DNA from: Thermodesulfobacteriota bacterium
Lineage (GTDB): Bacteria > Desulfobacterota_D > UBA1144 > Nemesobacterales > UBA2774
Direction: 5' to 3'
Length of the DNA: 64,000 nt
NCBI GenBank assembly: GCA_040754335.1
Contig: JBFMCV010000002.1
Span: forward strand, 372,001 to 436,000
A model generated the notes under the pieces. That model worked only from the letters and a program-made list of their open reading frames with translations. It did not search any database and was not told the DNA's origin. How positions within the stretch are numbered: position 1 is the stretch's first letter; each line of letters opens with the position of its first letter. Shown one piece after another: positions 1-64,000 of this stretch. The position numbers and the translations under genes are program-made.

Positions 1-45
1 GGTTGCGCTTAAATCCGCATACAATACCGGTTAAAATACCGGGTC

Positions 46-1353
46 ATGGCGGACGCCGGAAAGACCCTGACCGAGTACATACATGTCACGCTGCCCCCGG
101 ATTTGAAAGGCGCGGCCGACTCCTTCAAAGGCTCGCTCGGTCTCATAGACGAGATCTACGGGAAGCAGCTCTCGAAGGAGCTCACGCTCTCTCTCGAAAA
201 GAGCCTCTGGCACGAGATTACCGAGAATCTGAAGAAGTGCGCGGCATCCCTCTCGGGCGACGCTCGCAGGAATTACGAGTCGGGCGTGAACGCCCTCGAG
301 AGGGGCATATTCGACCTCTTTCCACTGGATGCCCGGAGCGGGAACGGAAACGAGGGGATCGAGCTCATAATAGGCAAGGTGTTCTCGCCCGAAGGGGACG
401 GGGAAAGCTATTATTCGGGCGCGGCGGGGGCTGAGAACCGCGGATACGACCCGCTCCTGCGCGAGTACGACGATAACATGGGGCTCTTCACGGACGCGCT
501 AATGTTGTCGAGGGGATATAAGGGCAAGGTCTTTCAGGGCGACCTCCCGCAGATAAAGTGCCTTGACGTATTCTCCCTCGCGGGCGGCCTCAACGCCCGG
601 CACAAGCCTATATGCGTTTTCTTCTCCGGGGGGACGAAGGAGAACGTGTCGTCCCTTTCCCGCATGACGGTATTCATAAACCTCTACGCGGCCAGGTTCA
701 AGGCTCTCACCGAGCCGATCGCGCTCCGTTATCTCGCGGGCGCGGAGGCGCTCGCCGAGCTCTCGCTCGAGGAGACGGCGCGGCTCCTGCTGATATGGCT
801 CAGGGGACACGACGCGGGGCATTTCATAGGGGCTGACAGGCTCGGCAGAGTGATGTCCGAGTTTGACAGCAACTACATGGTGCTCCACGAGCTGAAGTCG
901 GACATGATCGCTCTCAGCAATATGAAGCACCTCTCGGGTAGTCTCCTCGGCGGGGGGCTGCTGCATAAGGCTTACCTCCTCGCCGTAGCCGAGATGCTCA
1001 GGTACATGAGGAGGGAAGGGTTCGTAAAGCACCCGGACACGGGCTCCGCATACCTGGCATACAGGCACCTGAGCGACATGGGGGCGATAAGGCACGACCC
1101 CTGGGGCGGGAAGTTCATCGTGGATATCGAGAGGTTCGAGAGGGTGGTCGACGAGTTCGCGTGGGACCTCGTCAGGCTCTTCGCCGACGGGAACGAAACG
1201 AGGGCGAGAGGGTTCGTCAACAGCTGGGGGTGGTTAGGCGTCGAGGACACGGACGGTCTCCCGCGCGGGTGCCCGGAGGCGCTTAAGCGCATGATCGCCG
1301 ACACTGACATTCCTCACGTAATCGATTACAACTTCGTGACTCGCTTCGGGTGA
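46..1353 (+). CDS. Unrecognised protein with HDxxH / HELKSD motif (possible metallohydrolase)
   Basis: 435 aa, no signal peptide or membrane segment, so probably cytoplasmic. I do not recognise the family with certainty. The visible signature is GHDAGHF around residue 265 followed some 25 residues later by HELKSD, a spacing reminiscent of the His pair plus downstream Glu/Asp of M49-like zinc peptidases, but with Asp in place of the catalytic Glu of HExxH. That makes a metal-dependent hydrolase a guess from motif geometry only. The ATG at 46 has no convincing ribosome site and the window starts just upstream, so a longer 5' end cannot be excluded. The gene stands alone; a repeat-filled gap of about 750 bases follows. 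Confidence 0.72.
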   Translation: MADAGKTLTEYIHVTLPPDLKGAADSFKGSLGLIDEIYGKQLSKELTLSLEKSLWHEITENLKKCAASLSGDARRNYESGVNALERGIFDLFPLDARSGNGNEGIELIIGKVFSPEGDGESYYSGAAGAENRGYDPLLREYDDNMGLFTDALMLSRGYKGKVFQGDLPQIKCLDVFSLAGGLNARHKPICVFFSGGTKENVSSLSRMTVFINLYAARFKALTEPIALRYLAGAEALAELSLEETARLLLIWLRGHDAGHFIGADRLGRVMSEFDSNYMVLHELKSDMIALSNMKHLSGSLLGGGLLHKAYLLAVAEMLRYMRREGFVKHPDTGSAYLAYRHLSDMGAIRHDPWGGKFIVDIERFERVVDEFAWDLVRLFADGNETRARGFVNSWGWLGVEDTDGLPRGCPEALKRMIADTDIPHVIDYNFVTRFG

Positions 1354-1458
1354 TCGTCTTGATTGTTGCGGGCTCAGCTGCGTTTGCCCATGCCCATAAC
1401 AATCGTAGAAATTGAGCGGAAGCGGAGATTAGAGACCGTATGTCTTCGGTTACCGTCT

Positions 1459-1573
1459 TTCGACCCTTCGACTTCGCTCAGGACAGGCTCGCAGATCAAT
1501 ATTGTCCTTGCTCCGTTATTTGGCGAATGCTGAGGAGTAACGGAGCAATTATATATGAGCGCAGATTCTGCGC
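1459..1573. repeat. Composite dispersed repeat, copy 1
   Basis: Starts with CTTCGACTTCGCTCAGGACA and ends with the hairpin GCGCAGATTCTGCGC (1559-1573) preceded by TATATGAGC. A near-identical copy lies at 46303-46419 and a diverged one at 50717-50827. Confidence 0.7.
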
Positions 1574-1877
1574 CTCAGGACGAACGGGATTGTTTGAGCA
1601 GAGCCGGTGAATTGGACAGTATGCCCGCGGGTGCTCACCCGCACAGAAACCTGGCTAAATATACGCACTTCGACATGCTTCCGGCTTCGCTTCGGACTCC
1701 GCTAATCCCCCTACGGCTCATAGCCATTGGGCGACGCGCCGGAATCAGCACGAACTGGTTTATCACCCCCATCCTACCCTTCCCCCCTCTAGGGGGAAGG
1801 AATCATTATAAGGAAGGGCGAACGGGTAGGGGTCACATGTGGGTCAGGCATAGGAGATTCGGAAGAATCGTACATGA

Positions 1878-1892
1878 GCACACATTGTGTGC
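1878..1892. repeat. 15-nt palindromic hairpin repeat, solo copy
   Basis: GCACACATTGTGTGC preceded by ATCGTACATGA. Same layout as the hairpin of the composite element but with stem bases changed on both arms, so pairing is kept. Confidence 0.65.
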
Positions 1893-2044
1893 CGCCGGCT
1901 TGCCAGTACAAGATATCTGAGCCGAGAAAGTTGCAATCTTGACTTTAGGTGAGAGCGACCGATTCCTCACTAGTTCGAAATCGTTTGTGAATGTCGGGAA
2001 AGACTTTCTTGATTGATTGAATACTAAGGTAAACCACCACCCTG

Positions 2045-2073
2045 TCCCTCCCCCTTTGAAAATGGGGGAGGGA
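2045..2073. repeat. C-run/G-run hairpin repeat
   Basis: TCCCTCCCCC (2045-2054) pairs perfectly with GGGGGAGGGA (2064-2073) around an A/T-rich loop. Related hairpins occur at 44.65, 62.64 and 63.7 kb. It lies just past the stop of the ATPase gene but has no T-run in that direction, so it is not a standard terminator. Confidence 0.6.
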
Positions 2074-2099
2074 AACTTTTAGAGAATTTTAGCCCCGGA

Positions 2100-4178
2100 T
2101 TATTTAACATCTACAATGCCGAGCAGTTTTTTCAGCTCCCGGGAGTAATCGGAATCGTCTCCGAATATGTAGATGCGGAGTGACGCGCATTCCCTCACGA
2201 GCTCTCTCGCGAATCTCCTCTCTTTATTCGCGTCGAGGAACCTGCCGATAGTGTCTATGTCGGGCGGCTGGTCTTTACGGAATAGTCCCGAGCAAATCCT
2301 CATCAGCTCGTCAGGGATCGTGTCCTCGTATTCGGGAGAGCCCGCCTCCGTGAGGAGTGACAGCCGCCTCACGCTAAGCAAATATATTCTCATGTAGAGA
2401 CCGTAAAGCGCGGTCAGGTAGGAGATCTCCTCTCCCGGCCCGCCGACTTCGATCACGTGCTCCTCCATCCCCTCGGCAGCTTCCCTCATCCTGTCCGCCT
2501 CTCTTTTTCTTCTCTTGAGCGACGAGAGCCAGAGTGCATAAACGTTCTCGCCGATTTCACGGGGGACATCTCGAGGGCCCGTGGCAGGTTCTCCGTAAAG
2601 CAGCTCGGATGAGACTCTCAGGAGCGCGTCTACGAATTGCGACTTCCGCGCCGAGCCGTAAAGGGCGGCTTCCTTTCTCCTCCTGACCCTTATATCCGCG
2701 CCGTTCGTGCGGAACCCGATGGGCTGCTTTTCCGCCTGTGAAGGCGTGAGGTACTCGGCCCTTATCTCCTTAAGCTTCCTGTCCTTGTCCATGAGCCTGT
2801 CGAGCTCTCTCAGGAGGTCGTCCAGGTACGTCTCTTCCTCCTCGTTTCCGTAGTGCTCTTCCGAGACCGCGGCGTACTCGACGTTGCGGGCGATCTGCTC
2901 GAGAAGGAAAGGGTCCCCGGAGAGGTGGATGAGGAACAGCATTATGTTGGCGTATTCCTCATCGTCGAGGCTCCCGGCGAGCCTTTTCACTTCCTCTTTC
3001 AAGTTTTCATCGTGCAGGCTCCTGGAAAAGTAAAGGGCGGCGAAGTAGTGGTATATATACCCGTACCTGAATTCGTAACCCGATTCCCTGCCGGCGAGGG
3101 TCTCCGATCCGAGGAGCGCGGCTATCACGGAGGCGGGGGGTTCCGGCGGGTGCGGGGAATCCGCCGAGACCTCGCCGATGAGGGCTTCCAGGTCTTCCCC
3201 CGATATCCACCTGCTCCTCCTGGAGAACATCCTGTATGCGAGCCCGGAAAGGAGGCTCATAAAGAAGGGCAGGTCTTCCCGGCGTACGGCGTCCTTGAGG
3301 GATTTTGTAATCAGGTAATCGTAATATTGCCCGTATGAGCTTGCGCCCGGCCCCTCCTGGTCTTCGGAATCGGCCATCTGCAGTATCGTCAATATGAATA
3401 CCGGGTAGGAAGGGACGAGGTTTCTTGCGAGGACCGCATCCACTGCGCCTCTCAGCCTGTCTTTCCTCTGAGCGGCCGTCTTATCGTCTTCCGCCCTTCC
3501 GGTCCCCGTCCATTTCGAGATGAGCTCTTCCCTGAGCGCGTGTCCGAGCTCCGCTATCCCGCACACGGCATATCCGGCGGGCACCCCGTAAACGGACAAT
3601 CCACTGGGCAGGCCGGTGAATTCGGGCGGGTTCACCGCCGTCAGGACCGCTCCGCCGAAATGCTCCTTCAGACCGAGGAGGAAAGAGCCGAGCTCGGCTG
3701 ACCCCGTCCTTATCCTGTCGGCGTTATCGAGAAGGAGTATCCTCCTTTCCCGGGGCTCCGCTCTTATAAGCCCGCAGCTCTCAGCCGTATATTGCGACCC
3801 GTATTTCCCGAGAAAGAATTCGGCCGTTTCTTCCGGGCGCGGTATGCGGAGACTCTTCCCGTCGGCATAGAGGGGGAAGAATCCCGATTCGGCGAAACGC
3901 CGGGCGAGGACCTTGAGGAGGGACGTCTTTCCCGAATCCTCAGGGCCGCATACGAGCACACCTCCGCCTTCTTCCGCGGCGTCGATAAGCGCGGATGAGT
4001 TTATTCTCCTGCTGCCCGGCCCCGCGCCCGCCAGGTTTCCGGGGCTAAGCACGTCGACGTCCGGGAATATATATATATCCCGGAGGGAGGGGCTCCTCCC
4101 GCCACTGTGTTTTATCTGTATGCCGGTATCGTCGATAAACTCGTCGAAATCTTCTTTGAATACAGCTTTCCTGATCAT
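2100..4178 (-). CDS. STAND/AAA-like P-loop ATPase of unknown role
   Basis: About 692 aa. Walker A GPEDSGKT at residues 78-85 and a Walker B-like LLLDNAD at 148-154 are clear; the segment DIYIFPDV before the P-loop and the long helical C-terminal half resemble the NTPase part of STAND proteins, sometimes linked to metallophosphoesterase or defence proteins. No effector domain is seen here, so the output function is unknown. I chose the ATG at 4178 because GGGGA lies 4 nt upstream and the preceding 26 codons look unconserved; an upstream in-frame ATG at 4256 sits only about 8 nt from the predicted transcription start and is the alternative. Transcribed alone from the promoter at 4271-4300. Confidence 0.75.
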   Translation of the reverse strand: MIRKAVFKEDFDEFIDDTGIQIKHSGGRSPSLRDIYIFPDVDVLSPGNLAGAGPGSRRINSSALIDAAEEGGGVLVCGPEDSGKTSLLKVLARRFAESGFFPLYADGKSLRIPRPEETAEFFLGKYGSQYTAESCGLIRAEPRERRILLLDNADRIRTGSAELGSFLLGLKEHFGGAVLTAVNPPEFTGLPSGLSVYGVPAGYAVCGIAELGHALREELISKWTGTGRAEDDKTAAQRKDRLRGAVDAVLARNLVPSYPVFILTILQMADSEDQEGPGASSYGQYYDYLITKSLKDAVRREDLPFFMSLLSGLAYRMFSRRSRWISGEDLEALIGEVSADSPHPPEPPASVIAALLGSETLAGRESGYEFRYGYIYHYFAALYFSRSLHDENLKEEVKRLAGSLDDEEYANIMLFLIHLSGDPFLLEQIARNVEYAAVSEEHYGNEEEETYLDDLLRELDRLMDKDRKLKEIRAEYLTPSQAEKQPIGFRTNGADIRVRRRKEAALYGSARKSQFVDALLRVSSELLYGEPATGPRDVPREIGENVYALWLSSLKRRKREADRMREAAEGMEEHVIEVGGPGEEISYLTALYGLYMRIYLLSVRRLSLLTEAGSPEYEDTIPDELMRICSGLFRKDQPPDIDTIGRFLDANKERRFARELVRECASLRIYIFGDDSDYSRELKKLLGIVDVK

Positions 4179-4270
4179 GAAATCCCCGACTCTTTCCGGC
4201 CGCGTCCGGTTGACATGCGCGGAGCTCGCGAACGCGGGCGCACATTCTCTTTTCAAAAAAAATTATTTAA

Positions 4271-4300
4271 ATTATACAGGGACATGGGAAGAGACGGCAA
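4271..4300 (-). promoter_or_regulatory. Sigma-70-type promoter of the ATPase gene
   Basis: Read on the minus strand: TTGCCG (4300-4295), an 18-bp spacer and a perfect TATAAT (4276-4271). Predicted start near 4264. Confidence 0.6.
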
Positions 4301-4511
4301 ATGGATAAGGTTAAATGCCGCCGGGACCGGCTATAAGAACACTCCCGCGGTGAGGCAGCGGCGGGACGGGGACTCAACGCGTCAAAGCGCATTTACGGAA
4401 ACCGCCGGGCTGTATTTTCAATCGGGTATATCGGGTATATAATATAGATGCGCGGGGTCATTTTACCGCTCAAGGGTCGAATCTTTACATACACGGATGG
4501 AGGACGATGAT

Positions 4512-4865
4512 ATGAGGACATTCATTGCGGCACTGCTTCTTTTTTTCACATGCGCGAATATGGCAGGCGCGTGGGAGAACCTCCGCGAGTACATTTTCCT
4601 CGAGGAGATGGGCGCGCCCGACGAGATCGAGCAATACGACTCAGTCGAATACGTCACCGGCAAGAGCCAGAGGCACTTCAGAGAGGCGTGGGAGTTCGAG
4701 TATAACGAAGAGATGTACGTGGGCCAGTGCATAGACGCGCTCAGGGACCAGGCCATACTCGTCGGGGCTAACTCCGTGCTCAATATGAGCTGGAAACTCG
4801 AAAGGGAGTACCCGCAGAACTGGTTTACCGTCGTCTGCCAGGGCCTGGCCGCCTGGAAGTACTGA
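4512..4865 (+). CDS. Small secreted protein, unknown function
   Basis: 117 aa. A typical signal peptide (MRTFIAALLLFF...AGA, cleavage near residue 20) is followed by an acidic mature protein with two cysteines. The stretch CIDALRDQAILVGANSVLNM loosely recalls the YbjQ-type fold, but this is not enough to name it. The start at 4512 is supported by GGAGGA at 4499-4504 with a 7-nt spacer; an ATG 15 nt upstream overlaps that site and is unlikely. Its own short transcription unit, divergent from the ATPase gene. Confidence 0.7.
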   Translation: MRTFIAALLLFFTCANMAGAWENLREYIFLEEMGAPDEIEQYDSVEYVTGKSQRHFREAWEFEYNEEMYVGQCIDALRDQAILVGANSVLNMSWKLEREYPQNWFTVVCQGLAAWKY

Positions 4866-5205
4866 TCCCCGGAAGGCGCGGTCTTCCGCCGTTAACGTTC
4901 CGGGGGCTCTCCCTGCCGGAAAAAGAACAGCGAGGCTCTGTTGTTTTCCCTTCACCTGCGGTGCCGCAGGATACATACCGCCATAGCTGCTTCCACCGCT
5001 CTCTACAGGCTTAACAAGCATTAACCTGAGTCGCGAGTCCGGGCGTCTTTCGATCTTGTCTGACGCACTTTCCCGAATCTGATTTCGTATATATAATTCT
5101 TTCAGGTCGTCCTGCGGTCTCCTTTTATTTGCCCTGAGCGAAGGCCGGCAGTAAAATTAGCCGCTGGAGACGAACGGGTCACCCGGAGTCAAGGGAGGGT
5201 TGGAT
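4866..5205 (+). other. Gene-free spacer with stem-loop after the stop
   Basis: Directly after the preceding stop codon CCCCGGAA (4867-4874) can pair with TTCCGGGG (4898-4905), with a smaller nested CGGAAG/CTTCCG. There is no T-run, so a Rho-independent terminator is not demonstrated. Otherwise only a fragment of the CCCTGAGCGAAGG repeat near 5140 was recognised. Confidence 0.35.
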
Positions 5206-5460
5206 TTGGAGAAGGGCGAAGAAAAGCCCCTTTACGAGCTGTTGGCGGGAGATACGCAGTGGAGGCTGATCCTCGACCTCGTAAGGGCCATAGTCACGGA
5301 CAGGATCAAGATTTCCGCTCTCGAAAAGCTGCTTGAGGAAAAAGGGGTCATAAGCCGCGAGCAGCTCCAGGAGTACTACGACGAGCTGCTGAGAGCCACC
5401 TCGGACGACGTAATAAACGAGGTGCTTCAGGAATTCGGAAAGGGTAATTCGGATTACTGA
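5206..5460 (+). CDS. Small helical protein, unknown
   Basis: About 84 aa, acidic and predicted mostly helical (YELLAGDTQWRLILDLVRAI, then KLLEEKGVISREQLQEYYDELL). I do not recognise a family; the second half looks like a short helix-turn-helix or dimerisation segment. The start is a TTG: GGGAGG at 5193-5198 lies 7 nt before TTG 5206, whereas the TTG at 5200 would be only 1 nt from it. No neighbour on the same strand within 300 bases. Confidence 0.6.
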   Translation: MEKGEEKPLYELLAGDTQWRLILDLVRAIVTDRIKISALEKLLEEKGVISREQLQEYYDELLRATSDDVINEVLQEFGKGNSDY

Positions 5461-5835
5461 AGCGCGGGCAGGGCGCGTAATTCTTTCCCGAAGAAAAGCG
5501 GCGCGACTGCATCTTCCAGCAGCGACCGCTTCTATGCTGGATTCAGGCTCCTCATCGCTCCGGTTGGCCGGCTTCCGCGTTATCGACCGGGATAAGCCGG
5601 TTTCCCGCCCGGATTCGTTGCCGGGAGCAGTTGTCCGGGGCTTCAGGTATACACGGCATGCCCGCTCTCTCTCCGCCTGGTCGTCCGGCGTTGTCGGCGC
5701 CCGTCGCCGTAATCTGAAAATCGTGTAATATTGTATCTCAAAAGTATTCGCGCTTGTGATACGGGCGTCTACTGCGACGAGGTGACATAGCTTATTATGC
5801 TCTTCAGGAACGATCATGTGCAGAGGGTACGATTA
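5461..5835. other. Gene-free spacer
   Basis: Long open frames on either strand here have atypical composition (Arg-rich, no start site context), and none was accepted. No promoter or repeat was recognised with confidence. Confidence 0.4.
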
Positions 5836-6444
5836 ATGAAAAGGTTTTTGCTGGTGGCGCTCGCGGCGGCACTCGGGATCGGCGCAGTGTCGTGCAGGGA
5901 CGGGAGTGACTCGAAAACCAAGGACGGCGGGGAATTCAATTTCAGGAAGACGACCTGGGGGATGAGCCGCGAGCAGGTTAAAGCGTCCGAGGACACGGAG
6001 CCGACCGGGGACAGGCCCGAGGTAGTTACGTACAGGGGGGAGTTCGAGGGGATACCCGTCATAATCGGATACGTGTTCGACGGCGACAAGCTCGCGAGAG
6101 CCGGATATCTCATGCGGGGCTCGTACCAAGACCCGAATTCGTATATAAGCGACTATGACAAGGTGAAGGAGTCTCTCATAAAGAGTTACGGAAGCCCGGC
6201 CGAGGACAATGTGGTCTGGGACGAGGGAGAGGAAGTGCAGGACCCGGCCCTGTTCGGTGAGTCGGTCTGCGCCGGAAAGCTCGTATACTCCACGATGTGG
6301 TCGGACGGAGTGACCGTGATAAGGGAGAACCTCAGCGGCGAAGACGGGAAGTGCAGTCACGGCGTGACCTTCGAAAGCGTCGAGCTCTTCATCAAGAAGA
6401 CTATTCAGGACAGCGAATCGTCTCAATCGCCGCCTAACGAATGA
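5836..6444 (+). CDS. Putative lipoprotein with FRKTTWGMSREQV motif
   Basis: 202 aa. Signal sequence MKRFLLVALAAALGIGAVSC ends in a lipobox-like AVSC, so membrane-anchored export is likely. The mature N-terminus FNFRKTTWGMSREQVKASE matches a short motif seen in many uncharacterised periplasmic lipoproteins (wGMs.eeVk). Function unknown. ATG 5836 has GAGGG 8 nt upstream; the frame stays open for 13 codons upstream but without ribosome site or signal-like sequence. Converges on the P-type ATPase gene with a gap of only 9 bp. Confidence 0.72.
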   Translation: MKRFLLVALAAALGIGAVSCRDGSDSKTKDGGEFNFRKTTWGMSREQVKASEDTEPTGDRPEVVTYRGEFEGIPVIIGYVFDGDKLARAGYLMRGSYQDPNSYISDYDKVKESLIKSYGSPAEDNVVWDEGEEVQDPALFGESVCAGKLVYSTMWSDGVTVIRENLSGEDGKCSHGVTFESVELFIKKTIQDSESSQSPPNE

Positions 6445-6453
6445 CGCGCCTTT

Positions 6454-8778
6454 TTAGTCCTGCCGGTCCTTGTCCGATTTCATTCGCTCTTCTATCAGCG
6501 CCAGGTAGGACTCCTCTTCCTGCGCGAAGTGGAGGGTGAGTATCGCATAGAGACCGTAGAGTATCCTCCTCAGCTCCCTGATGTCCTCCGGGCCCGGGCC
6601 GTGCTCCGGCAGCTCCTCCAGCACGTGACCGAATACCTTGATGAGGTGGCTTATTTCGATGTGCGCCCTGCTCATCGTGGCGGTCGGGTCCTCTCCCCCT
6701 ATTATGTCGGCCACGAGCGGGTAGACGACGGCGTCTTCGGCTTTCTCGTGCGGCAGAAGCCGCTCCGACAAGAACGTATGTATCTCCCGTAGCTCCCTGA
6801 GGGCCGTTGCGGGCGGCATGGTGTCGAGCCTGTCGGTGACATATCTTATGTGCTTGACCTCGGGCATGAGCTTCTCATGCTCGTCCCGGAACTGGAGGCC
6901 GATCCTGGCTGCGTCCGGGTCTATATGATTCTTCTGCGGCCCGTCCCTGAGCGCCCTGAGCGCATTCAGTATGACGACCACGTCTATTACCTCCTGAAGG
7001 AGAGCGCCGGCGACCGGTACGAGGAAGCCGGCTGCCGCGGCGAGCATCGCCGCTATCGAGAGGCCCATTCCGACTGCAATGCTCTCGAAAGCGATCGACC
7101 TCGACCTCCTGGCTATGCGTACGGCTTCTATCAGACGGTCAAGCTTGTCGACGAGGAGCACGACGTCTGCGGCTTCCGAGGACGCAGTCGCACCTCTCGC
7201 GCCCATGGCCACGCCGACGTCGGCCGTCGCGAGAGCCGCCGCGTCGTTTATGCCGTCCCCCACCATTACCGTGACTCCTTCGGAGCGCTCCGTAACCACC
7301 GCGTCCACCTTCTCCTGGGGCGAGCGCTCCGCGAGCACTTTGTCTATGCCTATGGCCGCGCCTACGGAAACTGCGACGTCCTTGTGGTCCCCCGTCAGCA
7401 TTACAATCCTCTGAAACCCGACCCGTTTGAGCGCGCGTATCGTGAGAGGCGCGTCGGGCCTCACCGGGTCGTCCAGTATCAGCACCCCCGCGGGCGCGCC
7501 GTCCAGAGACACGAACACGCACGAAGAGCCGTCGAGCAAGGACCTCCGGTGGAGTCTGCGCGCCCTCGGGTCTGACGGCATGCCGCTCAGCACCCAGTTC
7601 ATTCTGCCGAGCTTCACTCTCCTGCCGTTCACCGTGCCGGTTATGCCCGAGCCGAACGCCTCCGTTACGTCTTCGGGGAAGCTCAGGTAGAGCCCCCTGT
7701 CTATGGCGGCATTCACTATGGGCCGTGCGAGGACGTGCGGAGACACCTGGTCGAGCGAGGCTGAGAGCTTGAGCAATTCATCTGGGTCGCAGTCCCCGAG
7801 GCTCTCCACTCCGCTCAGGATCGGCTCGCCCCTCGTTATGGTCCCGGTCTTGTCGAGGATGAGAACCTTCCCCCGGGCGAGCGTCTCTAACGCGAGGCCG
7901 CCTTTTATGATGATTCCGCGCCGGGCCGCGCGCGAGAGCCCGGAGACTATCGCTACCGGAACCGCGAGTATGAGAGGGCAGGGGGTCGCGACAACGAGCA
8001 CGGCGAGGGCCCGCACCGGGTCGCCCGAGATTATCCATGCGAACGCCGAGACGGCGAGGGTCGCGGGAAGGAAGAATATCGCGTACCTGTCGGCCATACG
8101 TACGAGCGGGGCCCTGGCCGCCTGGGCCTGCTCGACGAGCCTTATTATCCCAGCGTACACGCTCTCGCGGGCGGTAACGGTCGCCCTCATTTTGAAGGGA
8201 GACCGGGACGCGTTCACCGTGCCGCTCAGGACCTGGTCCCTGTCCCTGTGCTCGACGGGCTTCGACTCTCCCGTAAGGGCCGATTCGTCGAGCACGGCGG
8301 AGCCGCCTATGACGACGCCGTCGACGGGCACGATCTCGCCCGGCTTGACCATGAGGAAGTCCCCGGGCTTCACTTCTTCTATCGGAGCCGCGGTTACGGT
8401 GTCCCCGTCGAGCCTGTTGACCGTCCGCGGCGTGCGTGCTATTAGTGCGGAGAGCTCTTTCCGCGCCCTCGATTCGGCGTACCCTTCCAGCACCTGGCCG
8501 CCCGAGAGCATGAGCGCGATCACGGCGCCCGCGAGATATTGTCCGAGGTAGAGGGAGCCTGCCATCGCTATGAGCGCGATCACGTCCACGCCCAGCTTGC
8601 CCGCAAGTAAAGCGCGCGCGACGACGAATGTGAGGGGTATGAGCGCCGCGGCGGTGGATCCCGCCCAGGCCCAGTCCGCTATCTCAGGTATTTTCAGGAA
8701 GTGCGCCGCGAGACCCGCAGTAATTCCGCATATAGTGATGGCGAGGACTACCCGGTTTATGAAACGGGTATCACGCAT
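6454..8778 (-). CDS. P1B-type metal ATPase with C-terminal hemerythrin-like domain
   Basis: 774 aa inner-membrane transporter. Visible: TPCP metal site in a membrane helix (265-268), phosphorylation motif DKTGT (309-313), actuator TGES, hinge GDGIND (507-512) and QExxD in the last helix (595-599). The first 60 residues go straight into membrane helices with no HMA domain. Residues from about 632 form a hemerythrin-like four-helix domain with His/Glu-rich motifs (DEHEK, LPHEKAED, HIEISH, HFAQEEE). This architecture and the TPCP plus QExxD pair match the P1B-5 class, where Nia of Sinorhizobium is linked to nickel and iron export (from memory). The nucleotide-binding HP motif reads SPHVLA rather than SxHPLA. 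An in-frame TTG lies 12 nt upstream of the chosen ATG. Confidence 0.9.
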   Translation of the reverse strand: MRDTRFINRVVLAITICGITAGLAAHFLKIPEIADWAWAGSTAAALIPLTFVVARALLAGKLGVDVIALIAMAGSLYLGQYLAGAVIALMLSGGQVLEGYAESRARKELSALIARTPRTVNRLDGDTVTAAPIEEVKPGDFLMVKPGEIVPVDGVVIGGSAVLDESALTGESKPVEHRDRDQVLSGTVNASRSPFKMRATVTARESVYAGIIRLVEQAQAARAPLVRMADRYAIFFLPATLAVSAFAWIISGDPVRALAVLVVATPCPLILAVPVAIVSGLSRAARRGIIIKGGLALETLARGKVLILDKTGTITRGEPILSGVESLGDCDPDELLKLSASLDQVSPHVLARPIVNAAIDRGLYLSFPEDVTEAFGSGITGTVNGRRVKLGRMNWVLSGMPSDPRARRLHRRSLLDGSSCVFVSLDGAPAGVLILDDPVRPDAPLTIRALKRVGFQRIVMLTGDHKDVAVSVGAAIGIDKVLAERSPQEKVDAVVTERSEGVTVMVGDGINDAAALATADVGVAMGARGATASSEAADVVLLVDKLDRLIEAVRIARRSRSIAFESIAVGMGLSIAAMLAAAAGFLVPVAGALLQEVIDVVVILNALRALRDGPQKNHIDPDAARIGLQFRDEHEKLMPEVKHIRYVTDRLDTMPPATALRELREIHTFLSERLLPHEKAEDAVVYPLVADIIGGEDPTATMSRAHIEISHLIKVFGHVLEELPEHGPGPEDIRELRRILYGLYAILTLHFAQEEESYLALIEERMKSDKDRQD

Positions 8779-9099
8779 GGCCGGACCCAAGCTCCGAATT
8801 TAGTTCGTCAAGGACTTTCAGATTCACGCCGCGCCGGGAACGAGGTATTACCACTTCCCGAAAATAATACACCACTCTATATATAGAGCAAAAAGCGGGA
8901 CCTCTTCGCAGGGCGCGAGCGTTTTTCGCGCGGACGTCCGGCTTCAGGCGGGGTATTATCGATATTTTACGAGGCCTTAATTGAAAATTTATCAATCGCC
9001 TTATATAATCAAAGAGAGCAGGGGGCCTCATTCGGGTTTTATTTCAGTTTTGATTGCCGCACTGCATCGTATAAAGAAAAGACGGGAAGCGGTCATTCC
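8779..9099 (+). other. Spacer with promoter for the following small gene
   Basis: No gene. It separates two divergent genes and holds the promoter at 8981-9009; nothing else recognised. Confidence 0.4.
8981..9009 (+). promoter_or_regulatory. Sigma-70-type promoter
   Basis: TTGAAA (8981-8986), 17-bp spacer, perfect TATAAT (9004-9009), 90 bases before the ATG at 9100. Confidence 0.65.
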
Positions 9100-9339
9100 A
9101 TGATTCAATACAAGGTCGAGAACATTACGCTCACGGACGACGAGCAGGCTTTCCTCATTGACATGACGATAGAGATGGAGGATTACGAGTCCGACTCGGA
9201 ATCGGTTTTCATCTCGCTCTCTTTCCCGCTCGCGAACGAATCGAGCGACCTCGAGGAGATAAAGGAGAAGGCCGTCATACACGCGAAGAGCCTGCTGAAG
9301 AAAGTGCTGCTTGAAGACGCCCAGCAGGATTTGTTTTAA
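9100..9339 (+). CDS. Small acidic protein, unknown
   Basis: 79 aa, strongly acidic and without signal peptide. The pattern of alternating strand (YKVENITLTDDEQAFLIDMTIEM, VFISLSFPL) followed by one long helix (SSDLEEIKEKAVIHAKSLLKKVLL) suggests a compact alpha/beta fold. I do not recognise it. It is preceded by a near-consensus promoter, which supports a real monocistronic gene; the ribosome site is weak (AAGCGG region). It converges on the repeat lipoprotein genes with a 57-bp gap. Confidence 0.6.
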   Translation: MIQYKVENITLTDDEQAFLIDMTIEMEDYESDSESVFISLSFPLANESSDLEEIKEKAVIHAKSLLKKVLLEDAQQDLF

Positions 9340-9396
9340 CCCATGTGAACGGGACTCCTGTCTTGCCCGTTTCCTTCCGTTCCAATTTTAAATACC

Positions 9397-10953
9397 TCAC
9401 TCCGCCAGGAAGATGCCCGTGTCCTGGATCGAGTACGAGCGGTCGGCGTTCATGAGGCCTGCCACGAAAAACGCGAGCCCGCTTTCGCTCGGGCCGCGGT
9501 ACCTGTTGTCCTCGATTGAACGGAAGAGCTTCGAGCCGTCGGGCGGCGCGGGCTGGAACTGCTGCGCGAGCGCTGTTACTTCCTCGCCCGGACCCACGCG
9601 GTAGAGGCCCTGAGCTGATTTCTTGCCCTCGAAAAGCCTCGACCTGAATATGATCTGACCCGAGTCATTCAGCCCGGCGAGCCCGAACTGCGCGAACTGG
9701 CCGACTCCGCCCGGACCGGGATCTCCGTGACGTATGAGCGTCGTAATACCGGAAGGACCCGCGAGGAATAAGGCCGAGTCGATGGGAACGTCCTCGTCGC
9801 CTGATCTTATTCCCGCGCCGAACGCGACTTGGCCGTTTTCGTTCGGACCTCTGGGATAGAATTCGCTGTCTATTACGTCCCCGCCACCGCCCGGAACGGG
9901 CTCTCCCTTACGCACAAGCTCCGTTAATCCTTCCTCGCTTGCGAGGTAGATCGCTTCGTTATCGGTCTCGCCTCCCGTCGTGCCGTCGAGATGCGCGCTG
10001 AATGCGGCCTGCCCGCTGTCGTTTATTCCTGACAGCAGCTGGAAATTACCGAAAATGCCGTTTCCGCCCGGCACCGCATTTCCCTCGCGGGCGAGCTCTA
10101 TGATGCCGCCCTCGGCGGCGAGGTAGATACCCTCGTTGTCGCTTTCGCCGCCCGATGAGCCCGATATGCGTCCGATGAACGCGACCTGGCCGTTTTCATT
10201 CGGACCCGCCGTATCGAAGAAGTCCTCGAACACGCCGTTGCCGCCGGGCACGGGGTCGCCTTTGCGCGCGATCTCTGTGACTTCCGAAGAATCGGCGATA
10301 TATAATGCCCTGTTATCGCTGTCGCCTCCTGGCGTGTCTTTGAGCGCTGCGACATACGAGATTTGGCCGCTTTCGTTGAGATTGCCGTAATTGTAAAAGC
10401 ATCCCAGAAATCCCGGTAAGCAGATTTTGAACACAGTGCCTCCGCCGGGAACCGCGTCCCCTTCGCGGACGAGGACATTGATCCCTTCTTCGCTGCCTAG
10501 ATAATATCCTTCCGTGTCGCCGAACTCATCGTCGGGCGATTCGGCTACCCTGCCGATGAACGCGATCTCTGCCTGGTCGTTCACTCCGATAATCTGCGGG
10601 AAGCCCCTGAATATGCCCCCTCCGGGAGCCGGTTCACCGTTTCTCGCCACTTCCGTAAGCCCGCTAGTGTCGGCCAGGTACAGGACCAGCCTCCTTACGT
10701 CCTCTGTGATTCTCTCTAGAGACAGGAAGGCCGCAACTCCCCCCTTGCTCGGGCCTGCGAGCCGGAGGAAGGCGATAAAAGTAGCCTGTCCGTCGGGCGC
10801 CGTTTGTCCCCTCTGGGCGAGCCTGATTGCGAGCGCGTTCGGGGGAGGGAAGGGCTCGTCGCCTCCTCCGCCGTTTCCGCAGCCACCGACTGTCGATATA
10901 AACAGCAGGCCTGAAATTAATACGACAAAAACCGTTTTGGTGAATGTATACAT
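9397..10953 (-). CDS. Secreted lipoprotein with ~60-residue NxxGQxxF repeats (paralogue A)
   Basis: 518 aa. Signal peptide MYTFTKTVFVVLISGLLF... ends at the lipobox VGGC. The rest consists of about six or seven units near 60 residues, each built as 'LTELARKGDPVPGG...F...GPNENGQVAFIGRI', the pattern of predicted beta-propeller or choice-of-anchor repeat proteins (DUF7453-like as I recall). Probably displayed on the cell surface or in the periplasm; function unknown. Start at 10953 has GGGAG 7 nt upstream. Lies 25 bp downstream of a close paralogue on the same strand; the two must have arisen by tandem duplication. Confidence 0.75.
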   Translation of the reverse strand: MYTFTKTVFVVLISGLLFISTVGGCGNGGGGDEPFPPPNALAIRLAQRGQTAPDGQATFIAFLRLAGPSKGGVAAFLSLERITEDVRRLVLYLADTSGLTEVARNGEPAPGGGIFRGFPQIIGVNDQAEIAFIGRVAESPDDEFGDTEGYYLGSEEGINVLVREGDAVPGGGTVFKICLPGFLGCFYNYGNLNESGQISYVAALKDTPGGDSDNRALYIADSSEVTEIARKGDPVPGGNGVFEDFFDTAGPNENGQVAFIGRISGSSGGESDNEGIYLAAEGGIIELAREGNAVPGGNGIFGNFQLLSGINDSGQAAFSAHLDGTTGGETDNEAIYLASEEGLTELVRKGEPVPGGGGDVIDSEFYPRGPNENGQVAFGAGIRSGDEDVPIDSALFLAGPSGITTLIRHGDPGPGGVGQFAQFGLAGLNDSGQIIFRSRLFEGKKSAQGLYRVGPGEEVTALAQQFQPAPPDGSKLFRSIEDNRYRGPSESGLAFFVAGLMNADRSYSIQDTGIFLAE

Positions 10954-10978
10954 TGTATCGCTCCCTTTAAGTTTGCGT

Positions 10979-12541
10979 TCACTGGGCAACGAAGATGCCG
11001 AAACCGCTGTTCGTGCGCAGCTGATCCGCGCTCATGAGAATAGACTGGAAGAGCGCGAGACCGCCGTTGTTCGGGCCCCGGAACCTGTTTTCTATCGTCT
11101 GTATGAGCTTCGAGCCGTCGGGCGGCACGGGCTGTAAAGCCTCGGCTAGCGCCTTTACGCTTTCCCCCGGACCTACACGGTAGAGGCCCGGCTGCGTTTT
11201 AGCGAATGGCTCCTCCATATCCTCCCGAAACAGCCCCGCCCTGAATATCACCTCGCCCGAGTCGTTAAGCCCTCCGGGGAGGAGCCCCGTGAAGCGGCCC
11301 TCTCCGCCGGGTCCGGAATCGCCGACTCGGATAAGCCTGGTAATGCCGGAAGGGCTCGCGAGAAAGATGCCCGAGTCATTCGGGATGCCCTCGTCGCCGT
11401 CTATGATCGGTGCCGCGAATGCGACCTCGCCGCTCTCGTTTGGATTAGTAGGATAAATGCTGTCTATGATCCCGCCACCTCCGCCGGGCACGGGATCGCC
11501 TATGCGCGCGAGCTCCGTTATGCCGCTCCCGCTTGCTATATAGAGCGCCAGATTATCGTTATCTCCCCCCGACGTGCCGTCCAGTACGGCTCTGAACGCC
11601 GCCTCCCCGCCGTCGTTGATTCCTGTCACGAAATCTAAGTCGCCGAATGTGCCGTTGCCGCCCGGCACTGTGTCGCCTTCGCGCGCGAGAAGCGTCACTC
11701 CGCTCTCGTCCGCGATATATATGCCTTCGTTGTCGTCTTCTCCTCCCGACGTTCCTGATATGCCGGCGATAAACGCGACCTGCCCGCTTTCATTCGGCCC
11801 CGTAATACTGAAGAAGCCGTCAAACACGCCGTTCCCGTCAGGCACGGTGTCGCCTTTACGCGCGAGCTCCGTAAGACCGTCAGTCCCCGCGAGGAATAAC
11901 GCCATGTCTTCGCTCGTACCGGTCAGCACTGCCGCGAACGCGATCAGTCCATTCTCGTTGAGACTTCCGTATTGATAAAAGCAGCCGAGGAATCCGGGTA
12001 TGCAGAGCTTGAATACCGTGCCTCCGCCGGGTACTGCGTCCCCTTCGCGGATGAGCGCCTCGATTCCTTCTTCACCGTTCAGATAGTAGCCGTCGGTATC
12101 GCCGAACTTTTCGTCGGGCGATTCTGCGGTCGAGCCGACAAACGCGAGCTGCGCCTGATCGTTCACTCCGATATTCTGCGGAAAGTCCGCGTACGTTCCA
12201 CCGCCGGGCGCGGAGTCTCCGTTCCTCGCCACTTCCGAAAGTACGTTACCGTCGCCCGTGTAAAGAACCAATCTCAGCGTGTCGTCACTAACGCGCTCTA
12301 CAGCCCTGAAGGCAACCCGGCCTGTATCGCTCGGCCCTACCGGCCGTTCCAATTGCAGAAACGTCGCCTGTCCGTCGGGCGTCATCTGCCCCCTCTGGGC
12401 TATGCTGATTAATTGCGGATTGGGGGGAGGGAATGTGACGCCGCCGCCATCTCCGTTGTTATCGTTGCAACCGGACGTCATGAAAGACGATAGGATTAAC
12501 GCAAGCGTTAAAAAACTTGCAATGCTGTTAATGCGTTTCAT
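10979..12541 (-). CDS. Secreted lipoprotein with ~60-residue NxxGQxxF repeats (paralogue B)
   Basis: 520 aa. Signal peptide MKRINSIASFLTLALILSSF ends at TSGC, a good lipobox. Same overall layout as the downstream gene: a leading segment 'AQRGQ(M/T)(T/A)PDGQATF', then repeats with GxNDxGQxxF and AREGDxVPGG. The two share a unique segment with three cysteines (LCIPGFLGCFYQYG here, ICLPGFLGCFYNYG there), suggesting a disulfide-bonded insert. AAGGAGG is 7 nt before the ATG. First gene of a two-gene unit. Confidence 0.75.
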   Translation of the reverse strand: MKRINSIASFLTLALILSSFMTSGCNDNNGDGGGVTFPPPNPQLISIAQRGQMTPDGQATFLQLERPVGPSDTGRVAFRAVERVSDDTLRLVLYTGDGNVLSEVARNGDSAPGGGTYADFPQNIGVNDQAQLAFVGSTAESPDEKFGDTDGYYLNGEEGIEALIREGDAVPGGGTVFKLCIPGFLGCFYQYGSLNENGLIAFAAVLTGTSEDMALFLAGTDGLTELARKGDTVPDGNGVFDGFFSITGPNESGQVAFIAGISGTSGGEDDNEGIYIADESGVTLLAREGDTVPGGNGTFGDLDFVTGINDGGEAAFRAVLDGTSGGDNDNLALYIASGSGITELARIGDPVPGGGGGIIDSIYPTNPNESGEVAFAAPIIDGDEGIPNDSGIFLASPSGITRLIRVGDSGPGGEGRFTGLLPGGLNDSGEVIFRAGLFREDMEEPFAKTQPGLYRVGPGESVKALAEALQPVPPDGSKLIQTIENRFRGPNNGGLALFQSILMSADQLRTNSGFGIFVAQ

Positions 12542-12862
12542 CCAATTCCTCCTTTATCGCTTGAGCTGCATTTCAGCCCCGGAAGCGGACATAGACAGCT
12601 CGATAAAATATGCGATTCCGACCACTAGAAATCACATTAATTCTACGGCTGTTTTATGCTACACGGATTATATTTGTTGAAATGAAAGAAGCTTTTAATG
12701 CTGCTGCCTGTATGGGTATGCCAATTCCCTAACCCGGCAAGGGCTGTGATTACGGATTGAGTGGATAAAAGATTTAAACCCCGGATGGTCGGCTCGACCA
12801 ATTCCAAGAAATATTCTATGTTATCAAGCTGTTAGCCGCTATTTCTAGACGGTCCTAAAGGC
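12542..12862. other. Gene-free spacer
   Basis: About 320 bases, comparatively AT-rich, between two minus-strand genes. Presumably contains the promoter of the repeat-lipoprotein pair; no clear -35/-10 pair was identified. Confidence 0.3.
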
Positions 12863-13045
12863 TTACTCGTCTTCGAGCATTGATTTGAGCTGCTGCCTGA
12901 ACTCGGGCGTGTCCTTATGGCCGTGCACCGTGACGGCGTGGTGTATTGCAGCCGACATTACCTCTTCCTCTCTTCCGCTTATCCTGAGAGTGCAGTTGGT
13001 GCTGCTCGGATTCTTACTGCAGTCCATTACTTTTCTCTCACCCAT
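12863..13045 (-). CDS. DUF1059-family small protein
   Basis: 60 aa. The arrangement MDCSKNPSSTNCTLRISG...EEEVMSAAIHHAVTVHGH followed by a short acidic tail is that of the DUF1059 family: two cysteines, then a helix ending in HAvxxHG. These small cytoplasmic proteins are of unknown function and may bind metal through Cys and His. GGGAGGT lies 8 nt before the ATG, which decides the start. Alone on its strand. Confidence 0.75.
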   Translation of the reverse strand: MGERKVMDCSKNPSSTNCTLRISGREEEVMSAAIHHAVTVHGHKDTPEFRQQLKSMLEDE

Positions 13046-13296
13046 CGTTTTCTACCTCCCCCATGAGGTTTCCGGGATGTTACAATCAAATTTTATTATA
13101 GGTCATCATTTGTTGTCAATTGTTATTTTCGGTAGTGAGTCAATCTCTGTATCCAACTGGTAGATTTCTTTATCCGTTGCTGCATCGCCGGGATTCCGGG
13201 AGAGTTTTCATTCGCGAACGGTTCTTCAGAATGTTCTTGAGGATCGAGCCGTCTTATTCGATACTTTAAGAAAATTCCGCTAGACAGAGGTGTTAC

Positions 13297-13743
13297 TTGA
13301 TAAAACGTATCTCTTACATAAAGACGGCGCCCGAGGCGATAAAAGCGTTTTCAGCGGGAGCGGACTATCTCGAAAGCTCGTCGATAGAGCCCAGGCTCAG
13401 GTATCTGGTGGAGCTCCGCGTATCGCAGATAAACGGCTGCGCCTACTGCGTGGACCTGCATACAAACCAGCTCAGGAGGGAAGGGGAGACGCAGCAGCGT
13501 CTAGACTGCCTCGTCGTGTGGAGGGAAGTGCCTTTCTATGACGAGAGGGAGCGCGCGGCGCTCGATTGGGCTGAGGCCGTGACGCTCATAAAGGACACTC
13601 ACGCGCCCGATTCCGCGTACGAAGCCGTGAGCGCGCATTTTACGGAGAAGGAGCTCGTCGATCTCACGTTCGTCATCGCGAACATGAACCTCTGGAACCG
13701 GGTCGCCATAAGCTTCAGGAGGCTTCCGGGGAAGAGGGGGTGA
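13297..13743 (+). CDS. AhpD-like carboxymuconolactone decarboxylase family protein
   Basis: 148 aa. The motif INGCAYCVDLH gives the CxxC pair (C48, C51) plus His55 that is the redox centre of AhpD-type alkylhydroperoxidases; the flanking helical pattern and length fit the family. Likely a cytoplasmic peroxide- or disulfide-reducing protein. Starts with TTG at 13297, supported by AGAGG six bases upstream; no ATG is available nearby. Isolated gene, so its reductant partner is not visible. Confidence 0.85.
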   Translation: MIKRISYIKTAPEAIKAFSAGADYLESSSIEPRLRYLVELRVSQINGCAYCVDLHTNQLRREGETQQRLDCLVVWREVPFYDERERAALDWAEAVTLIKDTHAPDSAYEAVSAHFTEKELVDLTFVIANMNLWNRVAISFRRLPGKRG

Positions 13744-13911
13744 GGGGAAGGGGTAGTGACCAAACTCATCGAATAAAACAATTAAATCGCTTGATTGAAA
13801 CATCTCATCAAAACTATATTTTTTACCAAATCCAGCTGAGCAACCAGTCGGAACAGGAGTGTAGGTGAGAATCGATTCGATCGTTTCCAGCGTAACTAGG
13901 TTGTTAGCGAC

Positions 13912-15138
13912 CTATGGCCCTTGCGTAAGAGCAGGAGTGGGCGTTGGTGTGGGTGTAGGTTCCTCCTCTGCCGTCACCGATGCAACTGCGATGTCCCGCA
14001 AAAAAAGAACACTTTTGGAGGGGCTCTCAGGAACCGTTACCGTGAAAGAATACGAAGAATCAAACCCGATCGAACCTTCGCCTGTTAGGGTAAGTTGAGT
14101 CATTAGTCCCTCTATTACATCGTCAATTCCCACGTTTCCTAAACTATCGGATATCTCGTTCTCAAAAGCGTCCAACAGAACATCGAGAACGGGTGGATCG
14201 CCGTTGGTTGAAGTAAAGGATATCAACAACTCATAGAGTGGTGCAGCTTGTTCTTCGGATAAATTGATATTAAGACTATTGTTGATAAACGACATATCAC
14301 TACTGAAAAGCGCGAATGCGCTTGTCATGCTTCCCGTGGTTTTTGCCGTAAGCGATACCTCCGACAGGTCTATGGTGATTTCCTGATCGGACACCGTCTT
14401 CCATTTGACCGCGAGCGGATCCCGATCTACAGCAAGAGCCACGGCCATGGGGTTTCTGGCCGCCATTTTCACTATTCTGGTATGCGGGTTTGACTTCCCG
14501 TCCAGTGTAAAAGTAGCGCCTGTAAGTGTACCCTTCATGCCTGCGGAGGCCTCCGCTTCTTCTAAGGCAGCAGGATTACTCAGATCGGGGATCTCGGCAA
14601 GCAACGGGAACGTTTTCTTAGAGACCTCTTGGAAGCGCTCGGGACGATCGGTAGGTTTGGTTTTGTCCCTTATCTCTGTTGTGAGCGCATCTGTCCCTAA
14701 TATCCCTCCCTTGATTGCGTCGATCAGGCCCTGGAGGTTTTTTACCTCATCAGTGTTTGCCGGTTTGTTGCCATCGTCTACGAGTTCGCCCGTTTTTGGG
14801 GCCCCTTTTGGCTTTCTGCTGACTCGGTATTCTTCCTTTACCGGGTTAAAAATTTTTCCGGCAGCGATTGAAACGCCATTTACCCCCGGTTTTACTTGCT
14901 TACTTTGTATAATTGTTTTTAGCTTACCGTTAACGCTGGCGTCGGCACTAATCTGGGCACGTACACTGGTTGGTTGTAAGGCACAGAAGTAGACCATTAT
15001 GGCAAGCATAAACGTTATGAACATGCTGCTTGCCGGGTTAATCGTGAAGGAAATGCGACTTCCCTTCTTCAAGCCGTCTCTGTTTCTCCATCCTGCAAGG
15101 ACTGACAGAAGACGCGTTATTGCTGTCTTTGTTTCCAT
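13912..15138 (-). CDS. Exported protein of unknown function with Pro-Thr tail
   Basis: 408 aa. The N-terminus carries a basic stretch and a hydrophobic segment (SMFITFMLAIMVYFCAL) ending at VRAQ, a good signal peptidase site. The mature part is rich in Thr/Ser with beta-like segments and closes with a (PT)n tail. No known domain recognised. Start at 15138 is fixed by GGAGGGAG five bases upstream. Base composition is clearly more AT-rich than the neighbours, as is the adjoining spacer up to 15.65 kb, which suggests acquired DNA. Confidence 0.65.
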   Translation of the reverse strand: METKTAITRLLSVLAGWRNRDGLKKGSRISFTINPASSMFITFMLAIMVYFCALQPTSVRAQISADASVNGKLKTIIQSKQVKPGVNGVSIAAGKIFNPVKEEYRVSRKPKGAPKTGELVDDGNKPANTDEVKNLQGLIDAIKGGILGTDALTTEIRDKTKPTDRPERFQEVSKKTFPLLAEIPDLSNPAALEEAEASAGMKGTLTGATFTLDGKSNPHTRIVKMAARNPMAVALAVDRDPLAVKWKTVSDQEITIDLSEVSLTAKTTGSMTSAFALFSSDMSFINNSLNINLSEEQAAPLYELLISFTSTNGDPPVLDVLLDAFENEISDSLGNVGIDDVIEGLMTQLTLTGEGSIGFDSSYSFTVTVPESPSKSVLFLRDIAVASVTAEEEPTPTPTPTPALTQGP

Positions 15139-15638
15139 ATGATCTCCCTCCTTTACTTCCTTTTCGAACTCTGGAGGTGGTCTTTTGAAAAAGCAATGAG
15201 AAAGTGAATCCAAAAGACTTTCTTAGGAGTGTGCAATATTAGGTGGATAAAATATGATTCTTAGATGCTTTTGGAATGTGCGAGAAACATTAAAAATTGT
15301 GCGTTTTCAGGAAAACTGCATTTGCCGTGGATAGTAAGCGATAACAGCTAGATAAGATAATGACTACCCCATATTAATCGATCCCTCCACCTGTGATTAT
15401 ATTTGATTTCGTATATGAATGTCAAACAGAAATTTTGGGTTTTTATAGCGAAAAAAATAGGTGTTACGTATTGTATTGAGGATAACGGCAAGGTCATCTA
15501 CCCCAAATCCACACCCCTAACCACAAACCTTGAAAGAAGATGAGGGATATTCCTTTGAGATTCAACTTTTACAAGTAAGAAACAAAAAGCTAATTGATGT
15601 CTCCAGATCCAACCGTTTAAGATTTTCGTTCGGATTAA
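15139..15638. other. AT-rich gene-free spacer
   Basis: About 500 bases of distinctly low GC with no credible gene. It ends abruptly where GC-rich sequence coding for an O-antigen ligase fragment begins (about 15.65 kb), so it probably marks one edge of an insertion or deletion. Confidence 0.5.
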
Positions 15639-16547
15639 CAAAAAAAGAGAGGCCTGGGGAGCGGGGGCTCGGAAGACGCCACGGGATCGTTCTTTAACCG
15701 GAACCACTACGCCGGGTTCCTCGAAATGACCTTCCCGGTCGCGCTCGGATACGTGCTGTCGCTCGGGGGCTGGAGGGGGGCCTCGGGGAGGCCGCTTCAC
15801 AGCCGCCTGCTCTCCTCCGAGAATCTCCAGAAGCAGGCCCTGTTCCTCTTTCTCCTCGGGTTAGCCTTCCTGGCCGTGCTCTTCTCGAGGTCGAGGATGG
15901 GTATTTTCAGCGTCCTCGTCTCGCTCGTATTCTTCACGTCCCTGAGCTCGCGGTCTCTGCGGTCGGGGAAGGGCCTTGGGAGGATGGTCTACACCGTAGT
16001 GGGGGTCGCGGTGTTCTTCGGCCTGTTCATAGGGATCTATCCGGTCGCGGAGAGATTCCTCCACGTGGGAGAGAACCTGCCTTCGAGGACGGAGCTCTGG
16101 AAGGACGCGGCCGCCATTGTCCGCGACTTCCCTCTCTTCGGGTCGGGTCTGGGGACCTTCGGCTACGCGTATCCACTCTACAAGCTCGCTGTCGGAAAAC
16201 CCATCGTCTATCTCCACGCGCACAACGATTACCTGGAGCTGCTTATAGAGACAGGCGTTCTCGGGTTCGCGTCCATAATGGCGGCGCTCGCAGTGTTCCT
16301 TCACTCGTCGCTCAGGGCGCTCGCGAGTCTCGGCAGGGATGAGGACTATTTCAGGCTGTTCGTTCTCGCGGGCGCGCTCACGGGGATATTCTCGATGCTC
16401 GTCCACAGCCTGGTCGATTTCGGACTGCAGATACCCTCGAACGGCCTCTACTTCGCATTCCTCGTGGGGTTATCTGCGGGGGCGGGGAGCGGGTCTCAAA
16501 ATGACGGCGGCGCCGCGGCCGGTGCCGGGATCACAAGGAAAGAATAG
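15639..16547 (+). pseudogene. 5'-truncated O-antigen ligase (Wzy/WaaL family)
   Basis: The frame encodes GSFFNRNHYAGFLEMTFPVALG before the first ATG at 15726, which is the conserved motif found in the middle of O-antigen ligases. An in-frame stop at 15636 and AT-rich sequence cut off everything upstream, and no ATG, GTG or TTG precedes the motif. The remaining 3' part keeps the large periplasmic loop (LPSRTELWKDA, GSGLGTFGYAYP, HAHNDYLELLIETG) and the last membrane helices. Roughly the first 150-200 residues of a usual ligase are missing, so it is likely a remnant. No other surface polysaccharide genes adjoin it. Confidence 0.75.
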
Positions 16548-16626
16548 CAGGGGCGCTTTGGAGGGAAAGGTGCATATCAGGAGAGTGCAGCTTCGCGCCC
16601 CGGCTATAGCTTATTAGTTCTCAGGG

Positions 16627-17226
16627 TCATTCCCGGCAGGATATGAGGTTCCTCTTTTCCGAATACAGGTGGCAGTAGGACGGTATCTCGCAGATATTGG
16701 AAAGGTCGTCCGGGTCATCGTCGTGCGTATCACCGAAAAGCATGTAGTTCACCCAGTGGGCAATCTCGTGGCCGAGCGCGTCGAGCGAGGGCGGTACGTC
16801 TATCCTGGCACTCCCCAGATGGAACTCTCCGGCGCACCCCTTCTCGGAAAACTTGCAGGAGAAACCCTCCCGCCCGGTGGAGGGGTCGTATTTATCCGGG
16901 GTTACGACGTTCACGGTGAGCTCGCTCCCCGGAAGCGACATTATGACTCCTGCAAGCTCGGGGTGGACGTCGACGGCGCACTCGAGCGCGAGACCGAAAT
17001 ACTCGTCCACGAGCGGGAGCGCCTCGGAGAGCTCTTCGTCCGTGTAGTAGCCGTTGTGCCTGAACTCTACGCCGTTTGAGGATATGACGCTGTCGCCGGA
17101 CCCTCCGGCCGAGTCGTTCTCGCTTCCGGTGCCGCCTCCGCAGCCGAGCATGTAAACCGCGACAATCATAACCGCCAGAAACCCACGGCGTCCGGTCCCC
17201 GGACCTCCGTCCGTAAATACCCCCAT
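16627..17226 (-). CDS. Lipoprotein with HExxH zincin motif
   Basis: 199 aa. Signal sequence with lipobox MLGC (Cys29) followed by a Gly/Ser linker, then a globular part with four cysteines. LGHEIAHWVNY carries HExxH (His153, Glu154, His157), the signature of zinc metallopeptidases. The third ligand is not obvious: an Asp/His-rich segment (GDTHDDDPDD) follows. Likely a periplasmic or surface-anchored peptidase; substrate unknown. Start 17226 has AAGGGG 7 nt upstream. The gene overlaps nothing and is followed by the remnant ligase on the other strand. Confidence 0.7.
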   Translation of the reverse strand: MGVFTDGGPGTGRRGFLAVMIVAVYMLGCGGGTGSENDSAGGSGDSVISSNGVEFRHNGYYTDEELSEALPLVDEYFGLALECAVDVHPELAGVIMSLPGSELTVNVVTPDKYDPSTGREGFSCKFSEKGCAGEFHLGSARIDVPPSLDALGHEIAHWVNYMLFGDTHDDDPDDLSNICEIPSYCHLYSEKRNLISCRE

Positions 17227-17304
17227 ACTCGTTCCCCTTCTCTTCGCCGAGAGGCGGGGAAGACCGGACGCCATGGCCTGCCGGATGCCTGCCAACAGAG
17301 GCTG

Positions 17305-17333
17305 TTGACACGAATCCGTATTGAAATTACTTT
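17305..17333 (+). promoter_or_regulatory. Promoter of candidate small RNA
   Basis: Perfect TTGACA (17305-17310), 17-bp spacer and a weak TACTTT (17328-17333). No open frame follows; a strong terminator lies 80 bases downstream. Confidence 0.4.
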
Positions 17334-17339
17334 TAGCTT

Positions 17340-17422
17340 TGAGTTATAACTCAATGCCGGTCCCGACCAAAGGTATCGGCGTCAAGTCCTCCGAGAGACC
17401 ACCCTCTCGGGGGATTTTTTTT
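17340..17422 (+). ncRNA. Candidate small RNA (unclassified)
   Basis: Defined only by a promoter-like element upstream and an intrinsic terminator at its end, on the strand opposite to both flanking genes. It contains a perfect 12-nt palindrome GAGTTATAACTC (17341-17352) and a middle GC-rich region. I compared it by eye with common riboswitches and found no match. Confidence 0.3.
17384..17422 (+). terminator. Intrinsic terminator
   Basis: CTCCGAGAG pairs with CTCTCGGGG around an ACCACC loop, extended by G-C and A-T pairs to about 14 bp, then eight consecutive T. The T-run is only on the plus strand, yet both neighbouring genes are on the minus strand. Confidence 0.7.
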
Positions 17423-17623
17423 AACGCAGTTTGAGAATAACCGGGGGTATTTGCCTCAACAATCGGACGACGGTATAAATAATTTGTCATACCAAGGTAT
17501 GTATGATGGTGCCGGGGTTACTGAAAAAGTATTAGTATGCAATAATACCAGCGGGTAAGCGCCGGGGGTCCCGACGGCTGTCGGGATACACGCGAAAAGC
17601 AGTGATACGAGCGTCCGTAGTGC

Positions 17624-18226
17624 TCAAACGAACCAGCTGACCACGGTTAATCTGACCCCGCTCGTAACGGGAGTTACCTCGTGGAACATTTCCGACCCGA
17701 AAGCTATCAATGTTCCTGCCGTTCCCCGCACCTTGAACCCTTGCCCCTCGAAGCGCGGGTCCTTCAGCAGCCCGTATATAATGAAGGAGCCCCCTGTGTA
17801 AGCGCCGTCCCCGGGCTCGTCAGTCTCGTCGTTGAGGAACACGACGGCCGAAACGAGCCGGTCTCTCACTTCGTCCGGGTGTTGGGAGCTGGTGCCTTTA
17901 TCCGTGTGGCACCTGAAGAAGTCCCCGGTCCTGTAGTAAAGGAACTCGGGCTTCTGGGGGCGAGAGAGCTCGACGCCGAAATATGCCCCGAGATCGCCCC
18001 TCAGCCCGGCTATTTTTTCGCTTATCAGACTGCGCGTCTCTTCGGATACATTTTTCGTCACGGTGCGCCGGTAACTCTCGTCGAGGCGCCGCTCGTCTGC
18101 TTTTGCGACGCACGCCATGCTGCCTTCGGAGGAAGACATCTCGCGCACGATCCGTGCGCATTCTTCACCGCTCAGGAAATTCTTTATTGAAAAGAGGCCG
18201 AAAGAGGAGTGAGTGCCGGGTGTCAT
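17624..18226 (-). CDS. 2-oxoglutarate/Fe(II) dioxygenase (prolyl-4-hydroxylase-like)
   Basis: 200 aa, cytoplasmic. The facial triad is visible: His107 and Asp109 in CHTDKG and His182 in MFHEVTPV, with Arg192 (GVRLTVVSWF) positioned to bind 2-oxoglutarate. LYYRTGDFFRCHTD and the GGSFIIYG strand match prolyl-4-hydroxylase/PKHD-type enzymes that hydroxylate protein or amino acid substrates. Length is usual for the family. No adjacent gene suggests the target. The ATG at 18226 has no clear ribosome site. Confidence 0.88.
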   Translation of the reverse strand: MTPGTHSSFGLFSIKNFLSGEECARIVREMSSSEGSMACVAKADERRLDESYRRTVTKNVSEETRSLISEKIAGLRGDLGAYFGVELSRPQKPEFLYYRTGDFFRCHTDKGTSSQHPDEVRDRLVSAVVFLNDETDEPGDGAYTGGSFIIYGLLKDPRFEGQGFKVRGTAGTLIAFGSEMFHEVTPVTSGVRLTVVSWFV

Positions 18227-18399
18227 GCTCGGTGAAACGGGAAGCGCATTCGGGCAGGCGCGTATGACATAAATGAAATAGTAGCGAATTGCCCTTCCCG
18301 AGTCAACCGGGTGTCTCCGGGGGTGCCGCTTGCGCCTGACGATTCGGGCTCACCGCGGCCGCTGCCAAAGGGTTCCGCAGGGCCCGTGATACTTTCACA

Positions 18400-19254
18400 T
18401 CACCAGAACTTGCCGTAGAGCTTCTCGGCGTTGTTCCAGAATATATCCTCTTTCAGTTTTTCGGAAACATCGGCTCCTTCTATCTTCCAGTACTCGCCGG
18501 CGAAATCGCTCCACGGTATGTCCGAGCCGAATAGGAATCGGTCTCCGCCCACGCCCCGCTTCTCTATCTCCTCGAGAAGCCAGGTGGAGCCGAACCCGAC
18601 GGCCCACGAGGAGTCCGTGTATACCTGGTAGCCCTCTTCGACGAGCTCGAAGAACCTCGGGACGAATTTGATGTGTCCGCTGACTCCGCCGCCCATGTGA
18701 ACGACGTGTACCTTGACCTTTTTCCCGTATTTTCTGATGAGCGCGAGAGCGCCGTCTATATCCGACCCGCCGCCCGGGCTCGTGTGTATGTGGAAGGGCA
18801 TGTCGTGCTCCGCGGCCGCGCTTAATATCATCTCCCAGAGCTCTGTCGAGTCCTTGTCCCACTGCTCGGGGTTGAAGGTGCCTCCGAGAAGACACGTCGT
18901 CTTGAGCGCGACAAGCCCCTTCTCGCCGATGAGCTTGAGCGCCTCTGTCGTCCTCTCCTTGTCTTTGGGCAGGGCCGAGACCCATATGGCGCCGAGCAGC
19001 CTGTCCGATTTCTGCACGCTGTCGGTGACGAGCGGGTTAAGCGTGAAGGGCTGCGCCGAATCCGGGTAGCCGTAGTTGGACATTACGAGGGCGCGGTCGA
19101 CGCCGTGCTTGTCCATGCCTTTTATATAGTCATCGGTCTTGTCGTAATCGGTCGTGGGTTTTACCGCCTGCGGCAGTCCGTAATAAGCGAATCCGGGCAC
19201 GGGCCCTATGTGGGAGTGGTTATCGAAAATCTTTTTTCTCTTTACTATGCTCAT
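18400..19254 (-). CDS. Amidohydrolase-2 family TIM-barrel hydrolase/decarboxylase
   Basis: 284 aa. DNHSHIG at the N-terminus, HIHTS in the middle, HVVHMGG and FGSDIPW towards the C-terminus are the metal-binding strands of the PF04909 metal-dependent hydrolases, which include decarboxylases of the ACMSD type and lactonases. Substrate cannot be inferred. GGAGG seven bases before the ATG fixes the start. Followed 87 bp later by an fmdB-like gene on the same strand, possibly cotranscribed; it lies upstream of, and divergent from, the large nitrogen cluster. Confidence 0.88.
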   Translation of the reverse strand: MSIVKRKKIFDNHSHIGPVPGFAYYGLPQAVKPTTDYDKTDDYIKGMDKHGVDRALVMSNYGYPDSAQPFTLNPLVTDSVQKSDRLLGAIWVSALPKDKERTTEALKLIGEKGLVALKTTCLLGGTFNPEQWDKDSTELWEMILSAAAEHDMPFHIHTSPGGGSDIDGALALIRKYGKKVKVHVVHMGGGVSGHIKFVPRFFELVEEGYQVYTDSSWAVGFGSTWLLEEIEKRGVGGDRFLFGSDIPWSDFAGEYWKIEGADVSEKLKEDIFWNNAEKLYGKFW

Positions 19255-19341
19255 TTTACCGCCTCCTTGAATTTTGTGGTTGTCATTGCTCCGGTATTCC
19301 TGTAGTTAATGCCGCCGCCCCGGTTGATAATCGTTTATCCG

Positions 19342-19719
19342 TTACGGCGTATCCATCGGCTCGCCGGCCCTTTTTCTGAGCGACCTCTCTATCGATTTCG
19401 AAGACTCGCCTTTCTCAAGCCTCGCCGCCACTTCCCTGAACTGCTCCCCGTAGCCCGTCTTCGACTTGCGTCCCTCATCGCGCATGACGCTCGCGAGGGC
19501 GGCCGTGTCTTCCCTTGCCGCCGGGCTCTTTTCGGGCATGTGTTTATTGTCCGTGTTATCCGGTTTCGATACGGCCGATATATTCGAGATCACGCGCACG
19601 AGCTCCCTGCGCCCGCATTCGGGGCATGCGGGGCTATCTTCAGCCGCTTCGGAGAGAGTCAGGAAAAAGATGCTTACGTCTTTACGGCACTGCGTGCAAT
19701 GGTATTCGTAGATGGGCAT
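19342..19719 (-). CDS. FmdB-family zinc-ribbon protein
   Basis: 125 aa. MPIYEYHCTQCRKD and CPECGR give two CxxC knuckles, the FmdB/CxxC_CxxC_SSSS zinc ribbon thought to act in gene regulation. The C-terminal half is charged and helical, longer than the minimal family. It ends 87 bp before the amidohydrolase gene's start on the same strand and its 5' end faces the promoter of the nitrogen cluster, 140 bases away. Confidence 0.85.
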   Translation of the reverse strand: MPIYEYHCTQCRKDVSIFFLTLSEAAEDSPACPECGRRELVRVISNISAVSKPDNTDNKHMPEKSPAAREDTAALASVMRDEGRKSKTGYGEQFREVAARLEKGESSKSIERSLRKRAGEPMDTP

Positions 19720-19861
19720 TTTATTTTCCTATAGTATACGCATCGTACATTATAGGAAATTTACGGGCGCTAGTCAAGGAAAGGTGGCGCGTTTGTAAGG
19801 CGCGGTAAACACGGCCTTCCGGATCACGCGGGTACGAAGACGCAAGCCCCGTAAAAGTATC

Positions 19862-19890
19862 TTGACTACATTTACTAAAGTAGATATAGT
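19862..19890 (+). promoter_or_regulatory. Promoter with overlapping palindrome, driving the nitrogen/carbamoyl cluster
   Basis: TTGACT (19862-19867), exactly 17 bp, TATAGT (19885-19890). The spacer contains an inverted repeat CTAC...GTAG with core TACTAAAGTA, well placed to be an operator. The regulator encoded third in the cluster (21501) is the obvious candidate, but this is inference. Leader of about 95 bases to the first start codon. Confidence 0.7.
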
Positions 19891-19990
19891 GTCAAGTATA
19901 GTGTACGTTCCACCCGCCCGCGGCGGGGCGTGCACGTTCAGCACAGGCCGGGAAGCGCGCACATACGGGAGATATGAAGGAGCGCTTGTT

Positions 19991-20494
19991 ATGAGCTTGC
20001 CGATACATACGTCTACAGAGACCGGGGAGGCGCACGTCCGCAAATCCGGGGACTACCTGTTCAAGATCGCGGAGAGCCCGGAGGAGCTCGACGAGTATTT
20101 CAGGCTCCGCCACGCGGTCTTCGTCGAGGAGCAGAAGATATTCAGCGGCACGGACGTCGACGAGCGCGACCGTGGCGCCATACATATAATCGCGCTCAAG
20201 GGCGCTGAAGGCGTTATGGTCGGGGGAGTGAGGTGTTACACGACGGGCGGCGGCACGTGGTACGGGGGGAGGCTCACGGCGGCTAACGGCTACAGGAACG
20301 GACGCGTTGGCTCGGGGCTCGTAAGGTTCGCCGTAGAGACCGTGAAGTCGAGGGGGTGCAGGAAATTCCTCGCCTACGTCCAGCCCCAGAACGTGAACTT
20401 TTTCAAGAGGCTCGACTGGAAGCCGGTGGGAGAGCCTGTCGAATACGAGGGCATAACGCATCAGCTGATGGAAGCGGACCTCGGGTCCGCATAA
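19991..20494 (+). CDS. GNAT acetyltransferase, MSMEG_0567/Sll0786 nitrogen-starvation type
   Basis: 167 aa. LDEYFRLRHAVFVEEQKIF, AIHIIAL and the acetyl-CoA site GRVGSGLVRFAVETVKSRG are the hallmarks of the small GNAT family found in Nit1C and cyanobacterial sll0783-0788 clusters (called NitE in one scheme, from memory). It presumably acylates an intermediate of the pathway. I start it at 19991, where AAGGAG lies eight bases upstream; the frame is open back to 19862 but that first TTG is the -35 element. First gene of the operon; 30 bp to the next. Confidence 0.88.
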   Translation: MSLPIHTSTETGEAHVRKSGDYLFKIAESPEELDEYFRLRHAVFVEEQKIFSGTDVDERDRGAIHIIALKGAEGVMVGGVRCYTTGGGTWYGGRLTAANGYRNGRVGSGLVRFAVETVKSRGCRKFLAYVQPQNVNFFKRLDWKPVGEPVEYEGITHQLMEADLGSA

Positions 20495-20524
20495 CTATAG
20501 AGAAAAAGAGTAAAGGAATATCGA

Positions 20525-21511
20525 GTGAAGAATCTCATCCGGACACTCAAATCATCAACCAGGCTCCTCCAGAAGCAGTACCTCGCGGGGCTCTGGCGGT
20601 ATTTCCCTCTTTCCCCGCGCATAGACGGGAACGACATACTGCTGGGCGACGACGCCGCGGCCATAAAATCGGGTGACGGCTACCTGCTGCTCGCGGCGGA
20701 AGGCGTTTACCAGCCCCTCCTCGGCTCAAACCCGTACCTCGCGGGCAGGACTTCCGTGCTTACGAACGTGAACGATATATATGCGATGGGCGGAAGACCG
20801 GTCGCGCTCGTAGACGTGCTTTTTTCCAGGGACGAAGAGAGCGCGGGGGAGGTGCTCCGCGGCATAAGGGACAACGCGGAGCGCTACGGCGTCCCGGTAG
20901 TGGGCGGTCACACGACGCTCGACGCCGAATCGGGCTCGCTGTCCGTATTCATACTGGGAAGGGCCGAAAGGCTGCTTTCAGGGTTTAATGCGCGGCCGGG
21001 CGACGACATTCTCCTGGCAACGGCCCTTGAGGGAAAGTTCTATCCGGCGTTTAATTTCTGGGACTCGTCGAGCGGGCTATCGGCGAGCGACCTCGTCTGG
21101 CAGCTCGAGATACTCCCAGGGCTTGCGGAATCGGGCTTGGCCGACGCGGCGAGAGACGTGAGCATGGCCGGGCTGATAGGCTCCGCGCTCATGATGCTCG
21201 AGGGCTCGAAAACAGGCGCCGAGATATTCGTCGACCGCATCCCCGCGCCCGAAGGCGTGCCGCTTCAGAAATGGCTGCTTACGTTCCCGAGCTACGGGTT
21301 CGTCATATCCTCGAGGCCCGGAAAGACGCAATACATAAAGGACAGGTTCAGGGACGCGGGACTCGCGTGCGAGACTATAGGAAGTGTGACCGACGACAGC
21401 AGGGTTTACTTTGCGGGTTGGAACGAAAAAGAAATATTCTGGGATTTTAACGGGGAGCCCTTGATAGGGGTGAACCCCGATTACACGGCAAAGGTGGAAA
21501 ATGGCGACTGA
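20525..21511 (+). CDS. AIR-synthase-like (PurM fold) enzyme, Sll0787 type
   Basis: 328 aa. GDDAAAIKSG, NVNDIYAMGGRPVALVDVLF and VVGGHTT are the ATP- and metal-binding segments of the PurM/ThiL/SelD superfamily. The neighbouring GNAT places it in the Sll0787 family of nitrogen-starvation clusters rather than purine synthesis. It should use ATP to phosphorylate or cyclise an amide-like substrate; the real substrate is unknown. GTG start with AAAGGA seven bases upstream. Its stop overlaps the next gene by 11 nt, so the two are translationally coupled. Confidence 0.87.
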   Translation: MKNLIRTLKSSTRLLQKQYLAGLWRYFPLSPRIDGNDILLGDDAAAIKSGDGYLLLAAEGVYQPLLGSNPYLAGRTSVLTNVNDIYAMGGRPVALVDVLFSRDEESAGEVLRGIRDNAERYGVPVVGGHTTLDAESGSLSVFILGRAERLLSGFNARPGDDILLATALEGKFYPAFNFWDSSSGLSASDLVWQLEILPGLAESGLADAARDVSMAGLIGSALMMLEGSKTGAEIFVDRIPAPEGVPLQKWLLTFPSYGFVISSRPGKTQYIKDRFRDAGLACETIGSVTDDSRVYFAGWNEKEIFWDFNGEPLIGVNPDYTAKVENGD

Positions 21512-22088
21512 GAAGAATCAGATAGACCACATAGTATCGAGACTCGGCGAGAAGATAAAGAACATGAGGACCGAAAGGGGGCTCTCGCTCAAGGAGCTCG
21601 CCCACAAGTCGGGCATATCGGCGGCGGCGATCCACAAGATCGAATCAAACGGCATAACGCCCACGATCACTACGATGATGAAGATCTCGGACGCGCTCGG
21701 GAAGAAGGTGAGCCACTTTATAGAAGAGAAGGCCGAGTTGAGCGACGTCGTCTTCGTTTCGTCAAAAGAGAGGGAGCCGATTCTCACGTTCAAGAAGGGA
21801 CTCGAGCTTCAGGGCATATCGGCGAAGCAGTACGGGGACTTCATGATGACGGCCGCTTATTCGGTGCTCGAGGTCGGGGCGTCGAGCGGCAAGACTCCCA
21901 TGAAGCACAGGGGCGAGGAGCTCGTCTACTGCATCAGCGGGAAGGTCGAGTTCCAGGTATACGACAGGACCTACACGCTCGGCCCCGGGGACAGCATACA
22001 TTTCAGGACGCTCCTCGAGCATAAATGGAGAAACGTGGGCCAGAGCAAGGCCAGATTGCTCTGGATACTCGCAGTCCCGCCCTCATGA
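21501..22088 (+). CDS. XRE-family regulator with C-terminal cupin
   Basis: 195 aa. Helix-turn-helix LSLKELAHKSGISAAAIHKIES at about residues 27-50, then a cupin (HRGEELVYCISGKVEFQVYDR...LGPGDSIHF...HKWRN) that binds a small ligand. Proteins of this build sense amino acids or organic acids and often repress or activate the adjacent operon. Its position inside the operon, overlapping the AIR-synthase-like gene by 11 nt, suggests autoregulation through the palindrome in the promoter at 19862-19890. Confidence 0.9.
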   Translation: MATEKNQIDHIVSRLGEKIKNMRTERGLSLKELAHKSGISAAAIHKIESNGITPTITTMMKISDALGKKVSHFIEEKAELSDVVFVSSKEREPILTFKKGLELQGISAKQYGDFMMTAAYSVLEVGASSGKTPMKHRGEELVYCISGKVEFQVYDRTYTLGPGDSIHFRTLLEHKWRNVGQSKARLLWILAVPPS

Positions 22089-22112
22089 CGGGCGGAAGGA
22101 GCAGGCGCAGGG

Positions 22113-23405
22113 ATGCCTGAGAAAAACTTGCAGAAGGGCCGCGCATACATGGGCGACCGCATCAGGGAGGCGAACTCCCGGGCGTTGGAAAAATTGCTCG
22201 CGACGGAGCCTGTCCTCACCGATATAGACACGGCGCTCTCCGTCATACCGGGGATGACCCCTGATACCATACTCCACGCGGGGCCTCCTATCACGTGGCA
22301 AAGGATGTGCGACCCGATGAAGAGGGCCGTGAGGGGCGCGCTTGTGTTCGAGGGCCTGGCCGCTGACGGCGAGAGCGCCGAAGCGCTGATCAAATCGAAG
22401 AAAATAAAACTTTCACCTAACCACCGCCACGATTCCGTAGGGCCGATGACGGGGATAATCTCAGCGTCGATGCCCGTAATAGTTACGAAGGACCTGACGC
22501 GCGGAAGGGCGGCCTATTCGACTTTCAACGAGGGCGGCGGGAAGGTGCTCTGGTTCGGCTCGGTAGGCGGGGAGACGATAAAGCGCCTCAGGTGGATGAA
22601 GGAAGTTTTCGCGCCCATAATGAAGAGGGCTCTGGCCATGACTGGCGGAATACCGGTGTGGAGCATACTCGCGCAGGGAATACAGATGGGGGACGAGTGC
22701 CACAACAGGCATGCGGCCTCGACTAACATATTTCTCAAGATAATCGCCGAGAACCTGCTCAAGCTTGATCTCCCCAGTGAGACCGCGCTCGATGCGTACA
22801 GGTTCATAGCGGGGAACAGCCATTTCTTCCTCAACATAACGATGACGGCGTGCAAGCTCGCGATGGACGCGGCCGACGGCATGGAGGATTCGACGATAGT
22901 CACCGCCATGTCACGGAACGGGACCGACTTCGGAATCAGAGTAAGCGGCCTCGGGGACTCGTGGTTCACTGCCCCGGCTCCTTATCTGCTGGACGCGCTC
23001 TACAACCCGGGCTACGGCCCTCAGGACGGAGCGCCCGACATAGGGGACAGCTCCATAATCGAGACCATGGGACTCGGCGGGTTCGCCATAGCGGCCTCGC
23101 CATCCATGGCGTCCTTCGCGGGGGGAGGAGTCGCCGAGTCGATAGGCATCACGAGGAAAATGCAGCTCATCACTTCGCTCAAGAACCCCAAGTTCGGCAT
23201 ACCTTCACTCGATTTCGAAGGGACGCCCACGGGGATCGACTTAAGAAAGGTCGTCGAGACCGGGATACTGCCGAGCATCAACAGCGCAGTCGTTCACAAG
23301 AGCTCGGGCGCGGGACAGATTGGGGCGGGGATAGTGAGGGCGCCGTACGAATGTTTCGTGAAGGCTATACAGGAATTCGGAGAAAGGTATGACCTTGCGG
23401 CTTAA
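22113..23405 (+). CDS. allG: AllG/YlbE (DUF1116) oxamate carbamoyltransferase subunit homologue
   Basis: 430 aa. HAGPPITWQRMCDPMKRAV, VGPMTGIISASMP, FNEGGGKVLWFG, GIRVSGLGDSWFTAP and GAGQIGAGIVRAP line up, from memory, with E. coli YlbE over the whole length. With FdrA (AllF) and YlbF (AllH) that protein was assigned to oxamate carbamoyltransferase, which phosphorolyses oxalurate to oxamate and carbamoyl phosphate. All three partners and a carbamate kinase are present here, so a carbamoyl-transfer complex is likely, but the acceptor may not be oxamate because no allantoin genes are present. Gap of 24 bp from the regulator gene. Confidence 0.88.
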   Translation: MPEKNLQKGRAYMGDRIREANSRALEKLLATEPVLTDIDTALSVIPGMTPDTILHAGPPITWQRMCDPMKRAVRGALVFEGLAADGESAEALIKSKKIKLSPNHRHDSVGPMTGIISASMPVIVTKDLTRGRAAYSTFNEGGGKVLWFGSVGGETIKRLRWMKEVFAPIMKRALAMTGGIPVWSILAQGIQMGDECHNRHAASTNIFLKIIAENLLKLDLPSETALDAYRFIAGNSHFFLNITMTACKLAMDAADGMEDSTIVTAMSRNGTDFGIRVSGLGDSWFTAPAPYLLDALYNPGYGPQDGAPDIGDSSIIETMGLGGFAIAASPSMASFAGGGVAESIGITRKMQLITSLKNPKFGIPSLDFEGTPTGIDLRKVVETGILPSINSAVVHKSSGAGQIGAGIVRAPYECFVKAIQEFGERYDLAA

Positions 23406-23467
23406 CGGAGCTTATATAAAGAGAGGGATCGATACCGCGCGGGCGGACGGCCGCTCAAGGAAATAAT

Positions 23468-25030
23468 ATGGCGATAGCGAGCGTAATAAAAAAGAACCAC
23501 TACCAGGACTCGCTCAAGCTCATGCAGCTCAGCCGCAAACTGGGCTTGCTCCCCGGCGTGAGCAAGGCTTCGGCCATAATGGCGACGGAGGCCAACCTTA
23601 AAATGCTCCGTGAAGCCGGGCTCATCGGGGAGATGCCGGAACCGGCCGGAGCGGGCGACCTCATAGTCGCCGTGGAGGCGGAGTCTCGTGCTGAGGCGGA
23701 GGAGGCGTTAGGCATGCTGGATTCGCTCATCGCACCCTCCGCGCAGAAGCAGGGCGGGGCGGCTGAGCCCGTAAAGAGCCTCGACGCGGCGCTTAGCGTA
23801 TTTCCGGGCGCGAACATAGCTCTTGTTTCCGTGCCGGGGGAATACGCGAAGCTCGAGTGCGCGAAGGCGATAGAAAACGGGCTTCACACTTTCCTCTTCA
23901 GCGACAACGTGACCATGGAGGAAGAGATCGAGCTGAAAAAAAGGGCGTCCCGGCGCGGGCTCCTCGTCATGGGCCCGGGCTGCGGCACGGCGATAATAAA
24001 CGGCACGGGGCTCGGGTTCGCGAACGTGGTGAACAAAGGCCCCATAGGCGTGATAGCCGCAGCCGGGACGGGGATGCAGGAGGTGACGAGCCTCGTAAAT
24101 AATCTGGGCTCGGGCATAACGCACGCCATAGGAGTCGGCGGCAGAGACTTATCCGAGGAAGTGGGCGGGATAACGACGCTCGACGCTCTCAAGATTCTTG
24201 GCGGCGATGAAGGCACCAGGGTCTTGCTCGTCGTCTCGAAGCCTCCTTCCAGGAAAGTTGCGGAAAAGGTTCTCCACGAGATAAGGGAGACCGGGAAGCC
24301 CGCAGTCGTTTGCTTCCTCGGACACGGCATGCGCGCGCCCGCTGATGAAAAAATCAAGCTCGTCTCCACGCTCGAAGAAGCCGCGTACGCCGCGTGCGCG
24401 CTGGCTGCCGGAAAGGGCAGGAAGAGAGCCCTGCCTGCTGACGACGGCTGGAAGAAGGAGGCGGGGAAATACCTGCGAGCGCGGAAGCGCGGGCAGCGTT
24501 ACCTCCGCGGGCTCTTTTCGGGCGGCACTCTCTGCTACGAGGCGCAGCAGGTGCTCGCCGAGACGCTCGGGGACATATACTCGAACGCGCCTCTCGACAG
24601 GAAGAACAGGCTGAAAGACTCGAACGTCAGCGTCGGAAACACGTGCGTAGACCTCGGGGAGGAGGAATTCACGGTAGGCCGCCCTCACCCGATGATAGAC
24701 TCGACGCTCAGGAACGAAAGGCTGCTGAGCGAAGCCGGGAGGCCGGACGTCGCCGTTATTCTCTTCGACGTCGTGCTCGGCTACGTGGCGAGCCCCGACC
24801 CCGCGGGCGACCTCCTTCCGGCGATAAAGGCGGCCGGGGCACTCGCGAAGAAGAAGGGGCGCCCGTTGGCCTTCGTCTCCCACGTGTGCGGCACGGACGG
24901 TGACCCGCAGGGACTCAATGAGCAGGAAGAGAAGCTAAGGAAGGAAGGCGTTATGGTCTTCCCGACAAACGCTCTTGCGGCGAAGGCGGCGGGATGGATA
25001 ACCGCCGGGGGCAAGGATATTGGAAACTGA
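23468..25030 (+). CDS. allF: AllF/FdrA oxamate carbamoyltransferase subunit homologue
   Basis: 520 aa. An N-terminal domain of about 90 residues (IKKNHYQDSLKLMQLSRKLG...MATEANLKML) precedes a succinyl-CoA-synthetase-like body: GPGCGTAIINGTGLGFAN, GVIAAAGTGMQEV, GVGGRDLSEEVGGITT, CFLGHG. This is the FdrA architecture. In E. coli it is a subunit of oxamate carbamoyltransferase. It probably handles the phosphorylated or carbamoylated intermediate. AAGGA seven bases before the ATG. Only 12 bp separate it from the carbamate kinase gene. A free-standing paralogue of its N-terminal domain is encoded at 32392. Confidence 0.9.
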   Translation: MAIASVIKKNHYQDSLKLMQLSRKLGLLPGVSKASAIMATEANLKMLREAGLIGEMPEPAGAGDLIVAVEAESRAEAEEALGMLDSLIAPSAQKQGGAAEPVKSLDAALSVFPGANIALVSVPGEYAKLECAKAIENGLHTFLFSDNVTMEEEIELKKRASRRGLLVMGPGCGTAIINGTGLGFANVVNKGPIGVIAAAGTGMQEVTSLVNNLGSGITHAIGVGGRDLSEEVGGITTLDALKILGGDEGTRVLLVVSKPPSRKVAEKVLHEIRETGKPAVVCFLGHGMRAPADEKIKLVSTLEEAAYAACALAAGKGRKRALPADDGWKKEAGKYLRARKRGQRYLRGLFSGGTLCYEAQQVLAETLGDIYSNAPLDRKNRLKDSNVSVGNTCVDLGEEEFTVGRPHPMIDSTLRNERLLSEAGRPDVAVILFDVVLGYVASPDPAGDLLPAIKAAGALAKKKGRPLAFVSHVCGTDGDPQGLNEQEEKLRKEGVMVFPTNALAAKAAGWITAGGKDIGN

Positions 25031-25042
25031 CAGGGGGAACAC

Positions 25043-25981
25043 ATGAAAGCAGCGGTAGTAGCCTTCGGCGGTAACGCGCTGATGGACCACAAAGGCAAAA
25101 GCACTTACGTAGAGCAGATAATGAAGACGGACAAGATGTGCAGGAAGCTGATGGGCCTATTCGACATGGGCTACAGGGTAGTGATAACCCACGGCAACGG
25201 CCCTCAGGTAGGGAACTTCCTCATGCAGCAGGAGTCTCTCTCATCGTCGATACCTCCGATGCCGCTCGACGTCTGTAACGCGATGACCCAGGGGCAGATC
25301 GGATACATGATAGAGCAGCGCCTCAGGAACCTGTTCACGGAGAAGAAGATGTCGAACCCGACCGTCGCGTTCGTGACGCAGGTCGTGGTATCGGAAAACG
25401 ACCCGGCCTTCAGGAACCCGACGAAATTCATAGGACCCTTCTTCAACGAGGAGGAGAGTGATAAGCTCCGGAAGAAAGAAGGCTGGGTAATGAAAGAGGA
25501 CTCGGGGCGCGGCTTCAGGCGCGTAGTCCCTTCGCCGAGGCCTATAGACATCGTGGAAAAGAGAGAGATATCGGAAATGGCGGACAAGGGATACGTCGTT
25601 ATAGCATGCGGCGGGGGCGGCATCCCCGTGCTCAGGGACAGGAAGGGGAAGTTGAAAGGGGTGGCCGCGGTCATAGACAAGGACTTCGCCGCGCAGAAAC
25701 TCGCGACGCTGATAGGAGCCGAGATGCTCGTCCTCATCACCCCTGTCGACAGGGTCGCCGTGAATTTCGGCAAGCCCGAGGAGAGATACCTGACGAGGAT
25801 AACGCTCGAGGAGGCGGAGAGGTATTACGCCCAAGGGCATTTTCCGCCGGGGAGCATGGGGCCCAAGATCGAGGCCGCGATAAGCTTCCTCCGGGCGGGA
25901 GGAAAAAAGGCGATAATCACGTCCGCCGAGAAGATGGACTCCGCGCTTAACGGGAAGGGGGGGACCGAGATCACGCATTGA
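25043..25981 (+). CDS. Carbamate kinase
   Basis: 312 aa, normal length. FGGNALMD, THGNGPQVGNFL, ACGGGGIPV, IDKDFAAQKLA, ITPVDRVAVNFG and FPPGSMGPKIEAAI are the conserved segments of carbamate kinases. It converts carbamoyl phosphate and ADP into ATP and carbamate, which falls apart into ammonia and CO2, or runs in reverse. Sitting 12 bp behind allF it should process the carbamoyl phosphate handled by AllFGH, as AllK does in E. coli. Cytoplasmic dimer by family. Confidence 0.95.
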   Translation: MKAAVVAFGGNALMDHKGKSTYVEQIMKTDKMCRKLMGLFDMGYRVVITHGNGPQVGNFLMQQESLSSSIPPMPLDVCNAMTQGQIGYMIEQRLRNLFTEKKMSNPTVAFVTQVVVSENDPAFRNPTKFIGPFFNEEESDKLRKKEGWVMKEDSGRGFRRVVPSPRPIDIVEKREISEMADKGYVVIACGGGGIPVLRDRKGKLKGVAAVIDKDFAAQKLATLIGAEMLVLITPVDRVAVNFGKPEERYLTRITLEEAERYYAQGHFPPGSMGPKIEAAISFLRAGGKKAIITSAEKMDSALNGKGGTEITH

Positions 25982-26175
25982 ACGGGCGGCTGACGGCGGG
26001 CGGATCACGGCGCCGGGAGGCCTTCAGATGCGCTCGAATGATTGATTATGTCGGTTTTTTAGAATATCATGGGGTTGAGGGGTTTGGGACAACAAGCTGT
26101 TCATAACATCGGGAATAAAGCCCGGGTGTTTACCCCGGAGTTTGATTCTAAATAAATTACAGGAGGTAATTTATC
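25982..26175 (+). other. Operon-internal spacer with hairpin
   Basis: 194 bp, the longest gap in the cluster. CCGGG (26122-26126) can pair with CCCGG (26134-26138) upstream of a strong ribosome site AGGAGGT. It may attenuate, process or restart transcription; no clear -35/-10 pair is visible. Confidence 0.35.
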
Positions 26176-26667
26176 ATGGCAGTAGACAGAGTAAAAGCGG
26201 ATAAGCCCGAGAAGGGTAAAGCGTTGGTTAATTACGAGGAGAAGCTCTATCCGGACCACAAGGCGAAGCCGGGGGAGAAAGCCTTGTTCCTGATCCACTC
26301 GGTCCCTTACGAGGGGTCGGTCGCAGGCATCAACATGCTTACTGCGATAAGGACGAAGAAGAAGGGCTACGATACGACGGTGCTGTTCTACGGGCCTGCA
26401 TCGGGCATCCCCGTTTACAGGGGCTGGCCGAACGTCGGGGACGACGGCTATGGCGCGGGCATACAGCTCTACCCGAACCTCGTCAACAGGATGCTGAGCG
26501 AAGGCATTAACGTGCTCGCATGCCGTTTCTCTGCCGCGGCTCTCCTCGGTCAGAACGAGTCGAGCTTCATAGAGGGCGTAACGCCGATCCACCCGACCGA
26601 CATTCTCGACATAGTCATCGAGCACCACAGGGCGGGGGCTTTGATATTCAGCACGTGGACGGTATAA
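26176..26667 (+). CDS. MSMEG_0572/Sll0783-family nitrogen-starvation protein
   Basis: 163 aa. EGSVAGINMLTAIRTKKKGYDTTVLFYG, GWPNVGDDGYGAG and CRFSAAALLGQNESSFIEGV, ending in FSTWTV, identify the MSMEG_0572/Sll0783 family, a constant member of Nit1C-type clusters; in Synechocystis sll0783 is induced by nitrogen starvation and affects polyhydroxybutyrate (from memory). The fold resembles DsrE-like proteins and the biochemical role is unknown. It has the best ribosome site of the cluster (AGGAGGT, 8-nt spacer), consistent with high expression. Confidence 0.9.
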   Translation: MAVDRVKADKPEKGKALVNYEEKLYPDHKAKPGEKALFLIHSVPYEGSVAGINMLTAIRTKKKGYDTTVLFYGPASGIPVYRGWPNVGDDGYGAGIQLYPNLVNRMLSEGINVLACRFSAAALLGQNESSFIEGVTPIHPTDILDIVIEHHRAGALIFSTWTV

Positions 26668-26798
26668 GGTTTTCGGACTTTATACTTTCCATTCGCCTGT
26701 GAGGAGTTATTTTATATTCCTTGAGGCGGCAGTCGTACAGGTTAGCGAGGGCGGGCCTGCAAGCGGTTTTTTGTCTAACCAATCAAAGGGGGCACGTT

Positions 26799-27920
26799 AT
26801 GGATTCAATAACCCTTAAGGTGGAGTTGCAGAGTTACGGGTTGAGGATTCCCGATGCGAAGGACGTCAGGAGCGGGGGCGCCGGCCCTACGGGCGGTATC
26901 CATCTCAAGATCGTGTCCGGCGGCGAGGCGAACATCCCGGTCGTCGGCGATTTCGTCCGCTCGTCTCCCTACCATCTCGACCGGATAAACGGGGAGTACT
27001 GGATATTCAAGGACGGCGTCGCCGTGGCGCAGGTGGAGCTTATGGGCGGGCCCAGGTTCCACGAGCACAAGACGTCGGCCGGCATCCCCATGCAGCGCAT
27101 AGGGCTCCTCCACTGCCCTACGACGTTCGCGACTACACTGCTGCAGACGTGCGATTTCTGGGAAGACGAGAGGAGGTGCAAGTTCTGCGGCATCGAGCTC
27201 ACCCTCAAGGACAGGAGCACTGTAGGATTCAAGAACGCGAAGAGCCTTGTCGAGACGCTCACTCTCGCAAAGGAGCTTGACGGTATAACGAACGTGGTTT
27301 TTACCTCGGGCGTTGCCCCCGACGAGGAGAAGGCGCTCGCGAAATACGCGGAGATATGCCGCGAGGTGAAGCTGGCGACAGGCCTCCCCATACAGCTCCA
27401 GATTATACCGCCCGAAGACCTCTCGTGGCTGGGGAGGCTGAAAGAGGCGGGCGTCGATTCGCTCGGCGTTCACATAGAGACTTTCGACCCCGACGTGTTC
27501 AGGACGGTCACGCCGGGGAAGGCCGGGATCGGGCTCGACAAATATATAGCCGCCTGGAAGGAAGCAGTCAGGGTCTTCGGGAGGTGGCAGGTCAGCACGT
27601 ACATACTCGTCGGTCTCGGCGAAAGGCTCAAAACCGTTATCGAAGGAGCTTCTCTTTGCGCCGAGCTGGGCGTTTACCCGTTCATAGTCCCCTTCAGGCC
27701 TATCGCGGGCACGCCCATGGAGAACTCGGCTCCGCCGAAGCCCGAGATAATGGAATATGTCTACAGGGAGGCCGCGAAAATACTCTCCGGGTACGACATC
27801 GGAGTCGACAAGGTCAGCAAGGCGGGGTGCGTGAGCTGCGGCGAGTGCTCGGCGCTCCACGATTTTGAAAAATCCCTGGGCGCGGGCAGGGTCAGGCTCA
27901 CGAAGTTTACGAAACAGTAG
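26799..27920 (+). CDS. Radical SAM protein, MSMEG_0568 family
   Basis: 373 aa. The cluster-binding motif is atypical, C-x8-C-x2-C (Cys118, Cys127, Cys130; CDFW...CKFC), as in the MSMEG_0568/NitD family of nitrogen-starvation clusters. A barrel follows (VVFTSGVAP, LQIIPPEDL, GVHIETFDPDVF, STYILVGLGE). Near the end Cys344, Cys347 and Cys350 form CxxCxxC, which could hold an auxiliary iron-sulfur cluster. The reaction is unknown. I chose ATG 26799, with AAGGGGG upstream; the in-frame ATG 78 nt earlier has no ribosome site. Confidence 0.9.
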   Translation: MDSITLKVELQSYGLRIPDAKDVRSGGAGPTGGIHLKIVSGGEANIPVVGDFVRSSPYHLDRINGEYWIFKDGVAVAQVELMGGPRFHEHKTSAGIPMQRIGLLHCPTTFATTLLQTCDFWEDERRCKFCGIELTLKDRSTVGFKNAKSLVETLTLAKELDGITNVVFTSGVAPDEEKALAKYAEICREVKLATGLPIQLQIIPPEDLSWLGRLKEAGVDSLGVHIETFDPDVFRTVTPGKAGIGLDKYIAAWKEAVRVFGRWQVSTYILVGLGERLKTVIEGASLCAELGVYPFIVPFRPIAGTPMENSAPPKPEIMEYVYREAAKILSGYDIGVDKVSKAGCVSCGECSALHDFEKSLGAGRVRLTKFTKQ

Positions 27921-28053
27921 ACCGAGGAACTGGAAGGGGTTGGCTTCAACATAAGCGGACAGGGCGCAGGCAAGGCGGCTTTCGCCGCGCGAAGAACAGT
28001 TCTGCGCCTCGCGCGGGACGGATATCAGACAAGATGCAAAGGGGTGATTTCAG

Positions 28054-29403
28054 ATGAGCAGCGATAATTTGCGGATCATAATCATTGGAGGCGGCGCGGG
28101 AGGCATATCGGCCGCGTCGACGTCCAAGACCGTCGCTCCCGGCGCATCCGTTACGGTGTTCACGGAATACGAGGACGTGGCCTACAGCCCGTGCGGGATA
28201 CCGTTCGTGCTGGGGAAGGAGATTCCCGATTTCGAGCGCCTCTTCCTCCAGACCCCGGAGCATTATGCTTCTATAGGAATAGACCTAAGGCTCAGGACGG
28301 CCGTCACCGGTATCGACCTCAAGGGCCGCACCGTGAGCGTCGGCGCCGAGAAATATCCGTGGGACCGGCTCATCATAGCGACGGGATGGGAATACGACAA
28401 GCCCGACATACCGGGAATAAACCTGGAGGGCCTACATTACATAAAAAACATAAGGCGCGCGATGGAGTTCGACAAGCTGTTAGACGGCGTCAAGAAGGTC
28501 GTCGTCGTCGCTGCGACTCCCCTAGGCATAGAGATCTCGGGCAACCTCGCCCACAGGGGGATCGAGACGCATCTGGTCGATGAGGGAGCCTGGCTGATGT
28601 CCGACGTGGCCGACCCCGACATCATGGAGCCCGTCCAGAAGTCGCTCGAGGAATTCGGCACCATAATCCACTTCGGCGAGAAGGTGCTCGAGTTCAGGGG
28701 AAGGGACGGGAAGGTGAGCTCGGTCGTCACGACGGGCCGCGAGATAGAGTGCGACGTGGCCATAATAGCGACCCACAAGAAGCCCAACAACCGCATATCG
28801 CGAGAAGCGGGGATCGAGATAGGCTCGACCGGGGGCATCGTGGTCGACGACCACATGCGCACCTCGGTCAAGGACGTTTACGCGGCAGGGGACTGCTGCG
28901 AGATCATACACGGAGTGACCGACATACCGATTCAGGGGCTTTCGGGGAGCCACGCGTATTCTCAGGGGCGGGTGGCTGGAGCAAACGCCGCGGGAGCCGA
29001 CCGCGCGTACGACCCCGTATTCGTGCCCTGGGGGATGGTCGGGGGGCAGGTGCAGATGGGAGGGGTGTCGCTCGGGGAAACGCTCCACAAGGCGCTCGGC
29101 ATACCGCATATAGTCGCGGCCGCAACGGGCATATCGAGGGCGAGGTATTACCCCGGCGTGAGCAGGATAAGGGTGAAGCTGATAGCGGACCCGGTGACGC
29201 ACAGGGTTCTCGGAGCGCAGATGTCGGGAGGGGAGGGGATAAAGGAAAGGGCCGACTTCCTCGCGTTCGCAATAAAGCGCGGGGCCACGATCGAGGACTT
29301 CGCATGGATGGAGAACGTATATTCTCCCCCGATCGGCGCCCTAATGGAGCCGATCGCGCTCGCTGCTCAGGCGGGCCTCGCGGAGCTCGCGAAGAATAAG
29401 TGA
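28054..29403 (+). CDS. FAD-dependent disulfide-reductase-family oxidoreductase (CoA-disulfide reductase/Nox-like)
   Basis: 449 aa. N-terminal FAD motif GGGAGG (12-17), a redox cysteine in YSPCGIPF (Cys47) as in CoA-disulfide reductases and NADH oxidases, VYAAGDCCE for FAD ribityl binding, and the C-terminal dimerisation domain. The second Rossmann motif, normally GxGxxG, reads AATPLGIEIS, so normal NAD(P)H binding is doubtful. The flavoenzyme of standard Nit1C clusters is a different family (MSMEG_0569), so this may replace it. GGGGTG eight bases before the ATG. Confidence 0.85.
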   Translation: MSSDNLRIIIIGGGAGGISAASTSKTVAPGASVTVFTEYEDVAYSPCGIPFVLGKEIPDFERLFLQTPEHYASIGIDLRLRTAVTGIDLKGRTVSVGAEKYPWDRLIIATGWEYDKPDIPGINLEGLHYIKNIRRAMEFDKLLDGVKKVVVVAATPLGIEISGNLAHRGIETHLVDEGAWLMSDVADPDIMEPVQKSLEEFGTIIHFGEKVLEFRGRDGKVSSVVTTGREIECDVAIIATHKKPNNRISREAGIEIGSTGGIVVDDHMRTSVKDVYAAGDCCEIIHGVTDIPIQGLSGSHAYSQGRVAGANAAGADRAYDPVFVPWGMVGGQVQMGGVSLGETLHKALGIPHIVAAATGISRARYYPGVSRIRVKLIADPVTHRVLGAQMSGGEGIKERADFLAFAIKRGATIEDFAWMENVYSPPIGALMEPIALAAQAGLAELAKNK

Positions 29404-29494
29404 GTCCGGCATATCAGGCGCGTATTTCCATGCGGGGGGAGCTGCTATGTGTCGCGGAATAATAATTTGATAGAATTTTACGAGAGGGATTCAA

Positions 29495-29743
29495 ATGGCT
29501 TTCGGATCGTGGCTCAGGAAAAACGCTGAAAAGTATCTCATGGAGGCGGCTCAGGAAAGCGTGGCCAGGCGTTATCCCGAATACTGTGCCGAGTCCTACA
29601 GGGAGAAAGGTCTCGCGCATTTCTTCTGGAAGAACGTGTTCGTCCCCGTCTACCTGGCGATACCCTGGCCCGTGAGGAGAAAAATTATTCTTTTTACGTC
29701 TTATCCCGGAGGGAAGCGGCCCAGCTGGAAGAAGTTCGGTTGA
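29495..29743 (+). CDS. Small basic protein, unknown
   Basis: 82 aa, basic, aromatic-rich, with two short amphipathic helices (WLRKNAEKYLMEAAQES; FFWKNVFVPVYLAIPWPVRRKII), the second semi-hydrophobic and possibly membrane-associated. I do not recognise it; it does not look like the MSMEG_0570 small protein expected in such clusters. GAGAGGG six bases upstream supports the ATG. Located between the FAD oxidoreductase and allH genes on the same strand. Confidence 0.6.
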   Translation: MAFGSWLRKNAEKYLMEAAQESVARRYPEYCAESYREKGLAHFFWKNVFVPVYLAIPWPVRRKIILFTSYPGGKRPSWKKFG

Positions 29744-29784
29744 GGCGCGCCGGCGGGTACGGGACAGCGTTACAGCATTATATA

Positions 29785-30783
29785 ATGAGAACGTCGCAAA
29801 GTATTGATACAGTTTCGCTCGAAGCGGAATCGATTGGGGAGAAGGCGTTAAAGGTCCTCGGGAAAAAAGGGGGACGGCTTGAAATCCACAGTGTTTTCGA
29901 CCACGCGGTCTATATTGCCGCCGGAAAGAACAGACTTGTAAAACTGATACGAAATAAAGATTTCTTAAGCCCGTATTCTATACTCATTAAACAGGACGGA
30001 GCCGCGCCTATGAGCTCTTTCGGCTTCGAGAAGAGGGCGCGCGTGTCGTACCTCGGCGGCTGTCTCGCCTCAGGCGACGGCCCCTTGCGCGTGGACCTCT
30101 CCCGCGCGCATATATACAGGAAGGAAAAACTTAGAGAATCCCTAGCCGGTGTGGAATCGGCCGCGCTCAATCTGAGGATACTGCGCGACGTCATTTACAC
30201 TCACCCAGGGAGGGAAGGGCTCGTACCGCTCCTCGAAAACGTCGAGCTTAGAGGGCCGATGAAGCTCTTTCTGGAGCCACTCGGGGGCGGCGTGGCGGAG
30301 ACGGCGAGGCCCCACATAGAGAGGCTCATGTGGGGGTTATATGCGGGCGACCCCGCGGCCGTGGCCGATAACGCGGGCGCGATACTCGGCCTTGGGCCCG
30401 GGCTCACCCCTTCGTGCGACGATTTCCTGGCGGGTCTCTTTCTGAGTCTCGGTTTCGCGGGGAAATCTTTTTACGGAAACGGGGACGGCCGCGCGCGGTT
30501 CTTTAAAAAAGCCGGAGACGAGATGCTGAAAATGGCCGAGAAAAAAACGACTGTTTACAGCGTTTGTCTGATCGGCGACGCCCGGAGAGGGGAAGGGCCG
30601 CGGGCCGCGACGGACCTCATAAAAAGCCTCCTCACGGGCTCGCCCGAAGAAACCGCTGCGTCGGCGAAAATACTGCTTGGCATGGGAGCTACGACCGGGG
30701 CGGACATCGCCGTTGGTATCTATTACGGGGTAAGGTTTCTCAATTCCTTGCGCGAAGCGGAGGCGCTTTATGAGACCGCTTGA
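29785..30783 (+). CDS. allH: AllH/YlbF (DUF2877) oxamate carbamoyltransferase subunit homologue
   Basis: 332 aa. SVFDHAVYIA near the start and GLGPGLTPSCDDFLAGLFLSL are the defining motifs of DUF2877, named AllH in E. coli as the third oxamate carbamoyltransferase subunit. Unlike in E. coli it is about 4 kb from allG and allF. A TTG at 29740 overlapping the previous stop (TTGA) is an alternative start that would couple the two genes; the ATG at 29785 lacks a ribosome site. Its 3' end overlaps the glycosyltransferase gene by 14 nt. Confidence 0.85.
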   Translation: MRTSQSIDTVSLEAESIGEKALKVLGKKGGRLEIHSVFDHAVYIAAGKNRLVKLIRNKDFLSPYSILIKQDGAAPMSSFGFEKRARVSYLGGCLASGDGPLRVDLSRAHIYRKEKLRESLAGVESAALNLRILRDVIYTHPGREGLVPLLENVELRGPMKLFLEPLGGGVAETARPHIERLMWGLYAGDPAAVADNAGAILGLGPGLTPSCDDFLAGLFLSLGFAGKSFYGNGDGRARFFKKAGDEMLKMAEKKTTVYSVCLIGDARRGEGPRAATDLIKSLLTGSPEETAASAKILLGMGATTGADIAVGIYYGVRFLNSLREAEALYETA

Positions 30784-31984
30784 CGTGGCGCTCCTCACGT
30801 ATTCGACGAAGCCCAGGGGCGGGGTCGTCCATACGCTGTCGCTTGCCGAAAGCCTCGCCCGCCTCGGGCACAGCGCGCGCGTGTACTCGCTCTCCTCAGG
30901 GGGGAGCGAATTTTTCAGGCGCGTGGACGTGCCCCATACGCTCATACCGTGCCCTGAGAAGGAATACGGAGGCATGGACGAAAAGATAAGGGACTACATT
31001 AATATTTATACGGAATATCTTTCAACTCATCGCACTGCACACGACATATTCCACGCGGAGGACTGCATTTCGGCGAACGCGCTCCTTAACCTGAGAGAGA
31101 GCGGGCTTATCGACTCCTTCGTGAGGACCGTGCACCACCTTGACGACTTCACCTCCGAATCGCTCGTAGAGTGCCAGCTTAAGAGCGTCCTCGAGCCCGA
31201 CCACGTAATCACGGTGAGCAGGGCGTGGGAGAGGGAGCTCTCGTCCGCGTATTCGGTCCCCTCGACCGTCATCAACAACGGCGTCGATACGCGTAAATAC
31301 CGCCCGCTCCCGGACGGGGAATCGAAAGACGCGTGCAAGGAGAAATTCTCTCTCTCCGGCAAGAGGGTGATGCTGAGCATAGGGGGCATAGAGCCGAGGA
31401 AGAACACGCTAACGTCGCTGAGAGCGTTCTATGCGGCGAGGAAGCACTTTCACAGCAAAGGCGAAACGCTCGTGTGGGTGATAGGAGGCGGGGAGACGCT
31501 CTTTGACTACAGGTCTTACAGGGACGAGTTTTTCTCGGAGGCGGGGAGGCTCGGCCTCGTCACGGGGGAGGATATATTGATCCCGGGCAGCGTTTCCGAA
31601 GACTCGATCCCTGCCCTCTACAACGCGGCCGACGTCTTCGTATTCCCTTCCGTTAAAGAGGGCTGGGGGCTCGTCGTTCTCGAGGCGCTCGCTTCCGGCG
31701 TGCCCGTTATCGCTTCGGGCATAGAGCCCATGACCGAATATTTGAGGGACGGCCTGAATTCGCTCCTGGTTTCGCCCATGGACCATGAGGCTATAGCGTC
31801 ACGTATAATAGAGCTCTCGGATGACGGGGAATTGACGACGAGGCTCGCGCGGAAGGGGAGGGAGACAGCGGAGGAGTACAGCTGGGAGAACGCGGCCCTG
31901 GGGCACGTCACTTTTTACAGCGGGATACTGAACGATGTATGGCGAGGTGAAATCGAGGCAGGCAGGGTGAAGAGATGGAGGTAA
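30770..31984 (+). CDS. Glycosyltransferase, MSMEG_0565 family (GT-B)
   Basis: 404 aa. LLTYSTKPRGGVVHTLSLAESL, a conserved VHHLDDF, VSRAWERELSS and the GT4-like donor site SVKEGWGLVVLEALASGVPVIAS match the MSMEG_0565 glycosyltransferases linked to nitrogen-starvation clusters. It should transfer a sugar from a nucleotide donor onto a pathway product or a cell molecule; acceptor unknown. Overlaps allH by 14 nt and the OsmC gene by 10 nt, so the three are translationally coupled. Confidence 0.9.
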   Translation: MRPLDVALLTYSTKPRGGVVHTLSLAESLARLGHSARVYSLSSGGSEFFRRVDVPHTLIPCPEKEYGGMDEKIRDYINIYTEYLSTHRTAHDIFHAEDCISANALLNLRESGLIDSFVRTVHHLDDFTSESLVECQLKSVLEPDHVITVSRAWERELSSAYSVPSTVINNGVDTRKYRPLPDGESKDACKEKFSLSGKRVMLSIGGIEPRKNTLTSLRAFYAARKHFHSKGETLVWVIGGGETLFDYRSYRDEFFSEAGRLGLVTGEDILIPGSVSEDSIPALYNAADVFVFPSVKEGWGLVVLEALASGVPVIASGIEPMTEYLRDGLNSLLVSPMDHEAIASRIIELSDDGELTTRLARKGRETAEEYSWENAALGHVTFYSGILNDVWRGEIEAGRVKRWR

Positions 31985-32361
31985 AGGCGTTCTGGAGGCG
32001 GAAGTACCAGGTGGACGTCAGGGCGCGGCAGTTCAGCGTGCTCACGGACGAGCCGCCCGATTTCAGCGGCGAGGACGCGGGCATGATGCCGACGGAGCTT
32101 TTCCTCGCGTCCGTAGCGTCCTGCTTCTGCATGGCTATCATATACGTGGCCACGAAGAGGCGGATCGAGGTGGACGATATGGAGGTGGACGTCGAGGGCG
32201 AGAAGGACGTGAAGAACTTCGTGTTCACGAAGCTCATCGTCAAGGTGAGGAGCACGGTCCCGGCCCGCACCCTCGAAGCGCTCATCGAAGAGGCGAGGAA
32301 ATACTGTTTCGTGAGCAGGACGATCACAAACCGGTGCCCGATCGAATTCAGGGTCATATAG
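31975..32361 (+). CDS. OsmC-family protein
   Basis: 128 aa. MMPTELFLASVASCFCMAIIYVA carries the peroxidatic cysteine region of OsmC/Ohr proteins and KYCFVSRTI the second cysteine. Family members reduce organic hydroperoxides or act as thiol-dependent redox proteins in the cytoplasm. Its start lies inside the end of the glycosyltransferase gene (10-nt overlap), so it is a real member of the operon; it may protect or assist the radical SAM and flavin enzymes. Confidence 0.85.
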   Translation: MEVKAFWRRKYQVDVRARQFSVLTDEPPDFSGEDAGMMPTELFLASVASCFCMAIIYVATKRRIEVDDMEVDVEGEKDVKNFVFTKLIVKVRSTVPARTLEALIEEARKYCFVSRTITNRCPIEFRVI

Positions 32362-32391
32362 CGGGGGCCCGGAAAATCAAGGAGATACGCG

Positions 32392-32847
32392 TTGCCGGTA
32401 TTATTCAGGATTAAAAAGAATTACTTTCAGGACGCGCTCCGCTTGATGCGGATATCGAAGACAGCGGGCGGAATGGACGGCGTGAAGAAGGCGACCGCCG
32501 TGATGGCGACCGAGAAAGCCAAGTTCGCGCTCGAGACGGCGGGGCTACTTACGCGGGAGATAAAGGACGCCTCGGGCGGAGACCTGGTGATCGCCGTAGA
32601 GGCGGCCTCGGAAGCCGCCGCCGAAAGGGCGCTCGACGCGATGGAGGAGATGATCTCGGCCGGCTCTTCCGCCGGAGGGAGCGAATCCCGGGACATATTC
32701 AACCGGGACATACGGGCCGTGAACATCGGTCTCGATATATTCAGGGACGCGCTCGAGGCCCAGGGCGTAAAGGTGGTGCAGGTGGATTGGGAGGTTCCAG
32801 CTGGAGGGGACGAAAAAATTATAGATATATTGAAGAAGATGTACTGA
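32392..32847 (+). CDS. Stand-alone FdrA-like N-terminal domain protein
   Basis: 151 aa. Residues 1-90 align with the first 90 residues of the FdrA/AllF protein of the same operon: LFRIKKNYFQDALRLMRIS against ASVIKKNHYQDSLKLMQLS, and AVMATEKAKFALETAGLL against AIMATEANLKMLREAGLI. Residues 108-151 (AVNIGLDIFRDALEAQGVKV...GGDEKIIDILKKM) form a second segment that I recall from FdrA-related proteins and that the 520-aa protein lacks. It may complete or regulate the AllFGH complex. TTG start with AAGGAG seven bases upstream. Confidence 0.78.
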   Translation: MPVLFRIKKNYFQDALRLMRISKTAGGMDGVKKATAVMATEKAKFALETAGLLTREIKDASGGDLVIAVEAASEAAAERALDAMEEMISAGSSAGGSESRDIFNRDIRAVNIGLDIFRDALEAQGVKVVQVDWEVPAGGDEKIIDILKKMY

Positions 32848-32898
32848 ACCTCGCTGAATGCGGACGTTCGGGCACATGGAAAAGATGAGGCGTACGGA

Positions 32899-33465
32899 AT
32901 GAGCATACGCGACCCTGAAAGGCTGAGAAAGACGCTCTCCGACCCCAAGCGCTTGGCGAGGGCGTTCAGCAGGCATACGTACGGCATGCTCGCGTGGGTC
33001 GACCTCTTCGGAGCGAAGCTGAAGACGATAAGGGACCTCGACGTGAAGCTCGTCGCTGCCGTGATAATCGCCGACAACGCGAAACACGCGAAGCTCTTCT
33101 CGGACAGGGCGCGGGAGCTGGGAGAGACTCCGGAGACTTACAAGCCCCCGCGCATAGGCCAGGAGATATACGACATACTCGAGTCCTACGACGATACGTT
33201 CGACGAGCTCGCCTATGCCTGGGGGTCGCTCGTGCATTTCTCCGCACTGCTCGACGTTTACCATTCTGTTGCGGACGGGAAGAGCCTGCGCGTTATAGAG
33301 GAGGTGCAGACGGACGTGAGGAGGCACCTTAAAGAACTCGAAGGATACTTCGCACGCAGCGCCGACAAGCCCGAAAAAAAGAAGAGGGCCGAGGAGATCA
33401 AATCGGTCGCAGACAGGATCTATGCCGACAGAGAAGACGTGGAGATAGAGTGGTATGCGTCGTAA
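32899..33465 (+). CDS. Helical protein, possibly ferritin-like
   Basis: 188 aa, almost entirely helical. IIADNAKHAKLFSDRARELG and IEEVQTDVRRHLKELEGYF sit where ferritin-like diiron proteins have their ExxH helices, but the expected glutamates are partly replaced (DNAKH, DVRRH), so metal binding is uncertain. No signal peptide. GAGG eight bases upstream of the ATG. Overlaps the methyltransferase gene by 11 nt. Confidence 0.65.
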   Translation: MSIRDPERLRKTLSDPKRLARAFSRHTYGMLAWVDLFGAKLKTIRDLDVKLVAAVIIADNAKHAKLFSDRARELGETPETYKPPRIGQEIYDILESYDDTFDELAYAWGSLVHFSALLDVYHSVADGKSLRVIEEVQTDVRRHLKELEGYFARSADKPEKKKRAEEIKSVADRIYADREDVEIEWYAS

Positions 33466-34303
33466 CGGGTCGCCCGGCTTTGAAGAGCTGCTGAAACCGC
33501 TTCCCCGGTATTCTCTCCGGAGCCTGTATTACGGCCTCGTCTCCCTGTTCCTCGGGACCGTGGGACAATTGTCGGACGGGATAAGGACGGGATGGAAATA
33601 CGGGTTCGACTCCGGGGTGCTGATGAACTACGTGTACGACAACTCGCCCGGAGGGAAATTCTACATAGGCAGGAAGCTCGACGAAGCCTTCCTCAACCAG
33701 GTCACGTGCAGGGCGTGGAGGGCGGTCAAAGAGATACAGAAGAACATGATACTGAGCTACCTGTCGGAGCGGGACGGTAGGGACACGTTCATCGCGGACA
33801 TGGCTTCGGGGGAAGCCGACTATCTCTTCGACGTGCTGAGACAGACAGGTCCCGGGGTGAGGGCGCTCCTCCGGGATATAAACGAGACGACGCTCGAGAG
33901 GAGCAGAAGGACGGCGAGCCGCCTCGGTGTCTCTCAGAGGGTTTCGTTCAAACGCGGGGACGCGCTCGACCCGGAGAGCCTTAGGGCGGCCCCGGAAAAA
34001 CCGGACCTCGTTATAGAGGCGGGGCTTTACGGGATAATCCACGACGACGCCCTCGTGCGCGCGCACCTCGCGCAGCTCCGGGACATACTAAACCCGGACG
34101 CGCTGCTGTTCAACGTGCAGACGCAGAACCCCCAGATAGAGCTCATCGCGAGGGTCTTCAGGAACCAGGAAGGCGAGAGGTGCGTATGGCACCTCCGTCC
34201 GGTCGAGGATGTGATCGGCTGGGCGGAGGAGGCGGGGTTCAGGGAGCCCAGGGTCACGTACGACCCTTACCGCATATACGCGGTCGTGATGATGAGGAGC
34301 TGA
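33455..34303 (+). CDS. Class I SAM methyltransferase (PF12147-like)
   Basis: 282 aa. GWKYGFDSGVLMNYVYDN and GRKLDEAFLN are typical of the Methyltransf_20 group; the SAM-binding strand is IADMASGEADYLF and the acidic loop ALLRDINETTLERS, with VIEAGLYGIIHDD further on. A moderately hydrophobic helix near residue 30 (LYYGLVSLFLGTVGQL) could bring it to the membrane. It presumably methylates a pathway intermediate or a lipid. Overlaps the upstream gene by 11 nt. Confidence 0.8.
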   Translation: MRRNGSPGFEELLKPLPRYSLRSLYYGLVSLFLGTVGQLSDGIRTGWKYGFDSGVLMNYVYDNSPGGKFYIGRKLDEAFLNQVTCRAWRAVKEIQKNMILSYLSERDGRDTFIADMASGEADYLFDVLRQTGPGVRALLRDINETTLERSRRTASRLGVSQRVSFKRGDALDPESLRAAPEKPDLVIEAGLYGIIHDDALVRAHLAQLRDILNPDALLFNVQTQNPQIELIARVFRNQEGERCVWHLRPVEDVIGWAEEAGFREPRVTYDPYRIYAVVMMRS

Positions 34304-34335
34304 GGGAGGCGGCGGGACCGGGACGGAAACCGAGA

Positions 34336-35721
34336 ATGGGAAAGGAAAGGTTCATACTTGGATGGGAGGGGGGAGGCGGCCCGGAGTTCCTTCACGGTTT
34401 GTATTCCGGGAGGGTGAGGGCGGTCATGGAGAGCCCCCACGGGATGTGGAACTACATGTCCTACAGGGACGCGATCGGTATCCTCGGCCTGGACGCTGGG
34501 GAGATATACGAGGGCGGCCGCATAGACCTCGACCCCAGGACATGGGCGGATTTCGGATGGATGACCTGCTTCGCCGGGCCGCCTAAGAGCGCTGTCGAGG
34601 CGATGCGCGAGAATACTACGAGGGAGAACGTGAACCCCTATTCCCCCGACCTTATAAGCCCGCTCAGGGACGCGGCCGCCGGGATAAAGTTCCGCCGCCC
34701 GAGGGGAGAGTCCTTCGAGGTAATCGGGGTCGAGGGCAGCCAGGCGGCGATATCATACACGCTCGAGACCTTCATCGATCCCGGCGACGAGGTGATTATC
34801 ACGGACCCCGGATATTTCCACTTCACCTCGTCGATACTGATGGCGGGCGGCGTGCCCGTGAGGATACCGCTCGGCGTGGAGAACGGCTTCCGCATGAATC
34901 CGGCCGAAGTCGAAGGGCGGATCACGCCGCTGACGAAGGCGATAATAGTCTGCGATCCGCTCAACCCTTTCGGCACGGTGCAGAAGAAGGAAGAGCTCCT
35001 CGCGCTCGCGGAAATAGCGGATGCTAAGGGGATAATCATAATAAACGACATAACGCACGGCACGCACAGGGTCGAGCCCCGCTCGCTTCACATTCCGATG
35101 AGCTCTCTTCACGGGGAGACGGGTACCGACCACGTGGTCTCCACGTTCAGCGTATCCCACGGATACGGCATGGCGGGCGTGAGGATCGGGTTCCTCGCCG
35201 GCCACCCGGACGTGATGAGGGCATGCCTCACGGCGAAGGTCGCGCTCACGAGGATAAACACGAACCTCATCGCACAGCACGGGGCGCTTGCCGCTATAAA
35301 AGACAAGGGCTATGTCGCGGAATCTGAAGAGATAATCAGGCGGAACTTCGGACTCGTAAAAAAAATAGTCTCTGAGAACCCCGGGGTGTCTGTCCCGGCC
35401 GGGCCCGAATACGGTTTCTCGATGGTGCTCGACGTCTCGGGCGCGGGCGTTACCGCTCAGGAGCTGACGGTCGCGCTCTTCAAGCGCAGGGTCGCGGTCT
35501 ATCCGGGAGACGGCCTGGGCGACGTCGGGGCTACTGACTACATAAGGCTCAACATATCGAGGCCCGATACGTGGGCGTTCTCGCACCTGGCGGAATCGCT
35601 TCCCGAGGCGATCGCGGAAGCGCGCGCCGGCAATTACAGGGAGGGCGTCATAAAATTTTTCGAGAGCAGGCAGAGCGAGCGCGCGCGTGAAATAGTGCGG
35701 AGGATAAAGCGACAGGGATGA
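34336..35721 (+). CDS. Fold-type I aminotransferase-like protein with Lys-to-His replacement
   Basis: 461 aa. The aminotransferase class I/II frame is clear: PLP-ring Tyr160 (DPGYFHF), Asn210 in DPLNPFGTV, Asp238 in INDITHGTH and the substrate-carboxylate Arg404 in YIRLNIS. In the active-site signature, normally S-x-S-K-x5-G-x-R-x-G, the sequence is FSVSHGYGMAGVRIGF, so the Schiff-base lysine position is His275; codon TCC-CAC is unambiguous. Such a protein cannot form the usual internal aldimine. It could use PMP as ColD-type dehydratases do, or be non-catalytic. Its stop overlaps the next gene (ATGA). Confidence 0.82.
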   Translation: MGKERFILGWEGGGGPEFLHGLYSGRVRAVMESPHGMWNYMSYRDAIGILGLDAGEIYEGGRIDLDPRTWADFGWMTCFAGPPKSAVEAMRENTTRENVNPYSPDLISPLRDAAAGIKFRRPRGESFEVIGVEGSQAAISYTLETFIDPGDEVIITDPGYFHFTSSILMAGGVPVRIPLGVENGFRMNPAEVEGRITPLTKAIIVCDPLNPFGTVQKKEELLALAEIADAKGIIIINDITHGTHRVEPRSLHIPMSSLHGETGTDHVVSTFSVSHGYGMAGVRIGFLAGHPDVMRACLTAKVALTRINTNLIAQHGALAAIKDKGYVAESEEIIRRNFGLVKKIVSENPGVSVPAGPEYGFSMVLDVSGAGVTAQELTVALFKRRVAVYPGDGLGDVGATDYIRLNISRPDTWAFSHLAESLPEAIAEARAGNYREGVIKFFESRQSERAREIVRRIKRQG

Positions 35722-36662
35722 AAGTATCGGAAGACGTGCTCAGTCTCATCGGCGACACGCCTCTTGTCCGCGTGCGGAAGCTCGCCCGCGGTCTCGGGAG
35801 CGAGATCTGCGCGAAGCTCGAGTTCTATAACCCGAGCGGGAGCTTCAAGGACAGGGTGGCGAAGTATATAATCGACGACGCCGAGTCGAGGGGCCTCATA
35901 AAACCGGGAGACCTGATAGTCGAGGCCACGTCGGGCAACATGGGGGTCGCCTTCGCGCTCGTGGGCGCGGTCAGGGGCTACAGGTGCATCTTCACGCTAC
36001 CCGAGACGATAAGCAAGGAGAAGATACTCGCGATAAGGCTATTCGGGGCAGAGGTCGTGCTCACGCCGAGGGGCCTCCCGCCTTCTGACGAGAGGAGCTG
36101 TTACAAGGTGGCGCAGAGGATTGCGCGGGAGAAGGGAGGGTTCTACGTGAACCAGTATTTCAACACGCTCAACCCCGAGGCGCATTACAGGACTACGGGG
36201 CCCGAGATATGGAGGGACACGGGAGGGGGCGTCGACGCCGTCGTCTGCGGCATCGGGACGGGGGGGACGATCACGGGCATAGGGAGGTATCTCAAGGAAA
36301 TGAACGGGGAAGTGAGGGTCATAGGCGTCGAGCCGCGGGGCTCGGTGTTCAGGGACTATCTCGAAAAGGGGGCGCTCGTCGAGGCGGGCGAGTTCAGCAT
36401 AGAGGGCATAGGGAAGAATTTCATTCCGGGCGTGATCGACTTCAATTACATAGACGACGTGATACAGGTAGACGAGAAGTCAGCGCTCGAGACCGTCGAA
36501 GCCCTCGTAAAAAGTGAGGGCATACTCGCGGGCGATTCTAGCGGCGCCGTGATGGCGGGCGCGATAGAGTACGCGCGGACAAACGGGAGAAAGGAGCGCA
36601 TAGTCGTCATACTCCCCGATTCGGGCCTCAAGTATCTCTCCAAATTCACGGCGTTTCTCTGA
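35718..36662 (+). CDS. Fold-type II PLP enzyme, cysteine synthase/cystathionine beta-synthase family
   Basis: 314 aa. NPSGSFKDR holds the PLP lysine (Lys44), EATSGNMGVAF the substrate loop, GIGTGGTITG the phosphate loop and GDSSGAVMAGA the C-terminal Ser. The body resembles CysK or the catalytic core of CBS; there is no C-terminal CBS-pair domain. It should carry out a beta-replacement on an O-activated serine with an unknown nucleophile, as SbnA-type enzymes make diaminopropionate. ATGA overlap with the upstream aminotransferase-like gene implies the two proteins act together. Confidence 0.88.
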   Translation: MKVSEDVLSLIGDTPLVRVRKLARGLGSEICAKLEFYNPSGSFKDRVAKYIIDDAESRGLIKPGDLIVEATSGNMGVAFALVGAVRGYRCIFTLPETISKEKILAIRLFGAEVVLTPRGLPPSDERSCYKVAQRIAREKGGFYVNQYFNTLNPEAHYRTTGPEIWRDTGGGVDAVVCGIGTGGTITGIGRYLKEMNGEVRVIGVEPRGSVFRDYLEKGALVEAGEFSIEGIGKNFIPGVIDFNYIDDVIQVDEKSALETVEALVKSEGILAGDSSGAVMAGAIEYARTNGRKERIVVILPDSGLKYLSKFTAFL

Positions 36663-36691
36663 TATACTCATTTAACCGCGGGTTATCATCC

Positions 36692-37930
36692 ATGGATAAA
36701 ATAGACGGTGTTTCTATAGACGCTCTCGCGCGGGAATTCGGCTCGCCCCTTTTTGCAGCATCCGCTTCTACCATAATACGGAACTGCCGCGCGTTCAGGG
36801 CCGCTTTCTCCAAGGCATACCCGAAGGTCGAGGTCGCGTACTCCTACAAGGTGAACTCAGTCCCGGCCATCCTCGGCATAATACACGGCGAAGGCTTGTG
36901 GGCCGAAGCGGCGTCCGGTTTCGAGTACGAGCTTGCGCGGAGGCTGGGCGTGCCGGGGGACGCCGTAATCCTGAACGGGCCTTATAAGAAGAAGGAAGAG
37001 CTGAGGAAGGCGGTGAACGAGGGAGCGGTCATCAACGCCGACCATTTCGACGAGATAGAGGCGCTTGAGGAAATCGCGCGCGGAGAGGACCGCACGGTGG
37101 AAATAGGAATAAGGGTCAGCATGGAGACCGGCATTCATCAGCTCCCCGACAGGTTCGGCTTCAATATAGAATCGGGCGAGGCGATGCGTGCGGTAGAGCG
37201 CGCGTGCGCAGGCGGGCTCCTGCGAATCGCCGGGCTCCACGTCCATCTCACGAGCTACATAATCGAGCCACACGAAGAAGGGGGTGTGCCGGCAGCGCAC
37301 ATAAAGCATATTTGGCCCAAGGACCCGGACGCGTACAGGAAAGCCGCCGATGCTGTGACGCGCTTCTCGAAAGAGCTCGGGGAAAAATCCGGCGTCCGCA
37401 TGAAGTACATCGACATGGGGGGCGGGTTCCCCGACGCGGGCACACTTCCGCCCTACGTCGAGGCGGTGACGGGCCCTATGCTCGCGGGCTTCGGCAAGGA
37501 CGATCCGCCGTTACTGATACTCGAGCCGGGTAGGGCGATAGTGCGGGACGCAATACATTTGATAACGACCGTAGTTGCGGTGAAGGAGCTCGCGGGCGGA
37601 GTGAGAGCAGTTGTAGCGGATGCGGGAATAAACGTACTCCCCACTTCGTTCTGGAGATTCCAGGACATAGAGTGCGTTCGGGACAGGGGAGGGGAGTTGC
37701 GGGATACAACCGTCTACGGGCCGCTATGCCTCCAGACGGACATAATCGGAAAGTGCAGGCTCCCCGATCTCAAAGCCGGCGACAGGCTCGTCGTGAAAAA
37801 CGTCGGAGCCTACAACGTCCCCCAGTCGGGCGCGTTCATATTCCCCCGCCCTCCGATCGTGATGATAGAGGGGGGCAAGGCGCATGTCGTGAGGAGGGGC
37901 GAGGCGATCGACGACGTGTTTCCGGAGTAA
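36692..37930 (+). CDS. Fold-type III PLP decarboxylase, diaminopimelate/ornithine decarboxylase-like
   Basis: 412 aa. AYSYKVNS carries the PLP lysine (Lys53), GLHVHLTSYI the ring-stacking His, DMGGGFP the phosphate loop, EPGRAIV and YGPLCLQTDII (active-site Cys) the C-terminal half. This is the architecture of meso-diaminopimelate or carboxynorspermidine-type decarboxylases, but secondary-metabolism versions exist, and the context argues for a pathway-specific substrate. Last gene of the run, 29 bp after the CBS-like gene; a 12-nt palindrome CAGATGCATCTG follows at 37960-37971. Confidence 0.88.
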   Translation: MDKIDGVSIDALAREFGSPLFAASASTIIRNCRAFRAAFSKAYPKVEVAYSYKVNSVPAILGIIHGEGLWAEAASGFEYELARRLGVPGDAVILNGPYKKKEELRKAVNEGAVINADHFDEIEALEEIARGEDRTVEIGIRVSMETGIHQLPDRFGFNIESGEAMRAVERACAGGLLRIAGLHVHLTSYIIEPHEEGGVPAAHIKHIWPKDPDAYRKAADAVTRFSKELGEKSGVRMKYIDMGGGFPDAGTLPPYVEAVTGPMLAGFGKDDPPLLILEPGRAIVRDAIHLITTVVAVKELAGGVRAVVADAGINVLPTSFWRFQDIECVRDRGGELRDTTVYGPLCLQTDIIGKCRLPDLKAGDRLVVKNVGAYNVPQSGAFIFPRPPIVMIEGGKAHVVRRGEAIDDVFPE

Positions 37931-38171
37931 ATATAGTCCTCGATGTATTCGCGCGGACACAGATGCATCTGCTTGTGTAACTGGTAAGGAGGGGAAAAGG
38001 TTGTTACGTGAGCAAAACCGCCCCTTCTCATTCACACATTATACGGCAGGGCGTTTTCCGGAGTCAACAAGCACGCTGCGGACCCGAGAAGGCTCGCGTC
38101 TCATTTCCCGCGCCGATTGGAAAACGGACGAATATGATGCTATCTTAGAAGCCTGAACGAGACAGCACCCC

Positions 38172-39290
38172 ATGAAGCTCAAGAAAACCCTCGTCCTGGC
38201 CGCCTCCATTCTCATTTCTCTCATCGTTCTCGAAATCGGGCTCAGGGTCCTCTCCGCTACCCTCATATACTCGCCCAAGAGCACACAGGTCTACGACGAT
38301 AGGCTTGGGAGGAGGATCGACCCTTCGCTCCCCGACATAGACGAGAACGGGTTCAGGAACCCCGAAGTCCCCGCGGATACGGGCGTAGTCGTTCTGGGTG
38401 ATTCCCACACCTACGGCGTCAACGTGGTGTCGGGCGAATCGTGGCCTGCGCAGCTCGCCCGCATGTCCGGCCTCCCCGTTTACAACCTCGGCGTCGGAGG
38501 GTACGGCACTCTTCAGTATTATTATCTCCTCGACTCCGCGGTGAAACTCAGGCCCGAGCGCATTATAGTGGGGCTCTATCCCGCAAACGACCTGAGCGAC
38601 GTATGCAAGCTCATCGACGAGTCCTCATACTGGCGGGAGTGGGCGCACACGCGGGGCTACGACGTCGGAATCTGCGCGGGTTCAACGAGCTTGCTCGGCC
38701 GTCTCAACCGGACGCTCTCCGGGCTGCACGTGTACTGGATGGCGGCTTCGGCGATAAAGCGCCTGAACGAGAGCACGGATTTCGGGGACGCGATAAGCAT
38801 AGAGGATCAGAAAAACCCTACCATCATGAAATACGCGACCATCGATTCGCATAAAAAAAAGATGGATCTCTCGCGGGAGAAGATTTCACTGGGGCTCGCG
38901 GTGACCGAAGACGCGCTCCGCGAGATGAATGAAAAGGCCCGCGCGCTGGGCATAGAGTTCAGCGTCGTGCTCATACCGTCCAAGGAGATCGTGTTCTACG
39001 AATACCTTAGAAAGAACGGCTACGAGCCCTCCGACGATTACATCCAGCTCGTCGATAACGAAAAAAAGCTCGTCGCCGAGCTCTCGCGTTACATGGACCG
39101 GCAGGGGATCGAGTTCACGGACGCGCGCCCTTACGTCGAGAGGGAATTATACGGGCCCGGGCACGTCTATTCGACGACCGACGACGGCCATCCGCTCGAG
39201 GAGGGTTACGAGGCCTACGCCAGGGCCGCGTACGAGGGCATACTCACGGACGACCCCGGGGAGAAAGAGCGCCTCGGACTCGTCCGCTAG
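38172..39290 (+). CDS. Membrane-anchored SGNH/GDSL-like hydrolase
   Basis: 372 aa. One N-terminal membrane helix (TLVLAASILISLIVLEIGLRVL) then a periplasmic SGNH domain: block I GDSHTYG with the nucleophilic Ser, GVGGYGT, a Pro-Ala-Asn-Asp segment and DDGHPLEEGYEAYA with the Asp/His pair. Proteins of this plan, related to AlgX/AlgJ and DltD-type O-acyl transferases or esterases, modify polysaccharides or lipids. No ribosome site is obvious before the ATG. Lies after the nitrogen cluster with a 241-bp gap and seems independent. Confidence 0.82.
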   Translation: MKLKKTLVLAASILISLIVLEIGLRVLSATLIYSPKSTQVYDDRLGRRIDPSLPDIDENGFRNPEVPADTGVVVLGDSHTYGVNVVSGESWPAQLARMSGLPVYNLGVGGYGTLQYYYLLDSAVKLRPERIIVGLYPANDLSDVCKLIDESSYWREWAHTRGYDVGICAGSTSLLGRLNRTLSGLHVYWMAASAIKRLNESTDFGDAISIEDQKNPTIMKYATIDSHKKKMDLSREKISLGLAVTEDALREMNEKARALGIEFSVVLIPSKEIVFYEYLRKNGYEPSDDYIQLVDNEKKLVAELSRYMDRQGIEFTDARPYVERELYGPGHVYSTTDDGHPLEEGYEAYARAAYEGILTDDPGEKERLGLVR

Positions 39291-39342
39291 ACCGGGGCCG
39301 CACGCCGCTTAGATAGCGGTTCACCGATGCAGTGATCTCACT

Positions 39343-40755
39343 TTATTCTTGCGCACCGTTAACCTCCTCTCCGTCCCTCAGGCTTATCTGCCCGAGCCTC
39401 GTGTAGTTGATGCTCTGCCCCAGAATCCTCACCGCTTCCTGGTCGGCGTGGAAACCCATCGAGTTCTCGGCCTCGATGAAGTCGAGGAGGAACTGCGCCT
39501 TCCGCTGGTAGTCGCGCGCTTGGGCGAGCTCCGCGTCAGTCGCCCCCGCCTCTCTCGCGGCCTTTATATCACCTATGAGCGAGACGAGCGCGTCCATGGC
39601 GGTGTTCCGCATCTCGAATGTCCGCTCTTGTATGGTCTCGACCCTCTGCCTGAGCTCCTCTTCGCTTGCCTTGTGGCATGTCTGGCACGCGTGGTTGATG
39701 TTAAGCACGGGGCTTCTCACGTGGTGGTCGCTCACCTTGAGCGCGCCCACGCGGGTGTAGGGCATGTGGCAGTCTGCGCACGCGACGCCGTTCCGCGCGT
39801 GTATGCCCTGGTTCCACATCTCGAACTCCGGGTGCTGCGCCTTGAGCACGGGCGCGCCCGTCTCGTCGTGCACCCAGTCCTTGTGCCCGACCTCGTCGTA
39901 GTATGCGAGCATGTCCTCGACCTTGAGCCCGTTCCGCCAGGGGTAGACGAGGCGCTTCTCCTCGCCCTTGAAATAGTATTCGTCGTGGCACTGGCCGCAG
40001 ACGAAGCTCCGCATCTCCTGCCTTGTCGCGTCGCGGTTCACATCGTATTCGTCGATACCCTGTGAGGCTTTATATGCGCGCATGCCTTCCATGAAAGCGG
40101 GCCTCGTCACCCGTAATGCCATCGTGTCCGGGTCGTGGCAGTCGATGCAGGCGACCGGGTGCGTAGCGAGCTTCCGCGCCTCGAAGTAGGGCATGGAGTT
40201 TATCTTCTCGAACCCCTTTACCGGGTCGCCGTCCCCCGCTTCTCTATAAACGGCGGCCATAGACGCGTGGCAGTTGAGGCAGGTGCCAGGCTGCTTTGCG
40301 GCCTTCTGCCTCTCGGTGAACGTCTGGTCCTCCAGCATGTATGCGTGTCCCCTCTCCTCCCTGAAGTCCTTTGAAAACGCGTAGCCCGCCCACATGGTTC
40401 TGAGCCTCGGGTCCTCTTCGAGCCGTGACTGCGAGACGACCGAGCGGGGGTCCGCCTCCGTGGGCGTCCTCGGCACGGATTCGGAGCCCCCGAAGCGGGT
40501 GCGCTTCTGGTCCACCGTCTTCTTATACGCGTCGTACTGGAGAGGGAAGTTCTTCCCCCATACGGCGGGGTCGACCGTGCCTTCCGTAACCTCGACCACG
40601 CGGAAGAGCGGGTTCGCGGCTTCGCGCTTCCTTTCCATTATATTCACGAGGAGCGCTGTCACTCCGATCGACATGAGCGCGACCACTACAACTACCGGCG
40701 CTATCATGCGGGTGAGAAACCGTCTGGTCGATCGCGGGTTATTCGTCTCGGTCAT
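39343..40755 (-). CDS. nrfA: Pentaheme cytochrome c nitrite reductase, CxxCH heme-1 type
   Basis: 470 aa. An N-terminal membrane anchor or uncleaved signal (MIAPVVVVVALMSIGVTALLV) precedes five heme motifs: C159LNCH, C203IDCH, C253GQCH, C326ADCH and C357QTCH. The second, the catalytic heme, is CxxCH where classic NrfA has CxxCK, so His rather than Lys is expected as the proximal ligand. CHDEYYF (active-site Tyr) and KAQHPEFEMW match NrfA. Reduces nitrite to ammonium with six electrons in the periplasm. Its start overlaps the end of nrfH by 17 nt. Confidence 0.93.
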   Translation of the reverse strand: MTETNNPRSTRRFLTRMIAPVVVVVALMSIGVTALLVNIMERKREAANPLFRVVEVTEGTVDPAVWGKNFPLQYDAYKKTVDQKRTRFGGSESVPRTPTEADPRSVVSQSRLEEDPRLRTMWAGYAFSKDFREERGHAYMLEDQTFTERQKAAKQPGTCLNCHASMAAVYREAGDGDPVKGFEKINSMPYFEARKLATHPVACIDCHDPDTMALRVTRPAFMEGMRAYKASQGIDEYDVNRDATRQEMRSFVCGQCHDEYYFKGEEKRLVYPWRNGLKVEDMLAYYDEVGHKDWVHDETGAPVLKAQHPEFEMWNQGIHARNGVACADCHMPYTRVGALKVSDHHVRSPVLNINHACQTCHKASEEELRQRVETIQERTFEMRNTAMDALVSLIGDIKAAREAGATDAELAQARDYQRKAQFLLDFIEAENSMGFHADQEAVRILGQSINYTRLGQISLRDGEEVNGAQE

Positions 40756-41272
40756 CTTTCTTCTCCTCCTTTCGTGCTGTCTCTTTCTCGGGGACGCTCC
40801 CCACGCTGGCCAGCTCCATGTGCCCCTCTCCGGGGTGGCAGCGGATGCAGAGAAGCGGGGAGCCGCCTGCGGCGGGGTGGTCTATCTGCGCTACGAGGTC
40901 GCTGTGGCAGCTGCGGCACGCTTCCTCCGTGATGCGCCTGTTGCGCTCCGTTATCTGTATCGGCTCGTGGAAATCGTTAGTCGTGAAGGCGTAGGAATGA
41001 AGGAACCCGTTGAGCGCCTTGGTCGTGTACTTTCCTATAAAGTCATGCGGAGCGTGGCAGTCGTTGCACACAGCGACCTGCCTGTGGCTCGACTTCACCC
41101 AGCCGTCGTACTGCTCGTTCATGATGTGGCAGTTGGCGCATGCCCTGGGGTCGTTCGTGAGATACGACGCCCCGCGCGCATAGACGAACGTGAACGTCCC
41201 TACGCCTATAGTTATCCCCAGGAGCGATCCTACGACGAGGGCCGCGACCGTGTGTGAGCTTGTCAAAGCCAT
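40739..41272 (-). CDS. nrfH: Tetraheme NapC/NirT-family quinol dehydrogenase
   Basis: 177 aa from ATG 41272. A membrane helix (VAALVVGSLLGITIGVGTFTFVYA) anchors four CxxCH hemes: CANCHIM, CNDCH, CRSCH and CIRCH. This is NrfH, which oxidises menaquinol and passes electrons to NrfA; the Met after the first CxxCH is typical. The C-terminus is a charged EEKKDDRDE tail. It is the first gene of the nrfHA pair, the order usual in delta- and epsilon-proteobacteria. A GTG at 41314 in frame is a less likely start. Confidence 0.93.
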   Translation of the reverse strand: MALTSSHTVAALVVGSLLGITIGVGTFTFVYARGASYLTNDPRACANCHIMNEQYDGWVKSSHRQVAVCNDCHAPHDFIGKYTTKALNGFLHSYAFTTNDFHEPIQITERNRRITEEACRSCHSDLVAQIDHPAAGGSPLLCIRCHPGEGHMELASVGSVPEKETARKEEKKDDRDE

Positions 41273-41408
41273 GCGCACATATATGGTGTTAAAAACGGGA
41301 AGGGAAGTCAACACGACTGTGTTATCGATTGTAAAATCTTCGTTCCGGTAATGTGCCCTGTCCTTCCCTGAGACGGGCGGCTGCGTAATGTTAAACCTGC
41401 GGCGGATA

Positions 41409-41437
41409 TTGTGTAAACGGCGATTCGGCTATAGAAT
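41409..41437 (+). promoter_or_regulatory. Likely promoter of the following exported-protein gene
   Basis: TTGTGT (41409-41414), 17-bp spacer, TAGAAT (41432-41437), 35 bases before the ATG at 41472. Confidence 0.4.
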
Positions 41438-41471
41438 CTGCGTAGTCCATAATTTTATCGGAGGTGTTTCG

Positions 41472-42137
41472 ATGAAGCGCAGAAGCATGGCAGGAATATT
41501 AGCGATGATGTTAATGCTCGTACCCGTATTCGTATCCGCGAGGAACGTGCTCGACGATACCCAGAACCCCGGTTATCTCTTCGTCATGAGCGCGGCGTCG
41601 GGGTCGCTCGAAGGGGAAAGGCTCACCATGAGCGGCGTGCCCAACGTCGTCTATTTCTCCGACCGCCCGAACAGGGTCGCGGGGCATATGAGCATAGAAA
41701 AGTTCATCGAGGTGTGGGACAAGGAGTCGGCGTCGATGAAGGCCGACCCGCCTAACGCCGTGCTCTCGGTCCTCGACCCGTCGGGCAGGGAGAACGCGGT
41801 CGTGGAGCTATTGTCCATATCGAAAGAAGGCGGGTCCGTGGTCTTCAGCATAAAGCGTCTCGACGGCGGCGCTCCGCTCAAGTTCGAGAGCTCTTCGCTG
41901 TTCATAGACCAGATTCCGGTAGGGACTCCGGTAGCGCTCCAGTCACGCGTCGCCGGGCGTCCGGTCGAGCGCCGCGAGGGCGAGCATTATAAGGAGGGGG
42001 AGAAGGAGGAGCCACACGCCCAGGCGCGGAGTCGCGAGTCCCCCCAGTATCGCGCCCCCGAGGAACCCCGCCCAAACGAGAGTGAGCATCAAGGCGCGGC
42101 GGAGGTGAGTGTCCCAGCCGCCTTCTCCGTCCTCTAG
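41472..42137 (+). CDS. Exported protein with 3' end antisense to the DUF1275 gene
   Basis: 221 aa. Signal peptide MKRRSMAGILAMMLMLVPVFVSA, then about 130 residues of normal composition (YLFVMSAASGSLEGERLTM, VPNVVYFSDRP) with strand-rich pattern; proteins like this are short periplasmic proteins of unknown function. The last 65 residues (from about 41943) are highly charged and are simply the reverse strand of the convergent gene, so the original stop was probably lost and the frame runs on. GGAGGTG six bases before the ATG fixes the start. Confidence 0.65.
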   Translation: MKRRSMAGILAMMLMLVPVFVSARNVLDDTQNPGYLFVMSAASGSLEGERLTMSGVPNVVYFSDRPNRVAGHMSIEKFIEVWDKESASMKADPPNAVLSVLDPSGRENAVVELLSISKEGGSVVFSIKRLDGGAPLKFESSSLFIDQIPVGTPVALQSRVAGRPVERREGEHYKEGEKEEPHAQARSRESPQYRAPEEPRPNESEHQGAAEVSVPAAFSVL

Positions 42138-42626
42138 CGGCGCGCGCTTCGCTGCCAGCGCCAGGTGCATGCCTATCTGGCTCAGCGTGCCCGTGACGAA
42201 CGTGATGTTCACGGCCTGCCTGCCCACGCGTGAGAGAGCCGTGTTCATCATTCCCATGGTGAAGCTCAGCATTGCGATGCCGGGGTAGATAATCGCGGAG
42301 GCGACGTGCGACGCTCCAATGTTGATCGCGAGGAGTGCGGCTGTGGTCAGGTAGAGGACGCGGCGCGACTCTCTTAAGGAAGAGCTCGTGAGCAGCGTAC
42401 CCGCTATGACGCCCGCGACGAAGGAGATGATTGCTGCGGCAGCCGGGAGCGCGGCCGGGAACGTGTGCTCGCCGAGCCTTATGCCAGCGTGCGTGGTGTT
42501 GCCGCTCATGAACGATACGAACGTGCTGAAGGTCAGAAAGCCGTAGGCGTCCACGTACCCGGCTATGGCGGCCAGGCAGACGGCGAGCATCTCCCTCCTT
42601 TTTCTCGAAGATTCAGTCTGCGTCAC
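41943..42626 (-). CDS. DUF1275 (YoaK) family membrane protein
   Basis: 227 aa with six or so hydrophobic helices. GYVDAYGFLTFSTFVSFMSGNTT at residues 23-45 and AVNITFVTGTLSQIG are the family's diagnostic motifs. Inner-membrane protein of unknown, probably transport-related function; some members respond to sulfur or metal stress. Single gene. Its 3' 195 bp overlap the end of the plus-strand exported-protein frame. Confidence 0.88.
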   Translation of the reverse strand: MTQTESSRKRREMLAVCLAAIAGYVDAYGFLTFSTFVSFMSGNTTHAGIRLGEHTFPAALPAAAAIISFVAGVIAGTLLTSSSLRESRRVLYLTTAALLAINIGASHVASAIIYPGIAMLSFTMGMMNTALSRVGRQAVNITFVTGTLSQIGMHLALAAKRAPLEDGEGGWDTHLRRALMLTLVWAGFLGGAILGGLATPRLGVWLLLLPLLIMLALAALDRTPGDA

Positions 42627-42863
42627 TGCCGGGAAATTCTACAATTTCGGGGAGGGAAAGGGAAGGAGGGCGTGAATCCTTTTTGGTAAGTTGTAAAGCC
42701 CGGCGCTTACGTGCGGAAGTAATAAAGAAGGCATTAATTCAATGTGTCCGCCATCCGATCGTTATAAGGAATAGATTATTTAACAAACGCAGAACCCAAT
42801 GATAATCTGTGTTTATACTAGCCGGGCTTTTCTTATAGTGCTTATTTTGCGGGAAAAACCATT

Positions 42864-44486
42864 ATGCCGGAAACAGATAACCTTTCCGATAAATCGTATA
42901 AAGAAGCTATGGGAAGGTCCGATTTTCGTTTTTTGTTGTCGGACTTCAGGCCTCAAATCAGTATTTGTTCAGCCGGTGGTTTGCTGCTCGACGCTACGGG
43001 CTTGATTTCGGAAACAGCAGTCGAATTTGCGGCGGATAGTCGGGCCACCCGTTGTGACCTGTTTGTTGCGGTTAACCCCGGTCGGGAGATTCTCGAGGCG
43101 GCTTTCTCGGCTCTCGGGCCGGGGGGTAATCTCTACGCGGAATGGACTGTGGACCGGAGGTTTGAATCCAGGGTCATAACAGAAAGATTGAGCAGGATTG
43201 GATTCGATAGTATCTGCCTTTATCTGCCAAGGCCTGATCCGTCCAACTCCATACCTACAGCATGGATCCCGCTGGGAGTAACCGGGGCGATCGAGTTCCT
43301 TGTAAACGCAGGCCACTCACGGAATACCACAGCGAGATTCGCAAAAAGGATCGGTCGAACCATACGCAGGTTTTTTTGGAGATTAATACCCGGGTTGTTC
43401 TTAAAATACCCGTGGCTGTTGAGCTCGGGGTCGAATAGATTTACCGTTTGCTCGATTTGCTGTAAACCGGATGAGAACGTATCGGCAATGGGAGCCACGG
43501 AGACTCCCCTTAAAATCCTGAGAGATTATGCGCGCCTGGGCTTGGACGGCCGAGCTGAAGGACTTTCGGCCATGATGCTCGCCCGGGGCGCGGACAGCGT
43601 TGACAAGAATGTTTTATACATATACCGGGGCCGGGACAATAACCCCTCTGCAATCGTTAAAATATCCAAATCTGAAGATTCCGCCGACATGCTCCGTAAC
43701 GAGAGCGAGGTGCTGCGGGCGATTAATGATAAGTTCAGAAAAATCCGGGGCGTCCCGAAGATCCTGTGCCGGAGCCTCGGAGGTGAAATTAATATTAGCA
43801 TTCAGACAGTTGTCAGCGGAGTCGAGCTGTCTTCGCTTTTAAACGAGAGTAATTATCGTCAATATGCGGAAATGATTACCGGCTGGCTTGTGAATTTTGC
43901 CGAGAATACGAGAACCGAGCTGCCTGAGGACTGGCGCGCTAAAATGGTATTTTCCGTTTTGTCCGAACTCGATTCGCTTTTGGGCGGCGCTGTAAGCCCG
44001 GATTTCATGAGTAAAACCGTCAAGTCGCTGGAGGGTGTTGAAATACCCTGCCTTGTTTGCGAGCATAGAGATTTCGGGCCTCAGAATATCTATGTGAATG
44101 GGGAAAATCCGGGCGTAATCGATTGGGAGTTTAGCAGGCTGTCGGGCTTGCCTGCTCTCGATTTGATATTCTTTCTGACTCGCGCTTCTATGCAGATTCA
44201 AGGCGCGCCTAGATCAATCGCGATCAGAGAGTGTTACAGGCAAATGCTCGACGGCGATACTTTCACCGGGACTGTATTCCGTAATTGCATGGACACATAT
44301 ATGAACGGACTCGGAATTTCCCGGACACAGATTCATTCGCTCCGCCTTCTGACATGGATAGTTCATTATTACTGGAGAATGTTTTACGACAAGAAGTATC
44401 CGGACGGACCGGTTGACAGGGAAACCTCTCTAAGCCATTGGACGCTCGAGCTCTGGATGGAAGAATTGTCGAGGTGCGGGAATTAA
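42864..44486 (+). CDS. Two-domain protein: methyltransferase-like N-terminus and APH-like kinase
   Basis: 540 aa. The C-terminal half has aminoglycoside-phosphotransferase/choline-kinase features: ATP-binding SAIVKISKS, catalytic loop CEHRDFGPQNIYV and the metal-binding GVIDWEFS. The N-terminal 200 residues (DLFVAVNPGREILEAAFSALGPGG) resemble the end of a class I methyltransferase fold without a clear SAM motif. Probably phosphorylates a sugar or lipid-linked group; the family also covers surface-polysaccharide enzymes, and resistance should not be inferred. More AT-rich than its neighbours, so possibly acquired. No ribosome site stands out at the ATG. Confidence 0.75.
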   Translation: MPETDNLSDKSYKEAMGRSDFRFLLSDFRPQISICSAGGLLLDATGLISETAVEFAADSRATRCDLFVAVNPGREILEAAFSALGPGGNLYAEWTVDRRFESRVITERLSRIGFDSICLYLPRPDPSNSIPTAWIPLGVTGAIEFLVNAGHSRNTTARFAKRIGRTIRRFFWRLIPGLFLKYPWLLSSGSNRFTVCSICCKPDENVSAMGATETPLKILRDYARLGLDGRAEGLSAMMLARGADSVDKNVLYIYRGRDNNPSAIVKISKSEDSADMLRNESEVLRAINDKFRKIRGVPKILCRSLGGEINISIQTVVSGVELSSLLNESNYRQYAEMITGWLVNFAENTRTELPEDWRAKMVFSVLSELDSLLGGAVSPDFMSKTVKSLEGVEIPCLVCEHRDFGPQNIYVNGENPGVIDWEFSRLSGLPALDLIFFLTRASMQIQGAPRSIAIRECYRQMLDGDTFTGTVFRNCMDTYMNGLGISRTQIHSLRLLTWIVHYYWRMFYDKKYPDGPVDRETSLSHWTLELWMEELSRCGN

Positions 44487-44511
44487 TCGTACCGGTCAAC
44501 CCTCGACCTTG

Positions 44512-44534
44512 TAGGAGCGGCTTCCAGCCGCGAC
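44512..44534. repeat. REP-like palindrome, copy 1
   Basis: GTAGGAGCGGCTTCC followed by AGCCGCGA: the core CGGCTTCCAGCCG is a hairpin. Identical 23-nt copies at 52653, 55517 and 63849. Confidence 0.75.
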
Positions 44535-44649
44535 CGCTCCCTGCTCATAATTACTCACATTATCCCGTCCTGTCATTCCCGAGTGATTTTATCGGGAATC
44601 CACTTCTTTATCCCTTTCGATGCCCATTAGAATTTAAATCCCCCTTAAT

Positions 44650-44703
44650 CCCCCTTTTTCAAAGGGGGAAAGTTTTTAGTTCCCTCCTTTGGCAAAGGAG
44701 GGA
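44650..44703. repeat. Double C-run/G-run hairpin repeat
   Basis: Two stem-loops in tandem, 8 bp and 10 bp, each with pyrimidines on the left and purines on the right; the same pair recurs at 62635-62706 and, in opposite order, at 63681-63752. Confidence 0.7.
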
Positions 44704-44801
44704 TAGGGAGGATTTAGTTTTTCTAGTCCCCCCGAAAAAGCACAGGTTCGGCAACGGTTAGGTCTACCACACCCGCATCGACCCCAAATATTAAAAATCC
44801 C

Positions 44802-44841
44802 TTGACATGGTAAACGCCTATAATATAATTAACAGTGTTAA
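44802..44841 (+). promoter_or_regulatory. Promoter and TetR operator
   Basis: TTGACA (44802-44807), 16-bp spacer, TATAAT (44824-44829), overlapped at its end by the perfect palindrome TTAACAGTGTTAA (44829-44841). A repressor bound there would cover the transcription start of the TetR gene that follows at 44875. Confidence 0.75.
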
Positions 44842-44874
44842 GTAAAATACCAACGTAAAGGGGATATTCGAATC

Positions 44875-45486
44875 ATGGGAGTAAAAGAAAGGCGGGAGCG
44901 GGAAAAGCAGCAGGTGAGACAGGAGATCCTGGACGCGGCGCGGGACCTTTTTATCAAGGAAGGCTACGAGAACGTATCCATGCGCAAGATAGCAGAGAAG
45001 ATCGAGTACTCGCCCACGACTATCTACATTTATTTCGACGACAAGGCGGACCTTGTCCGAAATCTGTGCGAAGAATCGTTCGTAAAGTTAGTGGAGATGT
45101 TCGAGACTCTGGGCGGAGACCTGAGCGACCCTGTCGCGGCATTGAAGAAATGCGGCCGGGCTTATATAGAATTCGGGCTCAGGTACCCGAACGACTACAA
45201 GGTGACGTTCATGCTCAGTCTCAGGCCCGACAAGGACCCGGCGGAATACCTGCGCGAGGGCTCTATGGGCATGCGTGCGTACGGGTATCTGAGAAAGATC
45301 GTCGAGGAATGCGTCGCGCAGGGGAAGTTCCCGGGCGCTGACGTGGAGACCGCCACACAGACTTTGTGGATGGTCGTTCACGGGGTGACATCGCTCCTCA
45401 TAACGCACCCGAATTTCCCGTGGACGGATAAGGAGCGGCTGATCGACTTTACGCTCGAGAAGATAACGGACGGCCTGAAAGGCTGA
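44875..45486 (+). CDS. TetR/AcrR-family transcriptional repressor
   Basis: 203 aa. N-terminal helix-turn-helix (ILDAARDLFIKEGYENVSMRKIAEKIEYSPTTIYIYF, given here in part: residues 20-53) and a C-terminal ligand domain of the TetR_C_13/WHG type (WMVVHGVTSLLI). It should repress its own gene through the palindrome at 44829-44841. No efflux pump or enzyme gene adjoins it, so the regulated targets are elsewhere. AAGGGG precedes the ATG by about 13 bases. Confidence 0.9.
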   Translation: MGVKERREREKQQVRQEILDAARDLFIKEGYENVSMRKIAEKIEYSPTTIYIYFDDKADLVRNLCEESFVKLVEMFETLGGDLSDPVAALKKCGRAYIEFGLRYPNDYKVTFMLSLRPDKDPAEYLREGSMGMRAYGYLRKIVEECVAQGKFPGADVETATQTLWMVVHGVTSLLITHPNFPWTDKERLIDFTLEKITDGLKG

Positions 45487-45561
45487 ATACGCGGCGCGGC
45501 TGAGTATATTCTCCGCCCTGCGTAAAACAATTCATTCCGCGAAAGCGGGGAGGAAACTCTG

Positions 45562-46239
45562 ATGCAGTGTAACGCAAAATTCAATTTCGCATTCATGTGC
45601 GGCAGGGAAAACCCGAAGGGGGTCACGGCTCCCGATTATAAAGAGACGCCCGACGCGGAGCTTGCCGCGATATACTCGGAGGAAGGGGACGAGGACGCGT
45701 TCTCCGAGATCGTTGACCGCTACGCGGACAGGATCTACAAGACCGCTCTCAGGATATTGCACAACACCTCCGACGCCGAGGACGTCCTCCAGGAGGTGTT
45801 CCTTATACTTGCAACCAAGGCGGGCACGTTCAGGGGAGAGTCGAAATTCTCGACGTGGCTCTACATGATAGCCGTAAACGCGAGCTACATGCGCATAAGG
45901 GCGGATAAGAAGATACATACGAACGAAGTGAGCCTCGAGGACTATGCGCCTTACGACGAGACGGGCTCGCTCAGGGAAATAGTGGAAAAGGACTTTAGCC
46001 GGAGACCGGACGAGGAGCTCCTCGGCAGGGAGGGGTTGGCGATAATAATGAACGCCGTGAACGAGCTCCCGGACCCGTACAGGGTAGTTTTTCACCTTAG
46101 CCAGGAAGAGGGGCTCACGGCGGTCGAGACGGCGGAGGCCCTCGGAATATCCTTGAGCTCCGCCAAATCCAGGATACACAGAGCGAGGCTCTTCCTCAGA
46201 GACAGGCTCGCGGATTATTTTTACGAAATGGGGAGATGA
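45562..46239 (+). CDS. ECF-type RNA polymerase sigma factor
   Basis: 225 aa. Region 2 (AFSEIVDRYADRIYKTALRIL, then DAEDVLQEVFLIL and FSTWLYMIAVNAS) and region 4 (LPDPYRVVFHLSQEEGLT, EALGISLSSAKSRIHRAR) are complete. The N-terminal 40 residues with two cysteines are unusual for this class. No anti-sigma gene follows, unlike the second ECF factor in this window. GGGAGGA lies seven bases before the ATG. It sits 75 bp after the TetR gene, possibly cotranscribed. Confidence 0.9.
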   Translation: MQCNAKFNFAFMCGRENPKGVTAPDYKETPDAELAAIYSEEGDEDAFSEIVDRYADRIYKTALRILHNTSDAEDVLQEVFLILATKAGTFRGESKFSTWLYMIAVNASYMRIRADKKIHTNEVSLEDYAPYDETGSLREIVEKDFSRRPDEELLGREGLAIIMNAVNELPDPYRVVFHLSQEEGLTAVETAEALGISLSSAKSRIHRARLFLRDRLADYFYEMGR

Positions 46240-46302
46240 GCCGGGTCTCGCAGCTGAGGGCCCTCTTGAGCATTGAAGGGGCATGGTGTGCGTGCGCATC
46301 CG

Positions 46303-46419
46303 TCCTTCGATCCTTCGGCAAGCTCAGGACAGGCTCGCAGATCAATATTGTCTTGGCTCTATTGGTTAGCGAATGCTGGGTAGCAACAGAGGAATCGTAT
46401 GTGAGCGCAGATTCTGCGC
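46303..46419. repeat. Composite dispersed repeat, copy 2
   Basis: Shares CAGGCTCGCAGATCAATATT and flanks with 1459-1573, and ends in the identical hairpin GCGCAGATTCTGCGC (46405-46419) followed by the same CTCAGGACGAACGG. Lies in a 265-base gap without genes. Confidence 0.7.
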
Positions 46420-46504
46420 CTCAGGACGAACGGCTAAGTGTTTATGAGCGGTCTAAGCGGAGGAGATTTGCTTCTGTCTTATGCCGTCGGGGAAAACCGC
46501 GCAC

Positions 46505-46903
46505 CTAGTCGGCGACCGCGTCCCGGAATTGCGCCGTGTCCGTGTACTGCTGAAACTCGGTCACACGCCCGCCACGCAGTTTGTAGAAATGCGCGAACTG
46601 CGCCCGCACTTCTTTCCCGCTCTTACGGTGCGTGCCGGTATAGTAGCCTTCCGCGACAACCGCGTTTCCAGCATCGTGCACTGCTTCCGGCGAAACGGTG
46701 AAATCTTCCCAGTCTTCGGCTATCCGCTTGAAGCCTTCGAGCACCGCCTGCGGACCGACTTTGGGCTTCGCGCCGGTGTAGATAAAGTTCTCCGCCATAC
46801 GCCACTCCACTTGCGGGTCGAGCGCGGCCATGACGGACGAGTAATCCCCGTTATTGAATGCCTCATATATGTTGTGGATAACACGGACGTTCTCTTTGGA
46901 CAT
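46505..46903 (-). CDS. SnoaL-like/NTF2-fold protein
   Basis: 132 aa. NVRVIHNIYEAFNNGDYSSVMAALDPQVEW at the N-terminus, then VGPQAVLEGFKRI and HFYKLRGGRVTEFQQYTDTAQ, is the standard SnoaL-like layout of small cone-shaped proteins that bind or isomerise small molecules. Cytoplasmic; specific activity unknown. AGGTTATC region provides a GGAGGTTATC ribosome site before the ATG. Single gene. Confidence 0.85.
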   Translation of the reverse strand: MSKENVRVIHNIYEAFNNGDYSSVMAALDPQVEWRMAENFIYTGAKPKVGPQAVLEGFKRIAEDWEDFTVSPEAVHDAGNAVVAEGYYTGTHRKSGKEVRAQFAHFYKLRGGRVTEFQQYTDTAQFRDAVAD

Positions 46904-47093
46904 GATAACCTCCGTTGAAGATATTAAGATTGAGGGCCTGCACGCAACGGTTTACATGCTTGAATACGTTGCAGCGGCTAATAGCTGTTTTACCTCACAT
47001 TACTTTTGGATGCAATTTGTATTCGGCTGGATGCAATGTTTAGCCGGCGAGAAACTCCCCCGCGTTGGTTCTTGTTCATGCTTCAAATTGCGT

Positions 47094-47633
47094 TCAGTAA
47101 TTAAATGCGACGACTTTTTTGCATTCGCCGGAGCCCTCTTCATAGGTCCCGAGTAAGCTCCCGTGAAGAGCGAGGCTTTGACCGAGATAATTGTTCGCCA
47201 TCGTCACGCGGCGGACGCTTTGATCGATCAATTCCTGTATATCGTTCCCCTTCCGCTCGTATTTGCCGAGGTACGTCCCGACTGCAATCCGTACGAGGTC
47301 GGCGCCTTGTCTGTAGGAATCCACCGATTTGAGGAATACGTCGTGAGCTTCGCGCATGCTCGCTGGGACGTCCGTGGATTCAAGCTCATTCTTCATCTCG
47401 TCGAGAGACGCGATGACAGCTATGCTTGCCGGAAAGATATCTTCATAATTTTCGGAAAGCAGAATTTCGCCGAACTTGTCGGTTATCTTTCTCAGGTAGA
47501 TATAACCATTGATAATTTCACAGCGATACTGCTGGACGATAAACGAGTGTTCTCCCGGTCCGGGCTCGGGGCTATGGACCGCCGCGGGGAAAAGCGTGAC
47601 TGCGAATAAGATGCTTATTAATGTTTTCGTCAT
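47094..47633 (-). CDS. Exported helical protein, unknown
   Basis: 179 aa. Signal peptide MTKTLISILFAVTLFPAAVHS; the mature part is mainly helical with cysteines near both ends (YRCEI, GECKK). No family recognised. It may be part of the same minus-strand stretch of small exported proteins as the OmpA-like gene 190 bp upstream, but spacing is too large to claim an operon. Confidence 0.6.
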   Translation of the reverse strand: MTKTLISILFAVTLFPAAVHSPEPGPGEHSFIVQQYRCEIINGYIYLRKITDKFGEILLSENYEDIFPASIAVIASLDEMKNELESTDVPASMREAHDVFLKSVDSYRQGADLVRIAVGTYLGKYERKGNDIQELIDQSVRRVTMANNYLGQSLALHGSLLGTYEEGSGECKKVVAFNY

Positions 47634-47825
47634 TTCAATCCACTCAATATATGCCGTATTCCCCGTTGCGGTATTACTATTGACAGCTATTTTACAAGCA
47701 ATTTCTATGCCACTGCGAACGCTAATAAAAACGGTAAGTCACATATGCATCCGATTTCGAATGTCAGATGTTAAGACAGAAAACAATTGCTTTAGCTTAA
47801 GACATTCCGTTCATATCGACCTGAG

Positions 47826-48269
47826 TCAGAGGAGTCCGGGTTCAAATTGCGGGGACGGTTTCAGCTCCACTTTGCTGTCGAGATGCAACCGGACCTCCGA
47901 CACGTCCGGGGGAATATTTTCTCCACCGCTCTCGCCCTCGCACTCCGCGCTCAATCTTATCCTTTGAGGATTTATTCCCTGTCTGATCAGGAAGCCTCTC
48001 GCGGCTTCCGCCCTTTTCTGTCCCAGATCGTGATTCGAACTGTATTCGTTGCTGTTGCAGTAACCCACTATCTCGACGTCGATGCCGGGGTTCATTGCAA
48101 GGGTCTCTGAGTTCTCCCCGAGCGCGGGCTTGGCGTCTTCTCTTAGGATGAATTGACCCTGGTCAAAAAATATATCTCTCGGAGGCAATTCCGGCTGCTG
48201 CTGTGCACGGGACTGTGGAGTAAAAACCAGAACCGGTACAATGGACGAAAGACCTGATATCGTTCTCAT
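47826..48269 (-). CDS. OmpA C-terminal-domain protein
   Basis: 147 aa from the ATG at 48269 (GGGG eight bases upstream; a GTG nine nucleotides earlier is the alternative). A short signal sequence ends at SRAQ. DIFFDQGQFILREDAKPAL, VDVEIVGYCNSNEYSSNHDLGQKRAEAARGFLIRQGI (seen in parts, residues 60-100) is the peptidoglycan-binding OmpA/Pal fold. Lacks the lipobox of Pal, so it is probably periplasmic. Function: envelope to peptidoglycan attachment. Confidence 0.8.
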   Translation of the reverse strand: MRTISGLSSIVPVLVFTPQSRAQQQPELPPRDIFFDQGQFILREDAKPALGENSETLAMNPGIDVEIVGYCNSNEYSSNHDLGQKRAEAARGFLIRQGINPQRIRLSAECEGESGGENIPPDVSEVRLHLDSKVELKPSPQFEPGLL

Positions 48270-48519
48270 TGCATTCACCCCATTATTTCAATTACTGCCC
48301 ACTCTTTATAATTATAGATACTTTTAGACCTTCGAGGGATTCTTTTGTTATTTATATTAAAAGATGATTTCGGGAGACGGGCCGGGCTATTCTACCGGGC
48401 CCGGGTGACATGGATTGTGTACACCCTTTGATCCTTTGGCCGAGCGGGCAATAAGTGCCCGTCCCGCTATTGATGAACACGGCAATTTCGGTAAACTAAT
48501 CTACTCTTTGAACAAATAC

Positions 48520-48593
48520 GCGCCCGTAGCTCAATTGGATAGAGCGTTGGACTACGGATCCAAAGGCTGGGGGTTCAACTCCCTCCGGGCGCG
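48520..48593 (+). tRNA. tRNA-Arg (anticodon ACG)
   Basis: 74 nt. Acceptor stem GCGCCCG/CGGGCGC, D arm GCTC...GAGC, anticodon arm TTGGA-CTACGGA-TCCAA with ACG at 48554-48556, T arm GGGGG-TTCAACT-CCCTC, discriminator G. CCA is not encoded. The last 14 nt are repeated downstream. Confidence 0.95.
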
Positions 48594-48769
48594 CTCTTCA
48601 TTCCCGAAGCACTGTTACAATATAGCCATTTCCCAGCAGTGACCAATTCCTCTCTCGCTCGGAATTGTCCCTCCGGGCGCGCTCTTCATTCCCGAAGCAC
48701 TGTTACTATGCAGCCGTTTTCCATCTACGACCGGTTCCCCTTATTCATCGGAACTGTCCCTCCGGGCGC
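48580..48769 (+). repeat. Tandem duplication of tRNA-Arg 3' end and flank
   Basis: A 39-nt block beginning TCCCTCCGGGCGC (the tRNA 3' end) and running into CTCTTCATTCCCGAAGCACT occurs identically at 48580-48618 and 48668-48706; a third, shortened copy (13 nt) is at 48757-48769. Period 88-89 bp. Between the copies lies the GACCAATTCC/GACCGGTTCC dispersed repeat. No integrase gene is present. Confidence 0.75.
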
Positions 48770-48810
48770 ACGTGAAATTCCCGGAAACTCGTATATGATA
48801 TTTTCCCGCT

Positions 48811-49434
48811 ATGGAAAAACTCGAAGAGATGCTCGACAGGGAAGTCGGGGAATACCTGGAGAGGGTGGAAAGGATGGACGAGGTTAAGGCGCTCCTCTCG
48901 GGGGAGATATCTCGCGAGGACTACGTCAGGTTCCTCAAGACCTTCTACGTTATCGAGTACATAAGCCGGGAGGCGGTGCTGAGGGCAGCAAAAAATACGG
49001 AAGAAACTAACCCGTACCTCGCATCGAGGTTCCTCGTATGCGCGCGGGGAGAGGCGGGGCACGCGGAGATCGCGCTCGAGGACCTGGCGGGAATGGGAAT
49101 CAATGGAGTGGACATGTCGACATCGCCCGCCGCGCTGGAATATGACGAATTCCTCCAGCACGAGGCCGGGAAATTCCCGCTCGGCGTGCTGGGGCATTCA
49201 TACTTATTCGAGAACGCGTCCGGGATAATGTTCCCCAAACACAAAAAACTGCCTTATCCGTCCAGGTTCATCGAGGTTCACGCGAAGGAAGATCCCGGCC
49301 ACTCGGTCGCGATAAAGAAGACCGTGAGGAAGATAGAGCCCGAGCTCACGGGTAAACAGAAGGAAAAGATCGTGAGGTTCGCGAGGGAGAGCGGTGATTA
49401 CCTGCTCAGGGTTTTCGGGAGTATAGGGGGATGA
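48811..49434 (+). CDS. Heme-oxygenase-like diiron (HDO/TenA-PqqC superfamily) protein
   Basis: 207 aa. GEAGHAEIALEDL (Glu81, His84) and EVHAKEDPGH (His157, Asp161, His164) with Glu134 in FENASG give the ligand set of heme-oxygenase-like diiron oxidases, all helical. Members perform oxidative C-C cleavage or N-oxygenation in metabolite pathways; the substrate is unknown. No ribosome site obvious (ATTTTCCCGCTATG). Single gene after the tRNA repeats. Confidence 0.8.
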   Translation: MEKLEEMLDREVGEYLERVERMDEVKALLSGEISREDYVRFLKTFYVIEYISREAVLRAAKNTEETNPYLASRFLVCARGEAGHAEIALEDLAGMGINGVDMSTSPAALEYDEFLQHEAGKFPLGVLGHSYLFENASGIMFPKHKKLPYPSRFIEVHAKEDPGHSVAIKKTVRKIEPELTGKQKEKIVRFARESGDYLLRVFGSIGG

Positions 49435-49708
49435 GCTACTTCTGGCTCTTTGTGATATGGTCAACATTCCACCCCCATCCTGACCTTGATTTGGTTTAGC
49501 AGCATTGAGCCCGAAGTTGATTGGCTGCAACGCCTTTGTTGCAGATCCGACCGGTTCTTGTTATTTTGACTTCTGGAACAATGGAGCGATGAGTGAATAA
49601 GATTCGTGCACTCAACCAACAGAGACCAATTCCTCACTTGTTCGGAATTGTTGCTCGGAACCGTCCCTCAAGGGGGAAGGAATTACAGAACAAAGAGTGA
49701 TTCGGATT
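49435..49708. repeat. Repeat-bearing spacer
   Basis: Contains a GACCAATTCCTCACTTG/CGGAATTGT inverted element near 49620-49650 and the CCCTCAAGGGGGAAGG piece near 49667. No gene. Confidence 0.5.
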
Positions 49709-50008
49709 TCACCTTCGCTCGGGGGCGTTCTGCCGGGTAACTATACCTGCGGCGATGCAGTGCTTGCAGAATACGTCCACGCGGGACATGCACGTGCATT
49801 TCCACCCGAGTCTCTGACCCGACAAGAACAGTGTAACCGTCCTCTTCACCCCGCCGGGCGGCGTCACCTCCGCCACCACCTTCACGGGCCCGAATTCGAC
49901 GAGCTCGACGCCTCCGCTCTCCGCGATTTCCTGACCCAGGCGGAAGTTGGAGCTCGACGAGAGTTTCAGGAGGGAATCTTCATCGGTCAGATCGGCGACT
50001 GAAGGCAT
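49709..50008 (-). CDS. Short SWIM zinc-finger protein
   Basis: 99 aa. WKCTCMSRVDVFCKHCIAAGI gives C-x-C-x8-C-x-H, the SWIM zinc-binding pattern, at the end of a strand-rich N-terminal half (VKVVAEVTPPGGVKRTVTLFL). SWIM domains usually sit in larger proteins with nuclease or helicase partners; here it is free-standing, and 34 bp from an AHSA1-like gene on the same strand. A truncated remnant is possible. Confidence 0.7.
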   Translation of the reverse strand: MPSVADLTDEDSLLKLSSSSNFRLGQEIAESGGVELVEFGPVKVVAEVTPPGGVKRTVTLFLSGQRLGWKCTCMSRVDVFCKHCIAAGIVTRQNAPERR

Positions 50009-50041
50009 TGCAGCGCTCCATAATCAACACTATGGATTAGT

Positions 50042-50479
50042 TTACTGTTCAGCCATCTCTTTTATCTTGGGCAGCACCATATCCCACCCGGCCTCGGCGC
50101 TCATGAAACGGTTCTCGCCGTCGGCCATCCCCGCGAAATCCCCCTGCGTTACGGATAGGGTAGTGGAGCCGTTGCCGGGCGTGAGCACTATCGTCACGGT
50201 CGAGTAGTTGGCGGGTATGTCGTCCAGGCCCGCGTTCGGGTCGAAGACCGTGAACTCGAACAGCCACTCCTTCTCGAGCCTGACGAGATTGCCCTTTACG
50301 TAAACGATCCCGTCGGCGGCCCCCTTCCAGATCAGGGGGCTCCCCGGTGTCCAGTCGGAGATGACCTCGCATCCGAACATGTACTTCTTCGTATGCTCGG
50401 GGTCGGTGAGGACCTCCCAGACCCTCGACGCCGGGGCTTTGATTTCGAGTGACCTTTTTACGATGAGCTCGTACGCCAT
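50042..50479 (-). CDS. AHSA1/SRPBCC-family protein
   Basis: 145 aa. VKRSLEIKAPASRVWEVLTDPEHTKKYMFG at the start, GSPLIWKG and FTVFDPNAG in the centre and a long C-terminal helix AGWDMVLPKIKEMAE are the Bet v1-like AHSA1 fold, which binds hydrophobic ligands or acts in stress responses. Cytoplasmic. Same strand and close spacing (33 bp) as the SWIM protein gene, so probably cotranscribed. Confidence 0.85.
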   Translation of the reverse strand: MAYELIVKRSLEIKAPASRVWEVLTDPEHTKKYMFGCEVISDWTPGSPLIWKGAADGIVYVKGNLVRLEKEWLFEFTVFDPNAGLDDIPANYSTVTIVLTPGNGSTTLSVTQGDFAGMADGENRFMSAEAGWDMVLPKIKEMAEQ

Positions 50480-50921
<442 letters not shown>

Positions 50922-51682
50922 GTACGGGTCTCTAAACAGGTAATTCCGCAGCTTTATTGAGAACATATAAAGTAACCAAAGGGGGTGGTAGTGTCAACGA
51001 AAGGGGAGGGGGGGTGGCCTGATGTGTCATCGCGAGGGAGAGAATCGGCCGTGGCGATCTGTTATTACTATTGTTGAGAAGATATGGATTCCCGATTTGT
51101 TTTGGCTTGTGCTGCAAGATATTGGGAGAATGAAGTATATTTGCAATCAGCCCGGGGCGACCGATTGCAGATTTGTATTGATATGCATCTTGTCAAGTAT
51201 AATAACGCATTAGTAATAAGCCGGCGGCGACCAGTTTGTTTTGGCTTCAATAGAGCATCTCAACCTATAACCGTCCATGTATTCAGCCGGAAGAGACCGG
51301 ATTCTCACTCGCTCGAATCCATTGCTTGCTCGGAACTGTTGCATGCAATCGTTACTCGAGAATGACAGAAAGGAAAAAGACGAGATTGCCACGCTGCGCT
51401 CGCAAAGACAAACAAAAATAGGCCCTGAGACAAGCCCCCCATCACGAACGGGTTGGACTTCTCTGCCAGTTAGCCGCTGATGTCACATGAGAATCATCTA
51501 TAAGCACACATTGTGTGCAAAAAAGGGAGCGCCAGGGATCGAGTTCTTCGCAGAATCAATACCTGGCGCTCTAAGGGGGGGGTATGGGGTTATGTCGTTA
51601 TTAGTGCCGTATCGCCTGTTTCTCCAGTCAGGGTCTTACGGCCCTGATGTCGGCAGCCCGTAAAGAAGTCAAGCTGCCGACA
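50922..51682. repeat. Gene-free spacer with repeats and a 10-bp stem-loop
   Basis: About 760 bases. Contains two related patches (51050-51130 and 51160-51250) that look like a decayed direct duplication, a GACCGGATTCTCACTCGCTC repeat near 51296, a GAGATTGCCACGCTGCGCTC piece near 51380, the hairpin GCACACATTGTGTGC (51504-51518) and a perfect 10-bp stem GAGCGCCAGG/CCTGGCGCTC (51527-51536 with 51562-51571). No gene. Confidence 0.6.
51504..51518. repeat. 15-nt palindromic hairpin repeat, solo copy
   Basis: GCACACATTGTGTGC preceded by ATCATCTATAA, identical in the hairpin to 1878-1892. Confidence 0.65.
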
Positions 51683-52105
51683 TCAGGAGGCTTGCCTGAT
51701 CTCAAAAAAGGCCGATGTGCTCCCCGGTTCCGAAACCAGAACACCGTCCTGCTTGAGCCCTTCGAGGTGGAGGCGTACCGAGTCGAGCATGAGCTCCTTC
51801 GTCTCCTCAAGCGTATCTCCGACGGCGACGCAGCCGGGGAGGTCCGGACAGTAAGCCGAATAACAGTCGTTCGACTGCTCGATGGTGATCTCATAATGTT
51901 CCTTATGTATTACTTCCTGCGAATCGAAGCAGTGCTTGAGAGAGTAATAAAGCGCGCCTTCCGGGAGCTCCTTGTCCATCTTGCAGTTGATGGTGAGCCT
52001 CGACTTCTTGCTCCTGAGCTTGAACTGACGATGACTTCCGCAAATCCTCACGAGATACCATCCGTTGTTCTCCACCAGAAACTTTATCACCTCTCTCACT
52101 TTCAT
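51683..52105 (-). CDS. Fused HicA-HicB toxin-antitoxin protein
   Basis: 140 aa from ATG 52105. Residues 1-58 are HicA: MKVREVIKFLVENNGWYLVR, then GSHRQFKL with the catalytic His25 and LPEGALYYSLK. After a short linker residues 68-135 are HicB: YEITIEQSND, YSAYCPDLPGCVAVGDTLEE and LHLEGLKQDG. HicA mRNA interferase and HicB antitoxin are normally two overlapping genes; here they are one frame without stop. The HicB part has no DNA-binding tail, a job that the RHH protein encoded 42 bp upstream could take. An ATG nine bases upstream is the alternative start. Confidence 0.85.
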   Translation of the reverse strand: MKVREVIKFLVENNGWYLVRICGSHRQFKLRSKKSRLTINCKMDKELPEGALYYSLKHCFDSQEVIHKEHYEITIEQSNDCYSAYCPDLPGCVAVGDTLEETKELMLDSVRLHLEGLKQDGVLVSEPGSTSAFFEIRQAS

Positions 52106-52147
52106 GATCTCCATCCTCTCACAGGGTATTTTTTGAAGCGATTTCTG

Positions 52148-52366
52148 CTATCCGTCCTTCCTGTACATCAGCACGTTTTCGAACTCCTTGCCCGTCATGT
52201 GGTTGTCGAGGTACTCGGCGATTGCGTCCTCGATGATCCTGGACTGGCTTTTTCTGGAGACGAAGGAGAAGAGCCTCAGCTTCTCGTAAAGGAGAGCCGG
52301 GATGTAGAGGGAGCCTCTGTGCATCTTCTCTGGATTTGCCCGCTGCTGAATGGTTGCCGCCGTCAT
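52148..52366 (-). CDS. Ribbon-helix-helix (CopG-like) DNA-binding protein
   Basis: 72 aa. RGSLYIPALLYEKLRLFSFVSRKSQSRIIEDAIAEYL (residues 17-53) reads as beta-strand plus two helices of an RHH repressor; basic and without other domains. First gene of a two-gene unit with the HicA-HicB fusion. The predicted transcription start falls almost on the first ATG, so translation may be leaderless; an internal ATG at 52324 (AGAG upstream) is the alternative. It is the likely ligand of the palindrome at 52379-52398. Confidence 0.8.
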   Translation of the reverse strand: MTAATIQQRANPEKMHRGSLYIPALLYEKLRLFSFVSRKSQSRIIEDAIAEYLDNHMTGKEFENVLMYRKDG

Positions 52367-52372
52367 GGTCTC

Positions 52373-52401
52373 ATTATTACATCATTACGTAATGATGTCA
52401 A
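52373..52401 (-). promoter_or_regulatory. Promoter with 20-bp palindromic operator of the TA module
   Basis: Minus strand: TTGACA (52401-52396), 17-bp spacer, AATAAT (52378-52373). The spacer and edges are covered by the perfect palindrome ACATCATTACGTAATGATGT (52379-52398), a classic autorepression layout. Confidence 0.85.
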
Positions 52402-52792
52402 TATGGTATTTTGTTAAGCTGAAAAAATATTTCGAGGCCCGGATGATATCGTGTGATCGCAGCAGGTTAGGACGGGCGAGGAGGGCATGGCAGGACGCGC
52501 CGAGGGGCTGATTTCGGGGGACATTCGGGACGGGAATTGGGGGAGCGCGCTGGCGTTTGTTTGATGCACACGCAATGGCTCAATATTATCGCGGCTGGCC
52601 TGTCCCGGGCTTGACCCGGGAACTTGCTCCTACGGGGTTCACGACTAATTTTGTAGGAGCGGCTTCCAGCCGCGACTCCTTAATTTCCTTACCTCTTCGT
52701 GGGGGAGGGAGCTAAAAATAAGAGCGAACGGGATTAATTGGTCAGGCAGAGGAGTTGTTGGAAGGTATGTACCACGAGCGCAGGTTCTGCGC
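52402..52792. repeat. Repeat-bearing spacer
   Basis: Contains GCTCCTAC (52626-52633) facing the REP-like copy at 52653-52675, and an imperfect hairpin GCGCAGGTTCTGCGC (52778-52792) that ends exactly where the next gene's stop codon begins. No gene. Confidence 0.6.
52653..52675. repeat. REP-like palindrome, copy 2
   Basis: Identical to the 23-nt element at 44512-44534. Confidence 0.75.
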
Positions 52793-53263
52793 CTACAGCC
52801 ACCTTCGGACGCGGCTCTTGTATTCCGTATACTGCGCGCCGAACTTTTCTTCGAGGTACAGCTCCTCCCTCTCGATGACTCCCTTCCTCATGACCGTGAT
52901 GAACAGAGGTATAAGTATCATTATCCACAGGTTATTGAGGAGTATGGATATCGCGATGAGAAAAATTACGAGCGACACGTACATCGGGTTCCGCGTGAAG
53001 GAGTATATACCGCCCGTAACGATTGCTGTCACGGGCTTCCTCACGTCGACGTTCGTGCCCGCGCGCTTCATCATGAAGAACGCGGATGACGTTATGATTA
53101 CGGAGAGTACTAAGAGAGCTGCGCCTGTTATGTATCTCGCGTTCCCTTCGATGAACCGGAGCGGGTATATGAGGCCCGCGGCCGTGCCCGCAGCGATGAT
53201 TATGAGCACGATGAGCGGTGGCGGCGCGATCACGCGGGGGTGGTCGTCATAGGGGCTCGTCAT
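52793..53263 (-). CDS. Isoprenylcysteine carboxyl methyltransferase-like membrane protein
   Basis: 156 aa, four membrane helices. GGIYSFTRNPMYVSLVIFL and VIEREELYLEEKFGAQYTEYKSRVRRWL (the latter in its parts, residues 128-156) are the SAM- and substrate-binding end of the ICMT/PEMT family of integral methyltransferases. In bacteria the substrate is unknown. Overlaps the upstream metal-sensor-like gene by 17 nt; last gene of the sigma-factor operon. Confidence 0.88.
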   Translation of the reverse strand: MTSPYDDHPRVIAPPPLIVLIIIAAGTAAGLIYPLRFIEGNARYITGAALLVLSVIITSSAFFMMKRAGTNVDVRKPVTAIVTGGIYSFTRNPMYVSLVIFLIAISILLNNLWIMILIPLFITVMRKGVIEREELYLEEKFGAQYTEYKSRVRRWL

Positions 53264-53840
53264 GCGGCTCTCCTCCGGGCCCGTCGGGCGGCTCTTCCCA
53301 GTCAGGAGGGGGCGGAGGAGGAGGGGGTCCGTCGAACCTCTCCATATGGAATTTTTCGCCGTGGACGTCGTTCTTGCCTCCGTGGAACCCTTCCATGAAG
53401 AACCGCGGGAAAGGCGGTCCGGGTCCGCGCCTGATTATGTCGGCTATGGCCTTCCTCTCCTCCCGGGTCAGGTCGGACGCTATCTTCTTCGTCTCGTCGG
53501 CGATCTCGTCCGTGAGCTCGCCCATGAGCGCGTGGAGCTCGGTGACCTTCCTGTCGAAGAGCGCGGGGTCGAACTCGGGGGCGGAGAATACGTCAATGAC
53601 CTCGTCCCTTTTTTTCTTTATCTTCTTCCTCGTTTCGAGCGACTCTTTTCTCAGGTCTTTTATCGTTTCCATGACCTTCTCGCGTTTTTCGGGCGGAAGC
53701 TCCTTCATGAAATGGAACGCTCGCTTGCCTTTCTCCATGTGCCAGAAGAACGTATGCGAGAGAGTCCCTATGAGTATGCCGATAAGCAGCACGTTAAGTA
53801 ACACCGACAAAGCGAGGAATATTTTCAGCCCCTTACTCAT
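53247..53840 (-). CDS. Periplasmic heavy-metal sensor/resistance-like protein with Pro- and His-rich tail
   Basis: 197 aa. An N-terminal membrane helix (GLKIFLALSVLLNVLLIGILIG) is followed by a long helical region (LPPEKREKVMETIKDLRKE, FDRKVTELHALMGELTDEI) typical of the Metal_resist/ZraP-like fold, then a tail with His residues and a run of eight prolines. It should sense or buffer metals or misfolded proteins in the periplasm. Overlaps the ICMT gene (17 nt) and the anti-sigma gene (8 nt). Confidence 0.82.
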   Translation of the reverse strand: MSKGLKIFLALSVLLNVLLIGILIGTLSHTFFWHMEKGKRAFHFMKELPPEKREKVMETIKDLRKESLETRKKIKKKRDEVIDVFSAPEFDPALFDRKVTELHALMGELTDEIADETKKIASDLTREERKAIADIIRRGPGPPFPRFFMEGFHGGKNDVHGEKFHMERFDGPPPPPPPPDWEEPPDGPGGEPHDEPL

Positions 53841-54267
53841 AGTATTCCTCCCCGTAGTAGAGCATCTCGGAGTAAAGCGAATTGTCCGTATCCTGCTCCG
53901 CGTAGTTGGCGTAGAGGTAACCGGCCGCCATACCGATAATCAGAAGGAGCGGGAGCGCGATCGCGGGCCGGGGGAAGGGTATTGCGGAGAATATCGCGCC
54001 GAGGATTCCGAAGACGGAATTCCCCGCAGGTTCGGGCCTCTTTCTTTCGACTGCCGCGCTTATGATCCTCGCTTCGAGTCCGGGCGAGGGCTCTTCGAAC
54101 CCCCTATCCATGAGGGATTCCTCGAAGCGCCTCTCCTCTTCGAGCGCTTCTCTCAGCTCCGCGGAGCCTGCGCATGCCTTCCCGGCTTCTTCCCTGATTT
54201 CCCCGGGCCATCTGCCGATGTCCCCTCCGTATAATTCCAGATAACGCATGAATTCTTTCCTATCCAT
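53833..54267 (-). CDS. Anti-sigma-factor-like membrane protein
   Basis: 144 aa. The cytoplasmic N-terminal 85 residues (MRYLELYGGDIGRWPGEIREEA, then a helical linker) precede one membrane helix (PAIALPLLLIIGMAAGYLYA) and a short acidic periplasmic tail. Its place directly after the ECF sigma gene with an 8-nt overlap and the single-helix topology indicate a membrane anti-sigma factor, though no zinc-binding HxxxCxxC motif is present. Confidence 0.78.
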   Translation of the reverse strand: MDRKEFMRYLELYGGDIGRWPGEIREEAGKACAGSAELREALEEERRFEESLMDRGFEEPSPGLEARIISAAVERKRPEPAGNSVFGILGAIFSAIPFPRPAIALPLLLIIGMAAGYLYANYAEQDTDNSLYSEMLYYGEEYYE

Positions 54268-54871
54268 CCTTGTTCTCCTCCCTCCTGTTATCTCCTGCGA
54301 GCCTCTGCCTGAGAGACGCTTTCGCGCGCATGAGGAGCGACTCGAGCGCCTTCACGCTCACTCCCATTATCTCGGCAGCCTCCCTGTTGCTCACCCCCTC
54401 GTAGAAACAGAGCGCGAGGGCGGTCTGCTGCGATTCGGGAAGCTCGCCTATGCACGCGTCTATGTCGTCCTTTCTCCTTTTCATTTCGATCGCCTCTTCC
54501 GCCCCGCGCCCCTCGTCCGGAGGGTCGAACCCGTCTTCGAGCGGGAGCGGCTTCTGCTTCCTCTTACGGTCTATGCACGCGTTCGCCACTACTCTGTAGA
54601 ACCACGTCGTGAACTTCGTCTGCCTCTCGCCGTCCCATTTCCCCGGGTTCGTCCACAGCGTGAGGAACGCCTCCTGCACTGTGTCCTCGGCCTCTTCCCT
54701 GCTCGAAAGCATACTGTAGGCCAGGCTGTAGAACTTCTTCGTGTGACGCATTACGAGCATCGAGAACGCATCCCTGTCCCCGTTCCTTATCCGCCCCATG
54801 AGCTCTTCGTCTGTGAACCCCTCGGTCTCTATGGCCATTTTCCCGATCGGAAGAGTGACGGTCGTATCCAT
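54260..54871 (-). CDS. ECF RNA polymerase sigma factor
   Basis: 203 aa. Region 2 (DAFSMLVMRHTKKFYSLAYSML, EEAEDTVQEAFLTLW, FTTWFYRVVANACID) and region 4 (LPESQQTALALCFYEGVS, AAEIMGVSVKALESLLMRAK) are intact. First of a tightly overlapping four-gene set: sigma, anti-sigma, metal-sensor-like protein, ICMT. A Spy-like gene on the same strand 94 bp upstream is probably under the same control. ATG with AAGGGA four bases upstream. Confidence 0.92.
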   Translation of the reverse strand: MDTTVTLPIGKMAIETEGFTDEELMGRIRNGDRDAFSMLVMRHTKKFYSLAYSMLSSREEAEDTVQEAFLTLWTNPGKWDGERQTKFTTWFYRVVANACIDRKRKQKPLPLEDGFDPPDEGRGAEEAIEMKRRKDDIDACIGELPESQQTALALCFYEGVSNREAAEIMGVSVKALESLLMRAKASLRQRLAGDNRREENKDG

Positions 54872-54965
54872 CTGGTCCCTTAAAATATTAAAACCTGCGC
54901 GGGCGGAATAGTAAAGCTTCTACCCCGCCCGCCGGTCTGAGAGGATGATTATGTGCCTTGCGCCT

Positions 54966-55382
54966 TTATTTCTTCCAATGGTGGCGTCCGCCGGGGCCTA
55001 GCTCCGCAAGTATCTCCCTTTCGTCCTGCGTGAGCTGGGGGGCGAGCTCCGCTATCGCGTTCGAGAAAGACGTGAAGCCCTGGGCCATGAGCGTCTGGAG
55101 CTTCTCGGAGTTCTCCTTGAAAGCCTCCGCGTCGAACTCCTCGGCCGTGAGTATCTCTTTCAGCTTGTCGTGTGTCGCCTCTATCTCGTCCCTGAGCCCT
55201 TCGTTCTCTTCCTTTACCGCGCTGAGGGTGCTGATGATGAGCTGCTGCTTGTCTTGGGGGAGCTTCGAGAAGGCCTCGAGCCTTTCTATCCCGAAGGGTC
55301 CGCCGTGGGGCATGGCGATCGCTGCGGCCGCCCCCGTCATAAACAGCCCTAGTACTGCCGTAAGTACCAAATTCCTTTTCAT
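54966..55382 (-). CDS. Spy/CpxP-like periplasmic protein
   Basis: 138 aa. Signal peptide MKRNLVLTAVLGLFMTGAAAA, then a helical hairpin (KLPQDKQQLIISTLSAVKEE, ILTAEEFDAEAFKENSEKL) resembling Spy/CpxP/ZraP chaperones, ending in a His-containing GGRHHWKK. Likely protects periplasmic proteins under metal or envelope stress. AGGAGGT nine bases before the ATG. Between it and the sigma gene a GGGCGG...CCGCCC stem-loop may reduce readthrough. Confidence 0.82.
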   Translation of the reverse strand: MKRNLVLTAVLGLFMTGAAAAIAMPHGGPFGIERLEAFSKLPQDKQQLIISTLSAVKEENEGLRDEIEATHDKLKEILTAEEFDAEAFKENSEKLQTLMAQGFTSFSNAIAELAPQLTQDEREILAELGPGGRHHWKK

Positions 55383-55516
55383 TTATTTACTACCTCCTGT
55401 GTGATTTTCGGGTTCAAGCATGCTTCGTATGTATATACGCGCGAGAGGGGGTAAACCCTTCGGCGGGGGATTTGTTGTGGGGCGACAGGCCGTGCTCCCG
55501 GCAATGACAACTATTT

Positions 55517-55539
55517 GTAGGAGCGGCTTCCAGCCGCGA
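55517..55539. repeat. REP-like palindrome, copy 3
   Basis: Identical to 44512-44534 and 52653-52675. Confidence 0.75.
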
Positions 55540-55675
55540 TTCCTTGATTTCCTTCCCCCTTGAGGGATGGTTCTGAGCCTGCGTAAGAACCGGACGCCAT
55601 GGGCGGAATGCAATGAAGCAAATGTTCCTGGGATATTAATTGGTTAACCCAAAATATTAAGGATCTCATCTTTTC

Positions 55676-55751
55676 CATGAGATTGCCGCGCTACGCTACC
55701 GGCTTCGCCAAAATGGCTACGCCGGGATAAATCGCTTCGCTCGCAATGACA
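55676..55751. repeat. ATTGCCGCG...GCAATGACA dispersed repeat
   Basis: CATGAGATTGCCGCG at one end and TCGCTCGCAATGACA at the other; the ends pair imperfectly. Related copies at 50593-50660 (inverted) and 57584-57670. Confidence 0.65.
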
Positions 55752-55918
55752 TTAGGGTGATGAGATCGCCGCGGCCGCGGGTTAATAAAATAAATCCCGT
55801 TGACTTGACCTGACTCCGAACATATATTTCGGGAAAGAGCGAAGGGGTTATTCCGTATTACGTCCTAAGGCAAGATAAATTCCATATAAGCGGGCGGAAG
55901 TCCGCTGAGGAGAGAAGC

Positions 55919-56344
55919 ATGAAACCAGTCGTTGAATCGAACAAGCTCGCGCGCGCCGAAGTATGGGGCGAAGACGACCCTGCAGTCCACTGGGCGGGCG
56001 CATTCGCCGTCTATGGAGGGCACGGCACGACGCAGTCATCGACGATAGTGTACGAGATCGAGCCGGGCCACAGGCTCGGATGGCATACGGACGCTACGGA
56101 AGAGACCCAGTACATAATCGCCGGAAGCGGCAAGCTCTTTCTGGAGGACGGCTCCACATACCCGGTGGGTCCGGGCAGCGTCTTCGTTCTCCCTACGGGC
56201 GTAAAGCACGACCTCGCCAACGCAGGCAAGGAAACGCTCCGGGCGGTGGCTTTCTTCGCGGCCGCTATGTTCACGCAGAACTTCGACAACGTGATGATGC
56301 CGCCCAAGTCCCACATACTCGGCACGCCTAACCGCAACGGCTGA
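55919..56344 (+). CDS. Cupin-domain protein
   Basis: 141 aa. GHRLGWHTDATEETQYIIAG and GSVFVLPTGVKHDLANAG are the two cupin motifs with His and Glu metal ligands (HxDxxxE...H). A single cupin barrel, so likely a small-molecule dioxygenase, isomerase or binding protein. GAGGAGAG six bases before the ATG. It is 106 bp upstream of a GST gene on the same strand. Confidence 0.85.
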   Translation: MKPVVESNKLARAEVWGEDDPAVHWAGAFAVYGGHGTTQSSTIVYEIEPGHRLGWHTDATEETQYIIAGSGKLFLEDGSTYPVGPGSVFVLPTGVKHDLANAGKETLRAVAFFAAAMFTQNFDNVMMPPKSHILGTPNRNG

Positions 56345-56450
56345 TTGTACATAGCGCGTCTCCTGCCGTTGCCGTGAGCTGAAAGGGCCTCCCGGATTGC
56401 CGTGTCCTGCTCGGTAGGATAATATTTTTCCGGCTTCGGGAGAGACGACA

Positions 56451-57107
56451 ATGCCAAAACCGCTGCTGGTAATCGGGAACAAGAACTATTCGAGCTGGTC
56501 GATGAGGCCATGGCTCGCGCTCAAGCATCTCGGGATCGAATTCGACGAGGTGCGGATACCGCTATACATCGAGGGCTCGAGGGAGAAGATTCTCAAGTAT
56601 TCACCCGCGGGGAAGGTGCCCGTCTATATCGAGGACGGTCTCACTGTCTGGGATTCGCTCTCCATACTCGAATATCTTGCCGAAAAGCATCCCTCGCTCT
56701 GGCCTGCGGACGCGAAAGCCAGGGCGCTCGCGCGCTCCATATGCGCCGAGATGCACTCCGGGTTCGCGGCATTGAGAAATACGCTCCCCATGAACGCGAG
56801 GGCAGGGGACAGGTGGGTGGAGCTCGGAGGGGACGCCGTAGGAGACGTCGAGAGGATACTCGAGATATGGGAGACCTGCAGGAGCGTATATGGAAAAGGC
56901 GGTCCCTGGCTCTTCGGACACTTCACGGCGGCTGACGCGATGTACGCCCCTGTCGCGCTCAGGTTCGATACCTACGGCATAGAGGCGGGCGGACATTCGA
57001 GGAGCTACATCGAGACCGTGCTTACGGACGGGCACGTCCGCGAATGGATCCGCGCCGCCGTGGATGAGGAAGAGGTCATAGAAATGTTCGAGAAGGGAGT
57101 TGTCTGA
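56451..57107 (+). CDS. Glutathione S-transferase family protein
   Basis: 218 aa. Thioredoxin-fold start LLVIGNKNYSSWSMRPWLALKHLGIEF, the conserved GKVPVYIEDGLTVWDSLSILEYLAEKHP (seen in parts, residues 55-82) with cis-Pro and Ser-Ile dyad, then the helical C-terminal domain. Typical cytosolic GST length. It conjugates or reduces electrophiles; substrate unknown. Separated by 106 bp from the cupin gene. Confidence 0.9.
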   Translation: MPKPLLVIGNKNYSSWSMRPWLALKHLGIEFDEVRIPLYIEGSREKILKYSPAGKVPVYIEDGLTVWDSLSILEYLAEKHPSLWPADAKARALARSICAEMHSGFAALRNTLPMNARAGDRWVELGGDAVGDVERILEIWETCRSVYGKGGPWLFGHFTAADAMYAPVALRFDTYGIEAGGHSRSYIETVLTDGHVREWIRAAVDEEEVIEMFEKGVV

Positions 57108-57698
57108 CGCCGCCTGAGGGGGAAATTTTTTTCTGTATGCAAAGACAGGGACTGGAGCAATGAGTTCACACGGCATAGGCTGAAGGAATAATAATTTCCT
57201 CCTTAGAAAAGGGGAACAATTCTGAGCGAGTGAGGAATTGGTCGGTGTTGGCTAAAAGCGAATAAGCATCTTCGCCAAAGTGACCCACTCGGTTGAACCA
57301 AAACAGGGGGATTTAAAAATGAGATGCTGAATAGATCCTGAAACAAGTTCAGGACATGGTTCAGGATGACGGATAAAAAAATAAACTGCGGGCAAACCCT
57401 CTCGCCTCCTTTAGAGGGAGAGGGAGTTTGAAGATAAGACAGACTGGCGCCGCGCCGCACTTTATTCCGCGCGAGTAATCCCCTATACTAATGGGACGAA
57501 CTGAAATCGCGAGACGGCCTGTACTGAACCATGTCCCGGACTCCGATCCGGGATTGTTTCAGGATCGTGGTCGCGGCAATTTTCACGAGATTGCCGCGCC
57601 CCCTACGCTAATCCCCCGACGGCTCAAAGCCTTTGGGCGACGTGCCGAGCTTCGGGGGCTCGCAATGACAGGAAAAAAAGACATCGACGGAGGCTCCC
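57108..57698. repeat. Repeat-rich spacer
   Basis: About 590 bases without gene. Includes a GGAACAATTC...GAATTGGTC inverted element (57221-57242), the CCTCCTTTAGAGGGAGAGGG piece near 57410 and an ATTGCCGCG-type repeat (57584-57670). Confidence 0.6.
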
Positions 57699-58181
57699 AT
57701 GGGCGCACGCAAGCAAACGTATTTACTGAAGGCCGGGGAAATTAAAAAGATGCAGAAGAAGTTCTCTCACCCCTGGAACCCTAAATCGGAGCTGATCGGC
57801 GCGAGGCTCGCCGCGAAGACCGGGCTCAAGAGGACGGGCGTCAACATCGCAACGATACCGCCCGGCAAGGAGTCGTTCGTCTACCACTCGCACCAGTTCG
57901 AGGAGGAGTGGATCTACATACTGTCAGGCAGCGGCGTCGCCGAGATAAACGGGAAGGAGTACAAGGTGGGGCCCGGGGACTTCATGGGGTTCCCCACGCC
58001 CGGGGTCGCGCACAACATGCGGAACGACGGGAAGGCCGACCTCGTCTACCTCGTCGGGGGGGAGAGCAGCGAGCACGAGATGATCGAGTACCCGAAGCTC
58101 GGAAGGAAGCTCATAAGGACCGAGGAAAAGGTCGAGGTGCTCAAGGTCTCCGACCTCAAGGACTTCAAGTTCTGGGAGTGA
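57699..58181 (+). CDS. Cupin-domain protein
   Basis: 160 aa. GKESFVYHSHQFEEEWIYILSG and GPGDFMGFPTPGVAHNM hold the two cupin motifs (HxHxxxEE...H). The C-terminal extension ending in KDFKFWE is common to cupins linked with detoxification. GGAGG lies five bases before ATG 57699. Not closely related to the cupin at 55919 by eye. Confidence 0.85.
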   Translation: MGARKQTYLLKAGEIKKMQKKFSHPWNPKSELIGARLAAKTGLKRTGVNIATIPPGKESFVYHSHQFEEEWIYILSGSGVAEINGKEYKVGPGDFMGFPTPGVAHNMRNDGKADLVYLVGGESSEHEMIEYPKLGRKLIRTEEKVEVLKVSDLKDFKFWE

Positions 58182-58238
58182 GTGGGGACTCTTCGCAGCC
58201 AGCGATGATTCGCCGTGCGGATGGATCAGGCGTCCGCC

Positions 58239-58742
58239 TCAGATTTCTTCTTTCTGAATGAAGATTCCTTTGTCCACTTTCGCGAAGAAATCTTGATAGA
58301 ATTTCTCCTCTTCAATTTGGGCGACTTCTATAACCTCTCCCTTATTATTAAGAGCTTTTGCTTGAAAGTTGACGCGGACTTTTACCTTATCGCCGAATCC
58401 ACTGACATTCGCGGTGGATTCAATGATCATGTTTTTCTTCCATCTGGCGTTGGCGCCGAAAGCCAAAACTGAGAAGAAAGCTTCCCAGCCGCTTTCTATA
58501 TCGACCTCCTTGCTTGCACTTATAATCCCGAGATCGACTTCCGCATCTTTGATTATGTATCCATCGTCCTGCAGGACATTGGCGACGGCTTTCATCACCA
58601 TTAACGGGTCTTTTACTTCATACGTCCGCGTCTGATACTCGCGTATTTGAAGCTGCGTTTTCTCCGGTTCAACATTTGTGGCGGGAGCGCAGGAAAGCAT
58701 AAATGCGAACAAAAGCGATAGCAGTGCCAATGTGTATTTCAT
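58239..58742 (-). CDS. Lipoprotein with YEV-x-V...ADVDxG-type domain, unknown
   Basis: 167 aa. Lipobox LSCA after signal MKYTLALLSLLFAFML. EYQTRTYEVKDPLMVMKAVANVLQDDGYIIKDAEVDLGIISASK (parts) is a pattern shared by many small periplasmic lipoproteins where a strand-helix unit ends in 'DxGIIxAxK'; function unknown. ATG 58742 has GGGGG five bases upstream, so the first ten codons of the longer frame are excluded. Second gene of a pair with the BamE-like gene 44 bp upstream. Confidence 0.72.
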   Translation of the reverse strand: MKYTLALLSLLFAFMLSCAPATNVEPEKTQLQIREYQTRTYEVKDPLMVMKAVANVLQDDGYIIKDAEVDLGIISASKEVDIESGWEAFFSVLAFGANARWKKNMIIESTANVSGFGDKVKVRVNFQAKALNNKGEVIEVAQIEEEKFYQDFFAKVDKGIFIQKEEI

Positions 58743-58786
58743 AATATCCCCCTTTTTACTGACAAAATTCAAAATACTAAAACTAT

Positions 58787-59206
58787 TTAAAACTTACTCG
58801 CGTGATAAGAGAACGATTCGACCAGACCTTTGCTGTCATATTTGATAATGACAGTTAGTGTCTTCTGTGTAGAGCTAACGGCTCCCGCTTCCCTGCCGTA
58901 TCCGCCGAAGAGGTTTATTATCAGCCCTGTTCCTCCAGCGTCCTTCGAATAAGACACCTCGGATGCTATCTTGTCGTACACCCACGTCTCCTTTCCCGCG
59001 CTGTCTTTCGTTACTATATTTGGAGAGCCCAGTGCCTGGGCTACGTCAGCCCCTGACATTCCGACGCGAATTTCCCTCTGCACGACACCAACTGTCATCT
59101 CCTGTTCCTGCGTCGAGGGCAGGCTTGCCTGATGCTCAGCCGCAGTCATGCACCCAACAATTGTCGGAATCAGAAATAAAGACAATAATGATATTTTCTT
59201 TGCCAT
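58787..59206 (-). CDS. SmpA/OmlA (BamE-like) lipoprotein
   Basis: 139 aa from ATG 59206 (GAGG eight bases upstream; the ATG at 59212 is too close). Lipobox VGCM. VQREIRVGMSGADVAQALGSPNIV and WVYDK match the BamE/SmpA fold, short helices followed by strands. It probably interacts with outer-membrane assembly or stands as a paralogue; the rest of the bam operon is absent. Confidence 0.8.
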   Translation of the reverse strand: MAKKISLLSLFLIPTIVGCMTAAEHQASLPSTQEQEMTVGVVQREIRVGMSGADVAQALGSPNIVTKDSAGKETWVYDKIASEVSYSKDAGGTGLIINLFGGYGREAGAVSSTQKTLTVIIKYDSKGLVESFSYHASKF

Positions 59207-59440
59207 TTGCATATCCTCATACTGGTAGGTTTTAGCCGCCGGAAAAATATTAAATGTAATCGTGAATTCTTTTATAGATATAAAGTATATTAAGCAATAA
59301 TGACAGTAATCTGTCCGCTGATTGAATGCAAGTATTGAATCGGAATAAGTCTAAAGTATTAAAAATTTATGAATCTTAAGACTTTAGGCTCGTCGGTTAG
59401 CGAGGAAGAAATCTGGATTCTGTAGAATTAAGCCCGCGAG

Positions 59441-62317
59441 CTACTGCACGGGATGGTGCGGCACGCCTGACAGGATTTCGTTGACCCGGTCTTTGAACTT
59501 CTCTATCTTGAAAGGCTTGATGAGATAGGGGTTGCCGACCCTGTCGAGGAATTCAGCCGTCTTCCGGCTCGGGTCGCCGGTTATGAATATTACCCTGCCG
59601 GTCAGCTCCGGATAGGATTTCCGGAGCTCTTCGAAAAACTCGACCCCGTTCATGTCGGGCATCCTGATGTCGCAGACGATGAGATCATAAGAGCCGAGGT
59701 CGCGGCCCCGTATGGCCTCTTTCCCGTTAGATGCAATTTCGACGGCGTGACCCAGCTCTTCGAGGACCGTTTTCAGGAGGCTTATCACGACCACTTCGTC
59801 TTCCACTATGAGGACCCGAATTTTTCTCAGCTCCTTCAAATCGTTCCGGGCCTCGTATTTTTCGGCGTCCGGGGCGCCCGCTCCGGGCGTAAGCAGAGGC
59901 AGCTCGACTACGAATGTAGCTCCTTCCCCTCCGCCCTCGCGTATGTATATGTCTCCCCCGTGCTCCTTTACTATGCCGTAACTCACCGACAGGCCGAGCC
60001 CCGTTCCCTCCCCCGGCTCCTTTGTCGTGAAGAACGGGTCGAACACCTTTCCCCTGATTTCATCCGGGATGCCCGGCCCGTCGTCGGAGACGGTTATCTC
60101 GATAGCGCCGCCGCTCCCGAGCCCGGACGTTATCTCTATCCTCCCGCTCCCGCGCGCGCCGACGATCGCCTGCTCGGCGTTGAGAAGCAGGTTCATGAGC
60201 ACCTGCTGTATCTGGTTGGGGTCCACCATAGTCTTGGGCAGCCCGGGGTCGAGCTTCTTTACGATCTCGACGTTCCCCAGCCTGTACTGGTATTCCCTGA
60301 ATTCGAGCGCCTGCTCGATGAGACCGTTTATGTCCTCGTAGCTCCTGACGGGCAGGGATTTTCTCGAGAACGAGAGCAGCTTGTCGATGATCCTCACGAC
60401 ACGCTGCGCGGAGTTGTAGATGACCTCAAGCGCGTGCCGCTCCTGCTCGTCATGGCCGTCTTTCTCAAGCAGCCTCCGCGAATACCCGACTATCGGCGTA
60501 AGCGGATTATTTATCTCGTGCGCGATGCTCGAGATCAGCCTCCCTATGGAAGCCATCTTCTCCGACTGGATCAACTGCTCCTGCGCGATCTCTATCTCCC
60601 TCATCATTTTCGCCTTCGCGACGGCGACCGCTATCTGGTCGCCGAGCGTCGTCAGGAACCTTATTTCCTTTTCCGTGAATTTGCGCTCCTTTACGCTGAA
60701 AAACCAGAGGACGCCTATTACTTTCTCTTTAATGAATATCGGAATGCCCAATGCGCTGTGTTCGCCGAGCTCCCTTCCCGCGGGACCCATTGTCATGTCA
60801 TTCTGAGCGTTTTCGATGTTGATCATCGAAGCGGTCTCGATCACCCTCCAGGTGTTTCCTTTCGGATGGGGTATCCTGCCCGCCTTCCGCACATACGTCT
60901 CAGGCACGTTCCTCTCTGCCTGGAGCACCGCTTCCTTTTTCTCTTCGTCCACGAGGTATATCATAGCCATGTCCACGATTTCCGTACCGACTACCATGTC
61001 GAGCGCGACTTTGTATACTTCGTCGAGGTCGAGGAACCTGTGGACGGCCTGCATGAGATTGTTGAGCACTGACAATTCCGCTTCCGTCTGCATCCTTTCG
61101 GTTATGTCGACGACGGTCGCAAGCACGTAAGGCTCGTTCCCTTCGAGGCCTTTTATCAGCGATACGTTCAAAAGTCCGTGCACTATCTGCCCGTTTTTAT
61201 GGAAGTACCTCTTTTCCATCTGGTAATCCCCGATCCTGCCTTCATTCAGCTCACGGAAAAGGGCCCAGTCCTTGGAAGCGTCTTCAGGGTGAGTGAATTC
61301 GGTAAACACCATCGATTTTATTTCTTCTTCCGAGTAGCCGAGCATATTGCCGAGCGCCGGGTTGATCGTTTTGGGGCGGCCGTCCGGATCAACGAGCGCT
61401 ATTCCTATTGCGGCTCTATCGAATATCGCGCGGAAGAGCGCTTCGCTCCGGGCGAGAGCGGTTTGTGCTTCTCTCCGATCGGTAATGTCCCTCGTAATTA
61501 CCACTCCCACTATCTCGCCGTTCTTTTTCCGGACCGGGTTCCCGGTGCACTCGAACCAGTGGTAGCGGCCGCTCTTGTCACGCGCCCTGTACGTCGCCTC
61601 GCCCGAGGACATGCTCATGATCGCTCTCCCGAACTCCGACATCACGCGGGGGAGATCGTCGGGATGGATCAGGTCGAAGGCGGACGTGCCCAGAAGCTCC
61701 TGCTGCTCGAAGCCCAGTATCTGACTGCAGACGGGGTTCACGTAGAGGACCTTGCCGGCGGTGCTGACCTCGTAGATGAGGTCCCGGCTGTTCTCGACGA
61801 GAGCGCGGTATTTCGCCTCGCTCTCGATGACCGATTCTTCCGCTTTCCTGATCCCGGAGATGTCCCGGAATACTAGGACCGCGCCCGAGCACCTGTTCCT
61901 GTCGTCGAATATCGGCGAGCAGTTTCCGGAAATGAACCGTTTGGTCCCGTCGCTCGAGATCAGAACCGCGTCGCCGTCGAGGTCTGCCGCTTCCCCCGTT
62001 TCGATGGCCTTCAAGGCCGGGTTATCATACGTCTGGCCGGTTTTATCGTTTACGAGTCTCAGTACCTCGTCCGAAGACGCCCCGCGGGCTTTCTGGATGC
62101 TCCACCCGGTGAGCCTCTCGGCTACGGGGTTGAAGAGGAGTATGTCCCGCTCTTTGTCGACGATGATGATGCCGTCGCCGATGCTGTGGAACGCGACCGA
62201 CAGCTTGGATATGTTCTTGTCGAGCTCCTTGATTTTATTCTTGCATTTCGTCAGATCGATGAGCAGATCGATATTTTCATTAATCAGCTCTTGTCTGCTT
62301 TTCTCATCGTAGTTCAT
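59441..62317 (-). CDS. Hybrid sensor histidine kinase: three PAS, GAF, kinase, receiver
   Basis: 958 aa, no membrane helix, so a soluble sensor. PAS1 about 40-157, PAS2 165-285 ([14 protein letters not shown]), PAS3 290-410 ([14 protein letters not shown]), GAF about 420-570, HisKA with the phosphorylated His600 in [13 protein letters not shown], HATPase ([30 protein letters not shown]) and a C-terminal receiver (VEDE, acceptor Asp in VCDIRMPD, Lys in IKPFK). It phosphorylates itself and its receiver; a separate Hpt or response regulator is not nearby. Stands alone between repeat-rich gaps. Confidence 0.94.
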
Positions 62318-62857
62318 TAATAGTCGTTACCTCGCCCGGCCCCCTGCCGTATGTATAAATTTTAATGCCGATTTCGGATAAAGTGGTTACGTGGGCTATG
62401 AGCCGGGATATTTAATAATCTGCGGCCTTATCCTCTTAAAATATTTATTTTTTTTGTGTTGCCATGGTTCCGTATGTTGAGTAAAGGATAAGGGCGGATT
62501 AAAGCTCGGTTAATGAATCACTCAACTGCAGGAGCGGCTTTCCTGAATCAAGCTTCCGTCTTCGCCAAAGTTTACACCGGACAAGCAGGACAGGCGAAGG
62601 GAATTAAAGGATTAATAGCGAAAGTGTAACTTTTCCCCCTTTGAAAAAGGGGGATTTAAAATAAGAAAAGAAAAATCTTCCCTAACCCTCCTTTTCCAAA
62701 GGAGGGAATGTAAGGAAAAGATAGATTTCTCCTCTTGGCGAAGAGCCCACATTCGCCCTGTTCAGCTTACAGCGAGCGCTTCGGCCTTCCTTTACTAACC
62801 CCGCGGTCTTTTATATCATTCCCCTGTGTCTCACGTAAAAAAAGACGGGGTAAGCGT
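62318..62857. repeat. Repeat-rich spacer
   Basis: Contains a truncated REP-like GGAGCGGCTTTCC (about 62530) and the double hairpin CCCCCTTT/AAAGGGGG plus CCCTCCTTT/AAAGGAGGG (62635-62706). The start of the next gene lies at its right end. Confidence 0.65.
62635..62706. repeat. Double C-run/G-run hairpin repeat
   Basis: CCCCCTTT (62635-62642)/AAAGGGGG (62646-62653) then CCCTCCTTT (62686-62694)/AAAGGAGGG (62698-62706). Preceded by AGCGAAAGTGTAAC, which also precedes the matching hairpin at 63735. Confidence 0.7.
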
Positions 62858-63646
62858 GTGAGGGTCCTGAAAATCCTAGCCGCGCTCGTAGCGCTCAATA
62901 TAGCGCTCCAGCTCGTCTTCGCTTCCCTCACGGAGAGGGGAGAGGTTTACCCGGTATCGCACAGGGGAGCGGCGGGGCTCGCCCCCGAGAATACGCTCGC
63001 GGCGGTGAAGGCTGGCGTGAATTCAGGCGCGCCTTATATAGAGATCGACGTCCGCCTCACTTCGGACGGCGTGCCCGTGCTCATGCACGACGGCACGCTC
63101 GACAGGACTACGGACGGCGCGGGACGGGTGAATGAGCGGACGCGGGAGTACGTGAGGAATCTCGACGCGGGGAGTCATTTCTCTCCCAAATTCAATGGAG
63201 AGCCCGTCCCGGACCTGGGCGCGGTACTCGAATACATGAAAGGTACGCGGTCAACTCTCGTGATAGAAGTGAAGAGTCCCGGAGATTATCCCGATATCGG
63301 GAATGTGCTTGCTGACTATCTCAATAAATACGGTATGGAGAAAAGGGTGGTCGTCATATCGTTCGACCCCGGCTGGATCGGGGAATTCCGCAAGCTCGCG
63401 CCGGGAGTCCCTCTCGGAGCGCTGTACGTCTATCCCTTCTCCATCCCGCCCGCCAGCGAGGTGAAGTACGTGAGCGTCTTCTGGCCGGCGTATGCGCTCG
63501 ACCCTTCTCTCGCGTGGAGGCTCAGGCGCGGGGGATACGCGGTCTGGGCGTGGAACGTGGGCAATTACTACGTCGCAAGGTTCCTCGCGTGGAAGGGTGT
63601 GGAGGGGATAGTCCTCGACAGGCCGGGGATGATGAGGGGGGATTGA
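62858..63646 (+). CDS. Glycerophosphodiester phosphodiesterase
   Basis: 262 aa. An N-terminal hydrophobic helix (VLKILAALVALNIALQLVFA) anchors or exports the protein. SHRGAAGLAPENTLAAVKAG with catalytic His and the Glu-Asn pair, IEIDVRLTSDGVPVLMHDGTLDRTTDG with EID and HD, and a closing GIVLDRPG are GDPD motifs. It splits glycerophosphodiesters into glycerol-3-phosphate and alcohol. I chose GTG 62858 (GGGG upstream, start of the hydrophobic helix) over an upstream frame that runs back into repeat sequence. Confidence 0.9.
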   Translation: MRVLKILAALVALNIALQLVFASLTERGEVYPVSHRGAAGLAPENTLAAVKAGVNSGAPYIEIDVRLTSDGVPVLMHDGTLDRTTDGAGRVNERTREYVRNLDAGSHFSPKFNGEPVPDLGAVLEYMKGTRSTLVIEVKSPGDYPDIGNVLADYLNKYGMEKRVVVISFDPGWIGEFRKLAPGVPLGALYVYPFSIPPASEVKYVSVFWPAYALDPSLAWRLRRGGYAVWAWNVGNYYVARFLAWKGVEGIVLDRPGMMRGD

Positions 63647-64000
63647 AAGAAAAGTACGGATAAACTAAATCCTCCCTAACCCTCCTTTTTCTAAGGAGGG
63701 AATTACAGACTTAGAAGCGAAAGTATAACAATTTCCCCCTTTGTAAAGGGGGATTCAGGTGGATTTTTCATCATCCGCCATACGACACATCCGCAGAGTA
63801 TAGCCTCCCCGGATCTGTCGGATTGTCGGATTCCTTAAACTTGCCTGTGTAGGAGCGGCTTCCAGCCGCGACCATCCTGTGTATCGCGCCAAGATGGCGC
63901 TCCTACAGTTTGAAATGACTGGATTCCCGATAAGGGCATCCGGGAATGACAAATGAAAAGGAAAAGGCTGTATGCTTTCTTCTTTTCCTTGATGAAAAGA
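63647..64000. repeat. Repeat-rich spacer at the window end
   Basis: Holds CCTCCTT/AAGGAGG (63681-63699), CCCCCTTT/AAAGGGGG (63735-63752) and the longest REP-like element (63849-63906). No gene is visible before the window ends. Confidence 0.65.
63849..63906. repeat. REP-like element with terminal inverted repeats
   Basis: The 23-nt palindromic unit followed, 26 bases on, by CGCTCCTAC, the inverse of its own first nine bases GTAGGAGCG. This 58-nt form looks like a BIME-type pair, with the other copies being half units. Confidence 0.7.

Follow-up and report, generated by a model that had tools for sequence, protein, structure and literature searches.

A HicA-HicB fusion gene preceded by an RHH gene and a conserved promoter palindrome at one chromosomal site in Dadabacteria

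The window, by which we mean the whole 64-kb stretch of DNA that was analysed, carries on its minus strand a compact two-gene module composed of a gene for an RHH (CopG-like) protein and, behind it, a single gene in which a HicA and a HicB domain are joined head to tail. A sigma-70 promoter that contains a perfect palindrome stands in front of both. The features of the locus are listed here by their positions in the window, starting upstream of the module:

52396 to 52401, minus strand: -35 hexamer TTGACA, identical in 8 of 8 genomes
52379 to 52398, palindromic: perfect 20-bp palindrome ACATCATTACGTAATGATGT, the proposed RHH operator, spanning the 3' half of the -35 hexamer and the whole 17-nt spacer
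52373 to 52378, minus strand: -10 hexamer AATAAT (TATAAA in other genera) with TG before it, ending 6 nt 5' of the RHH start in 8 of 8 genomes
52148 to 52366, minus strand: RHH (CopG-like) gene, 72 amino acids, no Shine-Dalgarno sequence, proposed autorepressor
52114 to 52118, minus strand: Shine-Dalgarno sequence GAGGA of the fusion, 6-8 nt 5' of its ATG in 8 of 8 genomes
51683 to 52105, minus strand: hicA-hicB single gene, 140 amino acids from the conserved ATG at 52105
51926 to 52105, minus strand: HicA half (codons 1-60), in which Gly23 and the catalytic His25 are invariant
51896 to 51925, minus strand: linker, codons 61-70, the fastest-changing stretch
51686 to 51895, minus strand: HicB half, codons 71-140, with no DNA-binding domain
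50828 to 50921, minus strand: tRNA-Ser(GCT), downstream in a position shared by 8 of 8 genomes, given as context outside the module

An earlier sequence-only reading of this DNA had claimed that HicA and HicB share one uninterrupted frame, and this is what we found: the open reading frame at 51683-52114 on the minus strand encodes 143 amino acids with zero internal stops, and the same frame is present in all 8 genomes. Pfam assigns residues 7-56 to HicA_toxin (PF07927; 40.8 bits at a cut-off of 27) and residues 74-132 to HicB_lk_antitox (PF15919; 39.2 bits at a cut-off of 27), with both ranges referring to this 143-codon frame (52114-51683). The gene itself almost certainly starts at the ATG at 52105 and not at 52114, because the latter overlaps the Shine-Dalgarno sequence while GAGGA precedes the ATG at 52105 by 6-8 nt in every genome, and the protein would then comprise 140 amino acids. 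We ruled out a separate HicB arising from an internal start, as the stretch between codons 44 and 86 contains no ATG, GTG or TTG in any of the species, which suggests that HicB would not be produced alone. Around 11 residues remain past the HicB match, and no DNA-binding domain is detected there by Pfam. The earlier observation of a HicB without a DNA-binding tail therefore stands, but the arrangement is not odd per se, since HicB proteins of this kind are common in classes 1 and 2 of the HicA classification by Gerdes (2024; PMC10865869).

The AlphaFold2 model of the fusion (pLDDT 75, pTM 0.72; moderate confidence) predicts an alpha-beta-beta-beta-alpha and a beta-beta-beta-alpha domain and is similar to the HicA of 6g26 (TM 0.76 on the target) and, to a lesser degree, the HicB of 6g1c (TM 0.58), while the linker is modelled at low confidence (pLDDT 55-65). 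The protein therefore has both the dsRBD-like domain with a catalytic histidine that characterizes HicA (PF07927, His25) and the partial RNase H domain that characterizes HicB (PF15919 and the predicted fold match to 6g1c). Gly23 and His25 of the HicA half are unchanged in all 8 orthologues, and His25 aligns with position 24 of the Burkholderia pseudomallei HicA structures 4c26 and 6g26, a histidine mutated to alanine there. Gly22 and His24 of B. pseudomallei HicA are needed for toxicity, and the HicA histidine is buried under HicB in known HicAB complexes (PMC11594946). A cysteine replaces the serine beside the catalytic histidine in four species among the 8 fusion orthologues.

A hairpin (51643-51687, minus strand) starts at the stop codon of the fusion. 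Strong hairpins at or just past this stop are found in 7 of the 8 genomes, and in the remaining one, G042, the hairpin follows about 50 nt on; the structure is kept, but the sequences are unrelated between genera. Farther downstream, at about 51520-51600 on the minus strand, AACCCCATACCCCCC leads into a GC-rich hairpin with a T-run behind it, and the C-run of this non-coding region has been retained in G003 and G041 as well.

The presence of a separate RHH gene before the fusion, noted from the sequence earlier, holds throughout: this gene lies immediately upstream in 8 of 8 genomes, at a spacing of 30-45 bp. The copy in the window matches RHH_1 below the Pfam cut-off, and all 8 orthologues match RHH_3 and RHH_1 with a best E-value of 3e-5. 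An AlphaFold2 monomer of this protein places helices at residues 21-31 and 38-55, though at a low confidence (pLDDT 61) that makes it too weak for use. We also considered that the module might be a split class 4/11 HicB whose DNA-binding domain has moved out, an idea left unsupported by an RHH gene that lies upstream and matches only RHH_1 and RHH_3.

The promoter TTGACA-N17-AATAAT matches the consensus at 11 of 12 positions and has a TG ahead of its -10 hexamer. The palindrome that had been reported within it was recovered at 52379-52398 as the sole perfect 20-bp palindrome of the window, where 0.1 would be expected per 64 kb according to a Markov simulation. TTGACATCATTACGTAATGATG is identical in 8 of 8 genomes, as is the ATAA of the -10 region, and has remained unchanged although synonymous sites are near saturation; the DNA farther upstream of it has diverged among these genomes. 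The 16-bp core of the operator is present in exactly one copy in each of the 8 genomes with the module and occurs unchanged in 0 of the 50 remaining Dadabacteria genomes. With no second copy at up to 2 mismatches in the genome of the window, we dismissed an RHH regulon elsewhere on that genome. Operator-like 16-mers with one mismatch occur as single copies in two distant Dadabacteria that lack the module (L086 near G013:C58:1956 and L094 near G044:C4:6800) and may be chance matches.

Several features support the earlier proposal that the RHH message has no leader: the gap between the -10 hexamer and the start codon is 6 nt, and a Shine-Dalgarno sequence is absent before this start, both in 8 of 8 genomes, so the message is probably leaderless, and no sign emerged of a start well upstream of the operator, which would have counted against this proposal. 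The two genomes of the window's genus use ATG as the start codon, and the remaining six use GTG. In the window, the stretch from this codon back to the preceding stop is free of in-frame starts, and the conserved N-terminal arm of the protein (pN/pS 0.14) indicates that translation begins at or near the assigned codon. Given the clear Shine-Dalgarno peak that the genome otherwise displays, a leaderless RHH start would be unusual in this organism. A pair of -35 and -10 hexamers 5-8 nt before the start was seen for 0 of 329 long genes, with a background of 0-5 at other gaps, from which we conclude no more than that promoters of this kind are uncommon in this genome.

One could suppose that the RHH protein is an unrelated local regulator, that the palindrome concerns only its own gene and that the fusion is expressed from a promoter of its own; the 30-45 bp between the genes fit this view, and their joint operon is itself a prediction from sequence. 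Yet the promoter before rhh is the sole promoter-like match on this strand between 51300 and 52800, co-occurrence and gene order are strict in 8 of 8 genomes, and neither a second operator nor a lone RHH gene was found, which makes this explanation very unlikely.

Our survey covered 58 Dadabacteria genomes and detected the fusion in 8 species-level genomes from four genera of one family of these uncultured bacteria, at 71-100% identity and with no stop. The RHH gene is found in the same 8 of 58 genomes, neither gene occurs alone, and every fusion recovered in this survey (8/8) has an RHH gene upstream. The closest named record for the fusion is Candidatus Dadabacteria sp. RBC041 at 97% identity. 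All 8 copies occupy one chromosomal site beside tRNA-Ser, where a weakly haem-oxygenase-like gene, tRNA-Ser(GCT), the fusion, the RHH gene and a PEMT/ICMT-family methyltransferase gene are shared neighbours. In members of the family that apparently lack the module (G002 and G040), the flanking genes are also missing, cut by a contig end or represented by a distant homologue only, and an empty site with the flanks but without the module was not seen among the family genomes; the module may therefore be general in the family. No close relatives bearing the fusion or the RHH gene were found on plasmids, phages or viral contigs, and a mobile origin was rejected on these grounds. PADLOC returned no match. 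Within the window, an ECF sigma factor gene and, behind it, a gene for a possible anti-sigma factor without Pfam match lie at 53247-55382 (minus strand), with Metal_resist family genes on either side.

Both halves of the fusion are under strong purifying selection. Between G000, the genome of the window, and G003, the fusion differs by 33 synonymous and 3 nonsynonymous changes, of which 15 and 0, respectively, fall into the HicA half, suggesting that catalysis or RNA binding would still be selected. Comparison with G041 gives a dN/dS of 0.029, and overall values are about 0.02-0.03. These numbers, together with the uninterrupted frame shared by 8 species-level genomes of four genera, exclude the sequencing frameshift that could have undone the earlier reading and refute the more general view of a dead or artefactual module, joined by a frameshift, a stop loss or misassembly. 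Although a compact class 1 hicAB could easily become fused by stop loss and a decayed hicAB does exist elsewhere in the genome, we regard this view as extremely improbable.

The fusion is also more conserved than both neighbouring genes in the same genomes. Its identity to the copy in the window is 98% in G003, 90% in G041, 81% in G042 and about 71% in genus 2, while the two flanking proteins reach 72-73%, 62-72%, 54-63% and 53-68%, respectively, the value of 68% coming from a truncated copy. For the pair of G000 and G003, dS is 0.51 for the fusion and 0.40 for the RHH gene but 1.2-1.3 for the flanks; since the module has the lower dS in this pair only, these two genomes may have exchanged it through homologous recombination, or constraint may act on its codons. 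In the comparison with G041, dS is near saturation everywhere. Most toxin-antitoxin systems do not evolve so slowly or stay at one fixed locus, and this behavior would suit a domesticated RNA-binding or RNA-processing protein that serves as a resident regulator or as an RNase of defined transcripts, autoregulated through the RHH protein and no longer a toxin switch. The fixed site in four genera, the low dN/dS, the conservation beyond both neighbours and the lack of mobile-element relatives with fusion or RHH gene all favor this interpretation. Nevertheless, Gly23, His25 and the HicB half have all been kept and a latent toxin is compatible with slow evolution, so that we consider domestication unlikely, if a serious contender.

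How does this module relate to known HicAB systems? Gerdes (2024) distinguishes 14 HicA classes, and these already include fusions in the form of class 11 (HicA-HicB-DBD), class 12 (HicB-HicA) and class 13 (large HicB), while class 1 is a bicistronic arrangement of HicA followed by a small HicB without DBD (PMC10865869). With its HicA-to-HicB order and a HicB of around 70 amino acids that lacks a DNA-binding domain, our locus resembles class 1, but it is not bicistronic: a linker of about 10 residues joins the two domains in a single frame, and an RHH gene precedes this frame. It shares with class 11 the single chain with HicA first and an RHH protein that appears to serve the operon, though here this protein is encoded by a separate upstream gene and HicB has no C-terminal HTH or RHH domain. 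Class 12 is likewise a single chain of similar size without DNA-binding domain, but its domain order is reversed compared to that found here (HicA at 7-56, HicB at 74-132). A fused HicA and small HicB without DBD that is accompanied by a separate RHH gene is absent from the 14 classes as published, supplement aside. A full-text literature search for fused HicA or HicAB returned Gerdes (2024) alone. An earlier mention of such fusions is the HicA-HicB Pfam architecture (PMC4826407), and Slr1999 of Synechocystis PCC 6803 likewise has both a HicA and a HicB domain, reported without a fused homologue in any other organism (PMC4963859); no RHH partner is described for it. Fused HicAB is thus known, and what is new, measured against the main text of Gerdes (2024), is a fused class 1 form with an RHH gene in front.

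The nearest relatives that we found are of the class 1 kind (L008, L010 and L005), and outside the family every relative that we inspected was an operon of two genes, from Chloroflexi (L008) and Betaproteobacteria (L010) to annotated plasmid and phage matches. G002, from the same genus as the window, encodes a conventional hicAB of about 50% identity. Outside the window, the same genome contains a decayed conventional hicAB (L097 1501-1830; G000:C2:361831-362155), in which HicA is reduced to its last part (profile positions 27-58) with loss of the catalytic histidine and the HicB behind it is intact, as well as an unfused 80-aa HicA-like gene (L096 1474-1716; G000:C1:700004-700195). A HicB-like ORF in the same orientation lies about 340 bp upstream of this HicA-like gene.

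We propose, with a probability of about 0.55 and chiefly from sequence, that the locus encodes an RNase switch inhibited in cis and an RHH protein that represses their shared promoter, organized as a two-gene chromosomal operon of rhh followed by hicA-hicB as one gene. RHH dimers would bind the palindrome between the -35 and -10 hexamers, exclude RNA polymerase and repress their own operon, and the RHH protein would thereby supply the DNA-binding function that is missing from the HicB half. We infer this from the constant joint presence of RHH gene, fusion and operator (8 of 8, never alone) and from an operator that occurs once per genome and is unchanged. The operon would probably give rise to a leaderless rhh message, and the fusion has its own Shine-Dalgarno sequence. 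Separate regulator genes are also found in the omega-epsilon-zeta and PaaR-PaaA-ParE operons (PMC4803016), though these encode toxin and antitoxin as two proteins and their toxin families are unrelated. As in such tripartite systems, the regulator gene of our module is adjacent and always present (8/8). The two separate proteins of a type II HicAB are replaced by one frame in 8 of 8 genomes.

In the proposed switch, the HicB half would cover the catalytic face of HicA in cis, so that the protein would emerge in an inactive state, with its two halves in a constant 1:1 ratio. The retention of Gly23 and His25, the predicted presence of both folds and the precedents of CapRel-SJ46 and EzeT, whose antitoxin domains inhibit the toxin in cis (PMC10865869; PMC4826407), argue for this model, though the latter act by tRNA pyrophosphorylation and as a UDP-GlcNAc kinase and resemble our fusion in their way of working, not by family. 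The sequence-only reading had asked how a fused toxin could ever be freed, a question whose premise may be wrong given this analogy: instead of losing a separate labile antitoxin, the fusion would be activated by an alteration of its own, for instance when a ligand or a phage or stress protein binds the HicB half or when the linker is cleaved, as in CapRel or EzeT. Since no separate HicA or HicB product is predicted, the trigger would act on the fusion itself.

Cleavage is central to an alternative in which the fusion is a pro-protein whose linker (codons 61-70) is cut by a protease to yield ordinary HicA and HicB, resulting in conventional type II behavior. The linker is indeed the least conserved part (pN/pS of 0.30 compared to 0.10 and 0.19 elsewhere) and is modelled at low pLDDT, as expected if it is flexible. 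However, no conserved cleavage motif is apparent in the linkers of the 8 species compared, and the bicistronic relatives reach the same end without fusion, so we find proteolytic maturation distinctly unlikely. Weighing against the cis-inhibited switch itself are, besides its slow evolution, the window's RHH match below Pfam cut-offs, the pLDDT of 61 for the RHH model and 75 for the fusion model, and the cysteine-for-serine replacement in four species. A bolder extension, which we view as quite doubtful, would see the toxin-antitoxin as converted into a resident one-chain switch and couple an autoinhibited HicAB RNase that senses its trigger in cis to a leaderless repressor message, with repressor and RNase differing in their response to the state of the ribosome.

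Gerdes (2024) raises two open questions, the regulation of operons whose HicB has no DBD and the switching of fused HicABs (PMC10865869). To the first, the locus offers a testable answer, namely a proposed repressor encoded by its own RHH gene, whose putative operator is the same in all four genera. For the second, it would provide a small and intact system. Residing at one site in 8 of 8 genomes and more conserved than its neighbours, the module departs from the usual mobile and fast-changing toxin-antitoxin systems.
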